64,000 bases of DNA from Porogramme epimiltina (Eukaryota > Basidiomycota > Agaricomycetes > Polyporales > Polyporaceae), in the NCBI GenBank assembly GCA_900155495.1, contig FTLJ01000078.1, positions 62,001-126,000 of the forward strand, given 5' to 3'. Below are positions 1 through 64,000 of this stretch, in pieces. Made by a program: the position numbers and the translations under genes. The notes beneath the pieces were generated by a model. That model saw nothing but the letters and a program-made list of their open reading frames with translations, was not told the origin of the DNA and ran no database searches. Positions within the stretch are counted from its first letter, which is position 1, and each line of letters starts with the position of its first letter.

Positions 1-1707
1 ACGTCGGGCGCGACGCGACGGACGAGGTCGAGGCGTTCCACGCGCCCGCGACGCTCACGCGCATGCGCGGCTTCGCCATCGGCCGCGTCGAGCTCGGCGA
101 GCACGGCTGGGTCCCGCTCGTCCCGCCCATCGCGAACGGCTGGGTGCGCCGCGTCGCCGCGGACGGCCGCGCGGAGTGGTACAACGAGGCGCGCCCGCTC
201 GCGCCTGCTGCTGCCCACGGAGGGGAGGGGGAGGGGGGAGGGGAAGGTGCGGCGCCCACGTCGGAGATCTTGCTGGTGAAGGGCGACGGAGGAGCAGCGG
301 GTGCGGAGACGGAGACGGGACCAACGCGCGCGCAGCTGGAGCCCGCGCCGAGTTCGCTGTCTCCGAGGAACGAGAAGCTCAATCAGGATGCATACCGGGA
401 ACTGCACAAGCGGGTCAAGGATGCGGGCCTCTACGACACGCCTTTCATTACCGGGTACGGTCCAGAGTTCGTCCGCTACACTCTTCTCGCGCTGGCATCG
501 GCATTGTGTTACCAGCGTGGATGGCTCATGGCGAGCGCGGTGTTCCTGGGCTTCTTCTGGCAGCAACTCACGTTCTTCGCGCATGACCTTGGGCACGTTG
601 GGGTCACGCACGATTGGACCCTTGACCGCCTCATCTCGATCTTCGTGGCAGACTTTTTGGGAGGGCTGAGCATAGGCTGGTGGGTCAATGTGAGTACCAT
701 TTTGGCCTTCCGAGTTCCAGCAAGCTGATGATACTGCAGAATCACAATGTACATCATTGTGAGTCCTACATATTGTTGCCTTGAGTTGTAATAACGAACA
801 TGTGTGCGCATAGTGGTCACTAACCATCCATCCCAGTACGCCCTGCTCATCACTTGTACATTCTTGCGTAGTGCTAATATGACCGCAGCGACCCGGACAT
901 CCAGCACCTCCCCTTCTTCGCCATCTCCCCCGTCTTCCTCAAATCGTTATGGTCCTCATACTACAAACGCGAGATGACGTTCGACGCCGCGGGGAAGCTC
1001 TTCATCTCGATGCAGCACAAGCTCTTCTACCTCGTCCTCGGCCTCGCCCGCTTCAACCTCTACGCCAACTCGTACGGCTACCTCGCCAAGACCGCCTTCG
1101 AGCCCAAACGCTTCCGCGGCGGCCGCTGGTGGTGGTGGGCAGAGGTCGCCTGCCTCGGCCTCTACTTCACCTGGTTCGGCGCCCTCCTCCGCGGCTGCGG
1201 CACCTGGCAGCGCGCCCTCGCCTACCTCCTCGTGAGCCACATCGCCGCGAGCCCCGTGCACGTCCAAGTGAGTCCGCCGCCCTCCGCGCCGGTCCGATGC
1301 GGCGACAGACCCCGCTGACCGCCCCCATCCCCCGCCCGCGCCTCGCCCAGATCGTGCTCTCGCACTTCTCCCGCTCGACCGCGGACCTCGGCCCCGTCGA
1401 GTCCTTCTTCGCGCGCCAGCTGCGGACGACCGTCGACGTGGTCTGCTCGCCTTCGATTGAGTTCATCCACGGAGGGCTCCACCTCCAGGTCACACACCAC
1501 CTCTTCCCCCGCCTCCCGCGTCACAATCTCCGTCAGGCGAGTATGATCGTCAAAGAGTTCGCCAAGGAGCGCGGCCTCGAGTACGCAGAGTTTGGCTTCA
1601 TCGAGGGCAACGGGGAGGTGAACGGCGTCTTGAAGCAAGTCGCCGACCAGATCAAAATCATTGGGATGGTGGCGGATTCAGAAGTCAGAGAGGCTATGAG
1701 CAAATGA
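1..1707 (+). CDS. Sphingolipid delta-8 desaturase (cytochrome b5 fusion), 5' end outside window
   Basis: Front-end desaturase that would introduce the delta-8 double bond into the sphingoid base of glucosylceramides in the ER. The frame is open from base 3 and begins inside what looks like the end of a cytochrome b5 domain, so the start lies upstream. All three histidine boxes are visible: HDLGH, HNVHH and the front-end-type QVTHH in which the first His is replaced by Gln. Hydrophobic segments lie between the boxes. I place introns at 690-739, 759-813, 836-888 and 1268-1350, which leaves two very short exons (19 and 22 nt); the second His box is encoded on the 19-nt exon. Downstream sequence reads DPDIQHLPFF, typical of this family. 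The b5 fusion and QVTHH make a delta-8 or related front-end enzyme much more likely than a delta-9 stearoyl-CoA type. The exact regiospecificity is inference. Confidence 0.88.
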
Positions 1708-2009
1708 ACGGCGGACGGGCGTACAATAGACTAGGACAATTACAAGATGTATATAGGTCTAGGACCCGTTCATACGACCCCTTACGTATCGAAAGCACAC
1801 ATCACATCTTATCTGTGTCGGAATCAAACGTTCAAACGCGGCGTGGGGTGGGACTGCCCAGCCAAAAGTGCGGTCATCATATTCGTGCATGTGGCATATG
1901 TATGATGCTATAGGACCCCGGGCGTGCCAGCTTTTGAGTACATGGGTAGTGCGAGTAGTAGCATGATGCAGAGGTGGTACAGGTAAGGAAGAAGCAGCAA
2001 ATAGATCGT

Positions 2010-2817
2010 TTACTTCTTCTTGTTCGCCTCCTCCTCGGCCTTCTGCAGGAGTCAAAGAAACATGGTTAATATCAATTCTGTCGGGAGGTCTAAACGGTGA
2101 ACGAACCTTCGCTTCCCGGACCTTGCGCTTGCCCTCGTTGCGAGCAGCAGCGCGCTCGTTGCGGAGAGTGCGGTAGGCCTCGAACTCGTGCTCCTCGGCG
2201 GTAATCTTGCGGGGAGCCTCGGGGACGAAGGAGGCGGGGAGAGGGAGGGGCGCACGGGTGGTAGCAGCGGTGAGGTCGGCGCCCTAAATTCCCAAGTTAA
2301 AATCCCATCCCACAAACAAAATACGACAGGACGCACGGTGGAGTCGCCCTTCTTGGGCTTCTTCGCGTTGCGGGGGAAGACGATGAGGCGCGCCTTGTAC
2401 GCCTTGAGGCGCTCGACGTTGACCGCCTTGCCCTCCTCGCTCAGGTTTCGCCTCCGGTGGTCGACGACGATACCAACACCACGCGCCTCCTTCTTGCCAA
2501 TGCCGGCCTCCTTGAGCTCGGCCAGGGTGAAGCCACGGCCCTCGCGGACCTTGCGGTTGTAGCGCACCGTCTGGGCGCGGACGGCGGGGCGGAGGAGGGT
2601 GAGGGGGCGGACGCCGAGGGCGGCGGCCTTAGTCTTGCGGGCCTGGCGGCGGCGGAGCTTGCGGCCGGGCTGGTCGAACCAGGTGCGGACACGGCTCTGC
2701 CAGTCCTTGCGGAAGTGGTTGGCGTGGAGGACTGGATATGACAAGTCGTAGTTTAATGCCTGCTGATTCCTTCCTGCGATCAGCGTTGCACGCACCGTTG
2801 TTGTACCGGAAACCCAT
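2010..2817 (-). CDS. RPL13: 60S ribosomal protein eL13
   Basis: Cytosolic large-subunit ribosomal protein. Four exons (2817-2796, 2731-2337, 2283-2107, 2042-2010) join without frame error to 208 residues, the usual length. The first exon carries only the start and about seven codons (MGFRYNN), followed by an intron, a common layout for fungal ribosomal protein genes. The conserved eL13 core is plain: HANHFRKDWQSRVRTWF, then GRKLRRRQARKTKAA, LRPAVRAQTVRYNRKVREGRGF and AGIGKKEARGVGI. The C-terminus is a short charged tail ending in several lysines. The ORF also runs open upstream of this ATG, but the chosen start gives the family's normal N-terminus. Confidence 0.95.
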
Positions 2818-4868
2818 GTTTTAGTCTGGTGGAAAGGATAGATATCAGCACGCAAGCCCAGAACGAAGCAAAGCAGAGTTTGCCAGTCGGGGATCCACCG
2901 CTACATCCGCCCAAGGGTCCGTCAATCCACCTGATTCCGACCCAAATTCCACTCCAACCGAGGTATCCACCATGCAAACGGCATCCACAGAGACGATCTG
3001 ACAACATTCTGAGGCAGCATAGCGGCATACTCACCTTGAATGGGGGGGTCTTGAGGAGGCGTACGGAAATTCTGCCCTATGGGATGAGGCGCCCTCAGAG
3101 ACAGGCGGAGTTCTAACGCGTGAGAACCATAGCCGGCCGAGGTCCGGTGGAGCCGCCCGGGGCCGGACTAGCTGGTATGTTGAATATTTCCTCTTTGAGC
3201 ATCTCCCAACCTCATTCTTGGCTTCAGTCTGGGTTATTACTTGCAGGTGTATCGCGTTCGGTGGGTGCATATCTGGGATGTGCTTGAGAGCAGACAAGCC
3301 GCTATCAACGCGGCGCAAGTCCACCCTACCCGCTCCTCTCGCAGACAAATTGAGTGTTTAGCGCAAGCAGACTCAGTCACACACCAACTATCCGCGACGT
3401 CGGCACAACCATGATAGAATCAGGGCAAAGCCGTAAATAGGCCACACGAAAACGGCTAGCGCGACACCCGGCGATGATGTGTTTATGAGAAAAGAAGATA
3501 TACCGGCATTTTGTCTTTGTTCCAAAGCGGCGGTTTAGTCTCATGCTCGGCCACATACACATGCGTCCAGGTAACAATTGCACCCCCAAGATCCGACAGA
3601 GAAGTAGTTTTGACGTTTCAAGTAATTAAGTGCCTTGAATTCACACAGTACGCATGGTACGGGTGTATCATCCGTTAAGGCGCCATGGATTCGATAATGC
3701 TTGATTGAGAGACGAGATGACGCGTGCCGGCATGTCGAGCACATGGGATTCCATATACGAGACTAGTGTTCGGACCGGTGGGAGCATTCCGTACATGCCA
3801 CGAGAAGTGCTCATGGCGGTTAGATTCCTTTGGGGTGCTGCCCATCGGCTTGATCGTAATATAAGATGAAACAATGCTGCGTGCAGTGTGGCCAAGGAAG
3901 CACCCAAGAGCACAGTGCAGGAAGTACCTGGGTGCGGTGGAGATTCGTGCTGCGTATGGATAGAACGCAGCCGAGCGGTGCATACGAAGCAGCCGTGTGT
4001 AGGTGGAGAAGATCCTTGTGACACGGTCCAGACTCTCCTTTTGTGAGGGTCTAAGGGGCTTGGGCAATGGGCAGAGAGTGCGAAGGGCGCCGAAGAGGGC
4101 GGTGCAGACAAGGAGGAAGCTTGGGGAGAAATGCTCAACGGCTCGATGGTGCAAGTCGGAAGATTTGGGCCGCTCGGGCGAGCAGTGATATCATTGAGAC
4201 GCCACCATTGCTGCTTGTCCCATTCCACCCGCCTCTGATAAGCTCGCGGATTGTACGAACGGCGCGCGACGGCGGCCAGACGAGAAGACGTGAGGCCAAG
4301 GAGGAAGCGGTCGGAGGGCAGGGAGGGCCCTCGCACCGGAGTTCGGCAGGAGGCGGCGGGGTCAGACGGTCAGCCCCAGGGACAGCGGGGAGAAGGCGGC
4401 GCGGCGGAAAGGAAGGCGGGGCAATTGCGGAGGTGGCACGGCCGAGAGCGCGCCCTCGGCAGCCGGCAGCCATCGAGGGCACGTCACTGGCTGGCGCTTC
4501 CGGGGGAGCGGCCGCTTTGGGCGGTGCCCCTGTGCGTAATCGCAGCCCGCGCCAAAGGCCAGGCGTGCAGGGCTCTCGCCTGGGCTGCCCCGAGTCCCGC
4601 AGTTATTTCAGTCCTCTTCTGTCTTCCACCACCACCACACCACCACCACCCACCAGCGCGGCACCCCGCCGCCTGCCCCCTCGCCTCCGCCGCACTCGCC
4701 CTCGCCTGCCCGGGAGCGCACCACCCACCGTTGCAGCATCGGCCTTTATCTTGGCGTGGGAGATCGGAGCTGCCGAATCGAGTGACCGCCTGACCGAGTG
4801 GACGAGACCCCATCGCAGCCTCCAGACTCGGTCCCCTGCCGGACCCTTCTCAAGCGCGAAGACATCGA
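2818..4868. other. 2 kb gap without a supportable gene
   Basis: Between the divergent eL13 and Pal1 genes. Several ORFs up to 222 codons exist, notably on the minus strand at 3668-4336, but none shows a recognisable domain, and their composition shifts abruptly and resembles translated non-coding GC-rich sequence. The right end (about 4600-4868) is pyrimidine-rich, with CCA/CAC runs near 4625-4655, and probably holds the Pal1 promoter and 5' UTR. A non-coding RNA or a rapidly evolving small gene cannot be excluded. Confidence 0.5.
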
Positions 4869-6478
4869 ATGCAGGTCTCAAAGCATCACCCGCGGCACAG
4901 GCCGGCCACCGTTGATCCGTTCAGCGACCCGGCCAACGTCTCATACTCAGCCTACGGCGCCCCAACTCTCTCCAGGAACGCCCCCCAACCCTCTCTCGCC
5001 CGTCCCCCTTCTCCGCCTCCCCCTAAGCAGCCCGCCAAGCCCGCCACACGCTACTATCCCCAGTCCCAGAGGCCGTACGCCGCACCTACCCCAGGCCCCA
5101 ACCGGCAGAACATCATGGATGCTGTTCGCGACACCGTCACCGTCCGGGGCGTCTCTGATCAGAACACCCGCCATAGGGTCGGTCGGAGTCAAACCGAGCT
5201 CCCTCCGTGAGTCCCCGCTCGTTGCTCTCGCTTACCCCTCACTCAGATCAACTGATATCAACTCCTCCCCGCCTCCTGTTCGGCTTCTTCTCCCTTCCTC
5301 CTCCCCTCATCCGCTTATTCTTAGTCCAACAACCGTCCCCCGTCCCCCTCCCCCTGTATCTAAGCGCTCGCAGTCGCAAGACTCGGTCCCCCGTACAGCG
5401 AACGCCATGGACAAGGGCAAATCCAGCCGTACCAAGAAGAAGGGCTCCTCCCATGCTGATGTCATCGATAGACTCGACTTCTCCGGCGTAGGCCCCAGTG
5501 AGTGGCATTGTTTCTCGTGCCACCGCCAGCAGTCCTCATTTTCCATCCCAGTGTTCCACCACGACGGGCCTTTCGATGCCTGTGCCCCGTCCCGCAACCG
5601 TCACCGTACGAAGGCTCCCATGATGGCCTGGTCCGCCGGCCAAGAGGCGGACAAGGAGGCTCTCGCGACCGCCCAGCAATTGCCCAGGTCGCCCGACGTC
5701 TTCATCCCCTACGAGGCCCCCAAGAAGAAGCACGACGCCATAGCAGAGGCATGGGGCATTCACGAGCCCGAGCCGTTTGAAGATTTCTCAGCAGGAGGTG
5801 GGGCTGCCTCGCACCCCACTGGAGAGTACCACCGGAGCAACGGCCACAGTTCTGGCAAGCGAACCAAGGATGGGAGAGATGCTCGCGACGTTTACAGGGA
5901 GTACTTGGAGGAGAACCATCCCACGCCCCAACGACGTACCACCAAGCGTAGCATCCCTCCCCCTCAGCCCATCTTCGTCCCCGAAACGGACCATGACAAC
6001 GGACCCCCTTCCCCTCCTAGCGCCGGTTACGAGCCCTCAAGCGGCACTCCCCGTCGGAACAAGTCTATTATGCAGCGCATCCGCAAGATGCGCGACGCGC
6101 CAAACGTTCCAGTAGCCGGGTACGAGGGTGACGGTGCCCGTGGTGAGATGTCTCCTGGGCCTTCCCGTGAGTATCTGGGCGTCTCGTTTACAAGCCCATT
6201 GCCCAAAGTAATCCACGTTCTGACGCAATCACACCCCAGCACGTTACGGCCGCGCTCCGCAGGCTGCCTCGCCTTCCGACGATGCCTTCGTTTACGTCGA
6301 CCATGTGCCCATGAAAACCGACAAGTCACTCCCCACCCCTCCGAGGGACACCCCCTCCGGGGAATATATTGACGGCTACTTCGATGGCGCGGAGGTCGGC
6401 GCCAGCGGCGCGGGTCTCGGCCGGAAGACCAGCCTACTGAAGAAGGTCGGCACCGTCGTGAAGGGCCGCGCCAAGTAA
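4869..6478 (+). CDS. Pal1-family cell morphology protein
   Basis: Homologue of the Pal1 family, membrane-associated proteins linked to polarised growth, cell-wall integrity and endocytic sites in fission yeast and other fungi. Four exons (4869-5206, 5325-5497, 5552-6166, 6240-6478) join in frame to 454 residues. The Pal1 signature is clear: HADVIDRLDFSGVGP spliced to MFHHDGPFDACAPSRNRH, with the splice reconstructing the Met codon. The N-terminal third is Pro/Ser-rich and looks disordered, as does the middle (poly-Pro stretches, basic KRSIPPPQP). The C-terminus ends in a basic GRKTSLLKKVGTVVKGRAK tail. The start at 4869 is the first ATG giving a frame compatible with the first splice. The family is well recognised; the exact role in this fungus is inferred. 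Confidence 0.85.
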
Positions 6479-6979
6479 AGCGACTCGCCCATTTTCATGC
6501 TCATGACCGTACGCATTCTTGATCGATCTTGTCGCGCTGTACCCTTGGCCGCTCAGCTGTACTCGTTCAGAGCCCTCTCTTCTTGCTTTCCATGTAGACT
6601 AGCGATACGTGGACCCACATTTAGAAGGACTCCATATGTGCCCACTGGCACACCTATTCCCACTCCCCTTCGTGCCTTGTACCTACCTATGTATGCCTTT
6701 CCCTCCCTACAACCCCAGCTTTGTCCTCCGACGTAATGGTTCCACACTCCTTGTGACATGATACCGGCCTCGACGATTACACAGTACGGGCTTCCTTGCT
6801 TTCTATTCGTTGGTTCCAGCAGATCCTACTTACCCTACTGTGTCCACAAATGTCACCGTCGAATATCCCCCACTGTATGATACCGAGATGAGCGGTCTCG
6901 CAGAAAGTCTTTGCAAGTCATGTACGAGGAGGATGGCGTATTACACAATGGATTCCGTGACTTCAACATAAACTCGTGC
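6479..6979. other. Convergent 3' intergenic region
   Basis: Lies between the convergent 3' ends of the Pal1 gene and HIS7. AT content rises and short pyrimidine tracts are present, as expected for two 3' UTRs. I see no coding potential or structural RNA. Confidence 0.5.
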
Positions 6980-8706
6980 TCACAATGTACGTACGTGAAT
7001 CCCCGCGGCAGTCAACGCCCCCTTCACCTCGTCTATGCCGACCTCGCGTCGGTGGAAGATGCCCGCCGCCAACGCAGCCTCGACGTCCGTCTTTTGGAAA
7101 ACCTCGACAAAGTGCTCCGCCTTCCCCGCCCCACTGCTCGCGACGACTGGTATCCGCACGGACCGCCGAACGAGCTCGATCAGCGCAAGGTCGTACCCGA
7201 GCCCCGTGCCGTCTCGGTCGATGCTGTTGAGCAGAACTTCCCCGGCGCCGAGCTGTTCCACCCCTTTGACGAGTTGTGCGACCGACAGCGGGCGGTCCTC
7301 CCTGCCTCCCCGCACGGTGCACTGGTACCACCACGCCTTCCCGCGCTCGCTCTCTGGCCCTTCCGGGGAACCGAATACAACCTCGTCCTTGTACGGCCCG
7401 TCGTAGTCGAGGGGGACGTACACCCGGCGCGGGTCGACGGAGACGACGACGGCCTGGCGGCCGTACGCGGCCGCGATCGTCTCGATCGCGCTCGTGCCGT
7501 CACCGACGCCGCCGGGGAGCGCGCGCATGCGCTCGACGGCGAAGACGGCCTCGGTCGCGAGGCTGACCTTGTCCGCGCCCGCGCGGAAGTACGCGCCGGC
7601 GACCTCGAGGGCGGGGCGCGGCGTGCCGTCGGGGTCTACGGTGTCCTTGATGCCGCCGCCGATGGTGAGGGGGACGGAGACGGCCTCGGCGGCGGCGCGC
7701 ACGACCGCGAGCATCGGCTGGTCGCGGAGCGGCGAGTGGCGGAAGGAGGTGATGTTCATGAGGCAGAGCTCGTCCGCGCCCTCGGCGGCGTACCGCGCCG
7801 CGAGCGCGACGGGCTTCCCGAGGTTGCGCACCGCGCCCGCGCCCTCCGCGTCCGCGCGCTCGCGCACGTCGTACTGGTCGCCCTTGGTCACGACGAGGTC
7901 GCCGGCGTCGTTGGAGCGCACATCCATGCACGCGACGATGCGCTTCGTGAAGCCGTCCCGGGCGCGTGGGGGCCGCGCGACGCGAGGTGTGGGCGGGCTC
8001 GTCGCACGCTCGGCCTCGGACTGGGCGAGCCATGCGCCGAGGACCTTGAAGCCGGCGGGGCCCGACTTCTCGGGGTGGAACTGGCAGGCGAAGACGTTGC
8101 CCTTGCGTACAGTGGCGACAAAGACTTCTTGGCCGTACTGCGTCGTGGTGTGCGCCCATTGGGCGACTTCGGGTCGCTCGTGGTCGTACGGCGCGCGGAA
8201 GGAGTGGACGAAGTAGTAGCTGGAGCGCGGATCGATGCCTTCGTGCGCCGTTTCGACCGGATCGAGGAACTCGACCGAATTCCAGCCCATGTGAGGGACC
8301 GACTTGTCCGCGTTGGAGAAAAGGCCGATGTCGCCTGGGATGATACCTAGGCCCTTGGCGGGAGACTCTGCTGAGGAGCGGAAGAGGACCTGCATGCCTA
8401 TGCAGATGCCGAAGTATGGTTTCCCCGACGCAATGTATTCGCGCAGGGGCTCGTAGAGACCGCGTGATACGAGGCCATCAATGGCGCTGCCAAATGCACC
8501 GACCCCGGGGAAGATGAGGCTCTAAGTAGGCGCGCCGAGTGCGATGTCAGCGGGACGAAGATGGCTGCGGGGTGAAAAAAACTGACTGTGGCCTTCTCGA
8601 AGTCGGCTGGGGAGGATATCCATTGGAAGTCGTGGCCGAGCGCCTTGAGGGTGTTGGCGAGGCTCTGGACGTTGCCCGCGCCGTAATCAAGGAGGTAGAG
8701 ACCCAT
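6980..8706 (-). CDS. HIS7: Imidazole glycerol phosphate synthase, bifunctional glutamine amidotransferase/cyclase
   Basis: Fifth step of histidine biosynthesis: glutamine-derived ammonia is passed to PRFAR to form imidazole glycerol phosphate and AICAR. Two exons (8706-8587, 8521-6980) give 553 residues, matching the usual length of about 550 for the fungal fused enzyme. The N-terminal HisH-type amidotransferase begins MGLYLLDYGAGNVQS, holds the nucleophile in PYFGICIGMQ and the His-Glu of its triad in FHPEKSG. The C-terminal HisF barrel starts at about residue 240 (KRIVACMDVRSNDAGDLVVTKGDQYDVRE) and contains LTIGGGI, GADKVSLAT, SIDRDGTG and VVASSGAG. An ATG 27 codons upstream is open, but the chosen one matches the family N-terminus. 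It is transcribed divergently from the phosphoglycerate dehydrogenase gene. Confidence 0.96.
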
Positions 8707-8984
8707 GGCGGGCGTGTTGGGGTCGCAGAGCGAAGTGTGTGAGCAACATTTTGGAAGAGACAAGCTGAACGAGTCCGATCGAGTCAAGGAAAGTCTGCTG
8801 CAGGGATCGGATCTAATCTTATCACCAATGGAAAGTTAAATATTGCGCCATACTGACCGCTTCATGAGCTCCCTCCTCAAATTCCGAATAGCACCAGCAT
8901 ATAACCTCGCTACCCGCGTCACTCGGCTCCAGTCATACACGTTCCTTCCTCAAGTTCACCCCCACCACGCCCCCCTTGCCAGCA
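8707..8984. promoter_or_regulatory. Shared divergent promoter of HIS7 and phosphoglycerate dehydrogenase, with Gcn4/Cpc1-type core
   Basis: The 278 bp between the two start codons must carry both promoters. GAGTCA at 8781-8786 reads TGACTC on the minus strand, the core of the Gcn4/Cpc1 amino-acid starvation element (full consensus TGASTCA; here the last base is G, so it is a one-base-short match). A CCAAT box lies at 8825-8829. Both genes make amino acids, which fits shared general control. Function is inferred from motif and context only. Confidence 0.45.
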
Positions 8985-10436
8985 ATGTCCTCCGCAGTCA
9001 ACATCCCCGTCCCCAGGATCTCCCAGAACGTCGTCGCGGCCTCGACCTCCCCCACCTCTTCGAGCATCCACGACCACTTCCTCCGCAAGGAGTCCCTCAA
9101 CTTTGCCATTCGTCAACCGAAGGCTCTCCATCCCGTCGACAATGAGGACCTCCGTCTCCTTCTCCTTGAGAACATCAGCCAGGAGGCCGTCAAGGCCTTC
9201 CGCGCGCAAGGCTTCCACGTAGACCACTCTACCAAGGCCATGTCGGAGGACGAGCTCGTCGAGAAAATCGGCTCGTACCACGCCATCGGCATCCGCAGCA
9301 AGACCAAGATCACCGAGCGAGTGCTCAAGGCTGCGACCAAGGTGCGCGTGCAATTTACTTCCTTCGCAACCGTGTTCTAAGACCGTTCCTCGCAGCTCTT
9401 GGTCATCGGATGCTTCTGCATTGGGACAAACCAGGTTGACCTCCTCAGCGCCGCTAAGGCTGGAATCCCCGTGTTCAACTCCCCCTTCTCCAACTCCCGA
9501 TCGGTCGCGGAACTTGTCATGTCGGAGGTCGTCGCCCTGGCCCGGCAGTACTTCCAGCGCGCCTTCGAGATGCGCGAAGGCACCTGGAACAAGCAGTCTA
9601 AGGGCTGCTGGGAGGCCCGCGGGAAGACCCTCGGTATCGTCGGATACGGCCACATCGGATCGCAGCTCTCCGTGCTCGCGGAGGCGTTCGCCATGCGCGT
9701 CCTCTACTACGACGTCATCAACCTCATGCCCTTGGGCTCGGCTCGCCAGGTCGATTCGCTCAACACGCTTCTCTCCGAGTCGGACTTCGTCACACTGCAC
9801 GTCCCCGAGCTCCCGGAGACCATGAACATGATCTCCACCGAACAACTTGCTGCAATGAAGAAGGGCGCGTACCTCATCAACAACGCACGGGGCAAGTGCG
9901 TCGACATCCCTGCTCTCGTGAACGCGCTCAAGTCTGGGCACCTCGCCGGAGCCGCCCTGGACGTCTACCCCGCTGAGCCAGGCGCGAACGGCCTGCCTTT
10001 CGATGACCAGCTCAACGCCTGGTCGAGCACGCTCCGCTCCATCCCCAACGTCATCCTCACCCCACACATCGGCGGCTCCACCGAGGAGGCGCAGCGCATG
10101 ATCGGCGAAGAGGTCTCCGCCGCGCTTGCGCGCTACCTCAACTATGGCGCGACTCTCGGCGCGGTCAACTTCCCCGAGGTCGACCTCCGCGCGATCACGA
10201 CCGAAGAAACCACCCACGTCCGTGTATGTTACGTGCATAACAACATCCCCGGTGTCCTCCGCCAGGTTAACGAGATCCTCTCGTCCCACAATGTCGAGAA
10301 GCAATACTCGGATTCCAAAGGCGACATTGCCTACCTCATGGCGGATATTGCGGACGTGAGCCCGTCGGACGTGAACGCCCTCAAGGAGCAGATCAGCAAA
10401 ACGGGCGCGAACGTCCTTACTCGTCTTCTTGCATAG
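8985..10436 (+). CDS. D-3-phosphoglycerate dehydrogenase
   Basis: First committed step of serine synthesis: NAD-dependent oxidation of 3-phosphoglycerate to phosphohydroxypyruvate. Two exons (8985-9341, 9396-10436) give 465 residues, close to yeast Ser3/Ser33. The substrate-binding part contains IGIRSKTKIT and VIGCFCIGTNQVDL. The Rossmann NAD motif is GKTLGIVGYGHIGSQ, followed by the catalytic stretch YLINNARGKCVDIPAL and the C-terminal HIGGSTEEAQ with its catalytic His. The last 75 residues (RVCYVHNNIPGVLRQVNEILS) form an ACT regulatory domain, suggesting serine feedback as in other ACT-bearing enzymes. The start at 8985 is the first in-frame ATG. Confidence 0.95.
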
Positions 10437-10807
10437 AAGAGTTCCTTGAAGTAGCTTCTCACATCCGTGTCACCCTGCCTCTACCCCCCTTCCCCGTAAA
10501 AACCCGACCACGGACGGTGTACGCCCTGTCCACATATTCATGCCACCCCCATTGTTTCACCCATCTCGCGTTAGACAGATCACTCAACTGGTCGTTGTCG
10601 TCCATTCAACTGGGTCGTCTCCGTTCAACCACTGTAGACTAGCTTCTGGTAGCACATTGTAGTAATAGCTCGCGGAGGGTGAAGAAGAATAAAACATTTG
10701 TATCATGGAGTAAGAACGACTTCCGTGTGTAAGCGTGAGGTACGATAGCATCACATAGTAACAACAGTCCGAGGCGTATAGTACAGAAGAAAAGCACGAC
10801 CCAGAAA
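10437..10807. other. Convergent 3' intergenic region
   Basis: Between the 3' ends of the phosphoglycerate dehydrogenase gene and RAD51. It probably holds two 3' UTRs. No gene or clear structural element seen. Confidence 0.5.
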
Positions 10808-12053
10808 TCACTCTTCTTCCGGGTCGCCGATGCCACTCTGAAGAATTGCGAACGTCGTCTCTGATTCGGGGAGACAGGGCGAGTCGTAGATCTTGGCCTG
10901 GCGATTTGCACCCCGAGCCTTCCTGAGCTGCAAGCTGTAGCATCGCGGAGATCAATAATTGGAGAAGATTCAGAGTGATCAATATGCACCGAGTTGTTGA
11001 AGCATGGGCAATGATGTTTCCTCCTACGGGCTTTTTCTCGTTGGCTACGTAGGGTCCCGCAGCGCCATCGGGATTCGACATGACTTGATTTGTGATCACC
11101 ACGGCAATACCGTACTGCGTAGTTGTGAGTCGAACAACGAACGTTCTCAAAACAACAATATATACCTCATCCGCCAGTCTCTGAAGCGTGCGCAAGAATT
11201 TGCCAAGATGCGCTTGACGTGCAGATAGCTCGCCACGACCACTGAAGTCCGTACGGTACAACGCCGTAGCCGAATCAACGATGAGAAGACAAAATCTTTG
11301 AGGATTGGAATAGGATCAGAGACTCCTGATGCAGAGGCGCATACAACGAGATAAAAACACCAACCTAGACTCAGACATAAACCCGCTTGCTTGAGTGAGC
11401 AGTTGATTCTGGTGGTCTGCGTTGTACGCTCGTGCGTAGGCAACGTTATCCAACACTTCCTCGCCGTTCAAGCCAAATCTCTCTGCCGCAGCCAGCAGCC
11501 TCTCCGGGCGGAAAGTTCCCTCCGTGTCGATGTATAGGCACTTTCCCTCACCACCTCCCATGTCTACGGGCAGCTGGCATGTCACCGCTAGGGTATGGCA
11601 TATTTGCGACTTTCCAGTACGGAACTCGCCGAAGAGTTCAGTAATCGCGCCCGTTTCAATGCCTCCACCAAGCAGCGCATCGAGGTTCTTGGAGCCAGTG
11701 GTGATGTGAACGAGTTCAGCACGACGTGCGTGCACCTCGGTGGCGCTCTGAAAGCCGAGCGGGATGATCTTCAACGCTGATAACCTTCGGTGTTGGTCTA
11801 ATGTGGTCATAACCAATAGAGATAAATGCGCACCTTCTGCGAGAATCCTGTCTGCCTTCTGCTCAGAAATACCCTTAATCGTCATAAGATTCTTCTTAGG
11901 CGTATATGCCACCGCCTCAACAGTATGTAGGCCCGCTTCAGTAAGTTTCTTGATGTCTTGTGGGGTGATGCCATACTCGGCAAGCTTCTCCACAAGGAGT
12001 GGGCCTGAGAAGTGAACTTCTTCCTGTTCCTGCGATCCAGGCTGGGAGCTCAT
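10808..12053 (-). CDS. RAD51: RAD51 recombinase
   Basis: RecA-family ATPase that forms the presynaptic filament in homologous recombination. Five exons (12053-11834, 11776-11365, 11295-11166, 11114-10990, 10934-10808) join in frame to 337 residues, the normal RAD51 size. The N-terminal helix-hairpin-helix region ([25 protein letters not shown] ending in [12 protein letters not shown]) is present. Walker A reads GEFRTGKSQ, Walker B falls in [17 protein letters not shown], and the L2-side sequence is [16 protein letters not shown]. The C-terminus holds the [10 protein letters not shown] block and ends in DPEEE. Length and lack of insertions favour RAD51 over DMC1. A paired MluI-box element sits about 100 bp upstream. 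Confidence 0.96.
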
Positions 12054-12154
12054 GATTGGGGGCGATGCTTAGTGGAGAGGGGCCGGGTGAGCGAGGGTGG
12101 AAGTCAATACTGAGTAAGCGATGAGCAGGGTCGACAACGCGGCGCGTCCTAGAT

Positions 12155-12180
12155 CACGCGTTATGTCACGTGAACGCGTG
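12155..12180. promoter_or_regulatory. Paired MluI cell-cycle boxes flanking a CACGTG box, upstream of RAD51
   Basis: Two ACGCGT hexamers (12156-12161 and 12174-12179) lie in an 8+8 bp perfect inverted repeat whose 10 bp spacer contains CACGTG (12167-12172). The element is 103-126 bp upstream of the RAD51 start codon. ACGCGT is the MCB site bound by MBF in yeasts, where it drives G1/S expression of replication and repair genes. That it works so here is inference. Confidence 0.5.
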
Positions 12181-12451
12181 CGGCCATGACTCCTGAGCAC
12201 GGTCGCGCGGAGGTCGTCTTGAGTCTTGACATCGGATTCGGTGCCTTTGGCCCCTAGGCTTGCATGGATTGACTTTAAGCCAAAGAGCATAAACGCGCGC
12301 GCGCATAATAGAAGCATATCAAAGGAAACCATTAATGGTCATAGATTTATGGAGTTCCTCAATGTCACACTGCGAGGCTTCCGGAGGGGTGTCATCTAGA
12401 GTATTAATGGTTCTAGGATATAGATGTGTATGCTAATCACAACCAACATTC

Positions 12452-13162
12452 TCAAGGTGCAACTGGTACCGTCGACCTGCCCAACGCCCTCTCGAACCAT
12501 TCTACGGCCGGAAGGTCCAGCACAAGCCTAGGCCACTTGAGTGCATGGTAAACATCGAGGTCCTCTGCGGTGACCGTGTCAACCCCCGTCAGGTTGCCGC
12601 TAGCCCGCCTAAGCCCCTCCGGAATTTCGTTCATACCCGTGACGAAGAGTGTTCGCCTCCATCCCAGCTCGTCAATGCGCTCCTCTAACTCCTTCGTCTT
12701 ATACCCCTGCCACTCCAGACTCCTGACGACGCCCAGTGAGTTCTCCTTCGCCCGAGCGCTGAGCGCGACCCGCATGCCCATCTGTATGACCTTGCGATTG
12801 AGCTTCGTGGCGAAGTCGCGCGGTTTGGGACCAAACGCTACACCTCCGCCGCGGAGCATGGGGCTCTGCCCGTCCCCAAGACGAGCACGGCCGGAGCCCT
12901 TTTGAGGTCGGATCTTGCGACCAGAGCCACGAACTTCGCCGCGGGTTTTGGTGTTGGCACTTCCCTGACGCTGGCAGTCGAGGTAGTGAACGACGCAAAG
13001 GTGGAGAATGTCTCGGCGAACAGGGTGTGCGAAGACAGAAGGGTCAAGTTCAACGAGCTCGTCCGAAGGATCGACATCTTCAGCGGGGCGAATTAAGGAA
13101 GACATTTGGAGGTAGAGGGGTTGTGTGGCTAGTTTGATGATGAGAAGAGGTGTTGAGGGCAT
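12452..13162 (-). CDS. Mitochondrial large-subunit ribosomal protein uL4m
   Basis: L4-family component of the mitochondrial large ribosomal subunit. The conserved block is clear: VFAHPVRRDILHLCVVHYLDCQRQG followed by TKTRGEVRGSGRKIRPQKG, GSGRARLGDGQSP, RGGGVAFGPKPRDFATKL. No intron is needed within 12452-13162. The N-terminus is uncertain. The ATG at 13162 gives 236 residues with a short hydrophobic leader poor in Arg; an inner ATG at 13105 gives 217. A mitochondrial presequence may instead come from upstream exons. A minus-strand ATG at 13402 begins MLAVIRRALRQ, which looks like a presequence and is followed by a good GT donor, but I could not join it to this exon in frame. The body of the protein is secure; the start is not. 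Confidence 0.85.
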   Translation of the reverse strand: MPSTPLLIIKLATQPLYLQMSSLIRPAEDVDPSDELVELDPSVFAHPVRRDILHLCVVHYLDCQRQGSANTKTRGEVRGSGRKIRPQKGSGRARLGDGQSPMLRGGGVAFGPKPRDFATKLNRKVIQMGMRVALSARAKENSLGVVRSLEWQGYKTKELEERIDELGWRRTLFVTGMNEIPEGLRRASGNLTGVDTVTAEDLDVYHALKWPRLVLDLPAVEWFERALGRSTVPVAP

Positions 13163-13816
13163 ATATATGATGGTACGTACACAGATTGCGGGTTATGGAC
13201 GCCGACGACGCACTTTGGCCTGCTAATGCAGGGGACACAAGGCCATGTGCCAGGTCGAAACCGACAGCTTCATGAGAAGAAGTGACTACGGTCGACAACC
13301 TACGGGAGAGGAATGGAGGGGTCTAAACTGACATTAGATGATATTCCAAGCATGAAGGGGGGAACGCACCTGCCGCAGCGCACGCCTGATAACAGCCAGC
13401 ATGGCCGTCGTCGTAGTCGTCGAATGAGTTGGGCGTCAAATAGGAAGATGGGTAACGCACGCATGACACTGTGACATTTCCTAATTCATCTCATGTGTGA
13501 CTCAGTGACTGGCGGGCGCCCTACAGCCAAGTCCTCCAGATCGGTCGTCGCACAAGCCGTCAAGCACACATCAAACACCGTAGGGGTGAGTTTTCGTTCC
13601 TAATCTCAGTGTCGCGGCAGGAGGGGCGTACGGACCATGAACATCCGTTTGGGAGCTGAAATTTGGCGGAGAACGTTGGATTTGGGATGGATGGCACGTA
13701 ACCGCCTCGGATGACCGTTTTGTGTACTTCGGCGACCCCTCAGGACCCTCGAGCTGAGACCCCTCCTCCACCCAGCCTCGCAAAAGCCCCACCTCCGGCT
13801 CATTCACCACCTCAAA
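13163..13816. other. Intergenic region with possible upstream exons of uL4m
   Basis: Lies between divergent uL4m and uS9. On the minus strand, 13370-13402 encodes an 11-residue basic amphipathic-looking start (MLAVIRRALRQ) ending at a GT donor, and 13080-13298 is open in one frame. One or both may be leader exons of the mitochondrial protein. The right end holds the uS9 promoter. Confidence 0.35.
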
Positions 13817-14388
13817 ATGGCTTCTACGACGCAGGCCGTTCAGACGTTCGGCAAAAAGAAGGTTCGTTCCATTGCTCCCATGTTTTCTCATTCGCCCCCC
13901 CCTCTCCCCGTACACTTCCCAATCTTACATCCGTAAAATAGACCGCGACTGCCGTTGCGCACGCGAAGGAAGGCCGGGGTCTCATCCACATCAACGGCTC
14001 CCCCATCTCTCTCCTCAAGCCGGAGATCTTGCGGTTCAAGGTCTACGAGCCCATCCTTGTCGCTGGCGAGGATGCTTTTTCTGCGATTGACATCCGTCTT
14101 CGCGTGAAGGGTGGTGGACACACCTCGCAGGTGTATGCCATCCGCCAGGCGATTGCGAAGGCTGTCGTTGCCTACTACGCGAAGTACTTCGACGCCGCGA
14201 GCGCCCTCGAGCTCAAGAAGAAGCTGGTTGCGTACGACAGGACCCTCCTTATCGCGGACCCCAGGAGAGCAGAGCCGAAGAAGTTTGGCGGTCACGGTGC
14301 CCGTGCTCGCAGGCAGAAGTCGTACGTAACTTCTCATAATTCATGTTTGCAAGTCTATTAACTCATTTTCCTGTGCAGTTACCGGTGA
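13817..14388 (+). CDS. RPS16: 40S ribosomal protein uS9
   Basis: Small-subunit ribosomal protein whose C-terminal tail reaches the P-site tRNA. Three exons (13817-13861, 13942-14321, 14379-14388) give 144 residues, the normal size. The first exon encodes only [15 protein letters not shown]; the last encodes the conserved C-terminal end after RARRQKS, giving ...SYR and a stop. Family blocks include [43 protein letters not shown] and [16 protein letters not shown]. The terminal Tyr-Arg, expected in this family, is restored only by the last splice, which supports that tiny exon. Confidence 0.95.
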
Positions 14389-15011
14389 ACGCTTTGTCTG
14401 GTCGCTGCTATCTTACATTGTCATGTTCTACCTTCTCCGTATGCTATGCCATGGCAATATGCAGATCTTATGACGGGCACGGAGCCTGGTCTTGTACAAC
14501 AGATCTGCATTGTATCAGTATATGCTCGATAACAAGATTCAAGCGTCCGCCCCCGCTTCTGTTGCCTGTTCCCTGGTATTTGTCAAAGTCACCATGGCGT
14601 TCATGAGCCCACAGGATGCAGACTTTGACCAGAGTGTCCCACATAATTGGGTGTGAATGTGGTACATATCGATGTGGCCCTGTGTCCAAGCTCTACAAAG
14701 AGACGCGCAAGGCCCTGAGCGGCTCGTGAGACGTTTGTGCACGGAGGCCGCATGTTCGTAAAGCGTAGGCTTACGTAGACCCAATAAAAAGATAAGAACC
14801 CACAATGGGACTGTGAATCAATCCAAGGCCATCGGATCGGCACTGTTTTGCACGCGCTCAATCTGGAACCTGGAGTGAACAGCGTTCCCGTCCCCCGCCA
14901 CCCCACGTTGCCTCCCTCCATCTCCTCGCACTCCCTCGCCACCTCTCCTCGCTTGCTCCAAGTTGCCATCGATTCCGCGTGCGTCGTGGATTGAACATAC
15001 AACCGCACTCC
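14389..15011. other. Intergenic region
   Basis: Between the tandem uS9 and BRCT-protein genes. Short ORFs on both strands lack domain similarity. It probably holds the uS9 3' UTR and the next promoter, whose pyrimidine-rich part lies at about 14880-14960. Confidence 0.45.
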
Positions 15012-17769
15012 ATGGACATCCCTACTCACTTCAACAAACATTCACCTTCTTCCAGTCAACAGCCTGTAACGCCTATCTTTCTCGACGAGAACCACCAACC
15101 CCTCAGAGTATTTTTGCAAGCGGACGAGATCTCGGATCGCCCTACTGCCTTAAGAAAACTCAAAGTGAGGATACTCTGTTCTTGTATGCATTATGTTTAA
15201 TCAAGAGCCCCCCCCCAAAAAAAAAGCGCGGAAACGCTGTCACCTGTCCTTTAGTTGCAGACGCCACGGTCATTGTCGTCGATCCAGAGACCACCGGGGG
15301 AAGGGAGTTGGTTCAGTCCTGGGCATTGGAGGCAGAAAAAGTGGTAGTGAGTCTACCTTGGCTCTATAAGTCAGTGAAGAGGGGGAAAGCCTTTGTGGCC
15401 AACGAAAATTGGGGCGGGTATCGTATATGCGAAATTGAAGGCTCTGCCCCAAAGTGAGATGAGAAATCCATTGCTCCTCTCCCCTTCCTCTGACCAACTG
15501 TAAAGCCATCTTCCTACACCCAGGGAAACACCGTCCGACCCAATGTCGCTTCCATTTGACGGACAAAACGGGACCTTCTCCGATCCCAGTCACTATGCAC
15601 AAGGGGGGTCTCCAGTCCCCACTACGCCTACCTTGCAATTCCCACAGTCTCAAGTTCCCGCCATGCTTCAAGGACAACCACTGGGTGGCGGGCCCTATGA
15701 CCCCAATGGAGTTGTCCAGCTTCCTGCCCAAGTCTTCGCGCAGATGATGGCTCTGATGGGCCAACAAACTCAAGGCATCAGCGCGCCCGGGATGCCAGCT
15801 CAGATGCCCGCCGCAAATATGGTACAAAACCAGGCCTTCCCTCAAGGTTTCCCTCAGCAAGGACTCCAGTTTGTGGCACAGCCTGGCATGTTCCCTCAGA
15901 GCACTTTTGCAACTTCGTTCCATCATCCAATGAACATCCCGGTCGTACAGGGGCAATCCATGGATACGGGATCGCCGATAAACCCCTCTCAGACTCCTGG
16001 TTTCCTCGTGAACCGGCGTGATAGCGCCACAGGTGTGTTTCTCGTATTTAAGGTTGATTATAAACGCTCACAGTTGATAGGGTCGTCGCGCGCATCCCCT
16101 ATGGACACAGACAGCTCGTTGCCTCACAAGCGTAGAGGACCCCCGCCTGACTCTACTCCCCTTTCTAAGAAAGGCAAGAAACGGGCGGAGGGGCGTCCTT
16201 CGAAACAACCACGTCGTAGCCAGGTCCATGAAGACGACTACTCACCTCCGCCACAACCCTCTCAATCTCGTCGGGCGTCCACTGGTCAAGTAGGCCTACA
16301 GTCCCAAAGTCAGAGCAACCTCTTCATGAAAACCTTCGACGAACCGTATCAATTCTACGTTCAGGTTGAGATAAGGAATCGTTCCAGGATTGCAGACGCA
16401 ATCAAGGTACGTGGGGTGTCTGCTACTATTGAAGTCAGTGTTGTTGAATACACATGGGCGTGCAGAAGCATCGGGGTAAACTTGTTCCAGACATTTCGGG
16501 AGCAGACTTTGTAATTTTAGGTCATCCTACGACGCAAAATTTCGAGTCATGGTTGCGGCAGGCACACTACTTCGGCAAGACGCCTGTGAATCCCGACTGG
16601 GTCCTTCAATCTGTGAAAGAGGGTGTTATTCTAGACCTGGAGGAGTTTGAGTACGTCGGTCTAACGGCCGAGAAGAAGAAGGGTCGCCCAAACAGCACGG
16701 GTCAGCGTTACGTTCTCAAGACTGTCAAGTCAGAGTCGAAATCTCCGCGAAAGCGCGCTCTTCCGTCTTCCGAATCAGAGCCCGAAGACGAAGATGACGC
16801 CTTCCAAGGTCGCGACGACAGCGAAGAGGAGGTGCCGCCCCCACGCAAGAGGAGCATGAAGAAAGAAGCAGTCAAGAAGGAGGGGGAGAAGAAGGCCAAG
16901 GAAGAGAAGGTGAAAGTGAAAGCAGAGAAGAAAACAGAGAAGAAGGCTAGCAGTAGTAAGGTCAAGAGCGTACAGAAAGGATCAGATAAGCACAGCAGCA
17001 GCAGCAGCAAGGGGACGAGTAAACCAAAGAAGGACCGTGCTCCAACACCTGTTGGTCATTGGGAGCCGTCACCCCCCCCTCCAACACGGATTGAACAGCA
17101 TTCAAATGGCAAGAACCTTTATACTCGAGAGGACTTAGATTATTGTGACGAGTACATACGCATCTTGCTTCTGCGGGATCCCACGATGTCTGTAACTGCC
17201 ATTGCTGACAAGCTGTTTGCCAAGGTATGTTCAATCTCACAATTCAACTCCACTATAAATTGACGCCCACAATTAAACTAGATGCCCCACCATACAGCTG
17301 CTTCTTGGATAACAACCTTGGGACGCGCACCGCATCGGGACACCATTGCCCGGTTGAGGAAGCGGGCCAACATAGTGAGCAGGAAAGAGCAGCAAGGTGA
17401 GATGAATATGATCAGATCAAACATGCACTCAGGATAATAGCATGACTGTGAATTGATCATCTGCAAATCTCACAGACCCCTTCAAGATTATTGTGGATTT
17501 CTTCGCGGATGGAAAAGCTGATACGCTAGCGGACGAGGATGTCTGGCCATGCCTAGCTCAGGAGGTAAGCTTTGTTTATGTTAGAAGACCATATTGTTCA
17601 AAAGTGCCCACAGTATTCTCAATTGGATGCAAGGGGATGGCAAATGTTCTGGGAAAGGCATAATGAACAGATCGTTGCCGAAGTGGGGAGACGCACCAAC
17701 GAGCACGCCGTGGCGGATGGGGGAGCAGAGGCCCCCGTACAGATGCCCGCTAAGAAGGAGCCAGAATGA
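15012..17769 (+). CDS. Tandem BRCT-like nuclear protein, possibly Rap1-related
   Basis: Seven or so exons join in frame: 15012-15164, an exon ending at 15453, 15524-16032, 16081-16406, 16466-17224, 17282-17396, 17476-17564 and a last exon ending at 17769. The acceptors of the second and last exons each have two in-frame options. The N-terminus (about residues 15-110) looks like a BRCT domain: PLRVFLQADEISDRP, then ADATVIVVDP and VVSLPWLYKSVKRGK. After a Gln/Pro/Met-rich linker a second BRCT-like unit follows (DAIKKHRGKLVPDISGADFVILGHP ... PVNPDWVLQSVKEG). Next come a long Lys/Glu/Ser-rich basic region and a helical segment (LYTREDLDYCDEYIRILLLRDP ... AASWITTLGRAPHRDTIARLRKR) resembling a Myb/homeodomain-like fold. 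An N-terminal BRCT, Myb-like middle and basic region recall telomeric Rap1, but the similarity is weak; another DNA-repair or chromatin scaffold is possible. Confidence 0.6.
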
Positions 17770-18019
17770 GGAGTGCACCCCAGGACTCATTTCTATTCCT
17801 AGCGTCTATGATACATGACCCTTTTTAAGTTTGTCCACTATGCTCATGTAATACCAGTCTGCACTGGTGGTTGTATGTATCTTTCCTCCATGCATCCTAG
17901 AGTGAAATGGTCCTCGGAATAACAACACTCTGAATGTTTGCAATGTTCGCTCGTTCGCAAAGCAGAAGGTTCAGAGGTACGGGAATGAGCATTAAAACTC
18001 TACACTAGCCAGCAAACAT

Positions 18020-18649
18020 CTACTCTGAGTCTTGAGCAGAAGCGGATGTTGGTCGAGGCTGCTTGAAGAACCGTTTTCTTCTCTCCTCTATAGACTCTCC
18101 TTCTCCTGGTGCGAGACCCTGACCGTTGTAGTCAAAGGTGCCGACGGCAGCTCCTAAGACGGCACACGACGCGAGAGCCATAGGTAGCGAACGTGCTGCA
18201 TGCGGTTCACCGCCTTAGCAGAGTCCAACACCTCCCAGGTTTCTGACCACATACCTCTGATACCAGCCAAAAATCCCGCTGCACAACCTCCAGCAGCACC
18301 ATTGAGTGGGTCATCCGTCTGACGTGTGTTGGCGACGACCGACTCGGTCAACGCGAAGGTCGCGCCCATGGCCGCTTGAGAATAGGCACAATGACCTTAG
18401 TCGTCGTCGAGGCTCGCTTCAACGCAGCGGTTACGCACCAAAGAACCCGATTGTCCCGCCTGTCCTGGTGAGGAAACCCGCTGCGCCGCTCGAATGCGAC
18501 CCGAGCGCATTTTGGACGGCGCTGGCGAGGGCACCGACGCCAGCAGCTTGGAGGCCGACGGCGGACGCGTATTGGAGGGTGGGCTTGGGATCGTATGCGG
18601 GCCTCTCCGGCTGGGCACCAGATGAGGACGTTTCGAGGGCGTCGACCAT
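18020..18649 (-). CDS. Complex I accessory subunit of the Tim17 family (NDUFA11 / 21.3 kDa type)
   Basis: Small inner-membrane protein, probably the B14.7/NDUFA11-type subunit of mitochondrial NADH:ubiquinone oxidoreductase. Three exons (18649-18439, 18374-18255, 18195-18020) join in frame to 168 residues. Four hydrophobic, Gly/Ala-rich segments fit the Tim17/22/23 fold: YASAVGLQAAGVGALASAVQNAL, TGGTIGFFGAAMGATFALTE, DPLNGAAGGCAAGFLAGI and PMALASCAVLGAAVGTFDYNG. The soluble tail is short and charged (SIEERRKRFFKQPRP). The DPLNGAAGG and GTFDYNG blocks are what I associate with the complex I subunit; a general Tim17-family translocase protein is the alternative. The coding frame is open upstream of the ATG at 18649 but without another ATG. 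Confidence 0.75.
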
Positions 18650-18897
18650 GGCGGAGGGACGGCCGGGCGAAGTGGTGTGTGGAGATGAGTTGGACGCGGT
18701 CCTCGAGCCGGGCGTCACTGTAGTCGAGGTGGCGGAAGCGCACGGCACCCTGCGTCCAGCGGCCGTCCAATCACTCGCCCGCGGTTTCTGCCGCTCCCCT
18801 CCGTCCCGTCCACAGCCGGGCGTCCCGACTCTCAGCTCCCCCCCGCACCACTCCCCGGTGTCCTCAATTCGATACCCACTTCTCCGTCAACACCACG

Positions 18898-20989
18898 ATG
18901 GATCCGCAATATCAGCCTTGGTTCAGAGGCCCAAATGATGTTCAGCCCTTCGGTCTCTTCACCGTCTTGACTGTCCGTCATGCAGCTATTCTAGTCGTGC
19001 AACAAACACTTATACTAAGAAGGACTTAGCCTCAAGATGAGAGGGATATCCACTCTGTCGCGTGCTTCCCTTGGACGACGCACTCCCTCAACTCCCTATG
19101 GGGCGGCCATGTACAGGACCCCGAGCTCGTCTCTGGATGGAGAGACGTCGCCGAGAAGTGGACTGGGGCCATCGCTGTGGGTAGTACTGGCCGTCTGTGC
19201 ATTTACCCCAAGCTTGCGACTGCAAAACCAATACACGTACCGTTGAACGAAGTGAGTTCACTCGAACAACGCAATTGACGATGTTAAGAGAGCGTATAAG
19301 GAGAACGCGGAAATCCGCAACGTAGCCTGGGCTATCAACTCCCTTCAACCACTGAAACCCTTGATCGTATTCACCGTCACCAGTGTTATCATGATATTCG
19401 ATGTGACTACCCAGTCGTTCATCGGACGACTGAGAGGACATGGTGGTGTGAGTACCAGTCCGTTATAATTAGGGCAATCCAACTCACCATTCATACAGCC
19501 TATCACCTCTGTGTCTGTACATCCAACGCGTCCTTATATGTTTTGCACGACTGCAAGAGATTTTACGACACGGATATACGACATCTCTCTTCCTCCAGTG
19601 CAGGAACCGAACAATCCTCATTGGCTCCCTAACACCGAACCAAGTCTCGCAGGTCCAGCACATGGCTTACACATGTGTGAGCATGAAGGCGAAGGCACAG
19701 GGAGATGTGTTGCCGTCATGGTTGGAGGTCGCTCCGGAGGCCACAAGGGAGCGGTGTTATGCTCCGTTCGTCGATCATCATTTACAAGACTCTCTACCTA
19801 TCTCATTCACCATATAGGCGTTTCACCCGTCTTTACCTCTGATCGCCACAGGCGGGGTAAGTTTCCAAATAGTCGTTAGATGACTTTCGATACGATAACT
19901 ATACCCCTTATAGATGGACCGTGCTGTGAAGATATGGCGCATACCACCGTCGGTGTTCTCACCCTCGGAGCGGCCTATGCTCTCCAGGGAAGATAAACCG
20001 TTGTTCAGCACAGACTTAGTTCACAAAGCTCGAGTTTTAGCTATCCACTGGTACGCGCTTTCCACTTTCCGTACCTTTTGAATCTCACATATGCAACAGG
20101 CTTTCAGACGACATCTTGATGTCTTGTGGTGCCCCTGCCCATATGCGGAGAGTTCCTACGGAGCGCGAGGAAACCTACTGGGAGGAGGGCGTAGGTATGT
20201 TTTAGAAGCCTTAAGGGTGTGTGCATTCTAAGCATGTCGGCGACCTAGTTGCTGTATGGCAGTGGCTAAGTTTCAATCGTTTTTTCCCTCCCGACAAACT
20301 CCCGCAGAAGGTGATGAGAGGTACGGCAAGTGTAAGTCGCGGAACTGTAATTTTGAGGCTATTCTAATAGAGATGCCACAGGATTGGCGCAACAGCGGTA
20401 TGGACACACATTTCTACATCCTAGTTGAAGCTCTTCACATACTATTACAGAGTCTTTCAAGATCCTCTCTGCCTACCACCTGCCCCTTTCTGCTCGACAC
20501 TTCAGTCTCTACAGGTCATGGACACACGACCCGATCCTGTTGATCCCTATAGGCAGGACTATCCGTATGTTCAACGTCTCAACATTTGGGCCGCGGACTC
20601 CGCCCAAATTTCCGTTGGATGTTGACATCGCCCAACTTACGGATCGGATGCGTCTCGATGACCCGGAACGAGGCGCCGGCGCCGATCCAGACGATGCAAC
20701 CATGTATGACGATGCCGCCGACGGCGGCGAAGGCGTAGAGGGAGGAAAGATCGGGCAAAAGGAGAAGGGGAAGAGTATAATCTCCAGGACAACGTATCCA
20801 CCGCCGGCGCCCCTTGCTGTGTTGTTCGACACCGTTGAGGGGTGGGAAGCCGTCGCTCAGAACTATACAACGGGAGACGACCCACCCGAGATCCCCGACA
20901 TCACCGCATGCGCAATGGGGTTTGACGGATTGGGGCTCGTGGGCATTGGAAGCAAAGGGACTCTGTACATATGGCGGCTACGGACATAA
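18898..20989 (+). CDS. WD40 protein, EED/ESC homologue (Polycomb repressive complex 2 subunit)
   Basis: Probable EED, the WD40 subunit that supports the EZH2-type methyltransferase and reads H3K27me3. About nine exons join in frame (18898-18972, 19030-19251, 19289-19447, 19499-19765, 19818-19856, 19914-20050, 20100-20190 and two more after short introns). WD repeats are visible: LRGHGGPITSVSVHPTRPYMFCTTARDFTTRIYD; HKGAVLC..AFHPSLPLIATGG|MDRAVKIWRIP; and VLAIHWLSDDILMSCG. As in human EED, a 'GMD..KxWRI' repeat is followed by a segment with FSTDLVHKARVLAIHWLSDDIL and then AVWQW, and the protein closes with a GSKGTLYIWRLRT blade. A Gly/Asp-rich insertion lies near 20640-20790. EED is present in some basidiomycetes such as Cryptococcus; another WD40 family remains possible. 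Confidence 0.68.
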
Positions 20990-21072
20990 TAGTTCGATAA
21001 CGTAACAGTGCGAGTAATCAATAATGGAGCAACCCGCCGAGAGTGCAGTACATGTAACATTCGTGAGCGGTC

Positions 21073-23529
21073 TCATGTGAGTTTACGACGCTTCCCTACT
21101 CCCGGGGCATCCAAAACAGCACTCTTGCGCTTCACACTTTCGACCAGGCTCTTCAAACTGGGCTGCGGCGCGCCTGATTCGGAGTGCTTGACTATTGTAG
21201 ACTCCCGACTCTTCGATGTCTTCTCCTGCTGCCTTCGTGAACGTTCGTCCAGGAGCGCAGACATGCTCTTAGTCTTCTTGAAGCTGTAACACGGGCACCG
21301 GTCAGACTTAGCACATATGCAAAGAAATAAAGGATACTGACTGAGGATGGCTGGGGTCAATGGCAAACGTGTGATCCTCGAGGACTGCTTTGAACCGTTC
21401 GTCCTTGACGTCGATCGCGAAGTCTTCTTGGGCCTCGTTCTCGTCGTCGTCTGCACCTTTCCTGCCTTTCTTGCCTTTCTTCTTCTTGCCCTTCTGCTTC
21501 TCGGCGCGGAGAACGGCCTTCATGTCGAAGTGCTTGACCTCACCGTCCGGTTTGTCAGACGCAGCTAGCAGCGCAAGCTCTTCCGCGGTAGACTCCACGC
21601 GCGCGCGGCTCTGGTGGTCGTCCTCGCCATCTCCACCCTTGCGTTTCCCCTTTTTGTCCTTGCCCTTCTCTCGAGGCGGGGGAGCATCCAACTCCTCGGC
21701 CTCCTCGTCGCTGTCCGCGCCAAAGAAGTCGTCCTCGAGGTGCTCGACCTTGTCCTTCCCCTTCCCCTTTTCCAGCCGTTCGCCTCCCTCCACCGCGCGC
21801 TCGCGTAGCTCCTCCTTGCGTTTCTTCTTCTTCTCCCGCATCTTCCGCTGGTACTTCTCCAGCGTCGTCTCGTCTCCCTCGCCCTTGTCCGCGCTAAGCC
21901 CTGGGGTGAACGTGATCTCCATGTCGACGTCCTCGTCGTCCCCTCCGCCGCCCTTGTCGCCCCATCCCTCAGGCATATCGTCGTCACCGCCCCCGAGGAG
22001 GAGCGCGCGGAGCTTGTCGCGCTCCACGGCCTTCGCGCCTTTGCTTTTCCTGGCCTTACCCGCGTGCGCAGGTGCATCGTCGGCCTCAGAATCGGAGGAC
22101 GAGGCGATATAGGCCCGGAAGTCATTCTCCTCGATCTCCTGGCGTGTAAAGCTGCGCCGTGTGACTTGAGCACGCTCGGGCTCATCCTCGTCCCAGGTCA
22201 ATTTGACCTTAGAGTGCCGAAGGGCCTGAGGAGAGACATAAGCACGCGTTTGACCGGAGCATAACAACGAGACTTACGGCTGTAACAAACTCGAGCGGTT
22301 TGTATGGCGCGTTAACGTCGTCGGTAGCCTCGTCTCTACATAGTCCATTAGGAGAGGTAAACGGATGGATAAATAGGAACACGAACCGGAACTCGGCGTC
22401 GAAAGTCATGCTATCCGGGACGAAGCTGAGGTCGAAGACGTTGGCGGAGCGTTCAAGCTCAGTACCATCCAACTCATTGAAGATGTGCGAAGCGGCTTGA
22501 ACGGTATCACATTCGACGATAGCGTAGTAATATCTACACGCGGTTCGGGATGAGGGAAGCCCCCATACTGGGAGAGGTCGACATACCGTAGCCGCTCCAA
22601 CTGGTACTTCCGAAGGGCGTCCTCGTCGACGTCCTCCCCTTCACCAACCTCGTAAATAGTGCGTTCATTGATATCCTCCGCTTTCAGGTCGCGCTTCTTC
22701 TTAAAGAGCTCCGCAGGGGGGCCTTCCTTCTCCTCCCGGGCCATGCGCTCCTTCCCAAACTCGCTTGGGTACACACGGACGCTCCGCACCTTTCCGCGCA
22801 CGATGGAGGCGGAACCTCCTTTCGCTTTGCCATTCCCCTTCGAGCCGGAGGCGACCGGGGCTCCGGCGGGGGAGAGGAGGGAAGAGAAGACCTTGTAGAG
22901 ATGTATGGCACGTACATGATCCCAGTCGAGGTTCACAACGGCCAGGCGGCGCGTGTGCTCAATCTCGGGTGAGTCTTGATCTTTGTCCGGATTGGCTTTC
23001 GCAAATGCCTCAGCCTCAGCGTCCAAGTCGGCATAGTTGTCCTCGTCGAGATCGACCTCCGCATCATCAGGAACAGGGATGGGCTGGGTGATGTCGCGTC
23101 CCAGAGTGATCACGCCGCCGGTGTCGCTGTCATCATCGCTCTCGGCACCAGGGGCGGGCTCGTCTTCTTCGTCGGAGGATTCGAGGAGAACTGCTCCGCG
23201 AGCATAGTCCGGACCAGGCTGGAGGTCGAGCGCAGCGTCGTCTTCGTCCTCGAGGCGGTAGAACCGGCGAAGGTTGTCCTGCTCGTGGTCATCCGCGAGA
23301 GGCCGCCCGTACTTGTCGACGCGCGCTGATCATCTCTGAGCATGAGGAACAGACATGAGAACTGACACAGGATGGCCGGCGTACCTTTTCCAGCGTTCTT
23401 GGATTTTTTCTTGCCCTTGTCGTCGAAGATGTCCTTGAACCGCTCGTCGACGACGACCTTGTTCCTGTCCTTTTTTATGCGGCGGAAGCGTGGGTCTGTC
23501 TTGAGACGGGCGAAACGGGGGTCGGACAT
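21073..23529 (-). CDS. ESF1: Pre-rRNA processing protein ESF1
   Basis: Nucleolar factor needed for early cleavages toward 18S rRNA in the small-subunit processome. The N-terminus is diagnostic: MSDPRFARLKTDPRFRRIKKDRNKVVVDERFKDIFDDKGKKK, spliced to ARVDKYGRPL. An acidic stretch (LLESSDEEDEPAPGAESDDDSD) is followed by the conserved core LAVVNLDWDHVRAIHLYKVFSSL, VRGKVRSVRVYPSEFGKERM and YYYAIVECDTVQAASHIFNELDGTELERSANVFDLSFVPD. The C-terminal part has DFAIDVKDERFKAVLEDHTFAIDPSHPQFKKTKSMSALLDERSRR, the second ESF1 signature. Low-complexity acidic and Lys-rich segments fill the rest. At least five introns are present. An ATG 12 codons upstream of 23529 is open, but MSDPRF fits the family start. 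Confidence 0.93.
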
Positions 23530-23961
23530 GGCGGCTGTGAGCAAAGGTGGGAGGGCGGCAGCCAATCAGCGGAGACGCAGCGGAAATTCTGAGCGTGAGA
23601 TGGGATCGCGGGAGCCTGCCCGAATAGGCAGGCCAGAAATATCGGCGAGTGGGGTTGGGCAAAGTTGCCTGACGACGAGCGAGATCAGTTGATCTCGGCC
23701 AGACGGACGGGCACAGCGTCCACGCCAGGCGCACATGTACGCCCCCGTCTTATACACCTCCCGCCCTTCCCCCTTCCTCCTTCCCGTTCCCCTTTCTCAT
23801 TCCCTTCTGGTAAGTCTGCCCGCAGCGTGCCCTCCTCCCTCCCTCGCTCACCTCCTCGCCAGATTCCATTCCGCGCCAGGCCGCAGGACGACGCATTTCA
23901 TCGGTTGAGCCGATCCTCGCCAGACCACCTTTCCCGACATTCGTTCTTACTTCACGTCGAC
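23530..23961. promoter_or_regulatory. Divergent promoter region of ESF1 and the repeat-precursor gene
   Basis: About 430 bp between divergent start codons. The right half (about 23750-23900) is strongly pyrimidine-rich on the plus strand, typical of promoters or 5' UTRs of highly expressed basidiomycete genes. No specific binding site could be assigned. Confidence 0.4.
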
Positions 23962-25130
23962 ATGTTCTCCAAGCTCCTCAGCGTCGCCATTGCGGCCGTC
24001 TTCATCGGCCAGGCCTTCGCGGCCCCCATGCCCATGCCTCTCCGTGTAAGCACAGTTCCTCCTGCCTCGGTCATGGACGCAGTCCGACCCCTTCTCCATA
24101 GCACGAACTCGAGAGCCGCGAGCCGAGCTCGTTCGAGACAATCCCCGCCTACCGGCGCGCGAGCGACACCCCCGCGGTTCCTCTAGACCAGCCTGCAATG
24201 TCGCTCGACGGCACCGTCGTTCCTTTCAAGAACACTGGCGCGGTCAAGCGTGCGGATGATACCCCGGCTGTGCCCCTCGACCAGCCTGCCATGTCTCTCG
24301 ATGGCACCGTTGTCCCTTTCAAGAACACCGGTGCTGTCAAGCGCGACGTCCCCGTTGATCAGCCTGCGATGTCCCTCGACGGCACCGTTGTCCCCTTCAA
24401 GAACTCTGCCGCGACGAAGCGTGCTGATGATGTTCCCGCCGTCCCCCTTGACCAGCCCGCGATGTCCCTTGACGGCAACGTTGTCCCTTTCAAGAACACT
24501 GGCGCTGTCAAGCGTGACGTCCCCGTCGACCAGCCCGCGATGTCCCTCGACGGCACAGTCGTCCCTTTCAAGAACACTGGTGCTGTCAAGCGGGCGGACG
24601 ACACACCCGCTGTCCCTCTCGACCAGCCTGCGATGTCTCTTGATGGCACCGTCGTCCCCTTCAAGAACACCGGCGCCGTGAAGCGTGATGTCCCCGTCGA
24701 TCAGCCCGCGATGTCCCTTGACGGCACCGTTGTTCCCTTCAAGAACACTGCCGCGACGAAGCGCGCTGATGACGTTCCCGCCGTCCCCCTCGACCAGCCC
24801 GCGATGTCCCTTGACGGCAACGTTGTCCCTTTCAAGAACACCGGTGCTGTCAAGCGTGCAGATGACACTCCTGCCGTTCCTCTCGACCAGCCCGCAATGT
24901 CCCTCGATGGCACTGTTGTTCCTTTCAAGAACACTGGTGCTGTCAAGCGGGCGGACGATACCCCTGCTGTTCCCCTGGACCAACCCGCCATGTCGCTCGA
25001 CGGTACCGTCGTCCCCTTCAAGAACACCGGCGCTGTCAAGCGTGCGGATGACACTCCTGCTGTCCCGCTTGACCAGCCCGCCATGTCCCTCGATGGCAAG
25101 ACCGTTGTGCCATTCGCCAACAGCCAGTAA
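23962..25130 (+). CDS. Secreted tandem-repeat precursor with Lys-Arg sites (KEP-type, Kex2-processed)
   Basis: Two exons (23962-24045, 24102-25130) give a 370-residue protein. Residues 1-20 form a classical signal peptide (MFSKLLSVAIAAVFIGQAFA) ending at AFA-AP. A 19-residue spacer ending in Arg-Arg leads into 11 tandem units of 31 or 26 residues. Ten units end in Lys-Arg, the Kex2 site; the last lacks it and ends VVPFANSQ. All share the core QPAMSLDG-T/N-VVPFKN (the last unit reads DGKTVVPFANSQ). Eight units start with an ADDTPAVPLD-type head and three with the shorter DVPVD. No Cys occurs in the repeats and no membrane anchor is present. This layout matches fungal Kex2-processed repeat proteins, which include repellent peptides, pheromone precursors and some RiPP precursors; no RiPP tailoring gene lies nearby. 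The released peptides' role is unknown. An uncleaved wall repeat protein is the alternative. Confidence 0.85.
24159..25127 (+). repeat. Eleven in-frame coding repeats of 93 or 78 bp
   Basis: Unit limits by cleavage register: 24159, 24252, 24345, 24423, 24516, 24594, 24687, 24765, 24858, 24951 and 25044 (last unit 84 bp). Units 3, 5 and 7 are 78 bp; all others except the last are 93 bp. Most differences between copies are at third codon positions, which suggests selection on the peptide sequence. Confidence 0.95.
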
Positions 25131-25448
25131 TGTGAGCCCTCCAGCCCCACATATCCTAGTCAGACACTCATTGAATTAAACTTAGGAACCCGCATCTAGT
25201 GGACTCGCCTTGCTAGCGGACCATAGATGTGATCCAGGTGTCGATGGTGAACCTGATTTGCGTACTTTGTATCCTGCCCATAGCCGCTCCTTCGCTTGCG
25301 AAGGTTTCACATTCTTTCTGGAATCTATGATTGGTTCGAGATCGGGAATACTTTCATGATTTGAATGCGTAGCGAGAACGACGTTACACTGGCCCCCTGT
25401 TAGTACATGCTGAAGAAACCCTAGACGATGCGTCGCGACGTGTGCAAA
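25131..25448. other. Convergent 3' intergenic region
   Basis: Between the 3' ends of the repeat-precursor gene and the NudC gene. No coding potential seen; presumably the two 3' UTRs. Confidence 0.5.
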
Positions 25449-26297
25449 TTACGATATCTTCGCTTGAGAGAAGTCAAGCTCGGGATGGGCCTCCTGAAAC
25501 TTCTTCAAAGCCTCCATTTTCTTCATTTCGTCCGACGTGGGCTTGCCCATTTGCTGAGTGGGAATTTAGAGCTAAAATTATACTTTGATTAAGTTGGTAC
25601 GGACCTTTTGCTGATTATCGAACTACAGGTGATCCTCAATAATCCGTTATAAAGAGAGAGTCTCGGGCTACTTACCATCATTTTCTCCACCATTGCCCTG
25701 TGCGGTGAATACGTGAATTTGATTCTGTTGTGGCATAACATGTGGCCCACCTTGTCTCCCCATCCAAGTCACTCAGTTTACTGTTTTCCGGGGTAATCTT
25801 TGTAGTGTCGATCTTGGGGTGGTGGGTCAAGACGTTCTCCCACCATTGCTGCTGGTTAAGCTTCTCTAGATGGATAAGAACACTTTCTTGATCCTCTGTA
25901 GTGGTACCTATAGGTCTTTATCTAGGATTTGGATATGTCGATGGACGCACCCAGTGTCCAGGTACTGTCGTCCATCTTAATCTCTTTGCAGAGCTCTCCG
26001 GACATGATGGGCTCTTTGCCCTTCAGGCCCACACTCAGCTTCTTCTTCTGTATCACCACGCTGAGATCGCGTCCCCGCGTACCCTTCGGCACTGGGACGG
26101 TGACGTCGACATCGCCGAGCTGCTGTGTCCAGCGATAGGGAAGCTCTATCGAGCAAGCAGATGTCGGTAGGAGGCATGCTTGGGGTCGATCATAGTGCCT
26201 CACCAGCCTGTTCGGCCGCCTCGCGTGCGCGATCGGCCTTGTCTCGAGCCTCGCGCTGCTCTGGGGTGAGCTTGTCGTAGTCGTCGGTGGGGGCCAT
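25449..26297 (-). CDS. NudC-family nuclear movement protein
   Basis: NudC/CS-domain protein acting with dynein-Lis1 in nuclear migration and as an Hsp90-linked chaperone. Exons begin 26297-26204 and 26145-25951, followed by several short ones; the total is about 190 residues. The N-terminus is a short charged helix ([31 protein letters not shown]). The CS domain follows: [87 protein letters not shown]. The C-terminal block [46 protein letters not shown] is typical. Two of the last exons are very short (roughly 20 nt each). The size matches fungal NudC. Confidence 0.92.
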
Positions 26298-26537
26298 GGT
26301 GGGGGGATAAGAGGAAACCAAGGATGGATTCGGGCGCGCCACAGCCGCTTTCAAGGAGGGCGATACAAGGTTTCCGATTGAGTTTTGGCGGCTAAGCGAC
26401 GCGTCATGCCACGTGACGAAAAGGGTCCCCTTGTGTTTCCCACGAATAAGACGACCGAGCCTGTTCCCTGTCGTCGTCCACAAGTGGGAGTCGCTCTCCT
26501 GACTGCTCTCTGCCCATCCGGTACGTCTCCGTTCTCT

Positions 26538-29095
26538 ATGGCAGGCCAGGATGCGTGGTCAGACTTCGAGGTACGTTGTTCCTGGCTAACAAGGCAACGC
26601 TTTTGTTCGTGGGGAGACTGATCCCGACCCGGCAACAGACGCTCCGACACAACTTGAAGTCCAACAAGGTCGAGCAGCTCAAGCAGATCCTCAACGGCTT
26701 CAACGACGAATGCAATACAAATCTAACCAAGACCGGTAAAAAGCAGGACCTCATCGACAAGATCACCCGGGAACTGGACGTGTGGAAGAGGGACGATAAC
26801 GTTGAGCGGTGGTCAAGGGCAAAAGGCATTATGAGTCGCGTCCGCCAGAATGGGTGAGTCTTCAACGCCTCTCGATTATCCACTCACCTCCGCCGCTTCC
26901 AATCTCGTGCCCCTGGTTTGCACGCGCCACCATGTCCCCAGTTCCTCTTTCTGACCCCTTGTCCTCTCTCCTCAGCTACTACAACCCCAGAGCCGAAACG
27001 TCCTATCACAACTTCCAGACTTCCTCGTCCCCTTCTGTGTCCTACCAGTCCCCTAGCACCACGCTCTCTGGTAGTGCGATCCCACGCTATGACCCATATG
27101 CACGTCCCCGCATAGCGCAACCAGCGCCCGCAGCTTCGTCGTCCGCTGCCCCCGTGCCACAACCACCTATGCCCACCATCCGATTCAAGTATTCCCCATT
27201 CTTCAAGATGGAGCGTCTCGTCTCTACGGTCGTCGAGTGTCCTGGTGCGTGGCAAGTCCTGTCGTGTTGCGATGGTGGTGCTCATCCTTCCCAGAGTCGG
27301 CCAGCTCGATGGACCGGCGGTCACAATCCGTAACCTTCGTGATGACGCCGGAGATCACGTCCAAGTTGGCGTCCGCGAGGTAAGTGGCTCTCTCCGGGAC
27401 CTGTACACCCTCGTTGAGCCCCCGCAAAGCCCCAAATATCAGCTCCGGCTCTATTGCACGTCGTCTGCATACTACACACCCCCTGGGCAGTTCCGTAGTC
27501 CTGCCACCACGCCATGTCCGATTGAGTTCCCACCGACATGCGAAGTCCGCGTGAACGGGCAGGCGCTCAATGCGAACTTGAAGGGGCTGAAGAAGAAGCC
27601 GGGGACTGCGCCTCCGCCGGACATTGGGAAGAATGTCCGGCAAGCACAAAACGCGAGCAACCGGGTGGAGATGATCTATGTGAACAGTCAGCAGCCTACT
27701 CCCGCGAAGGTCCGCCCTTACTCCTCTTTTCTAATTCCTTGTGGCTCATTGCCGCACGCAGAAATACTATCTTGTTGTAATGTTGGTTGAAGTCACCTCC
27801 GTGGACCAACTAGTTGAGCGGCTAAGAAAGGGCAAGTACAAGCCGGCGGTCGACATTCTCGCCGAAAGTGAGTCGCCCACTCACATCAGGTGCACAGTTA
27901 TTCATACGACCCGTTACAGTGGCTAAGGCGGCAGGTGACGACGATGACATCGTAGCCGGGCACCAGAAAATGTCCTTGAAGTGTCCGGTAGGTTACCGCA
28001 GCCATCGCCGAGATTCTAGCAGATTCCTAACAGGACATTTATATAGTTGAGTTACATGCGGATCGCAACACCGTGTCGGTCATCAGCATGTCCTCATCCC
28101 CAATGCTTCGACGCTTTGTCGTGGTTTTCTCTGATGGAGCAGACCACGACGTGGATGTGCCCCGTATGTGAGAAGGTTCTCAATGTCGACGATCTATACA
28201 TAGACGGGTCAGTCAATGTGCCTACATACCGATCCCGGCGCTCACCCAACTATCCAGATACTTTGACGGTATATTGAAGGCCACTCCGGACAGCGTTGAG
28301 GACGTCATTGTGGAAGCCGATGGTCAATGGCACTCCGAAGACAATAAGTACGGCTCAGCCGAGTGGAAGGCAGCACACGCCTCCGCACCTCGCGCGAAGC
28401 CACCCAGTCCGGCTAAACCGGCGTCTTCGCCTGCAAAGCCCGTTACGAACGGGTCGAATGGTAAAGACAAGTCTCGGCAGAGCAACGCGGAGATCGTCAT
28501 ACTGGACTCGGATGATGAAGACGAGGACGAAGGCCGAGTCAAGAGGGAACTGTCTCCGTCCACTGACGGCGCCCTTCCTCGCCCCAGCCAGCCGTCCACC
28601 AGCGGATCGCAGCTTCGTTACCAGGCCACAGATATCATCGATCTTACCCTCGACTCCGACGATGATGAACCACCTCCGCCCCCTCCGCCTCGACACCAGC
28701 CACCCACAAAGAAGCGGAAGGAGACTGAAGACCCCTCTTCTCCTACTGAGCAGATCTGGAAGAAGTCCCGGCCAGACGGGCATTCTTCCTCGTCCACCTC
28801 AACTCTCACCGCGTTAGTCAACGGCACAACACTACGTATGGCTGACGAGGTTTCTGCGTCCCGACGGCTACCACCCATCCCTCCCCCGTCACAATCGCGT
28901 TATTCGTCATCGTCACAACCATTGTCATATCGCGGGTCGCAGTCGTTCGGTTCTTCCGGAGGGGCCCAGCCCCCACCGACGCTTCAACGGCGCCCATCGA
29001 CGTCGTCTGCACACGAGCAGTATGCCTTGCCGCCGCTTTACACATCACAGCGCGGAAGCGGAGCGGGAGCTTCTTCACCTCGGAACTGGCGGTGA
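26538..29095 (+). CDS. PIAS/Siz-type E3 SUMO ligase
   Basis: SUMO ligase of the Siz/PIAS family, nuclear. The first exon (26538-26570) encodes MAGQDAWSDFE; the second starts at 26639. Domains in order: an N-terminal SAP DNA-binding motif (LRHNLKSNKVEQLKQILNGF ... GKKQDLIDKI); a Ser/Pro linker; a PINIT domain (CPIEFPPTCEVRVNGQALNANLKGLKKKPGTAPPPDI ... VEMIYVNSQQPT, YYLVVMLVEVTSVDQLVERL); and an SP-RING (MSLKCPLSYMRIATPCRSSACPHPQCFDALSWFSLMEQTTTWMCPVCEKVL). The C-terminal disordered region has two likely SUMO-interacting motifs, IVILDSDDEDED and IIDLTLDSDDDE, as in yeast Siz proteins. All expected SP-RING Cys/His residues are visible. Confidence 0.93.
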
Positions 29096-29605
29096 CATGA
29101 TGTGCCGACGGTGATTGGTGGCTGATGGGCGGTGGGTGCTTGGTCGTCTGCGAGACTCGGTCGTGTAAATAATGGTACACTAGCTAGCATAGATCCCTAT
29201 CGTAGTACATTCTGGCTGTCGGTCATGGTCATCGTTAATGTTCATTCATCTATTGGGCTTGTCATGTGCGGGGGGAGGGAAGCGTGTGGGCTGTGCGTCG
29301 GCCGAGGGAGCGTCTGAGGGAGGCCATGCCTGTGCGGCGTGTGGCAGGATGAGGCACGGCGGATGTGATGTCCCCGCCCGACCAACCGTCGCCACGCGCC
29401 CCGGCGGGCGCTCGCCATTTCGGTCCCCAATCTCATTGGTCCAGCGAAATTTTGAACGGCCCGGGGCTCGGCCGGACTCGGGACTTGAAAATCCCGGCGC
29501 TATCCGAAAACCTACTTAGACGTTCGCACGCGAGGGTCCTCGTCTTGCAAGTTCTCTTCCCCCTCCACTCAATCCCTTCCCTCCTCCGGTCTCTCCTCCG
29601 TCAAA
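29096..29605. promoter_or_regulatory. Promoter region of the ADP/ATP carrier with paired CCAAT boxes
   Basis: Between tandem genes. CCAAT at 29427-29431 and its inverse ATTGG at 29435-29439 lie about 170-180 bp upstream of the carrier start; CCAAT is the binding site of the HAP/NF-Y complex, which drives respiratory genes in fungi. A pyrimidine-rich stretch lies just before the ATG. Activity is inferred. Confidence 0.4.
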
Positions 29606-30961
29606 ATGGCCGACGTAAAGAAAGGCAAGACTCCCAAGGAGTTCTTTGGTGCGTCTCTGCTGCTCTCCACGCGGGTGCTCTCCGTATGCGCGTCGTGCAC
29701 CTGTCTTTGATTGCTGACCTGGCACTTTCATTCAGTCGACTTCATGATGGGTGGTGTGTCTGCGGTACGTGCTGCACTCTATCTGCCTCCTGGCTTCGTT
29801 TCTTAACAGTTACGTGTCCTGTAGGCCGTCGCCAAGACCTCCGCTGCCCCCATCGAGCGTATCAAGCTCCTCATCCAGAACCAGGATGAGATGGTGCGTC
29901 GTCTTCATGGGCTTCAGCACGTGCCTTCCTGACACCGCCCTTCCAGATCAAGCAGGGTCGTCTTGCTGAGCCCTACAAGGGCATCGGTGACTGCTTCGCG
30001 CGCACCACCCGTGACGAGGGTGTCCTCTCTCTCTGGAGAGGTAACACCGCCAACGTCATCCGGTACTTCCCCACCCAGGCGTTGAACTTTGCCTTCAGTG
30101 CGTCCTCGGATTTTCCGCGGTAGTTAGCGCACTCGATCGTTGACACGTCATCCATAGAGGACTACTTCAAGTCGCTCTTCGGCTTCAAGAAGCAGGACGG
30201 CTACTGGAAGTGGTTCGCTGGCAACGTCGCCTCCGGTGGTGCTGCTGGTGCCGCGTCGCTCCTCTTCGTCTACTCGCTTGACTACGCTCGTACCCGTCTC
30301 GCCAACGACGCCAAGTCGGCCAAGGGCGGAGGAGCCCGTCAGTTCAACGGTCTCGTCGATGTCTACAAAAAGACCCTCGCGTCCGATGGTATCGCGGGTC
30401 TCTACCGTGGCTTCGTTCCCTCGGTCGTCGGTATCGTCGTCTACCGTGGTCTCTACTTCGGTGTCTACGACTCCCTCAGTATGTGCCATCATTATTGTCC
30501 TGTTGCCGATATTCATTCCCTTCGCAGAGCCCGTTGTCCTCGTCGGTGCCCTCCAGGGTTCGTTCTTGGCGTCGTTCGCGCTCGGTTGGGGTGTCACCAT
30601 TGGTGCTGGTCTTGCGTCGTACCCTCTGGACACCATTCGGTATGCATCCTTGTTACCCTGAATACTTTCCCCTCAACTGACAATGCTTGCAGTCGTCGCA
30701 TGATGATGACCTCTGGTGCTGGTGTTCACTACAAGTCCATGTTCGACGCCGGCTCGCAGATCGTTGCCAAGGAGGGCATGAAGTCGCTCTTCAAGGGTGC
30801 GGGTGCCAACATCCTCCGTGGTGTTGCTGGTGCTGGTGTCCTGTCGCTCTACGACAAGCTCCAGGAGGTCATGTTCGGCAAGGTCTACTCTGGTGGTACG
30901 TGTCAACATTCATATGAAAACTCGTCGTCATCCTAACAATAGTATCACAGGCTCTGGCTAA
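29606..30961 (+). CDS. Mitochondrial ADP/ATP carrier
   Basis: Exchanges matrix ATP for cytosolic ADP across the inner membrane. About seven exons; the first ends at 29648 and the last supplies only the end of SGGSG and the stop at 30959-30961. Three mitochondrial-carrier repeats are visible with the PX[DE]XX[RK] signatures: [30 protein letters not shown] and [13 protein letters not shown]. The RRRMMM hexamer is the ADP/ATP-carrier hallmark. Other family blocks are [22 protein letters not shown] and [25 protein letters not shown]. Length is about 310 residues, as usual. The coding sequence is strongly codon-biased toward C-ending codons, as expected for a highly expressed gene. Confidence 0.97.
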
Positions 30962-31203
30962 GCGTATTTGTCTTGGACATTATACACCTTATCAGCTACC
31001 TAGTACTATCTTTTACGTCGCACGCAATAGATTCTGTCGTTATTTCTCCCATATTCGATCTACATATCTCATAGATACACGTAGTAGACTTGGAATCGAC
31101 AGAGCCTTCGAGATACCCGAGCTTACACGTAAGCGGAAGCTATGAAGTGAGAACAATATGAAGTGGGAACACGCGGTACGCTGTCGGCAACCTTGCTTGT
31201 TCG

Positions 31204-33775
31204 ATGCCATGTCTGTGGAGGTCTTGTCGCTCCTTTGCTTCCAGTCTGAGACTCTACTCGACTGTTGCTCGTGATGCAGTGGTGCTCCGACCATATCAAG
31301 AGTCGTGTCTGGATGCCTGTGTTGATGCTCTCAAAAAGGGTGCAACCCGCATTGGAGTTTCTCTTCCTACTGGTGCTGGAAAGACTACCGTCTTCATCTC
31401 CCTATTGTCTCGGATCCCAACCCCGGCTTTGGCCCCAGAAGCTACCCGTTCCCTAATCATTGTGAACAGTGTTGAACTTGCACGACAAACGGCCGAACAA
31501 ACTCGGCGACTCTTCCCCGAGTGGAGTGTGGAAATCGAGCAGGGAAAACATCAGGCTTCGGGTACCGCAGACGTGTACGCACGCCGATATTTTCTTTGGT
31601 TGTCGGAGCACCCCTCACGGGATATCTATAGCACAGTGGCGACATTCCAGACGTTACTACGTAGTAACAGGTTGGAAAAGTTTCCCGCACAATATCTGAA
31701 AGCGCTCATAGTCGACGAAGCCCACCATGCTGCCGCCCCCGCGTGAGCCTCTTCATTTGACCTGTAGTGCGCACCTCGTCATTATCTATACCATTCTCAA
31801 GGTACCGTCGCATTCTATCCTGCTTTGACCACGAAATCAAGCACCCGGACGAGACGTTTACCCCTCCCGCTATCCAACATCGTATACCAATCCTCGGCTT
31901 CTCGGCGACCTTCAGTCGGCACGATGGACTCGCGCTGAGCTCCGTGTTCCAAGAGATAGTGTACCACAGAGACTTTTTGGAGATGATCAAGGAGCAATGG
32001 TATGCGTATTAAGACCTATCATCGTAGCGCACTCCTGGACATCTTATATTATAGGCTCTGCAATGTTCGTTTCACGACAGTCCTTGCAAGCATCGATCTC
32101 AGTAACGTTACTGTCAACTCCCGCTCCGGTGACTTCAACCCAACCAGTTTGGGGGAAATCGTGGACACCGACACCGTGAACGAGCTCATCGTCCGCACGT
32201 GGCTGGACAAAGCAGGTCAGCTAAGTTGACTTGTCTGTGTGTGCCTTTCCGGTCAGCCATACTCAATGATGGTATCCCAGCGGAGCGCAAGTCTACGCTA
32301 GTGTTTTGCGTCACTGTCGGGCATGTACACAGGGTTACCGCAGCCTTCAAGACTGCAGGTGTCGATGCCAGACAGGTGCACGCCGGAACTCCGGCTGCTG
32401 AACGGCGCACCTTGTTGCAAGCCTTCAAGAATGGAGAGTTTCCGGTGCTAGTGAACTGCGGTGGGTTTGAGCACTACCGAGCGTTGACGATAGCGAGCTA
32501 ACATGTCTGGTTAGCTGTGCTCACGGAGGGCGCGGACATCCCCAACATCGATTGCGTTCTGGTGGCCCGGCCAACGAAATCTCGCAACGTTTATGCTCAG
32601 ATGGTAGAGGACTCGTTCCTTGTTATGTCGACTCTCATCTTACCGTTCGCTAGATTGGCCGTGGCATGCGTCTGTCACCAAACACTGGCAAAGAGGACTG
32701 CCGCATTATTGACATCGTGGAGTCTCAACAGCGCGTTGGAGGCGTGGTCTCTGTGCCCACCCTACTGGGACTAGATCCATTGACACTGAACCAGGGTAGA
32801 TGTCACATAGAATGAGCGGTCCTCGTGTGGCTGATCATATTGCTAGACGAGACTCTTGAGAGCCTTGAACAACGCCTGATGGAGAAGCGACTGGCGGAAG
32901 ACGAAGACGAAAATCATCTCGTTGACGAAGCCGAGGATACTAATGAGCTCACCCGGAATAGGGTGAATGGCAATGTCCCACGTCCGAAGTCCGTGATCTA
33001 CATCGACCACGATGACCCCTTCGCTCTCGCAGATCAAGGATCTGGGGATCCTAACCTCCATTCGATAACCAGAAATGCATGGGTGTGTTGTGGTGACAGT
33101 GTATACGTGCTCGAGTGTCTAGGGAAGGGTTTCATCCGCATCGACCCGGTAGAGGGTGACCATCCGGAGGGGGGTACGTATCTTTAAAATGAGCTACCGG
33201 CCTCCTGACTGATAGGCTTGTTACATTCATAGCCAAATTTTCTGCGAGCTATACTCCCACCACTCTCGCCTCAGGTACCGCATCCATGCTCAAGATCTCG
33301 CCCTTTCGGCGCAGTAAAAAGATCTCGGACGCTGCGACGCTGGGGGATGCGGTTCGGGGGTGCGATACCTATGCGAAGAGCGTCGTGCAGGGGCCTATGA
33401 ATCTCGCGCTGCTTCGCTCGGCGCGGTGGCGGTTCCAGCCAGCTACGCCCAATCAGATGCAGATCGTGCTCAAAAGGTGGCATGGTCGTAAGGCGGTGTC
33501 CACCGTACACGATGGAGAGAAGACGTCTTCAAAGGAAGTGATGTTAAACCAAATGACCAAAGGAGAGGCTGCCAACATCATCACTCGGCTGAAGCACGGA
33601 GCCATGGTGTGTTTCTACCATGCTTAGCTCCCACGCACAACTCAGTTGGTGATCTGCGCAGAAACGTTATGAGAAGAAGCAAGAGCTGGCGAAACGAGAA
33701 CTCTTGAAGAAAATATATCTTCCTTGGCAAGCAAGGCAGGAGGTCAAAGTGGGGCCGCTTCCCGTACCAGCCTGA
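31204..33775 (+). CDS. IRC3: Mitochondrial SF2 DNA helicase of the IRC3 type
   Basis: SSL2-like/DEAH-box superfamily 2 helicase; in yeast Irc3 maintains mitochondrial DNA. The N-terminus is Arg/Ser/Leu-rich with no acids ([20 protein letters not shown]), a likely mitochondrial presequence. Motifs in order: [10 protein letters not shown] (Q-like), [12 protein letters not shown] (I), [11 protein letters not shown] (spliced), [12 protein letters not shown] (II), [10 protein letters not shown] (III), [40 protein letters not shown] (V) and RNVYAQMIGRGMRL (VI, spliced). A C-terminal extension of about 250 residues with an acidic stretch follows. Several short introns are needed, one with its donor at GT|gtacgc in the presequence exon. 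Family membership is firm; the Irc3 assignment rests on the leader and overall layout. Confidence 0.88.
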
Positions 33776-33829
33776 GGCGTCCATTCGTATTGTGGATAGT
33801 GTAATAGCATACAGTATTCTTCGATTAAT

Positions 33830-36800
33830 TTAACGACCATTGCTGCTCAAGCTGGACAGTCTCGGGGAGACCGCATGCTCGCTCTGCAGAGTGTACACCG
33901 CCGCCAACTGCGCCTGCGCAACCATGCGGTCGAGGCTCTCCGGGCTCAAGAACGCGTCCGGGTCCTGCGAGAGCGTGGCGAGCATCGACCCGACGAGCGA
34001 GTCGCCCGCGCCCGTCACGTTCACGATCTTCTCCTCGGGGACCTGGATCGGCGGGAAGTGCTTGAGGACGACGACGCTCGTGCCCGCCGCGTTGCGCGCG
34101 ACGAGCTGGCGCGCGGCGACGTTGCTCGCCTCGAGGGCCCACGCGGAGCCCCGCACGGCGTCCTCGCCCGAGACGCGGAACGCGGCGACGAGCCCGCGCT
34201 CGCCGCACTTGATGACGAGGTGCTGGAAGAAGGGGAGGAGGTTGATCGCCATCTGCGCGATGCCGTTCTCGACGAGGAAGGCGAGGGTGCCGGACGCGGC
34301 GGGCGCGGAGCCCCCGTCAGGTTCGGTGAAGGCGCTGCGTCGCGCGAGGTGCTCGAGTTCCGTGCGGAAGTCGCCGCCGAGCGCCATGTCGTCCACGACT
34401 TGCCACCAATACCGGTGCGCCGTCAATTCGAGCGAGGACGAGCATGCCTCTTGATACATGTGTGCGAGCTCGAGGACGTTCGGCGTTGCGAAGGTTACTG
34501 GAGCGTGAGCAATGCCGGCAGAGTTCAACGCCGCTGCGACGGCCGGGAAGATGGTCGTGGACTTGGGCACGGAGGTTGGCTCGCTAAAAGTGCAGGGGTC
34601 AATGCGTTGTTAACACCGTGCTCCACATCTCACTGACAAGAATGCTGGGTTTCGGTCAGCACCAACTGATATAGGCGACAGATGAGTCACTTACTGCGAA
34701 TATCCTTTTGGGAGGCGTATGCAACCAGAGATTTCAATGTCTGTTGGGACATATTCGCATCCATCGCCATTATAGCAGGCTTGTGCTTCTCGAGAACATC
34801 AATTATCTAAATGGAATGTTCAACGCCGATCCAAACACTGCTACGAAGGAAACATGGACTAACCTTCGCTGCGTCGATCGTGCTAACGACGTCCATATCT
34901 GCGACCCCGCCAGTGAGGTTACCTGCGCTATCCAATACCATGTTGCACACAGCAGTACGGCCAGCGGGCACTTCAATGAGACCGTCAGTCCGCATTCCGA
35001 TTTTTTCAGAGTCGGCCACGAGGAGTTTCCCGAACCCATCTTCCCCGACGGGCGATACGAGGACAGCAGTGTGAGGCAGGTCACTAGAGGACAAGATGCG
35101 GTGCGCCGCCTCAGCGACATTACGACCGACACCACCAGCCGTGAGTGAGACTACTCCGGGAGCAGTCGTATGCAGGTTGTTGTTAGATCGGCTCGCGCCC
35201 GGGACCGGATCCGCACGAGCGGTGATGTCGACTGCCGCAGAGCCTACAACGACCAGCTTGGCTGGGGGCTAAGTAGAGTCAAAATGCGCATTAGGCCCCA
35301 ATCTGACTATCGGAACGCTGTTACTCACCAGAGAAGTGCTTTCCTTGGCTTTTACTGGCCGGGAGGTCGTGGAGGAATGCGTGACGTGAGGGTGTGAGGC
35401 CCCAGAGCGAGTTCCTGCCAGCTGCGCATACGCAGCGGCAATCTGACCACCTATACACTTGGTGTGAGATCGTGGTTGAACGGACTGGCGCGTATTATGA
35501 CTGACCAACAGTGGCAGTATTCTCAATGAGAGCAATGTCTATGACAAGGTAAGCATATGCGGACACAGACACTTTGTCGGACAACTCACTACTTGCCAAT
35601 GATTTGCCAGAAGTCAGCTCTCCAACTCGTTTGAGTAGCCAAGGTGTAGCCTCCTTTCCTCTTCGGCTTATACCATTCGCCTCTGATTCCTGGACAGCTT
35701 GCTCTACGGCCCGCTGTAGCTCTTCGCCCACAGCCTCATACTGTTCCGGAATGGGGACAGCGAACAACGCGCCGTTCGACATGCCGAGTTGCTCGTGAGT
35801 GCCTAAAAGGAAACGGGCTTAGACAATGATTGACTGTGAATGAATGCACCATACGGAGAATCTGGGCAGCGGTCACAGGATCTTCGACTCGCCACGGACT
35901 CTATAACACTCGTTAGCACACCGTATCACCGTTATTTGAGGTTGTCTTACCTTGAAGCCACTCTTCCGGCTATAGAAAGCCGGGAAATCGTCCGTCGAGC
36001 TGTACGACACAACTGGGACACCCAGTGTTTCCTGCGATATCATTGAATGTGATGACCTCATTGAGCATCTGCGGGATAAGACGGACCAAGTACTCTAATG
36101 TCCTGAGGAAAGGGAATGAAATAGACAAACTACATGTCGAAACTGCAAAGCTTACCTTCCGATATCCAGAATTGACTTGACACCGGCCGACACAAGGCCG
36201 ACGGGACAACGCGTGAGCTCATGGAGGTCGGCGGATATGTCCATGGCTGTAGTACCGTCATTTGAGGACCGCGTTCTTCAGTACGATCACACGCAACTCA
36301 CTGGACTCAGCACCACGGTGTACCCCTCCAAGCCTAAATGACGGTTCAGGTGGGAGTAATATGGAATGGGCAATCCATAATATTTACCCTCCAGTAGAGA
36401 ACACCTGCATAGTTTTGAAAACGAAGGACTATTGCTGGTGTTTCTATGGTACTCACCTTGATACCGGCTAGAGCAGCGAGTATGAGGGTAGTGCTGCAAG
36501 TAGTCCCCTGGTAGGAACGCTCGTGGGTACATCTCCTCAGCGTAAACACACGAATTGGTTCTACTCACTCCATCCCGCTTGGTAGCAATAGCTGCGCCGA
36601 GGTCCCTGCGCGACAGCTTCACAGCGGTAGGGTTCTTTGCCACGTCCGCGAGGCGTTCGAGCTCATGAGGCTCTAGGCCGATCTTGACCCGGCCTTCAAT
36701 GAGACCGATGGTGGCGGGGACAGCGCCAGCCTTGCGGACGTTGCTCTCGACAGACAGCGCCGTCTCGCGGTTGGCGGGGTACGGCATTCCATGCGTGACG

Positions 36801-36982
36801 ATTGTCGTCTCGAGCGCGACGACGGGGCGACCATGGGCGAGAGCCTCCTGGACCTCGGGGTGGACGTCAATGGGGGCGTGCTCCTTGAGCGCGGCGGCGA
36901 GCGACGCGATGGGCCGCTTGCATCTGAGGGCCGCGGTGGTGGGTCTGAGGAGAGGAGCGGCGCGTCGCTGGAGGAAAGACAT
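33830..36982 (-). CDS. Fused pseudouridine-5'-phosphate glycosidase / pseudouridine kinase
   Basis: Bifunctional enzyme for pseudouridine breakdown: the PfkB half phosphorylates pseudouridine, the PsuG half splits the product into uracil and ribose 5-phosphate. The start at 36982 gives a leader MSFLQRRAAPLLRPTTAALRCKRP that looks mitochondrial. The PsuG part follows: ALAHGRPVVALETTIVTHGMPYPANRETA, VKLSRRDLGAAIATKRDG, TTCSTTLILAALAGIKV, MDISADLHELTRCPVGLVSAGVKSILDIGR, LGVPVVSY, DFPAFYSRKSGFK. Then the kinase: VVVGSAAVDITA, LTAGGVGRNVAEAAHRI, VSPVGEDGFGKLL, GLIEVPAGRTAVCNMVLD and the catalytic VNVTGAGDSLVGSML near the C-terminus, with the base Asp in GAGD. Many short introns interrupt it. Such fusions are known in fungi and other eukaryotes. 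Confidence 0.93.
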
Positions 36983-37189
36983 CACTGGCAGTCCGGTACT
37001 GGCAGTGGGGAGGGCGAACCCATGACGCACCCGCCCGAGTCAAGGTCTCCCTCCTCCTTAGCATCCGGCCCGGCGTCCGGCAGCTGTGGCGTCCTGGACG
37101 TTGCGGGCAGGCTCCGCCGCGGACCACGACCGAGATTGGCCTGGAGGCTATCGCTTGTGCACGCGCATTGACAGCCACTTGTGCCTCGA

Positions 37190-37782
37190 ATGGCCGCCGC
37201 TTCATCTTCGCCGGCTGCGTCGATCGAGGCGCGACTCGACGTCCCGGAGGGGACGTGCGTGTTGACATACCAGCCTCTCGACGTCCAAAAGATCATACAA
37301 TCCGTCGGGGACGATGGCGCGGGGGCTACGGCGGTATTCATCGGGACCACACGCAACTCGTTCAAAGGCAAGGCAGATTCCGCATTGCTCGCGTGCGACT
37401 ACGACATTCACACCCGATGGCGACAGGCAGAGTCGTCACTAGACTAGACTACCAGGCTTACAGCAAACTCGCCATAAAGACCATGGCAAACATCCTCCAC
37501 GCCGCCCACGTCGCGCATTCGCGCTCAGACCACCAGCCCACGTCCGCTGATACACCTGCCCACTCGTTGATCCGCTCCGCCGTCCATCATCGATTAGGGA
37601 CGGTCCCTGTGGGCGAGCCCTCGATCGTGATCGCGGTGTCTTCTCCCCACCGGAAGGAGGCTTTCATGGCGTGCGAGCAGATCCTGGAGGAGGTGAAGCT
37701 GAAGGCGCAGATCTGGAAGCGGGAATTCTACGAGGGGGAGCGGGAGGAGGATGCTGAATGGAAGGCGAATGCTGGACATTGA
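37190..37782 (+). CDS. Molybdopterin synthase catalytic (large) subunit, MoaE/MOCS2B
   Basis: Forms molybdopterin from cyclic pyranopterin phosphate in molybdenum-cofactor synthesis, with a thiocarboxylated MoaD-type partner. Two exons (37190-37367, 37427-37782) give 177 residues. Conserved blocks: GATAVFIGTTRNSFKG spliced to RVVTRLDYQAYSKLAIKTM, HHRLGTVPVGEPSIVIAVSSPHRKEAF and KLKAQIWKREFYEG, the last holding the active-site Lys pair. The intron begins with GC, not GT (AG|gcaagg ... cag), and this is the only join I found that keeps the family sequence intact. It is transcribed divergently from the pseudouridine gene, with about 207 bp between starts. A molybdoenzyme such as nitrate reductase would need it. 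Confidence 0.92.
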
Positions 37783-37899
37783 CCACGAGGGCGGGGATGT
37801 TGGGGAGTGTATTGGAAAACCGTGTACGGCTGCCGGTTCATCAGTTCCTACGAGCTTGTACACTCGACTTCTGAGGCACTTACGACAACCCCCGTGGGA

Positions 37900-39261
37900 T
37901 CAGTCCACCTTCCATTTCTTTGTCACGATGTCGTCGTCGTTGCTCACGAGGAGCTCGATAGACCATATAATGAGGGTGAAGAAGATATTCATCCACCTCC
38001 ACCAGACCTGAGAGGAGTGGTCGAGCACTGGCCAGGGACGTGTCAGACGCTGGAGATGCTAGATGTACTCGGAACTCACTGAGCAGGTGAGAATAGACGG
38101 TGACAAAGATGGATTGCCGGTAGGTGAGGAGGAGATACGTCAACTTGGACGTCTGATCCGAGTAGTGAGCATCCTTGCGGCGTGGATGACGCGAGAGACG
38201 CACCGGCCGGCCTTCCCAGCCATTGTCGACGCCACCCTCGTCTTCCCAGCTGTCAGCGCCTATGTTGGGAAGGATCCGCGAGGCAAAGTGAAGCACGATG
38301 AGCCGGTAGACGAGCGCGAACAGCACCGGCTTGGGCAACGTGTTCGACACAAAGTTCACCAGGGTCTGCAGGTGGGGGAGGATGTTCGACAGCAGAGGGG
38401 TGCTAAAACACGTCGTGAGAGACTGAAACCCAGTTGCAAGAGGAGAACATACTAGGAGAGGGCTGAATCCATGACGAGAGCGTCATCCACGCCGCACAGC
38501 CAAACGTTGTAGGCAACGACGAGAGCCATGCAACTCGTCTCGATCACGTTCGTGCGGCGAAGGGCAAACCCGATAAACGTCAGGAAGATCAGTGTAGTCA
38601 GCGCGACACCGAGCAGCGTCGAGGAGAGTGGGGAGTCCGCCGCCGTAGGATAAGACTATGCGAGACAAAAACTGTGAGCACGCGTCGCAGAGGCACGCCG
38701 CTTGGAAAAGTACTCACAACAACAATCCACCACGCCGACGCGACATACGCCGCAGCTGCACCGACGAGCAACCCAAATTGGTATCCTTCTCCTTCATCGA
38801 CAAGCTCCTTCCCAACCTGACCGAGACGCTGCGCGACAAGAAGGCTCGACATTCCCTCCAGAACGATGAACCCGGGGCTTGACCACTGCAGGAACGTGCC
38901 CCACCACGACGCTGTTGTGGTGAGCCACGGGCTGACAGACTCGGAGAAGACGTTGAAGCAGACGAGGAGGAGGAACGGGTGCATTGGCACCTGAAGGATG
39001 CTGAGTGCGGGCGAGCCCCAGAAGAGGACGAGCGTGCCATGAATGAGGGAATGGAGGAATAGGAGGAATGAGAGGAGAAGGAAGGCGGACTTGGAGAGCG
39101 TCGAGAGCGTGAGGGGGAGGTATATCAGGATCTGGGATACGGTGGAGAGCCTGCGTACAAGGAGGAGGTTAGAGTCCGCGTCGCGTGAGCCGTCGGGGAG
39201 GGGCGCGATGCACTCACCGCGCTGTGCTGGACACCGCATGCCAGAGAAACCAGGGAGCCAT
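37900..39261 (-). CDS. ICE2: ICE2-family ER membrane protein
   Basis: Multi-pass ER protein; in yeast Ice2 is required for cortical ER inheritance and ER growth and restrains the Nem1-Spo7 phosphatase. The start at 39261 (MAPWFLWHAVSSTAR) is spliced to LSTVSQILIYLPLTLSTLSKSAFLLLSFLLFLHSLIHGTL. Hydrophobic helices continue through QVPMHPFLLLVCFNVFSES, VGAAAAYVASAWWIVV, STLLGVALTTLIFLTFIGFAL and VLFALVYRLIVLHFASRILP. The C-terminal part SKLTYLLLTYRQSIFVTVYSHLLL followed by WWRWMNIFFTLIIWSIELLVSNDD is the block I recognise from this family. The frame is also open to an ATG at 39417, which would add 52 residues. About six introns. The assignment is from overall pattern, so somewhat less certain than enzymes with catalytic motifs. 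Confidence 0.75.
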
Positions 39262-39556
39262 AGCTGACCGGTACCACCAGATGGGCGATACGGGAGAGCT
39301 TGTGGCCAGGGGAGGACCGCCGACGATGGCGTAAAGAGCAAAGACGCGGAGACCGCCTCGCGCGCGCACTATCAACACGTGCACCGTGCACTGCGCTCTT
39401 GGCGGCCTCAGCCGCAATGCCTTCCATACTTAATCGTGCATTGATTTTACGAGATGGCGCCTCAAAAATGAATAGTGGATTACAGTAAGATACATATTAT
39501 AAGATACATCCAAAATGCCAGAGTAGTAGGAAAGAAAGCCCGAAGCGAGGAATCAA

Positions 39557-41120
39557 TCACAGAGAGCGGTTCTGAACCGAGTCTAATGGACGAGGGAAAT
39601 TAGGTCGCCTTGGGCTCAGGAATCCCTTCGCTGCGGCAAACTCAATGCCTCTCGCGGGCGAAGTAGTGTCCGATGGAGGTACGTAGAACTTGTCGACAAT
39701 AGGAATCTGTAGTAAGTTCATCTTCGGGGTGATGACCACCATGTGATTGGTCCGGATTTCCATCCAGTCCGCTGCGGTACACGGTGAGACAACGGCATTC
39801 AAGTTATGACAAGTTACAGACCTTTCTCAAACGTAAGTGGCTCGCTCGCGATCTGTGTCATGACGACATTGAATGACTGGAACACAACGTAACGTCGGAG
39901 GCCTCACCAAAATGATATTCTCGCGCTTATCCGTCTTGGACATCTTGTAGTGGCCACCCTCGGCATACTCGTTGAACGTGCTTCCCGAAGAGAACCACTT
40001 TGACATGTTGAATGAGAGGTCCATGCACTACAAATGGTGGTTGACGTACTAGCGAGGCCGCTTCATCCGTGCGAGATGAAATGTAGCGTGTTGCGACGAC
40101 AGTTTCCCCGTCGGTAACGCAAAAGTTCATAAGGCTCGGCTTCGCAAGAATCAGGATACGAGGTGACGGGCAATAAGGGAACGGCAAAATACCTCGGTTA
40201 TACCCTCTTCCTCTAAGAGAGTATTGATGTGTGCGATAGTGTCAAGCATAGCACGCTGGATGACCGCTGGGGTGAAAGTCTTTGCCTTGGGGTCCGGCAT
40301 CTGCACAACTCCGGGTCAGATATGCTTAGACCCCGGGAGGCGAGGATATACACTGAGCACTCTCACCTTCGAGAGAAGCAACGCAAATGACCACTCGGAA
40401 TCTGTCTCACTTAGCTCGTATTCGTGAAAGGTATGCAGTGGACTCACCTGTATTGCCTTGGACCTTATTGAACAGTTCATCAGGTAGGCTCATCTGTAGT
40501 TTCCGCTTGATCTTATGAAAGTCCGCAATTCCGCCGTTGTGCATGAACTGTACGCGCTACAGTTAGCACACACATGGGAGAACTACATTTAGCTCACCAT
40601 CAGCTTGCCGTATGACCATGGGTGACAGTTGTCCAGACTTAATGTCCCAGCAGTCGTAGCACGAACATGGGCACTGCAACCAAAGACATCAAAACGGGGG
40701 AGTTAATGGCGGCCTTGGGGGGTGTGCTCACAAGACCAACGGGGACTTGGTCTTCTCGGCCAGCCGGAGGAGATTTACGTTATTCCAAGCCTATAGAATG
40801 TACGATAAACCCGCAGGTAACATATAATGCGCGCGCGGAAACATACCGGAGTCACTGAGGTGAAAATGCAAGGCTCCGTTCCGAGCTCTTCGTCGTAGAC
40901 AGAGTCATACCAGCCTGAGGGAGGCGATTGGTACCTGCCGTGCGCTCGTCTTGACATCGGAGTACTCACCTACACCAAATCCGTCTCCGTTGATGGGCCT
41001 CCGGTGGTCCAAACGTAACCTCGAGTCGAAGGCCTGGTTGATGATCGAGTGGCAGGGTCGGGTGAGGAGGTGCGAGAGCTGCACGGGCTCGGTGCCCTTG
41101 TAAATCACGAATCGGCACAT
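39557..41120 (-). CDS. DUG3: Class II glutamine amidotransferase, DUG3-type
   Basis: Ntn-hydrolase fold protein; in yeast Dug3 works with Dug2 in the alternative degradation of glutathione. The chosen start (41120) gives MCRFVIYKGTEPVQLSHLLTRP, which places the nucleophile Cys at position 2 as required after Met removal; ATGs upstream would bury it. Other family blocks: RRPINGDGFGVGWYD, PLVFAHVRATTAGTLSLDNCHPWSYGKLMFMHNGGI, FHKIKRKLQMSLPDELF, GNTDSEWSFALLLSKM, and the C-terminal NIILVASEPLTFEKADWMEIRTNHMVVITPKMNLLQIPI. About ten short exons. The arrangement and length match fungal DUG3. Confidence 0.93.
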
Positions 41121-41444
41121 AGCGTCGTGGTGGTGGGGGTTGAAGTCGGGATGTTTCGGCACACAGCGGTGGGGATCCGGGGAGTACACGGAGTGAGGCA
41201 GCGGAGGTGGAACATGGCGACATCGCGGCTCATTTATGGGCTCCAGTGCCTTCCGCTTCAGATCCTCCGCGGCGCTCACTGGGCCATCGGCACATGCCGA
41301 AGAGTCAGACTCGACACATCACCTTCCAATGACCTCACGCGAGTTTTGTGCATAACTCCAAGCGATTTCCATGCCATTGCACTGGGTAGAATACACGTGT
41401 ACACTTCTTCCAATTCACTATCCTTCTCAGACTAGTCAAGAGCG
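41121..41444. other. Intergenic region
   Basis: Between the DUG3 start and the PCM1 stop, both minus strand. It must contain the DUG3 promoter and the PCM1 3' UTR. No clear motif seen. Confidence 0.45.
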
Positions 41445-43385
41445 CTACAAGAAATCGGACGGACGCCTCGCCGAATCGCCGCCGACCTCATCATAGACAA
41501 GCCCCGCCACCCGGAACGCGAGGTCTGCGAAACATCGCCAGCGGGAACATGGACGAATCAGCATAGCTGAGAATTATGAGACATATGAAACTCACCGTCG
41601 GCCTGGCTCCTAACAGATGCCTCCGCGTACACACGGACGACATCCTCCGTCCCACTCGGCCGTACGAATGACCGGCCTCCCTGGTAACGCCGCACGAGGT
41701 CGTCGATCTTGCCCTGAAGCCCCGGAGGGCTGGTCAGCCGGCGCTCCGCGTCCGTGGTCTTGAAGATGTTGCGATCGGCGACGACGACCTTTACAAGGCG
41801 GTTCGGAAGGTCTACGTAGAGCGAGTCCCACTCCAGACCGCTGTACGATTTGTGGGCTAACACGGTCTCCACAAGGAGCATGTCTGAGAGCGCATCGCCA
41901 ACGGTCTGATTGATGACATTCGTGAGGTTGATAAGGTGGTTCAGCGCGGTTGATTGGGCGGGGGTGGAGGGCTGGTGCGTCGAAAGCTTCTCCAGCGTCT
42001 CCGGGGAGAACAAAACCGTGCCGTGCCCATTGGCCTCGAAGTAAACACCAATGTCGTAGCGTTCCGCAGCGTGATGCAAGTGCTTGACACCTGTCGGCAC
42101 ACATTTCACGGGAAGACGCTGTGCGCTCCATGTCAATCTGGTGTGTCTCAGCAGGCACAACAACCGACGCACCTCTGAGAGGTATTTAGTCGAGCCACCG
42201 TTAGCATATGCAGTCTGCACGATGCCCACGTGAATCTGGCCCTCTAAACCCGCTGTCTTGGTGAGATCCACGATGAAAGCTGCCACGAGGGCAGCGATCT
42301 TGTCGCCGTCGAGCATGTGGAAATGACTATGGTCGTCCAGGTAGTAGTAAATGAGACGGTCGGCATCGCCATCCAAGCTGCAAGCTCGTTGACCCGGTTT
42401 GAGAACGGAAGCGAGCGAAGGGGGTAGCTTTTGAGATGTCTTGACGAAGTCGGCACCACACGCGTGGTTGAGAGCTCCAAGGGTGTCGATCGCAGTGTTT
42501 TGGAGGACGATTGGTAACGATTCGCCGAGGAGCGCGACAAGCTTTTCTCCTACAATTGCGCCCACACCATTGGCGCAGTCTATAACAAGAGGAGGAAGGG
42601 CAGGTTTGCCGGTCTAGGACGCGTGTTACTAGAGCCCCTGGTCGGAGACGCACATTGCGACTCACCACCAATTTCTTGAAGGCTCCGCTGAGCTTTTGCA
42701 AGTATCCCTCTTCGGAGTCATCGCCGTACGAGTCTTTGGTTCCCTTCGTGTTGATAGCCTTGACGAGATAGTGAAGCACAGGCGTAGTGGTAACGCCGGC
42801 ATCACGAGCCTCGACGCCCATGGCCTTGAACCCGTCCTCAAGTGAAGCGATCAACGCAGGCCCGGATGGGCGTGTGTCCCTTGCATACACAACTCTTGCC
42901 GGCTTGGACAAGTCAATCCTAAGGTCCGTAACTAGGCCCTTCAATGCTTCAATGAGGGCTTTCGTGGTGGGCGCATTGGCCAGAGTGGTGGCATGGGTCT
43001 CCCAGGATGCCTCAAGCATCTCGCCTCGCGGGTCGACAAGTTTAACGCCGTTGTCCTAGGAAAGTCGTTTAGATCTTCGTAAGTAGATCTCCACAAGCGT
43101 ACACACAGGCTCTGGGTTATGAGATGCCGTAACCATAACGCCAATCGTCTTGCCATCCAACTTCTTGCTCCTCAAAGCCGCAAGGAGGCCAACGCGGAAC
43201 ATAACAGGGTCCAGGGCACTTCCCCTAGGACAGGACATATCAATATTAGCATCTATGGCATGGAAGGGCCTGAAGAGTACTTACAGTGTCCTGAAGCCTG
43301 CGGTTCCATACTGGAAAAGGACGTTAGGAGGCTTGGGGTGCTGGTCGGCCAGGGACTGGATGGCGTCTACAGGTAGGTCGGACAT
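41445..43385 (-). CDS. PCM1: Phosphoacetylglucosamine mutase
   Basis: Converts N-acetylglucosamine 6-phosphate to the 1-phosphate, on the way to UDP-GlcNAc for chitin, N-glycans and GPI anchors. The start at 43385 gives [32 protein letters not shown]. The phosphoserine loop is [18 protein letters not shown], the metal loop [13 protein letters not shown], the sugar-binding region [15 protein letters not shown] and the phosphate-binding loop [18 protein letters not shown]. All four expected signatures of the alpha-D-phosphohexomutase family are thus intact, and the AGM1-specific context ([18 protein letters not shown]) is clear. Introns are short; the last exon encodes [16 protein letters not shown] before the stop at 41445. 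Confidence 0.95.
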
Positions 43386-43669
43386 GATGGGATGGAGTGA
43401 AGGGGTGAGGAAGACCGCACCACTTAGAGGGTATATAAGGGCGCGGGGCGCAGTACGCGCTGTGGCGGAGACGAATCTTGATCTCACGAAGGGCGCGGTG
43501 ACCACGTGCGACGCGGTGTCGATGATGCACTTGGACTCGGAGCCCTGTTGTTCCTTGTCCCTCATCGCCGAGCGCAGCGCCCTCCATCACTCTACATATC
43601 GCCCGCTGTACGTCTCGGACACCGCCCTACCGCAACAACACCTTCTTCCCCTTTGTATACACTCCTATC

Positions 43670-44700
43670 ATGCCTGCGAAGTCTCAGGGTCAGACTCTGC
43701 TCGAGAAGGCCGACAAGAAGGCCAACTCCTCCACCGGCTGGTTCTCGTCAGCATCCACTAAATACGAGGAGGCCGGAGATCTCTATCAGCAAGCAGCCAA
43801 TGCGTTCAAGATCGACAAGCAGTTCAAGGAGGCGGGTGATGCCCATGCGCGCGAGGCTGAATGTAGGGAGAAGGGTAACGAGGGAAATGAGGCGGCTAAC
43901 GCCTGGTGGAACGCTGCTAAGGCGTACAAGCGTGTTGATCCCGCTCGTACGTCCTCTTTCTAAAGACACCTCCACACCCATCTGTCTAATAGTGGAACTA
44001 TCACCTAGTCGGAGTCCAGGCATTGTCTCAGACTATCACCTTCCTATGCAAGGCGGGGCGGTTCAGGCAAGCAGCCGACCGCGAGAAGGAGATCGGCCAG
44101 ATTTACCTTCAGGAACTCAACGACTTGCGCAAGGCATGCGAGAGCTTTGAGCGCGCCGCAGAGTGGTATTCCCAAGAAGATGCTACTGCGTACGTCTAGT
44201 TCTTCATGACGAACAGCGGTCGTTAAAGGATCCTTCTAGGACGGCGAACGCCTGCTACAAGGACGCTGCGGATCTCCACGCCGAGCTAGAGGATTACCCA
44301 CAAGCTATCGCCCTCTATGAACAGGTTGCGAATGGATCATTGTCGTCAGCTCTCACGAAGTACAGTGTGAAGGAGTACTGGCTGCGAGCGAGCTTGTGCG
44401 CTCTCGCTATGCATGTACGTCTTCCGGTCTTGATTCCTGATCGCCCCTATTAACCATTACATCTAGGATGTTGTTACGGCGAAGCGGAACTTGTCGAAGT
44501 ATGGCTCACTAGACACCACCTTCCCCTCTACCAGGGAGGCGAAGTTCGTAAATATCCTCTGCGATGCTATTGAGGGTGGAGATCTCGAGACTTTTACTGG
44601 CGCTGTATTCGAGTTCGATCAAGTGACAAAGTTGGACAACTGGAAGACAAGTATCCTCCTGAAGGTCAAGAAGGGCATAGACGAGGTCACTATTCTGTAA
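43670..44700 (+). CDS. SEC17: Alpha-SNAP (Sec17)
   Basis: Adaptor that recruits NSF/Sec18 to SNARE complexes for disassembly after membrane fusion. The start at 43670 gives MPAKSQGQTLLEKADKKANSSTGWFSS, followed by the TPR-like helical repeats: KYEEAGDLYQQAANAFKIDKQFKEAGDAHAREAECREKGNEGNEAANAWWNAAKAYKRVDP, then ALSQTITFLCKAGRFRQAADREKEIGQIY, CESFERAAEWYSQEDATATANACYKDAADLHAELEDYPQAIALYEQVA. The C-terminal part includes LDTTFPSTREAKFVNILCDAIEGGDLETFTGAVFEFDQ, and the protein ends in a hydrophobic KKGIDEVTIL tail, as in the family. Four exons; about 290 residues. It is divergent from PCM1, with 284 bp between starts. Confidence 0.95.
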
Positions 44701-44936
44701 TGAGGATGGAGGCTGAGCTTGTATACTACTATACACTTGTACCATCACGAGTACTCTTTTGGACAGACTCCCAATATCTCTAGCACGACTATCCAGCCTT
44801 TCTCACAAACCTGTGCGTCGCCGTCACCGTCCGCAGCCCTCGATTTGGTCCAGACCGATTTGGACGGCATGCCCGATGTACGAACTCGATCGAGACACGT
44901 AGCCGTCGTGAACCTGTGTTTCACGTGATCTCCGAC

Positions 44937-46290
44937 ATGGTCGCAGCAGCCCTGGACGCCGCATCCGAAATTCGCTTCCTCATCTCTTTCTCTCCATCCA
45001 TACCCCCCTCTTGTATCGCCTTTACGCGCTTTTTGGTAGCGGACACGTCGCGAGGCGTGCAAGACGCGGTGACCGCAATGTCCTGGCTGGCCACCTTCAC
45101 ACTCGCTGTTCTTCATTCCTTGTACCACCTTATCCTTGTATTCAAGTCGCTGGGCTTCCGATACCGCGGGTCACCCTTGCCTCTGGCCGCGCTACGTTCC
45201 AAGCTCCCCTCCCATCTTGCTTTGGCCTTGGTGGAAGATTCTATAAAGGATGAAGAAGCGGCTGAAAAGTACATGCTTAATACCGTCGACCGTTGCGCGG
45301 AGTGGTGTAGGGCAGTAGGAATTCGTCGGTTGACAGTGTACGATCGGGAAGGTGCGTCCGCTTTCTCTTTCCAGAGGTTCGATTGCTTACCAGAGTCGTC
45401 TACATAGGCGTACTTGCGAATTGCTCACTAGACATTCGTGAACGGCTGTTGCCGCCAGCCGAAGGAAATGATACTAGCGACTCCTCCACCGAATGCGAAA
45501 TTCAGTATCCCCTCACACCCCCACCTTCGGACGACGCGGACTCTAGACCCCTCTCCCCTCACGCATCGCCTCCCGTGCCCAAACTAAGTGTCACAACATT
45601 ACGGATACCCACTAATTCTCCGCCTAAATCAAAACGGAGGGCAAGTGTCAGCAGAACCAACGTCAAGCGTCGACGTGTCCCTCGTAAGCCGCCCATACCC
45701 GTGTAGGCATTTCCTAGCCTGAGCCCTTTCAAGGAAACTCCGAGAAGCCCGAAGAGCCCCCATTCACTCTTCATATCGTTTCTTTCAAGTCAGGCAAACC
45801 TGCTCTTGCTGCTGCAGCCACAACGCTTCTTAGCGAGCTGAGTGACTCTAGCTCTAATGGCGCTGCCCCTCGCATTACTATTGGGCCCTCCATACAGGAG
45901 TTAAATGCTTTACTAGAAGGTTTGTTTTTCATGCCGAAGGTTTGAACAGTGTAAGACTAATGTGAGCGCATTGCAGGCGAGTATGGCTTCCCATCTCCGG
46001 ATCTGATGATCGTCCACCGGAAGCCCCCCGTTGGACAGCTGCGCTCACCAGTGGAGCTTCACGGCTTTCCACCGTGGCAAATGCGGCTGACGGAGATATA
46101 GTAAGTTTGGGCAGTTACCTGGCTTCTATTTTTGTCCCTCATAGACATCCACAGCTGGGAACCGTATGCCGTGGCCAAGCCTAGGTGGAGCTGGGGCTCT
46201 CGAGAATCCTCCCTACCTCACATCGAGGAAGTAGAATTCCGGCGAGCATTGGATGAATTCGCGGCTGCCGAGATGCGTGTAGGGAAGTAG
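44937..46290 (+). CDS. NUS1: NUS1-type cis-prenyltransferase subunit
   Basis: Non-catalytic subunit of dehydrodolichyl diphosphate synthase, which makes the polyprenyl chain of dolichol for glycosylation, on the ER membrane. Residues 48-70 form a membrane helix (AMSWLATFTLAVLHSLYHLILVF). The cis-prenyltransferase-like domain starts with LPSHLALALVEDSIKDEEAAEKYMLNTVDRCAEWCRAVGIRRLTVYDREGVL and resumes with PFTLHIVSFKSGKPALAAAATTLLSEL, DLMIVHRKPPVGQLRSPVELHGFPPWQMRLTEIYHS-like sequence near the end. The first catalytic Asp block of active enzymes is absent, as expected for NUS1. Between the halves (about residues 155-230) is a Pro/Ser-rich, then Arg/Lys-rich insertion (TPPPSDDADSRPLSPHASPP ... 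KSKRRASVSRTNVKRRRVP). Five exons or so; the final one ends EMRVGK. Confidence 0.85.
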
Positions 46291-46750
46291 CATCGTTCGG
46301 CCTGTAGGCGTAATACGGAGTGGATGGACTTCTTATTCAGGAATCTTGTGCTTGCTATTATTGGACATCGCCGTGTGGGAGGACTTCCAGATCAAATGTC
46401 CTTCCCGAGCTTCGTGGAACCACCGAGCTGGAATTTCCAGGTATAGAGGGCCTTGAGCACCGTGCACGTGCGTTCACTGAGGGCCTTGCGGATGAGTATG
46501 TATTGGTTGTGGCTGGCGATTTCTGGCTAGGCTGTGAGCTCACGGCGTCAGTGCTCGGGCAGGTACGCTTCTGATCGTGATATCTATTCCGGACATTTGT
46601 TAACGTCCCCGCCGACCGGATCAGTTCCTCGAGTGCACTCCGAATGGCTGTGGTCCTGCATCGAGCTATAAATGGCGCTATTCGTCCCCGGCGTCGTGAC
46701 CACCACGGCACCTTCGTGTTTCTCACCGGCACCGTTCTCTTCCACCGACC
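46291..46750. other. Intergenic region
   Basis: Between tandem NUS1 and the DUF2235 gene. A short ORF at 46320-46574 has no recognisable domain. It most likely holds the 3' UTR and next promoter. Confidence 0.45.
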
Positions 46751-49088
46751 ATGGCCTCCACCTATAGCGAACCTCTAGCGGCTTCCCCGGGTCTCAGTGG
46801 GAGCCACAAGCGGATTATCGTTTGCTGCGACGGGTGAGCTCACCTAATCACAATCTCGATGATCAAACGTCTCAATAACATTTGTCGTAGGACTTGGCAG
46901 GATGGTCTCGACGATAGGCAGAACTGGAAGTACACAAACATTCTTGTATGTAAAGAGTCGTTGTCCGATCCTCCGCAAGGGCTCATGAACTGCATAGCGT
47001 CTGGCTCGAGCTGTGAATCATGTGGATGAACGAGCGTAAGTCGCCCATTATTCGCACCGACTTCAGTTCGCTCATCGATCTACTAGGCAACCTCCGATTC
47101 ACCAAGTCGTCTTCTATCAATCTGGTATTGGCACTGACAACTTGTACGACAAGATTGTCGACGGTGAGAACGGTACTTGACTGCTGGCGCATGTTTGCTT
47201 ATTGACATTTACCCCACCTGTAGGTGTCACTGGAGCGACCTTAGGTAAGAGGAAATCGTAATTTTGCGGGATGTAGATATCTGAATTAACTCCAATATTC
47301 AGCCAGCAAGGTCGAGGACGCCTATGGGTTCATCGCTCAGTATGTGATGCTCATCTCTCTTTTGAGTTGAGTATTCACGCACACTCCTCAGCAACTACCG
47401 CCCTGGAGACGAAGTGTGTTCTCTTTCAATATCCGTTGTTTATATGCTGAAGCAGGAGTAGATATTCTTGTTTGGTTTCTCTAGGGTATGTCCTCGAGCC
47501 CTTTTGTGACCTCTTTTTGCTGAGCTCTCGCAGGGTGCATACACGGCTCGCATGGTTGCCATGTTCATAGTGAGCGCTGAATATATCTCCCTTATATGCA
47601 CTTGCTGATCCTGGTCAACTTAAAGGGTGCTATTGGTGTACTGGATCGGACACAGATGGACCATTTTGCGACCATTTTCGTTGACTACCAGAAGCGCGGC
47701 AAATCTCAAGATCCCGACGGTAGGTACACCCACGTTGGACATTATAATACAGATCATTCATAGTGCATCGCTAGAGATTCGACAGCTCGATGAAAAGCTT
47801 GGGCCGTGGACGAGTTCCGAAGCTCATGGCAAGAAACGGACCGATTTTGGACCTGGCGGCTTCTCTGTGAAGTAATCCTTTAATACATTGTGAACCAAAC
47901 CGCTGCTGACGGTGGACCAACAGGGTGGTCGGTGTTTTCGATACGGTGGGCTCTGTCGGGCTGCCAGAGGAATTATCCTTCCGCAGCAACAAGCTTAAAT
48001 CAGTGTTTGGCTTCCCGGACAAGCTTTTGGGAGAGCACGTCGCCCGCGCATACCAGGCTCTCGCAATCAATGAACCCCGAGCAGATTTTGTAAGAATTGA
48101 TATCCAGTGTGATGAGTGTCGCTGATATCTCGAATGCACAGGTGTGCGCGAAGTTCGAGCAGACGGACGGTGGCCGGCAAAAAGGACAAGTGCTCAAACA
48201 GGTAAGTATTTCTTTCCCTATTTCGCCCCACGAGACTAATTGTTAATTAGTGTTGGTTTACTGGTACGTCAAACTCATTACCCGAGGGACGATATAATCA
48301 CTAAGATCTAACGAAACAGGCTCCCACTGTGACGTAGGTCTTCCGTAGAGCACGCAGCAAGGGTCTGACGCTGATGTGACGCATAGGTCGGAGGCGGATT
48401 CCAACAGCATGATCTCTCAGATATCACCTTGGGTTGGATGGTTGTACGTGCGCCGGAGCTACTACACGGTATTATGTTGACGAATTTACACCTCTATTCT
48501 TAGGCGAACATCGGGGATGCTTTGTCCCTTGACTACGGCTACCTTTCGTCGCTTCCTAAGCCCAGCGCATCTTGGGGCTCTCTGCCCCCCCACAAGTGAG
48601 TTGCACGTGGGGTAATACGAAGATATGTGACTGAAACGCTGTTGAGTCCCCTCACTGGAATTTATTCCGTCGCCAAGGTACAGCAACGCACTCTGCCGAC
48701 ATCCACAAACGATATCACACACGAAGTCATACATCCTTCGGTGCTGCACCAGGCCAACCCCATCCCGGAACTGAGCCAAGTGCTTGAAGAACATCCAGAG
48801 CTTCTTCACACGCTACTTCCTTGGGAAGAGAACACGAAAGAAGCATGGGCAGGCCGCCTGGCAGCCACATCCGCATTCAAGGTCCAAGCCAAGGTTGCGA
48901 GCACCACACACCATTCGCACGACTTCGTTCACAAGGCTGTCGAAGCGATCAAACACCTGAAGCATGGCGACCAGGGAGACCAGCAGGCACAGAACGAAGC
49001 CCATTCAGCCTACGTTAGTGGATGGCTGGGGAAGGTGGTGTCCGAAAGTAGTGTCGGGGCGGTGGTGCAGGAGTTAATTAAGAAATAA
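46751..49088 (+). CDS. DUF2235-domain alpha/beta hydrolase-like protein
   Basis: Member of the DUF2235 family, alpha/beta-hydrolase-fold proteins common in fungi and related to bacterial Tle1-type phospholipases; no biochemical role can be read from the sequence. The gene is split into many short exons. Family blocks: KRIIVCCDGTWQDGLDDRQNWKYTNI at the N-terminus, VFYQSGIGTDNLYDKIVDGVTGATL, AYGFIAQNYRPGDEIFLFGFSRGAYTARMVAMFIG with the GFSRGA nucleophile elbow, FSVKVVGVFDTVGSVGLP and a His-containing KQCWFTGSHCDVGGGF block. These provide a plausible Ser-Asp-His triad. The C-terminus (about 150 residues) is helical and charged with many His. No signal peptide is obvious. Confidence 0.85.
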
Positions 49089-49436
49089 GTTGTTGCCTAT
49101 GTGTACGACCGATTGTAGGTTTTTTGTATGAGAACGTCAAGGGGGAAATGTACATGTACAGGCATGGAGGGCATGACCTTCACACACCCTGACGCATGTC
49201 GACGTTCATCCGAGTATGTCCATTTCTGGGTGAGTAGGCGGCCGAAGCACGTGGTCGCGATGGGCTCCCCGCTTCGCGTCGCGTCGGATCCCACACCGAC
49301 TAGTGAGGCCACCCCCGCTCCGTGACGTCTGCGTCCGCAACGTTCTCACCCACCGCTCTCGTCCCAGGGATGCCCTCTTGAGGACTCTCCTTATACCCCG
49401 GACCATCACTGGCCCCGCAACCTAACCAGCTCAAGG
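49089..49436. other. Intergenic region
   Basis: Between tandem genes; presumably the 3' UTR of the DUF2235 gene and the promoter of the following membrane-protein gene. No motif could be assigned. Confidence 0.45.
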
Positions 49437-52400
49437 ATGGCCGTCAAGGACTTGGTCGGCATCTATGAGTCTAAGGTCTCTTCCCCATCTGTCTCCTCTC
49501 GGCCACAGGACAACCAAAGCCCTAGAGTGTCACCGCCCGATCTCCCTTCACTCACTACGTCTCAACCTACTCGGGTACAAGCTACTCTTGACATTCCCTC
49601 CCCGTCGCCGGCCCGGTTTGTCGCTCATCCTCTTCTTCGCCGCCGAGAACCTAGCACAGCGGACCAGGAAGATGACCCAATTTTGTCGGATCCCCCAGCT
49701 TCCGATGATACCTCAGCGACATACGTTCCATTTTCTGCCGACAGTGATTTAGGCGGCGGGGGACGAGAATTGGAGGATGCGGATGTCACTGATGAGCTCC
49801 TCACCGTCTCGGGACGAGAGCGAAGCATCTTCAGCCGTGGGAGCTCGCGACCGTATGGTTCTGGTTGGGCAAGGAAAGCGGGCGAAGACTATGAGGATGC
49901 TGATATCGAGCTCAAGGCCTTGCTACCAGGAAGTTCGACAGGTTCGCAGACCTTACGCCCATCCTCCTCTCGTGGGGACACGGCTACACTCGCATCCAAT
50001 GGTCCTCGTTCCCCCTCTACAATCACCCTCGCACCAACCTCTCGGCCCTTAGGCCCGCATACACCAATACCACTGGCTCAGCTCATTGCTCGCGACGCCG
50101 CCCCGGTATCCTTACCCAAGTTGGACGAGTACATCTCTACCCTTGAGACCCCAAGATTCCCTAGCTATGACGTCGTTGAGCAAGGGAAGGGGAAGGGGAA
50201 GGCCCCCGCCGTCTCTCAGTTTCCACCTATGGATCGCTTGAAGAATGCTACACTAGCGGACCTCGAGAACAATGCGACTATCCCCCCTGCCTGGAGAAGC
50301 CGGAACACAATCTTTGGTGCTCTTTTAAACGTCGCACTAGGGATCACGGTGCGTATCCAGCGAAGTAGCCATTTGAATCTGTCTTCAATTTAATTTCAGG
50401 GTTCAAGTGCTATTGCGTCGTTTTATAGTGTGCAAGGCTTGGTTGACACGCTCCAAATATTTGCACTCCTGCTGAGCACCTTCTGTGAGTATTTGACAAG
50501 CATTATTTAGTTCATTATTTTGACTCGCGCCAGTCTCGCACTCGGCGAGACCAGAGGATCATGTCCGGACGTTCTTCCTAAAGACTGTGTGAGTTGTACT
50601 TGTCAACCGCTTCGACACCATCTCCGTGCTAATGTAACCCACAGACCCAATGTCCTAGCATTCAATTTTGCTTCTGGGCTTGTTCAGTCACTCATCCTTC
50701 TCGTGTCCTTCATGGCTGTTGCTGGAGTGCTCCTCTATTTTTTCATGAAGATGACCGCTGCATGTTGTTCTGTGATCATCCCGGAAGGGCTACAGTCGAC
50801 CAATTACATGAAGCACACTTGGGCTATACTTCTAACCAGCTTCACTCTGAGTGTCATCTACCTCCCACTGAGTACTATGGCCGTTCACGTGCTCATTTGG
50901 TCCGACGATTTATGGGCGATACCAAACCCGTACACCAATGCAACGACATTTCCGCCTCAAGTTGAACCGTTGGGGCCCTCAGATGAGTTCCGGGATCCGC
51001 TGGACTTCTGCTACACTACGACAATGCGGCGTAACGAGATCAACTACGCACCTGCTGTCTTCATCATCGCCGTTTTGTGTTTTTTCGGGGTGTGTTGTCT
51101 CCCTTGCGTTGTGACTTTCTATACTGACGTTGATATGCAGCTAACAATCTGGTACCCTATCCACCTCCGCCGCACAATCCGCCGTGTCGCGCCGAAGGTA
51201 GATCGATATACGGAACTTGGTGCTCTTCGCAGCCAAAGTGACATGGATCGTGAATACCAGCGGATCCTGGGGAGGGATACCAATCCTCTTTCTTTCCTCT
51301 ATGGCGGTCAGTGTATCTTCTTCCTATAGAACAGTCCATGGTAGTTGACGGGCATGCAAGGCTTCCGAAGGGGCTGGGCCATATACGAATCGACATATCT
51401 TTTTGCCAAACTCACGACCCTTCTCCTCACGGCGGTGATCAGTCCGGACAACTGCATATTCCGGAACGCAGACCGCGATAAAGTCAACGTCTCTCGACAA
51501 GTACTCCTAGTGGTTGCTATGCTAGTGTTCTTTATCCTACAATGCGTATACACGCCTTTTACGGACCCTGTCAACAATGCAAGCGAGTGGTTCTCTCGAC
51601 TCAACTACGTCCTCACGTCTGCCGTCTCACTCGCTGTCGCCCTCAATATACCCGGACAAGATATCCTCGATGGACCAGTCCTCTACGTGTATGTAGTTTC
51701 CCTTCTGGTGTAGGTTGCGGGAAGCTTACACGCCGTTTCGTAGAATCTATGTGATAACTTATGGTCTCAGCTTCTGTGAGTATTTCTGCCGTTCGTGGGA
51801 GTCCTATGATGTATTGACTCCTACCACCAGACTTCACGTTCATCAACATGTCTCGCGTTCGTCGATGGGTCAAACGTAGGTGTGATGTAGAAAGCAAACG
51901 AGGTGTCGCTTATATTTGCTTGCAGGACTTATGCGCCGCGTCGATTTCAGTGAGTTTTCCCCCGAATAGGATTCGTTCATGATCTAATGAGAGCACAGGC
52001 ATCGACATCTTTTCTCCAAGGTATGCTGGCACTTCACTTGTTTTACATGCATCTGACGGCGTTTAGGGTTGACCTGTCTTCAAATTCGCCACACGCTAAG
52101 CGGCGGATATGGCAAGAGGCTGTCACTACTTTGTTGCTCACCGACGAGCATTGCCATATTCCTGAGGGACAGAAGATGGAGTACAAACAGGCTGCTAACG
52201 GAGAATACCCACCATACCTTCTGAACTTCAAAGGCTCTCCCGCAGAAAGACACGTCGAGAATCTAAAGGTGAGAATATCTTCACTACTATAGTCGTAAAT
52301 TATATTCTAACATATTGTATCCGTGACGTAGATCCTTCGTGAGGTTGGATCCGTAGCATACAACAGGGGTATCAAGCTCGTGGCAGGCCCTGACTACGAG

Positions 52401-54099
52401 TGGTTCCAACGCCTAGAGGATACGATTCAAGCTCATTTCGTTGGACCGGACTGTTACTGGAAGCCCGAGGGTACCGCTCCAAGAGGTTGCACACGGTTCT
52501 TTGGCAATGGGTGGTGGGTTCCCTTTCCACCAACACTTGTACGTATAGTGCCCATTACCCTGGATGCGAGGATTTCTGACTCCCATTAGGTTCTACAATA
52601 CGATAATGGCCCTCAGGTAGTCCTGTCGGAAGTCAAGAATTTGGAGAGATACGTTCGTCAGAACTCCAGCGAGGAAATCGTGCGCAAACGCCAACTCCGT
52701 CTTGCGTTGAGAGCCCTGGATGGCCAAATTGTGCGATGGCCTTACGATCATATCCAGGTTCGTCCCGGTGTCCTCTTCATGGTCTGAGCAGGCCTTGAAC
52801 TTGATATACATGCAGGACGTAGGCACACGCGAGACGTTCTGCTGTTGTGGGGAGCGATATGCAGCGGAAACGTCGTTCCACTACCAGGTGTGCAAGTTTC
52901 AAATTGAACGAAGCGGGCATATCGAATGGGAAGGGGTCGACTTAGGAAGCGGCTTTGATGTGCGGCTTACCTACGCGAAGGACGTCACGGTCACTGGGGC
53001 CGTCATTGGGCTCACCGACGACTATGACCTGAACAAGCTCCTCGCACACTTCCTCGCGTTGAACGAACATCTTGTTCCCAGTCGCTTGTCCTACATCGAG
53101 GCCGTGTTGCACAACTACCGGAAACATTTCCGCAAGGAAGCAGAATGGAAGATGAAAACACTTTCGTACCGCTTCCTCACCCATGTCTACAGCCAGCCGA
53201 GGGAATCTCCGGGAGTCTCCCGGAGCGCGGTCCACTTGGAACATGATGCACGGGTCCGGCAACTCATGACCAACAGTGTCGATATCCTGGATATCACGTA
53301 CGACCGTTGGTTCGCTGTGACGACCTCCGAACTAGCGACATGGTGGTATATTTTTTGGGTGAGTTAAAAGCTATGTTCTTGTCTGAACTGCATTGACACC
53401 CGTTCTCCACCAGGATGACCTATGGCGGCGAAACTCGGACACTTATAGTGGGCTGCGCCAGTATGAGTCCGATTTCAATCCCCATTATCCTACGTCCATC
53501 GCATACACGCCTCTCCCAAGAGCTGCTTTGGAGAACTTCTTGACGCAACGCGGTCTCCTACACAAGAAGCCGAAATTCTTCGACTTCTTCCATGCTGGGC
53601 TCCTAAACAAGATGTATCTCAGGATGAACGACGTTGTGTACCATGGTTCAGGCGCGGTACGTATTCATTACGCCTTGCATCTGGCGTACCCCATATTTAT
53701 TGTATCTCGCAGGCCACAATCTTCCATCTGGGAGACGATGCGTCTGAGCTAGACATGGAAGAGATAGATCTCCAGACGCTGCCCCGACCATCTACGTTGG
53801 GCACGGGTGGAGGAACGGAATACGACGATGGCTCCATCCGCGCCCGTCCAACTTACCGATGGGAGGGCATCCTCGACGACCCAGTGATTGACAAGAAACC
53901 GCGGCAGCGGCGGTTTGTTTCGAGACTGGCCGTGTGGTTTGGCATTCAGCCCACTTGGTTGACCGGTGACCCCTCCCGCGGTTTATCGGTGGATGTGCGG
54001 CTGGAGAACGGGAAGTACATGCTGCTAGAGAGTAGCACTTCTGATGGGAGTTCGCTGCCTTTAGGCAAGGGGAAGGATGTGGAGAGGAAGTCCATCTAG
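49437..54099 (+). CDS. Large multi-pass membrane protein of unknown function
   Basis: I do not recognise this gene. About 15 exons keep one long frame, roughly 1,150-1,200 residues. Residues 1-300 are polar and look disordered (Ser/Pro/Asp-rich). Then come hydrophobic segments: NTIFGALLNVALGIT, FYSVQGLVDTLQIFALLLSTFF, GLVQSLILLVSFMAVAGVLLYFFMK, TWAILLTSFTLSVIYLPLSTMAVHVLIW, APAVFIIAVLCFFGVCCLPCVV, FAKLTTLLLTAVI, RQVLLVVAMLVFFILQCVYTPF and a further pair, giving about 8-10 helices. A loop with NPYTNATTFPP may be glycosylated. The C-terminal 500 residues are soluble and aromatic-rich (DYEWFQRLEDTIQAHFVGPDCYWKPEG, TWWYIFWDDLWRRNSDT). No pore signature, transporter motif or nucleotide-binding site is evident. 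A TRP-like or ATG9-like relation was considered but not supported. Confidence 0.7.
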
Positions 54100-54219
54100 C
54101 ACGATCTAATGACATTTACGAATATTGGTATCTACATCTTGTGTATATTCCAAGAGGAGGTCTATTCAAGCCCAGCTTCCCGCTTGGAGTAGTGTAAATC
54201 CTAGGTACATTGAGTGCGT

Positions 54220-54834
54220 TCACGGTTTAGACTTGGCTATCAAATCGTTGAGTTCCCCAATCGCCTCCAGCACTTGGGTATCGTAGGCTCGTAGCCACTC
54301 TGGAGCGGGCCCATCGACCGGCACCTTCTCGGATCCCCTCGGCCACTTGATCTTCACGCTCCTCTCTGCCACCTTCATCTTGAACGGCCCTCCAAGCATT
54401 CCTTTGAGCACCTCTGCTACGCTCCCGCCGCCTCCCGCTCCATACGAGACGACGAGGACGGGCTTGCCGTGCCACTCCCAGTAGAGGTGGTCGAGCGTGT
54501 TCTTGAGCTCGCCGGGGTACGTGCGGTTGTACTCTGGCGAGAGGACGACGAAGGCGGCGCAGGACGCGACGAACGTCGCCCACTCGCGCACGGCGGGGTT
54601 CGGGTGCGCGGCCGGGTCGCGAATGTCGGCCGGGACGTGCGAGCCGTCGACGAGCGGGCCCAGCGGGAGAGGGGGCTGGATGGGGTCGACGAAGACGACC
54701 TCGAGCGCGCCGCGGGTGGGGGCCGCGCGTGCTTGCTGGAAGCCCTGGCGGACGAGTGGGGTAAGCCAGCTGGCGATTCCGATGCCCATTCCGGGGCGAC
54801 GGAGGCTGCCAAGGAGGATGGCGACTTTGGACAT
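54220..54834 (-). CDS. NADPH-dependent FMN reductase family protein
   Basis: Flavodoxin-fold quinone/FMN reductase related to yeast Lot6; transfers electrons from NAD(P)H to quinones or flavin in the cytosol. Intronless, 204 residues, unusual among its neighbours. The N-terminal flavin phosphate loop reads VAILLGSLRRPGMGIGIASWL. The second flavin-binding block is FVVLSPEYNRTYPGELKNTLDHLYWEWHGKPVLVVSYGAGGGGSVAEVLKGML, matching the PEYN...P..LKN.(L/I)D signature of the family. The C-terminus is a charged helix. The start at 54834 is the only ATG that keeps the flavin loop at the N-terminus. Confidence 0.9.
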   Translation of the reverse strand: MSKVAILLGSLRRPGMGIGIASWLTPLVRQGFQQARAAPTRGALEVVFVDPIQPPLPLGPLVDGSHVPADIRDPAAHPNPAVREWATFVASCAAFVVLSPEYNRTYPGELKNTLDHLYWEWHGKPVLVVSYGAGGGGSVAEVLKGMLGGPFKMKVAERSVKIKWPRGSEKVPVDGPAPEWLRAYDTQVLEAIGELNDLIAKSKP

Positions 54835-55319
54835 GGCTGGGACGGTAGTGGAGGAGAGGACGGCGGACGTGGGGATTGCGAGTGAAGGTGGTGGGCGTCG
54901 GACGTTTGAACTCTAGTGGCGAGGGAGTGTTAGGCCTGACTGGTCGATAACGGCACTGGAGACGCGAATTCGGGCGTGTGTCCTCATTGGACGGACGCAG
55001 CGGCAGCACAATCAGCGCCTTCTCGTCCCTGAGGAATACATGGGGCGATAACTATGTCGGTGCTGCGGAAGCCACGGTAGAAACGTGCTCCCCCATGGGT
55101 TTTGCGTGATGAGAGAGAGAAGGCAAGCCGCGCGAGCGCGTCGAGAGAGTGGGACGCGGTCACGTTCAGCTCTGTAGATGGAGAGTAAATCTTATCAGAT
55201 AGTCTTCTTGCGGCTGCACGGTTGGCGTTCCGGCCTTCGAAGATGGCTGCATTGAACATTCAATACCCCCAGGTCTACCCGCTCCACACTCACCCTCCTC
55301 TCATTACACTCGCACAGCT
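54835..55319. promoter_or_regulatory. Divergent promoter region of the FMN reductase gene and RRP36
   Basis: 485 bp between divergent starts. No specific site assigned. A 91-codon minus-strand ORF at 54984-55259 has no recognisable domain. Confidence 0.4.
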
Positions 55320-56799
55320 ATGCCCCGCAGACCGCGTCCAGCATCTAGGAGGCCACCTCAGCACGATGCACCTCAACAGAAAAACTCATCGAAGCCTTAC
55401 GCGCCTGGCGGCGAAAAATCTGGCCCCCCGCGTCATAAACGGCCTCAGGCGCAATTGCACGACTTGAGCTCAGATGATGAGCCTTCAAGATCCGAAGAAG
55501 AGGGCTCTCTTGAACAAGAAAGCGGCCTTGAAAGCCAGTCTGGCTCGGAAGACGAGTTTGACGACATTGACGACGCCGAACCCGACGCGCCAAGGGTTGC
55601 ACAGTGGGTGGATGAGGAGGAGCTAGATGAAATATCTGCAGACGATACCGACGACGAAACCCCTGAAGACGATTTGGGTGAGGTGGATGATGCTCGTCTG
55701 GTGCGTTTTGAATGCGTTCTTTTGCACGATTCACCCACTTACAGCACCTTCCAGGAGGCTGACTTGCATTCCTTGTCATTTGGTGCCTTGAGGAAGGCAC
55801 AGAAGACTTTGTCTCTGGTACGGGCAGATACGGACTCCGAAGAAGACGTCGACTCTGATGGCTCAGAGCCTGACGAGGAGACGTTCTCAGCCCCCACCTC
55901 GTGGCTAGACAAGGGCAAGGCGAAAGAGGACCCCAAGCGGCAAAAGAAGGACATTCCGAAACGTAAGAATAAGCATGCGTGAGTTGGAGTAGTTTCAACT
56001 CTGGTGCATATCTAACACATGGTGCAGACCCGTGGAAATGTCGTCAAAGAGACCAGTTTCGCGGTCACGGTTCGTGGTCGAAGAGAAGCTTGTGAGCATA
56101 TCTGTCAATATTATCTCTACACTTGTTCCTCATCGAGCTCTCTAGGTTCCCAGAGATCCCCGGTTCATGCACGTCACTGGGGAATTTGATACGAAGCGAT
56201 TCCATTCTCAATATGGCTTTCTCTCCGACATGCACACGGACGAGCTTAAAACGCTCAGAGATAATTTAAAGCGTGCGCGAAAATTGCTGGCCAATTCACC
56301 ACGCGATCTCCGGGAAGACAGGGAAGCAGAAGTCGAACGGCTAGAGCGTGCTGTCAAGCGTGCAGAGAGCTCGGTAAATAAGGATAGGCGAGAGAAGGTG
56401 GAGTTGGACGCCCTCAGCAAGGTCGCGAAGGAAGAACGAGAGAAGCAGAAACAAGGGAAGAAAGCGTGGTTTATGAAAGATGGTAAGTGATGCCCCTCGT
56501 GCCCTCGCGTCGCTGCATAGAATCTAACCGACACGCGTTGCTGTGCAGCGGACAAGAAGGCGTTGCTGCTGCGCGCGAAGTACGACGCCCTGGCCGAGGC
56601 AGGCGGACGAGGTGCGGTGCGCAAGGCGATCGAGAAGAAGCAGAAGAAGGTCAGCCAAAAGGAGAAAAAGAAGCGGCCATTTGTCGCGGGACAAACACCG
56701 GGATCGAGAGGTGGTTCGGTGGGTCAAGGGGGGCCGCTCCGCAAGCGTCCACGCTCAGGGGAGGAGGGCGGAGCGAGGAAGCGTCCCAGGTCTGCGTAG
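55320..56799 (+). CDS. RRP36: rRNA biogenesis protein RRP36
   Basis: Nucleolar component of the 90S pre-ribosome, needed for early cleavages toward 18S rRNA. The first exon (55320-55700) encodes a basic start (MPRRPRPASRRPPQ) and an acidic Ser/Asp/Glu-rich region. The family core starts in the next exons: HSLSFGALRKAQKTL, then KRPVSRSRFVVEEKLVPRDPRF spliced to MHVTGEFDTKRFHSQYGFLSDM, HTDELKTLRDNLKRARKLL. A long coiled-coil-like Lys/Glu region and the C-terminal block KAWFMKDADKKALLLRAKYDAL, GGRGAVRKAIEKKQKKVSQKEKKKRPF follow, as in other RRP36 proteins. The tail is basic (KRPRSGEEGGARKRPRSA). Confidence 0.92.
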
Positions 56800-57154
56800 C
56801 GCTACTTGTATCTAGCCCCGGCCTGGCCTCGTTCTTCATGCATCTGCACCATAGTGTTCCTTGCTGGGATTGCCCATGCGCGTGTTATAAAGGGTCCATC
56901 CCTTGACCCCGTCGCGACTGCACTTGCTCGATTGAATACGCCCAGTCTCGCGTCCAATGGCCGATGAGCCGTTAGAGGAAGGAGCAAAGACCGCCTCGGG
57001 CGCTTGCTTAAATGTGCGGGGAGTTTTGCGCGCCACGGCCTCCGTCGACGACATTCACCCGTTCAACTTCCATGTAGCTTCTTCACTGCTGCTTTCCCCC
57101 CAGGCGGCTTGGCCTTGGTGCAGGCGATCCAACTCCACATCTCCCAAACAGCCC
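56800..57154. other. Intergenic region or N-terminal extension of the CorA-type gene
   Basis: Between RRP36 and the likely start of the transporter at 57155. The same frame is open back to an ATG at 56957, so 56957-57154 may encode 66 further residues; the stretch has no recognisable features and could equally be 5' UTR. Confidence 0.4.
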
Positions 57155-59709
57155 ATGTCTCCCCTCATCATGCTCTCGCAAGACACCGACGCCGGGAGTT
57201 ACCTCCCCCCTCCCCCCGAGGTCTATGGCCACGTTCAGCACCCCGGAGACCTCCCTGACGGCTCGGACAGCGAATCTGAGGCGCAGGACATCTATAGAGG
57301 TTCGCGGCCTCCAACCCCTGCTCCTCCTCGATCTCCATCCCCAGCGCCGTCCTCTTCCGCTACTTCCACCACCTCGAGCTCTAGCTCCAGTTCCTTCGGT
57401 GGCCCGCTCGGTGCTATCTCCGCAGGTGTCGAGAATGCTATCTCAAGATGGGCTCGAGCATGGACGTCTTCCTCAAGCCTCTCGTCCTCGTCCTCGTCTT
57501 CGGCCTCCGTAGTCACGAAGTCGCGACGGCGCAAACGGCGGGCCCGCAGCATCTCCACCCTCCACAATGCGCGGTCTGAGCGCGAGGTTGCCGCGCGCAT
57601 CCGTGCACGAGAGGACCTCCGGCCCATCCCGCGCAGTTTTGTCCTGTATGCGCCGAAGCTTCCCCAGACTGGCATCAAGTCCCAGGCCGTGTCCGGCCGC
57701 AGGGCTAACCGCGCGGCGGCGGCGGCACTACAAGACCCCATCCTCCGGACTACATCTCTCGAAGATGTCACAGCCAGACTCAGCACGGTCTTGAAGGAAC
57801 GGGCGAAGGCGCGGCGCACCCGTGCTGACCCCCTTCTCCCTGGTGTCCTCGCTAGCTCCTCTGTTTCGCGACCTTTGTCACCGATGCACCAAGACTACAT
57901 GCTATCTGCCGCCGCCGCCCGCGCATCATCATCAGTCCCAAGAGCATCACGAGCGGAGGGGAAAGGGAAACAGAGGGCGCCGACAGTGCAAATTCCTACC
58001 ACTCCACCCGTGATACCGTCTCCCACACCCGCCACTGTCGCCGTCGAAGCACAGCGAGCTCCTCAGGCATGGTGGCTAGACGTATCTTCGCCCACATGGG
58101 AGGATATGTGCGCTCTGGGAAAGGTATGTCCCGCGCTTCCCATGTGGTTGCAATGCTCAGTAACCACACTACCAGCTTTTGCACCTACACCCTCTTACAT
58201 TAGAGGATATCTTGACTCAAGATCCGAGAGAGAAGCTAGAGCTCTTTCCTAGATTAGGTTATTATTTTCTCTCTTTTCGGGCAATTGAGAGCCAGAAGAC
58301 CCGGGAGCGTGTCCGGAACCTCTTGAGTGAAGACGATCCGAATGTCATGGACGAGGGCTTTGTGGCTGAGGTCAATATGTACCTCATTGTTTTTCGCGAG
58401 GGTATCTGTTCGGTAAGTTTGAGACCATGGTAGGGTATGTAAACTGCTGATCGAATGCGCCCAGTTCCACTTCGCGGACATCGATGGTAGGCCTCTCGTT
58501 TTATAGCATGGGGACTATCGTTTTGATCATTCATAATGTGCAGACCATATCGACCGGGTGCGCCATAGGATTATGCTGTTAGGAGATTCCGCGAGCACAT
58601 CCTCCGGTATGTACTATCACAATTGTAATTACTCGATACCTCGAAACAGTTACTGAGACTTCTACAGAGTGGATTGCTCACGGTTTGATGGACTCCATCG
58701 TGGACTCCTTCTTTCCCTATCTGGAGATCATTGAGAAAGACGTCTTGGACATCGAACGCCTCGTTTTTGCGAGCGGGCAAGGCACTAGTGAACACGTTCA
58801 GCCTCCTTCGAAGATCGAGCACCAGACGTCTTCAGACTCAAGTACTGCCTTCGCACATGAGAAGGCCGTCGGTCTCCTATCGGAGAAAGGCTCGTTTGTA
58901 GATCTTGCGAGGGCGTCGACGAAATCCATCGTGCCCAAGCCCCATTTCACGACGCCAACCGACGTCCCTTTGTTGGTTCGCCGCGCCAGGAGAATCGTTG
59001 CGGAGAAGTTCGCATCCATTCCTCGCTTCAAGAGCGTTGACCCCGACTCGCCAACTCACTATAACCAGTCCTCTACCACTATCCTTCGTATGGCCCGAAT
59101 CCGAAGACTCGTTACCTCATTGGCTCGTTTCCTGGCCGTCAAGTCCGAAGTGGTGGCCCAAGTGAAGAAGCGGCTTCTGGCGAAGGGGGAGTGGAGCCTG
59201 GGGACTGGTACAGAAGATGATGTTGATATCTTCGTATACATGGGAGACGTCCAAGGTAACCGTCTTTTCTGTTCCCTAAGTATAGAGGATAACATCATTT
59301 ATAATCCTTCACAGACCATATTTTGACGCTTCAACAGTCCCTCGCCCATTATGAGCGGATGTTGAGTCAATCTCACCCAACGTATCTTTCCCAACTGCGA
59401 GTGTCTGTGAACAAGGCCAAGTCCGGTAGCGACAAGGCCATCGTTTCGCTCACTGTGGTATCTCTTGGTGTCCTCTGTGTACAGACGGTCATCGGTAAGT
59501 CGACTTGTATGGGTTTTTCTTCATACGTGTCTAATCATGTCCTAGGATTGGGTTCAATGAACTGCGAAGTGCCGCATAATGATCTCGATGGTGATCGTTT
59601 CACTGCCTTCGGCGTCGTCATCGCGCTCGCAGTCGTTGTGATTACGGTTTACCTGTCCGTCGTGCGCTATTGGTGGACTCAAGCCAGAGGGCGCCGACTG
59701 AATATGTGA
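57155..59709 (+). CDS. CorA-type divalent metal transporter (Alr1/Mnr2 group), variant GMN motif
   Basis: Two-helix metal transporter, probably for Mg2+, in the vacuolar or plasma membrane. The start is uncertain (57155, 57170 or 56957). The N-terminal 300 residues are low-complexity Ser/Pro/Arg. The CorA cytosolic domain follows: WWLDVSSPTWEDM, FHLHPLTLEDILTQDPREKLELFPRLGYYFLSFRAI, NMYLIVFREGICSFHFADI, HRIMLLGD, WIAHGLMDSIVDSFFPYLEIIEKDVLDIE. After a Ser-rich insertion the domain resumes with RMARIRRLVTSLARFLAVKSEVVAQVKKRL and DVDIFVYMGDVQDHILTLQQSLAHYERMLSQSHPTYLSQL. Two C-terminal helices are IVSLTVVSLGVLCVQTVIGLG and FGVVIALAVVVITVYLSVVRYWW. Between them, where family members have GMN, the spliced sequence reads GSMNCEVPHND. 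The helix order and length match Alr/Mnr2 proteins. Confidence 0.88.
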
Positions 59710-60930
59710 TTCACACACCCGGCCTAGGATTCTTTCCCGATTCCCGATCACTATACGGTACGATCTCCCAGAGGACTAGATTATGCAACTCATTAGTTGT
59801 CCGACTTGCATACCTCTACCAGCGTTTATGCGCCACCTTGCATCTGTGTAGCCGTAGAATGCATACCCACTTTAGATGACATCCTATCTTGCAGGCCAAT
59901 CCAGGAGAGCTATGTACTCCAAAGCGATCGTAGTCTTAGCGGTCAGACCGGTCAGGACTCAGGAATGCGTGTCAGCACTATATCGTCGATCCAGGGACGA
60001 ACCCCAATGCTGTGCAAAACAGCGCCGTGGTCTGGATGCCAAGAGCACTTCGAGAGGCATATGTTTCCTTTCAACCTCTGTACATCAGCATCAATGACAG
60101 TCAGTGAGCGTTATCCTCTGCCGCTGGCATCCTGATATCGGACTGCTATTGACGCTTCTCCCCCAGCATCGGAAGGTCATCGGTCACCATGCGCAACGAC
60201 CTTCTCCGTTCGCATGGGAATCTCGCGGCCAGGAGTCACCGCGTTCTTTCAATGAGTGAGGTCACATCTCGACATCCAGTTTCAAACAAACCTCTGTACT
60301 GCCGTGCTCACGGAGACGGCGTTCACTACGGTTTGAGAAGACTGAAAATCCCACACATTCCCTGCGGGACCGAACCGTGGTAGGAGACAATCATCACAGC
60401 CATATGCTGGTGTAACAACGTTCCGGTCCTGTCCGGTAACAAGTTTGACAACGACACCCCACTCAAACATGGGTGGGCCTGATATCGGAGCGCCCAGCTG
60501 CGGGACCAGGGGGTCGGTTGTGTTTTTCGGGGATGGGGGTACGTGTGACCGACTTTGTGACACGGATGGTGAACTCATGGCGGCGCTGATCCAGCGCAAC
60601 AGATGGGGTGTACAAACCTACATGCTTCTGGCAGGCGGACTTTCGCCCCCATCGTTTTGATGAAAACCTTCCCCGATTCCGCTCAATGCGGGTGGGACGG
60701 CGGAATCGGGGTTAGCAGCGGCATGTCGTGCCCGAATGACATTGGCCTACTCTACACAAATCGAGCGGTGTGCCTCCAACTTGCCCATCTCCCCTTCGTG
60801 AATGTTCCTTCGAGGTCTCTAGCATTGTACCACTGCCCTTCCGCTCTTTGTTCACTTCTAGCCCCACACACTACTACCTCTGTCTTTTCACGAACACTTA
60901 TCGTAGGGCTTCCCGGCCCTCCAAGAATCC
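59710..60930. other. 1.2 kb gap without a supportable gene, promoter side of the Kre6-like gene
   Basis: Several ORFs up to 144 codons occur on both strands, but none shows a known domain or a plausible exon set. The right part is pyrimidine-rich and presumably the promoter and 5' UTR of the following gene. It includes the 12 bp inverted repeat listed separately. Confidence 0.45.
60671..60711. repeat. Perfect 12 bp inverted repeat with 17 bp spacer
   Basis: Arms 60671-60682 (CCCCGATTCCGC) and 60700-60711 (GCGGAATCGGGG) are exact reverse complements. It lies 220-260 bp upstream of the Kre6-like start. It could be a two-fold binding site, since inverted CCG/CGG triplets suit Zn2Cys6 regulators, or a hairpin in the transcript. 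Confidence 0.7.
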
Positions 60931-63241
60931 ATGAGCTACCAGAGCCTGGCACCGAAGAGTCGCGGAATCAACGTCTCTCCTCGGGCAGCCTACGCCGCAC
61001 CCCCCGCTGGCAGGTTTATACGCCCGTCGAACAGTGACAGCTCGTTGGTAAGTTCTTTCAAATACTCGCATGGCCACCTCGTCCTCAAAATGTCCGCAAC
61101 AGCGATCTCAGAACGATACACATCCTTCAATCTCAGAGAAGGTAGGCGGCCTGACCGTAACTCTACCGCTCTTGCTGACCTCTTAATCACAGTATGTCCT
61201 TCCGTTAGACCCGGCAGCCTTCAATGGCCCCGAGGCCGATGATAGTCTACACCACCCCGACCCGAAGAGGGACTACTCGACCGACCGAGGAGGATTTATT
61301 CTGACCCGCCGAGGCCTTGCGAACCTTGGATGCATCGTCCTTCTGATCGGCAGTATCTTTGCCTTGTTGTAAGTCTCACCTGTCCGGTAGTCCCCAAGCA
61401 GTCAATGGGCTGACTTGCTGCCGTTATAGCGCGGGATATCCGATGCTTACCTTCTTCATGTCCCCCCACCAATCGTTCCTGGGAGGGTTCAACTTGGGCG
61501 CCATCAACAGCTCTGGACAGGTCCCCGACATGCCAGGTAACTGGGGGCTTATAGATCGTGATACGCCAACGGAGGCCCGGACGAAGACAGACTACGTCAG
61601 TGGCAAGACGTGGGAGTTGGTCTTCAGCGACGAGTTTAACGTCGACGGGCGATCGTTTTACCCTGGCGATGATCCCTACTGGGAGGCTGTGGACTTGCAC
61701 TATTGGGCAACGAACAACAAGGAATGGTATGACCCTTCGGCGATCACAACGAAGGATGGTGCCCTTCAGATCACCCTTACGACAAAGCCGAATCACGACC
61801 TCAACTACACTGGTGGTATGATGACCAGCTGGAACAAGTTCTGCTTCACTGGCGGCTTGGTGGAAGCGTCGGTTATGCTTCCAGGGGCTAACAACGTCGC
61901 GGGTCTTTGGCCCGCCATCTGGGCCATGGGAAATCTCGGACGAGCGGGATACGGCGCCACTCTCGATGGACTGGTGCGTCGTCTCAGCATCTTCCCCCCA
62001 CAGACCCTCTACATAATTTTACTCTATAGTGGCCCTACAGCTATGATGCATGCGACGTTGGCACCCTGCCGAATCAAACGACAGCAGACCACCTTCCCGT
62101 CGCCGCCACGATCAACGGTGACCCTAGCTATGACAATGTCCTATCCTACCTCCCCGGACAACGGCTGTCGCGCTGCACGTGCGCAGGGGAGTCCCACCCT
62201 GGACCCGTTCATGAGAATAACGAGTATGTGGGACGTTCGGCTCCGGAAATCGACATGTTCGAAGCACAAGTACGCCACACCCTCTCTTTTCTACCCGTGA
62301 CGGGCAGCCCACACTATTTTCAGATTGGCCTTTCACCCCTTGACGGCACTACTACTGGGGAGGTGTCACAGTCCGGCCAGTGGGCGGTAAGTCATACCAT
62401 CCTTCACTTAGAACCTATCTCAATTGTCTGTTATCAAGCCGTTCAACAATGCGTACTCGGCTGATCAGGACGCTTATGTCCTGAGCGACAAGTCTCTTAG
62501 CAAGGTCAACTCCTACAAGGGAGGCGTTTGGCAACAAGCCACCTCAGTAGTAACTAACACGGGTGCGCTCTCCGGTCTTAAATTTCCATGGAATCGGTGC
62601 TCATATGCTGGAGCTTGCAGACCCGACCGCCTATGAGCTCAACGGCGGGAACTTTTCCACTTACGGCTTCCAATACAAGCCTGGTTTCGGCGACGCTGTA
62701 AGTCACGACGCGCTCGTTCTTAACAGAACATGTGTATTGACATTATCCATAGTATATCTCCTGGATCTCCAACGGTGTGCTCAGCTGGACGTTACCGCAG
62801 TCAGCGATGAAGGCCGACGACACCGTTCAGATCAGCGAGCGCCCTGTCAGCCAGGAGCCGATGGTAAGGGATGTGCATCTCATCGACAGTACTTATTCCT
62901 CATTTTATTTCCTCCTGACAGTATCTCATCATGAACCTCGGTATATCTGAGGGCTTCGGCCGCATTTCCGACGACCTTGCCTTCCCAGCGAGGATGCGTG
63001 TCGACTGGATTCGCGTTTACCAGGATCCGGACGCGAAGAACATCGGCTGCAACCCCCCAGACTTCCCGACCAAGGCGTACATTGATGAGTATGTTGTTGT
63101 CCTCCCACCGTGTTTAGCCTGCGTAACTGACACCTGGTCCGATTAAGATATATGGAGGCGTACACCAACCCGAACTTGACTACCTGGGTGGATGACTTCA
63201 AACAGGAGTGGCCAAAGAACAAGTTCAAGGGGGAGTGCTAG
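60931..63241 (+). CDS. Kre6/Skn1-type glycoside hydrolase family 16 protein (beta-1,6-glucan synthesis)
   Basis: Type II membrane protein of the secretory pathway needed for cell-wall beta-1,6-glucan in yeast. The start at 60931 gives MSYQSLAPKSRGINVSPRAAY; a single membrane helix (LANLGCIVLLIGSIFALF) follows at about residue 90. The luminal GH16 domain: [112 protein letters not shown] and the catalytic motif APEIDMFEAQ with its two glutamates (E-I-D-x-x-E). The C-terminal half has FQYKPGFGDAYISWISNGVLSWTL, YLIMNLGISEGFG and MRVDWIRVYQD, then [29 protein letters not shown], all typical of Kre6. About twelve exons. Confidence 0.94.
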
Positions 63242-64000
63242 TGACACATGGACACCACACTTGCAGTTTAGTCTCCTATTTGGGTATTGTGTGTATACAT
63301 GCCACCTTGTGATGAATTAATTGAAGCGTACATACTTGTGTGTGATTTATACTAGATGATTAGCTCGCAACCACTTAGATCTGGCGACCCTGTGGGGGCG
63401 GGGGAACGATACTTCACTAGGCGCTCGGATGTAGGATGTTCCCAACTGATCATGTTTGCAAACTGCAGGGCAGAACTATGTACAACACAAGCCGTCAGCG
63501 ATCGCGGGAAGAAGAGAACACACTTACATTCATTTGCGATCGCGGACCGGCCATGAATCGCCTGACAAGATTGCCAAGATCGGCGTTCAATTGAACAATG
63601 CTGCTGCTTCGCAAGTACGCATACGTCCAACTGGTAATAGTCATCCTGATCTTTGGTAAGTGAGGCGAGCAGCTGAGAGGGGGTATGGAGCAGAGGTAAG
63701 CATCATCTATTTGTTCCATGGCAGTTGGTTCCGTGATCCTAATGGTAAACGCGAGAGTGGCCCTCAGGTAGGAGGGCACGGACTATGCTACATATGTTAC
63801 ATCCAAAAATACGGAGGAAGCTTGCGGGCGATTCGAACCACGTACACAGGCGCGTGGACCTGCAGCGACCAAATAGATATCGTAAACGCAAATAGATGGA
63901 TGCTGGCATGCATAGCATACGAATAGAATAGCATACGCGCATAATGCCGGTAGCACTCATGGGCTAAAATCCCGTCATATTGACTCGTGTATGTCTCGCT
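63242..64000. other. Right end of window, no gene supported
   Basis: Downstream of the Kre6-like gene. ORFs of 60-95 codons on both strands show no domain. The first 100 bp are AT-rich and probably hold the 3' UTR. Confidence 0.45.

Follow-up and report, generated by a model that had tools for sequence, protein, structure and literature searches.

A polypore gene for eleven tandem Kex2-bounded peptides as a probable member of the agaricomycete KEP 497993 family

Within the 64,000-nucleotide stretch of Porogramme epimiltina DNA that we analysed (the window), the gene at positions 23962-25130 very probably belongs, judging from its predicted product, to the conserved KEP 497993 family of agaricomycetes, as a polypore representative whose precursor is matured by Kex2 and Kex1. 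The preliminary description of this DNA had seen here the best candidate for an undescribed secreted peptide family, with a core resembling no peptide known to its author. Neither claim survived, as the core matches the peptides of Coprinopsis cinerea KEP 497993 without gaps, and a protein search with a unit bait returned five database proteins (P0121 from Termitomyces, P0122 from Lentinula edodes, P0123 from a JGI record, P0124 from L. lateritia and P0125 from Tulasnella) that, with the window gene, probably belong to a KEP type already surveyed, type G-1. What had looked like an orphan finds its place in a mushroom peptide family that is broadly conserved and already known, while the 11 units, their two main lengths and the absence of an N-terminal Gln are specific to this member.

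The gene comprises the following features, given with the basis of each assignment:

23962..24045, plus strand: exon 1, encoding an apparent signal peptide and the start of the pre-unit region (MFSKLLSVAIAAVFIGQAFAAPMPMPLR); sequence reading and the similar signal peptides of P0123 and P0125
24046..24101, plus strand: intron of 56 nt, GTAAGC...CATAG; consensus ends, open frame and flanking-protein homology
24102..24158, plus strand: pre-unit region ending in the Arg-Arg site (HELESREPSSFETIPAYRR); sequence, with a resemblance to P0123
24159..25043, plus strand: ten units of 31 or 26 residues, each with a terminal Lys-Arg; unit coordinates and unit HMM
25044..25130, plus strand: eleventh unit of 28 residues without Lys-Arg, and the stop codon; sequence

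Translation from the ATG at 23962, continued through exon 2 (24102-25130, including the stop codon), gives a precursor of 370 residues without a single Cys, in which the Arg-Arg site (AYRR) stands immediately before unit 1. The coordinates proposed in the preliminary description were correct, and the unit listing bore out the layout it had claimed, namely Arg-Arg, ten Lys-Arg units, a final unit without the pair and no Cys. Both the signal peptide and the splice sites were read from sequence and homology. The tested stretch contains 16 frame-keeping GT/AG pairs, hence 15 alternatives to the chosen intron, which was preferred because of its GTAAGC donor, its CATAG acceptor and the P0123-like pre-unit region that it yields (...TIPAYRR in the window, ...TIPVYVKR in P0123). 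The apparent signal peptide looks typical by eye and resembles those of two of the four relatives taken into the N-terminal shuffle tests, from which P0124 was left out: the observed score was reached by 0 of 5000 shuffles for both P0123 and P0125, and by 116 and 1183 for P0121 and P0122, respectively. For the pre-unit region the corresponding counts, again of 5000, were 24 (P0123), 659 (P0121), 632 (P0122) and 2497 (P0125), so that the likeness is good for P0123 and not significant for the other three. The gene is flanked by two minus-strand housekeeping genes, one ESF1-like (RRM_ESF1 in 22409-23329) and one with a CS domain (25922-26350), the latter followed by a PINIT-domain gene (27116-27790). 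An antisense open frame of 330 residues (24183-25175, minus strand) spans the entire array and is probably a by-product of codon composition.

Including Lys-Arg, the first ten units measure 31, 31, 26, 31, 26, 31, 26, 31, 31 and 31 residues, and the last measures 28 without it. With Arg-Arg before the first unit and Lys-Arg after ten, the precursor consists of repeated units between dibasic Kex2 sites, and the KEP-type architecture recognised earlier was right. TRF detected the array, reporting a period of 171 bp, the length of one 31-residue plus one 26-residue unit. Pairwise comparison of the 16-residue cores (10 of the 11, the eleventh being left out for a one-residue insertion) counted 244 synonymous against 17 non-synonymous differences, with pS 0.50, pN 0.010 and dN/dS 0.012. 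Purifying selection on the units is strong, and what is conserved is the peptide rather than the DNA; together, the TRF detection and the synonymous excess among the cores argue that the array is not a chance occurrence. With a charge of -2 to -3 the units are acidic, and their hydropathy is near neutral (GRAVY -0.22 to 0.16); they contain Phe in place of Tyr and no Trp, and each of them starts with Ala or Asp.

The assignment to a family draws on C. cinerea KEP 497993, which yields pyro-QVPVDEPA and pyro-QIPAELPTKSINGNIEPY, plus K and KV forms, according to the peptide results of Vogt et al. (2022; PMC9769878); these peptides were detected by mass spectrometry in culture fluid, mycelium and young caps and were absent in the knockout (PMC9769878). 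We compared KEP 497993 through its detected peptides, on the assumption that Kex2 cleavage defines their N termini as it does those of the relatives' units. Counting from the Kex2 cut, the C. cinerea peptides align without gaps onto DVPVDQPAMSLDGTVVPFKN of the 26-residue units, with 6 of 18 positions identical and 12 of 18 positive between the unit and C. cinerea QIPAELPTKSINGNIEPYKV. The score of the 20-residue peptide was reached by 2 or 4 of 1,000,000 shuffles, depending on which of two unit forms was used, that of the 18-residue form by 16 or 29, and that of QVPVDEPA, for which 7 of 7 positions are positive, by 984 or 1624. Both matches share one register when positions in the 26-residue units are counted from the Kex2 cut. 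Ten control peptides from the same paper (PMC9769878; KEP and three GH128-type) gave no match, with at least 11% of 100,000 shuffles reaching each score.

C. cinerea KEP 497993 and its homologs have in common with the window gene a secreted KEX2-type precursor and the unit x-[IV]-P-x-[DE]-x-P-x-x-S-x-[ND]-G-x-[IV]-x-P-[FY]-K. They differ at the N terminus, as the C. cinerea peptides start with pyroglutamate whereas none of the 11 window units starts with Gln. The relatives' units begin with Gln in 23 of 27 cases and with Asp in the other 4, and because the trait varies within the relatives' own precursors we did not treat N-terminal Gln as defining the family. The 11 units and two main lengths of the window precursor are set against a KEP 497993 that is known here from its peptides.

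The five relatives were found in a bait-alignment search (E<=10 among 7999 scored candidates), with E-values from 4e-34 to 2.8e-8. Since the bait contained window units, these proteins were selected for likeness; the C. cinerea peptide match and the signal-peptide match are independent of the bait letters. An HMM of the relatives' 27 units, built without window or C. cinerea letters and with the two-residue tails of P0122 and P0124 dropped, scored the window precursor at 191.5 bits and reported 11 domains, 10 of them above the inclusion threshold, compared with 15.3 bits for the best of 2000 unit-shuffled precursors, which kept the repeat structure, and 6.3 bits for the best unrelated frame of the window. 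A BLASTP alignment with P0123 (56.6 bits, E 2e-14) begins in the signal peptide and extends across the units. All five share with the window precursor an apparent signal peptide, a pre-unit region, units bounded by Lys-Arg or Arg-Arg and the same motif, but they carry 4 to 6 units of mostly 18-21 residues where the window has 11, mainly of 31 or 26, and Tyr is present in most of their units and absent from those of the window. Such a comparison reveals the residues that Agaricomycetes have kept while the units changed in length, in number and in whether they begin with Gln. The third unit of P0125 ends in IVPFKNTGKR, close to its window counterpart (...VVPFKNTGAVKR), and the Asn-Thr-Gly tail may consequently be old. 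The protein models of P0121 and P0123 seem to begin too far upstream, their apparent signal peptides starting from an internal Met.

Other searches returned little. A protein search with the whole precursor gave no relative at E<=0.001 among 8000 candidates scored, which we do not read as absence; presumably the choice of candidates by shared words, or their length range, set the limit. The viral and prokaryote sequence collections gave no relative, as expected for a fungal gene. In Pfam and NCBIfam every match lay below the curated cut-offs (by E-value, 1.4e-8, a photosystem model ranked first, with 34.9 of 306 bits), and we take these matches as spurious products of repetitive sequence. None of the core strings SLDGTVVPF, DGTVVPFKN, DQPAMSLDG and QPAMSLD occurs in the main texts of the papers searched.

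In the survey of Umemura (2020; PMC7329392), the most ubiquitous KEP type is G-1/P-2 (#7), with 64 KEPs in 62 strains and 49 genera, that is, 1.03 KEPs per strain, and with DUF3328 neighbours in 0 of the 64 as the type is tabulated there. Among the genera in which the type occurs are Coprinopsis, Termitomyces, Trametes, Ganoderma, Lentinus and Polyporus, and the Pfam labels attached to it, 26 per the text and 27 as counted in the table, include Cytomega_UL20A and DUF2188 (PMC7329392). Used solely as a fingerprint against this list, the sub-threshold Pfam matches of the window and its relatives fell among the type G-1 labels in 2 of 8 cases, Cytomega_UL20A for the window and DUF2188 for P0123, for which a crude binomial chance is 3e-5 (26 names). 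These genera and labels, as distinct from member sequences, suggest that the window gene probably belongs to type G-1. Two observations speak against it: the type profile is described as Tyr-rich (PMC7329392), unlike the window units, and the whole-precursor search gave no relative though Trametes, Ganoderma, Lentinus and Polyporus belong to the type. The one conserved Basidiomycota KEP motif named in the relevant part of Le Marquer et al. (2019; PMC6339444), XSDW, differs from the window core.

We searched the genome (41.9 Mb, 926 contigs) for the enzymes that such a precursor would meet. One P-proprotein-domain match with an adjacent subtilase match, on contig C599, is of Kex2 type; there are 56 S10 carboxypeptidase matches, three DPPIV_N matches at a single place on C629, and 11 M28 peptidase matches, which were not assigned as glutaminyl cyclase. 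According to the proposed pathway, the signal peptide would bring the precursor into the secretory pathway, Golgi Kex2 would cleave after Arg-Arg and each Lys-Arg, and Kex1 would then take off the C-terminal Lys-Arg. The secreted products would be linear peptides of 24, 29 and, from the last unit, 28 residues, possibly trimmed further, that would share the core QPAMSLDG[T/N]VVPFKN (GKTVVPFAN in the last unit); the 24- or 29-residue products predicted earlier agree with the unit lengths minus Lys-Arg, to which the last unit adds 28. The calculated monoisotopic masses are 2456.2257, 2458.2049 and 2472.2206 for the 24-residue products, 2925.4429, 2936.4589 and 2897.4480 for those of 29 residues, and 2883.3960 for that of 28. 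An XP or XA dipeptide opens 0 of the 11 window units, against 2 of the 27 units of relatives, so trimming by Ste13 is not expected, and since no window unit begins with Gln a pyroglutamate cap would be unavailable at the N terminus that Kex2 makes. The genome searches found no second copy of the precursor: four of them gave one, four, two and two matches within this gene, the last also giving two others at E 1.3 and 3.4. Contig C59, which holds the window, has none of the genome's 19 UstYa matches; the single copy and the lack of a UstYa match on the contig make linear peptides likely. Processing in this species is likewise likely by analogy with the C. cinerea relative, for which processing and secretion have been shown. 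Elsewhere in the genome, seven contigs (C326, C226, C316, C223, C403, C293 and C26) carry two or three UstYa (DUF3328) matches each and possibly bear dikaritin-like RiPP clusters.

The C. cinerea work did not settle what the family does, and the core and product masses provide exact targets for asking. In our tentative proposal, which may well prove wrong, the peptides would serve as signals outside the cell, received by the producing fungus or by other organisms; toxins or cyclic metabolites are less likely. Such a role fits the spread of the family in Agaricomycetes, the roughly one copy per strain (if the gene is of type G-1) and the secretion of the relative, and Vogt et al. favour a role of KEP 497993 towards the biotic environment (PMC9769878). 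It is unproven, since in the experiments that their paper describes the knockout in axenic C. cinerea grew and fruited normally with no visible phenotype, and the synthetic KEP 497993 peptides assayed had no inhibitory effect on five bacterial strains (PMC9769878).

The preliminary description had considered repellents, pheromones and cyclic RiPPs as outcomes, of which the repellent is left, the absence of UstYa on the contig counting against a cyclic RiPP and that of XP/XA starts against an alpha-type pheromone. Repellent-like surface peptides, released by Kex2 and forming surface-active fibrils on the hyphal wall as with Ustilago maydis Rep1, are an improbable outcome. Kex2-bounded tandem units occur in both precursors, the window units are slightly shorter than the 35-53 aa of the Rep1 peptides (PMC4617103), and the STE13 signature missing from Rep1 as characterised by Le Marquer et al. 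(PMC6339444) is missing from the window units too. Rep1 units, however, are longer, amphipathic and fibril-forming, in a comparison drawn on layout, length, charge and hydropathy; those of the window are acidic and near neutral in hydropathy, and the peptide of the C. cinerea relative is present in culture fluid (PMC9769878). That the product might function uncut, as a repetitive secreted protein, is very unlikely: maturation in this species is predicted from sequence, which leaves room for this reading, but a dibasic site ends each of the first ten units and the C. cinerea relative is processed (PMC9769878). We give still less credence to an alpha-pheromone-type peptide matured by Kex2, Kex1 and Ste13, for while the precursor is multi-copy, a DPPIV-type gene is present in the genome and alpha-type signatures are known in Basidiomycota KEPs (PMC6339444), the units lack both the STE13 start and Trp, and basidiomycete mating pheromones are described as prenylated and of a-type (PMC9769878). 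Least credible is a dikaritin-like cyclic RiPP precursor of ustiloxin type, which a signal peptide, Kex2-bounded repeats and the genome's UstYa matches would suit, but against which stand a contig free of UstYa, units without Tyr and the missing DUF3328 neighbours of type G-1 KEPs in Umemura's table (PMC7329392).

Hormone roles have been proposed for basidiomycete KEPs that bear STE13 signatures (Le Marquer et al., PMC6339444), which the window precursor does not carry. An extended form of the signalling proposal, which we regard as speculative and on the whole unlikely, would make the S-x-[ND]-G-x-[IV]-x-P-[FY] core the hormone-like ligand of an undescribed Agaricomycetes-wide receptor, predating the split of Tulasnella from Agaricales/Polyporales; the polypore precursor would then have lost the pyroglutamate cap and would make two N-terminal forms (ADDTPAVPLD- and DVPVD-) of one ligand from one gene.

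A likeness to the yeast alpha-factor leader (QIPAE...PFSNST; PMC7828362), in which QIPAE and PF-N recur as in the family units, was considered and rejected. Its score was reached by 155 of 20000 shuffles with the relatives' HMM and by 204 with the HMM that included the window, five letters drive the score, the profile comparison gave a probability of 1.1%, and the candidate had been picked after being seen.

Elsewhere in the window, at 41561-42613, lies an AMG1 fragment that is 83-85% identical to proteins of Cerioporus, Trametes coccinea, Lentinus, Polyporus, Fomes and Ganoderma (best 7 of 120 matches listed, of 6089 in total), and that is 86% identical to a shorter record, P0115, over 81% of the query. 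The host is accordingly Polyporaceae-like, as most genera among these best-ranked listed matches belong to the Polyporaceae, in which we presume Cerioporus also to fall.
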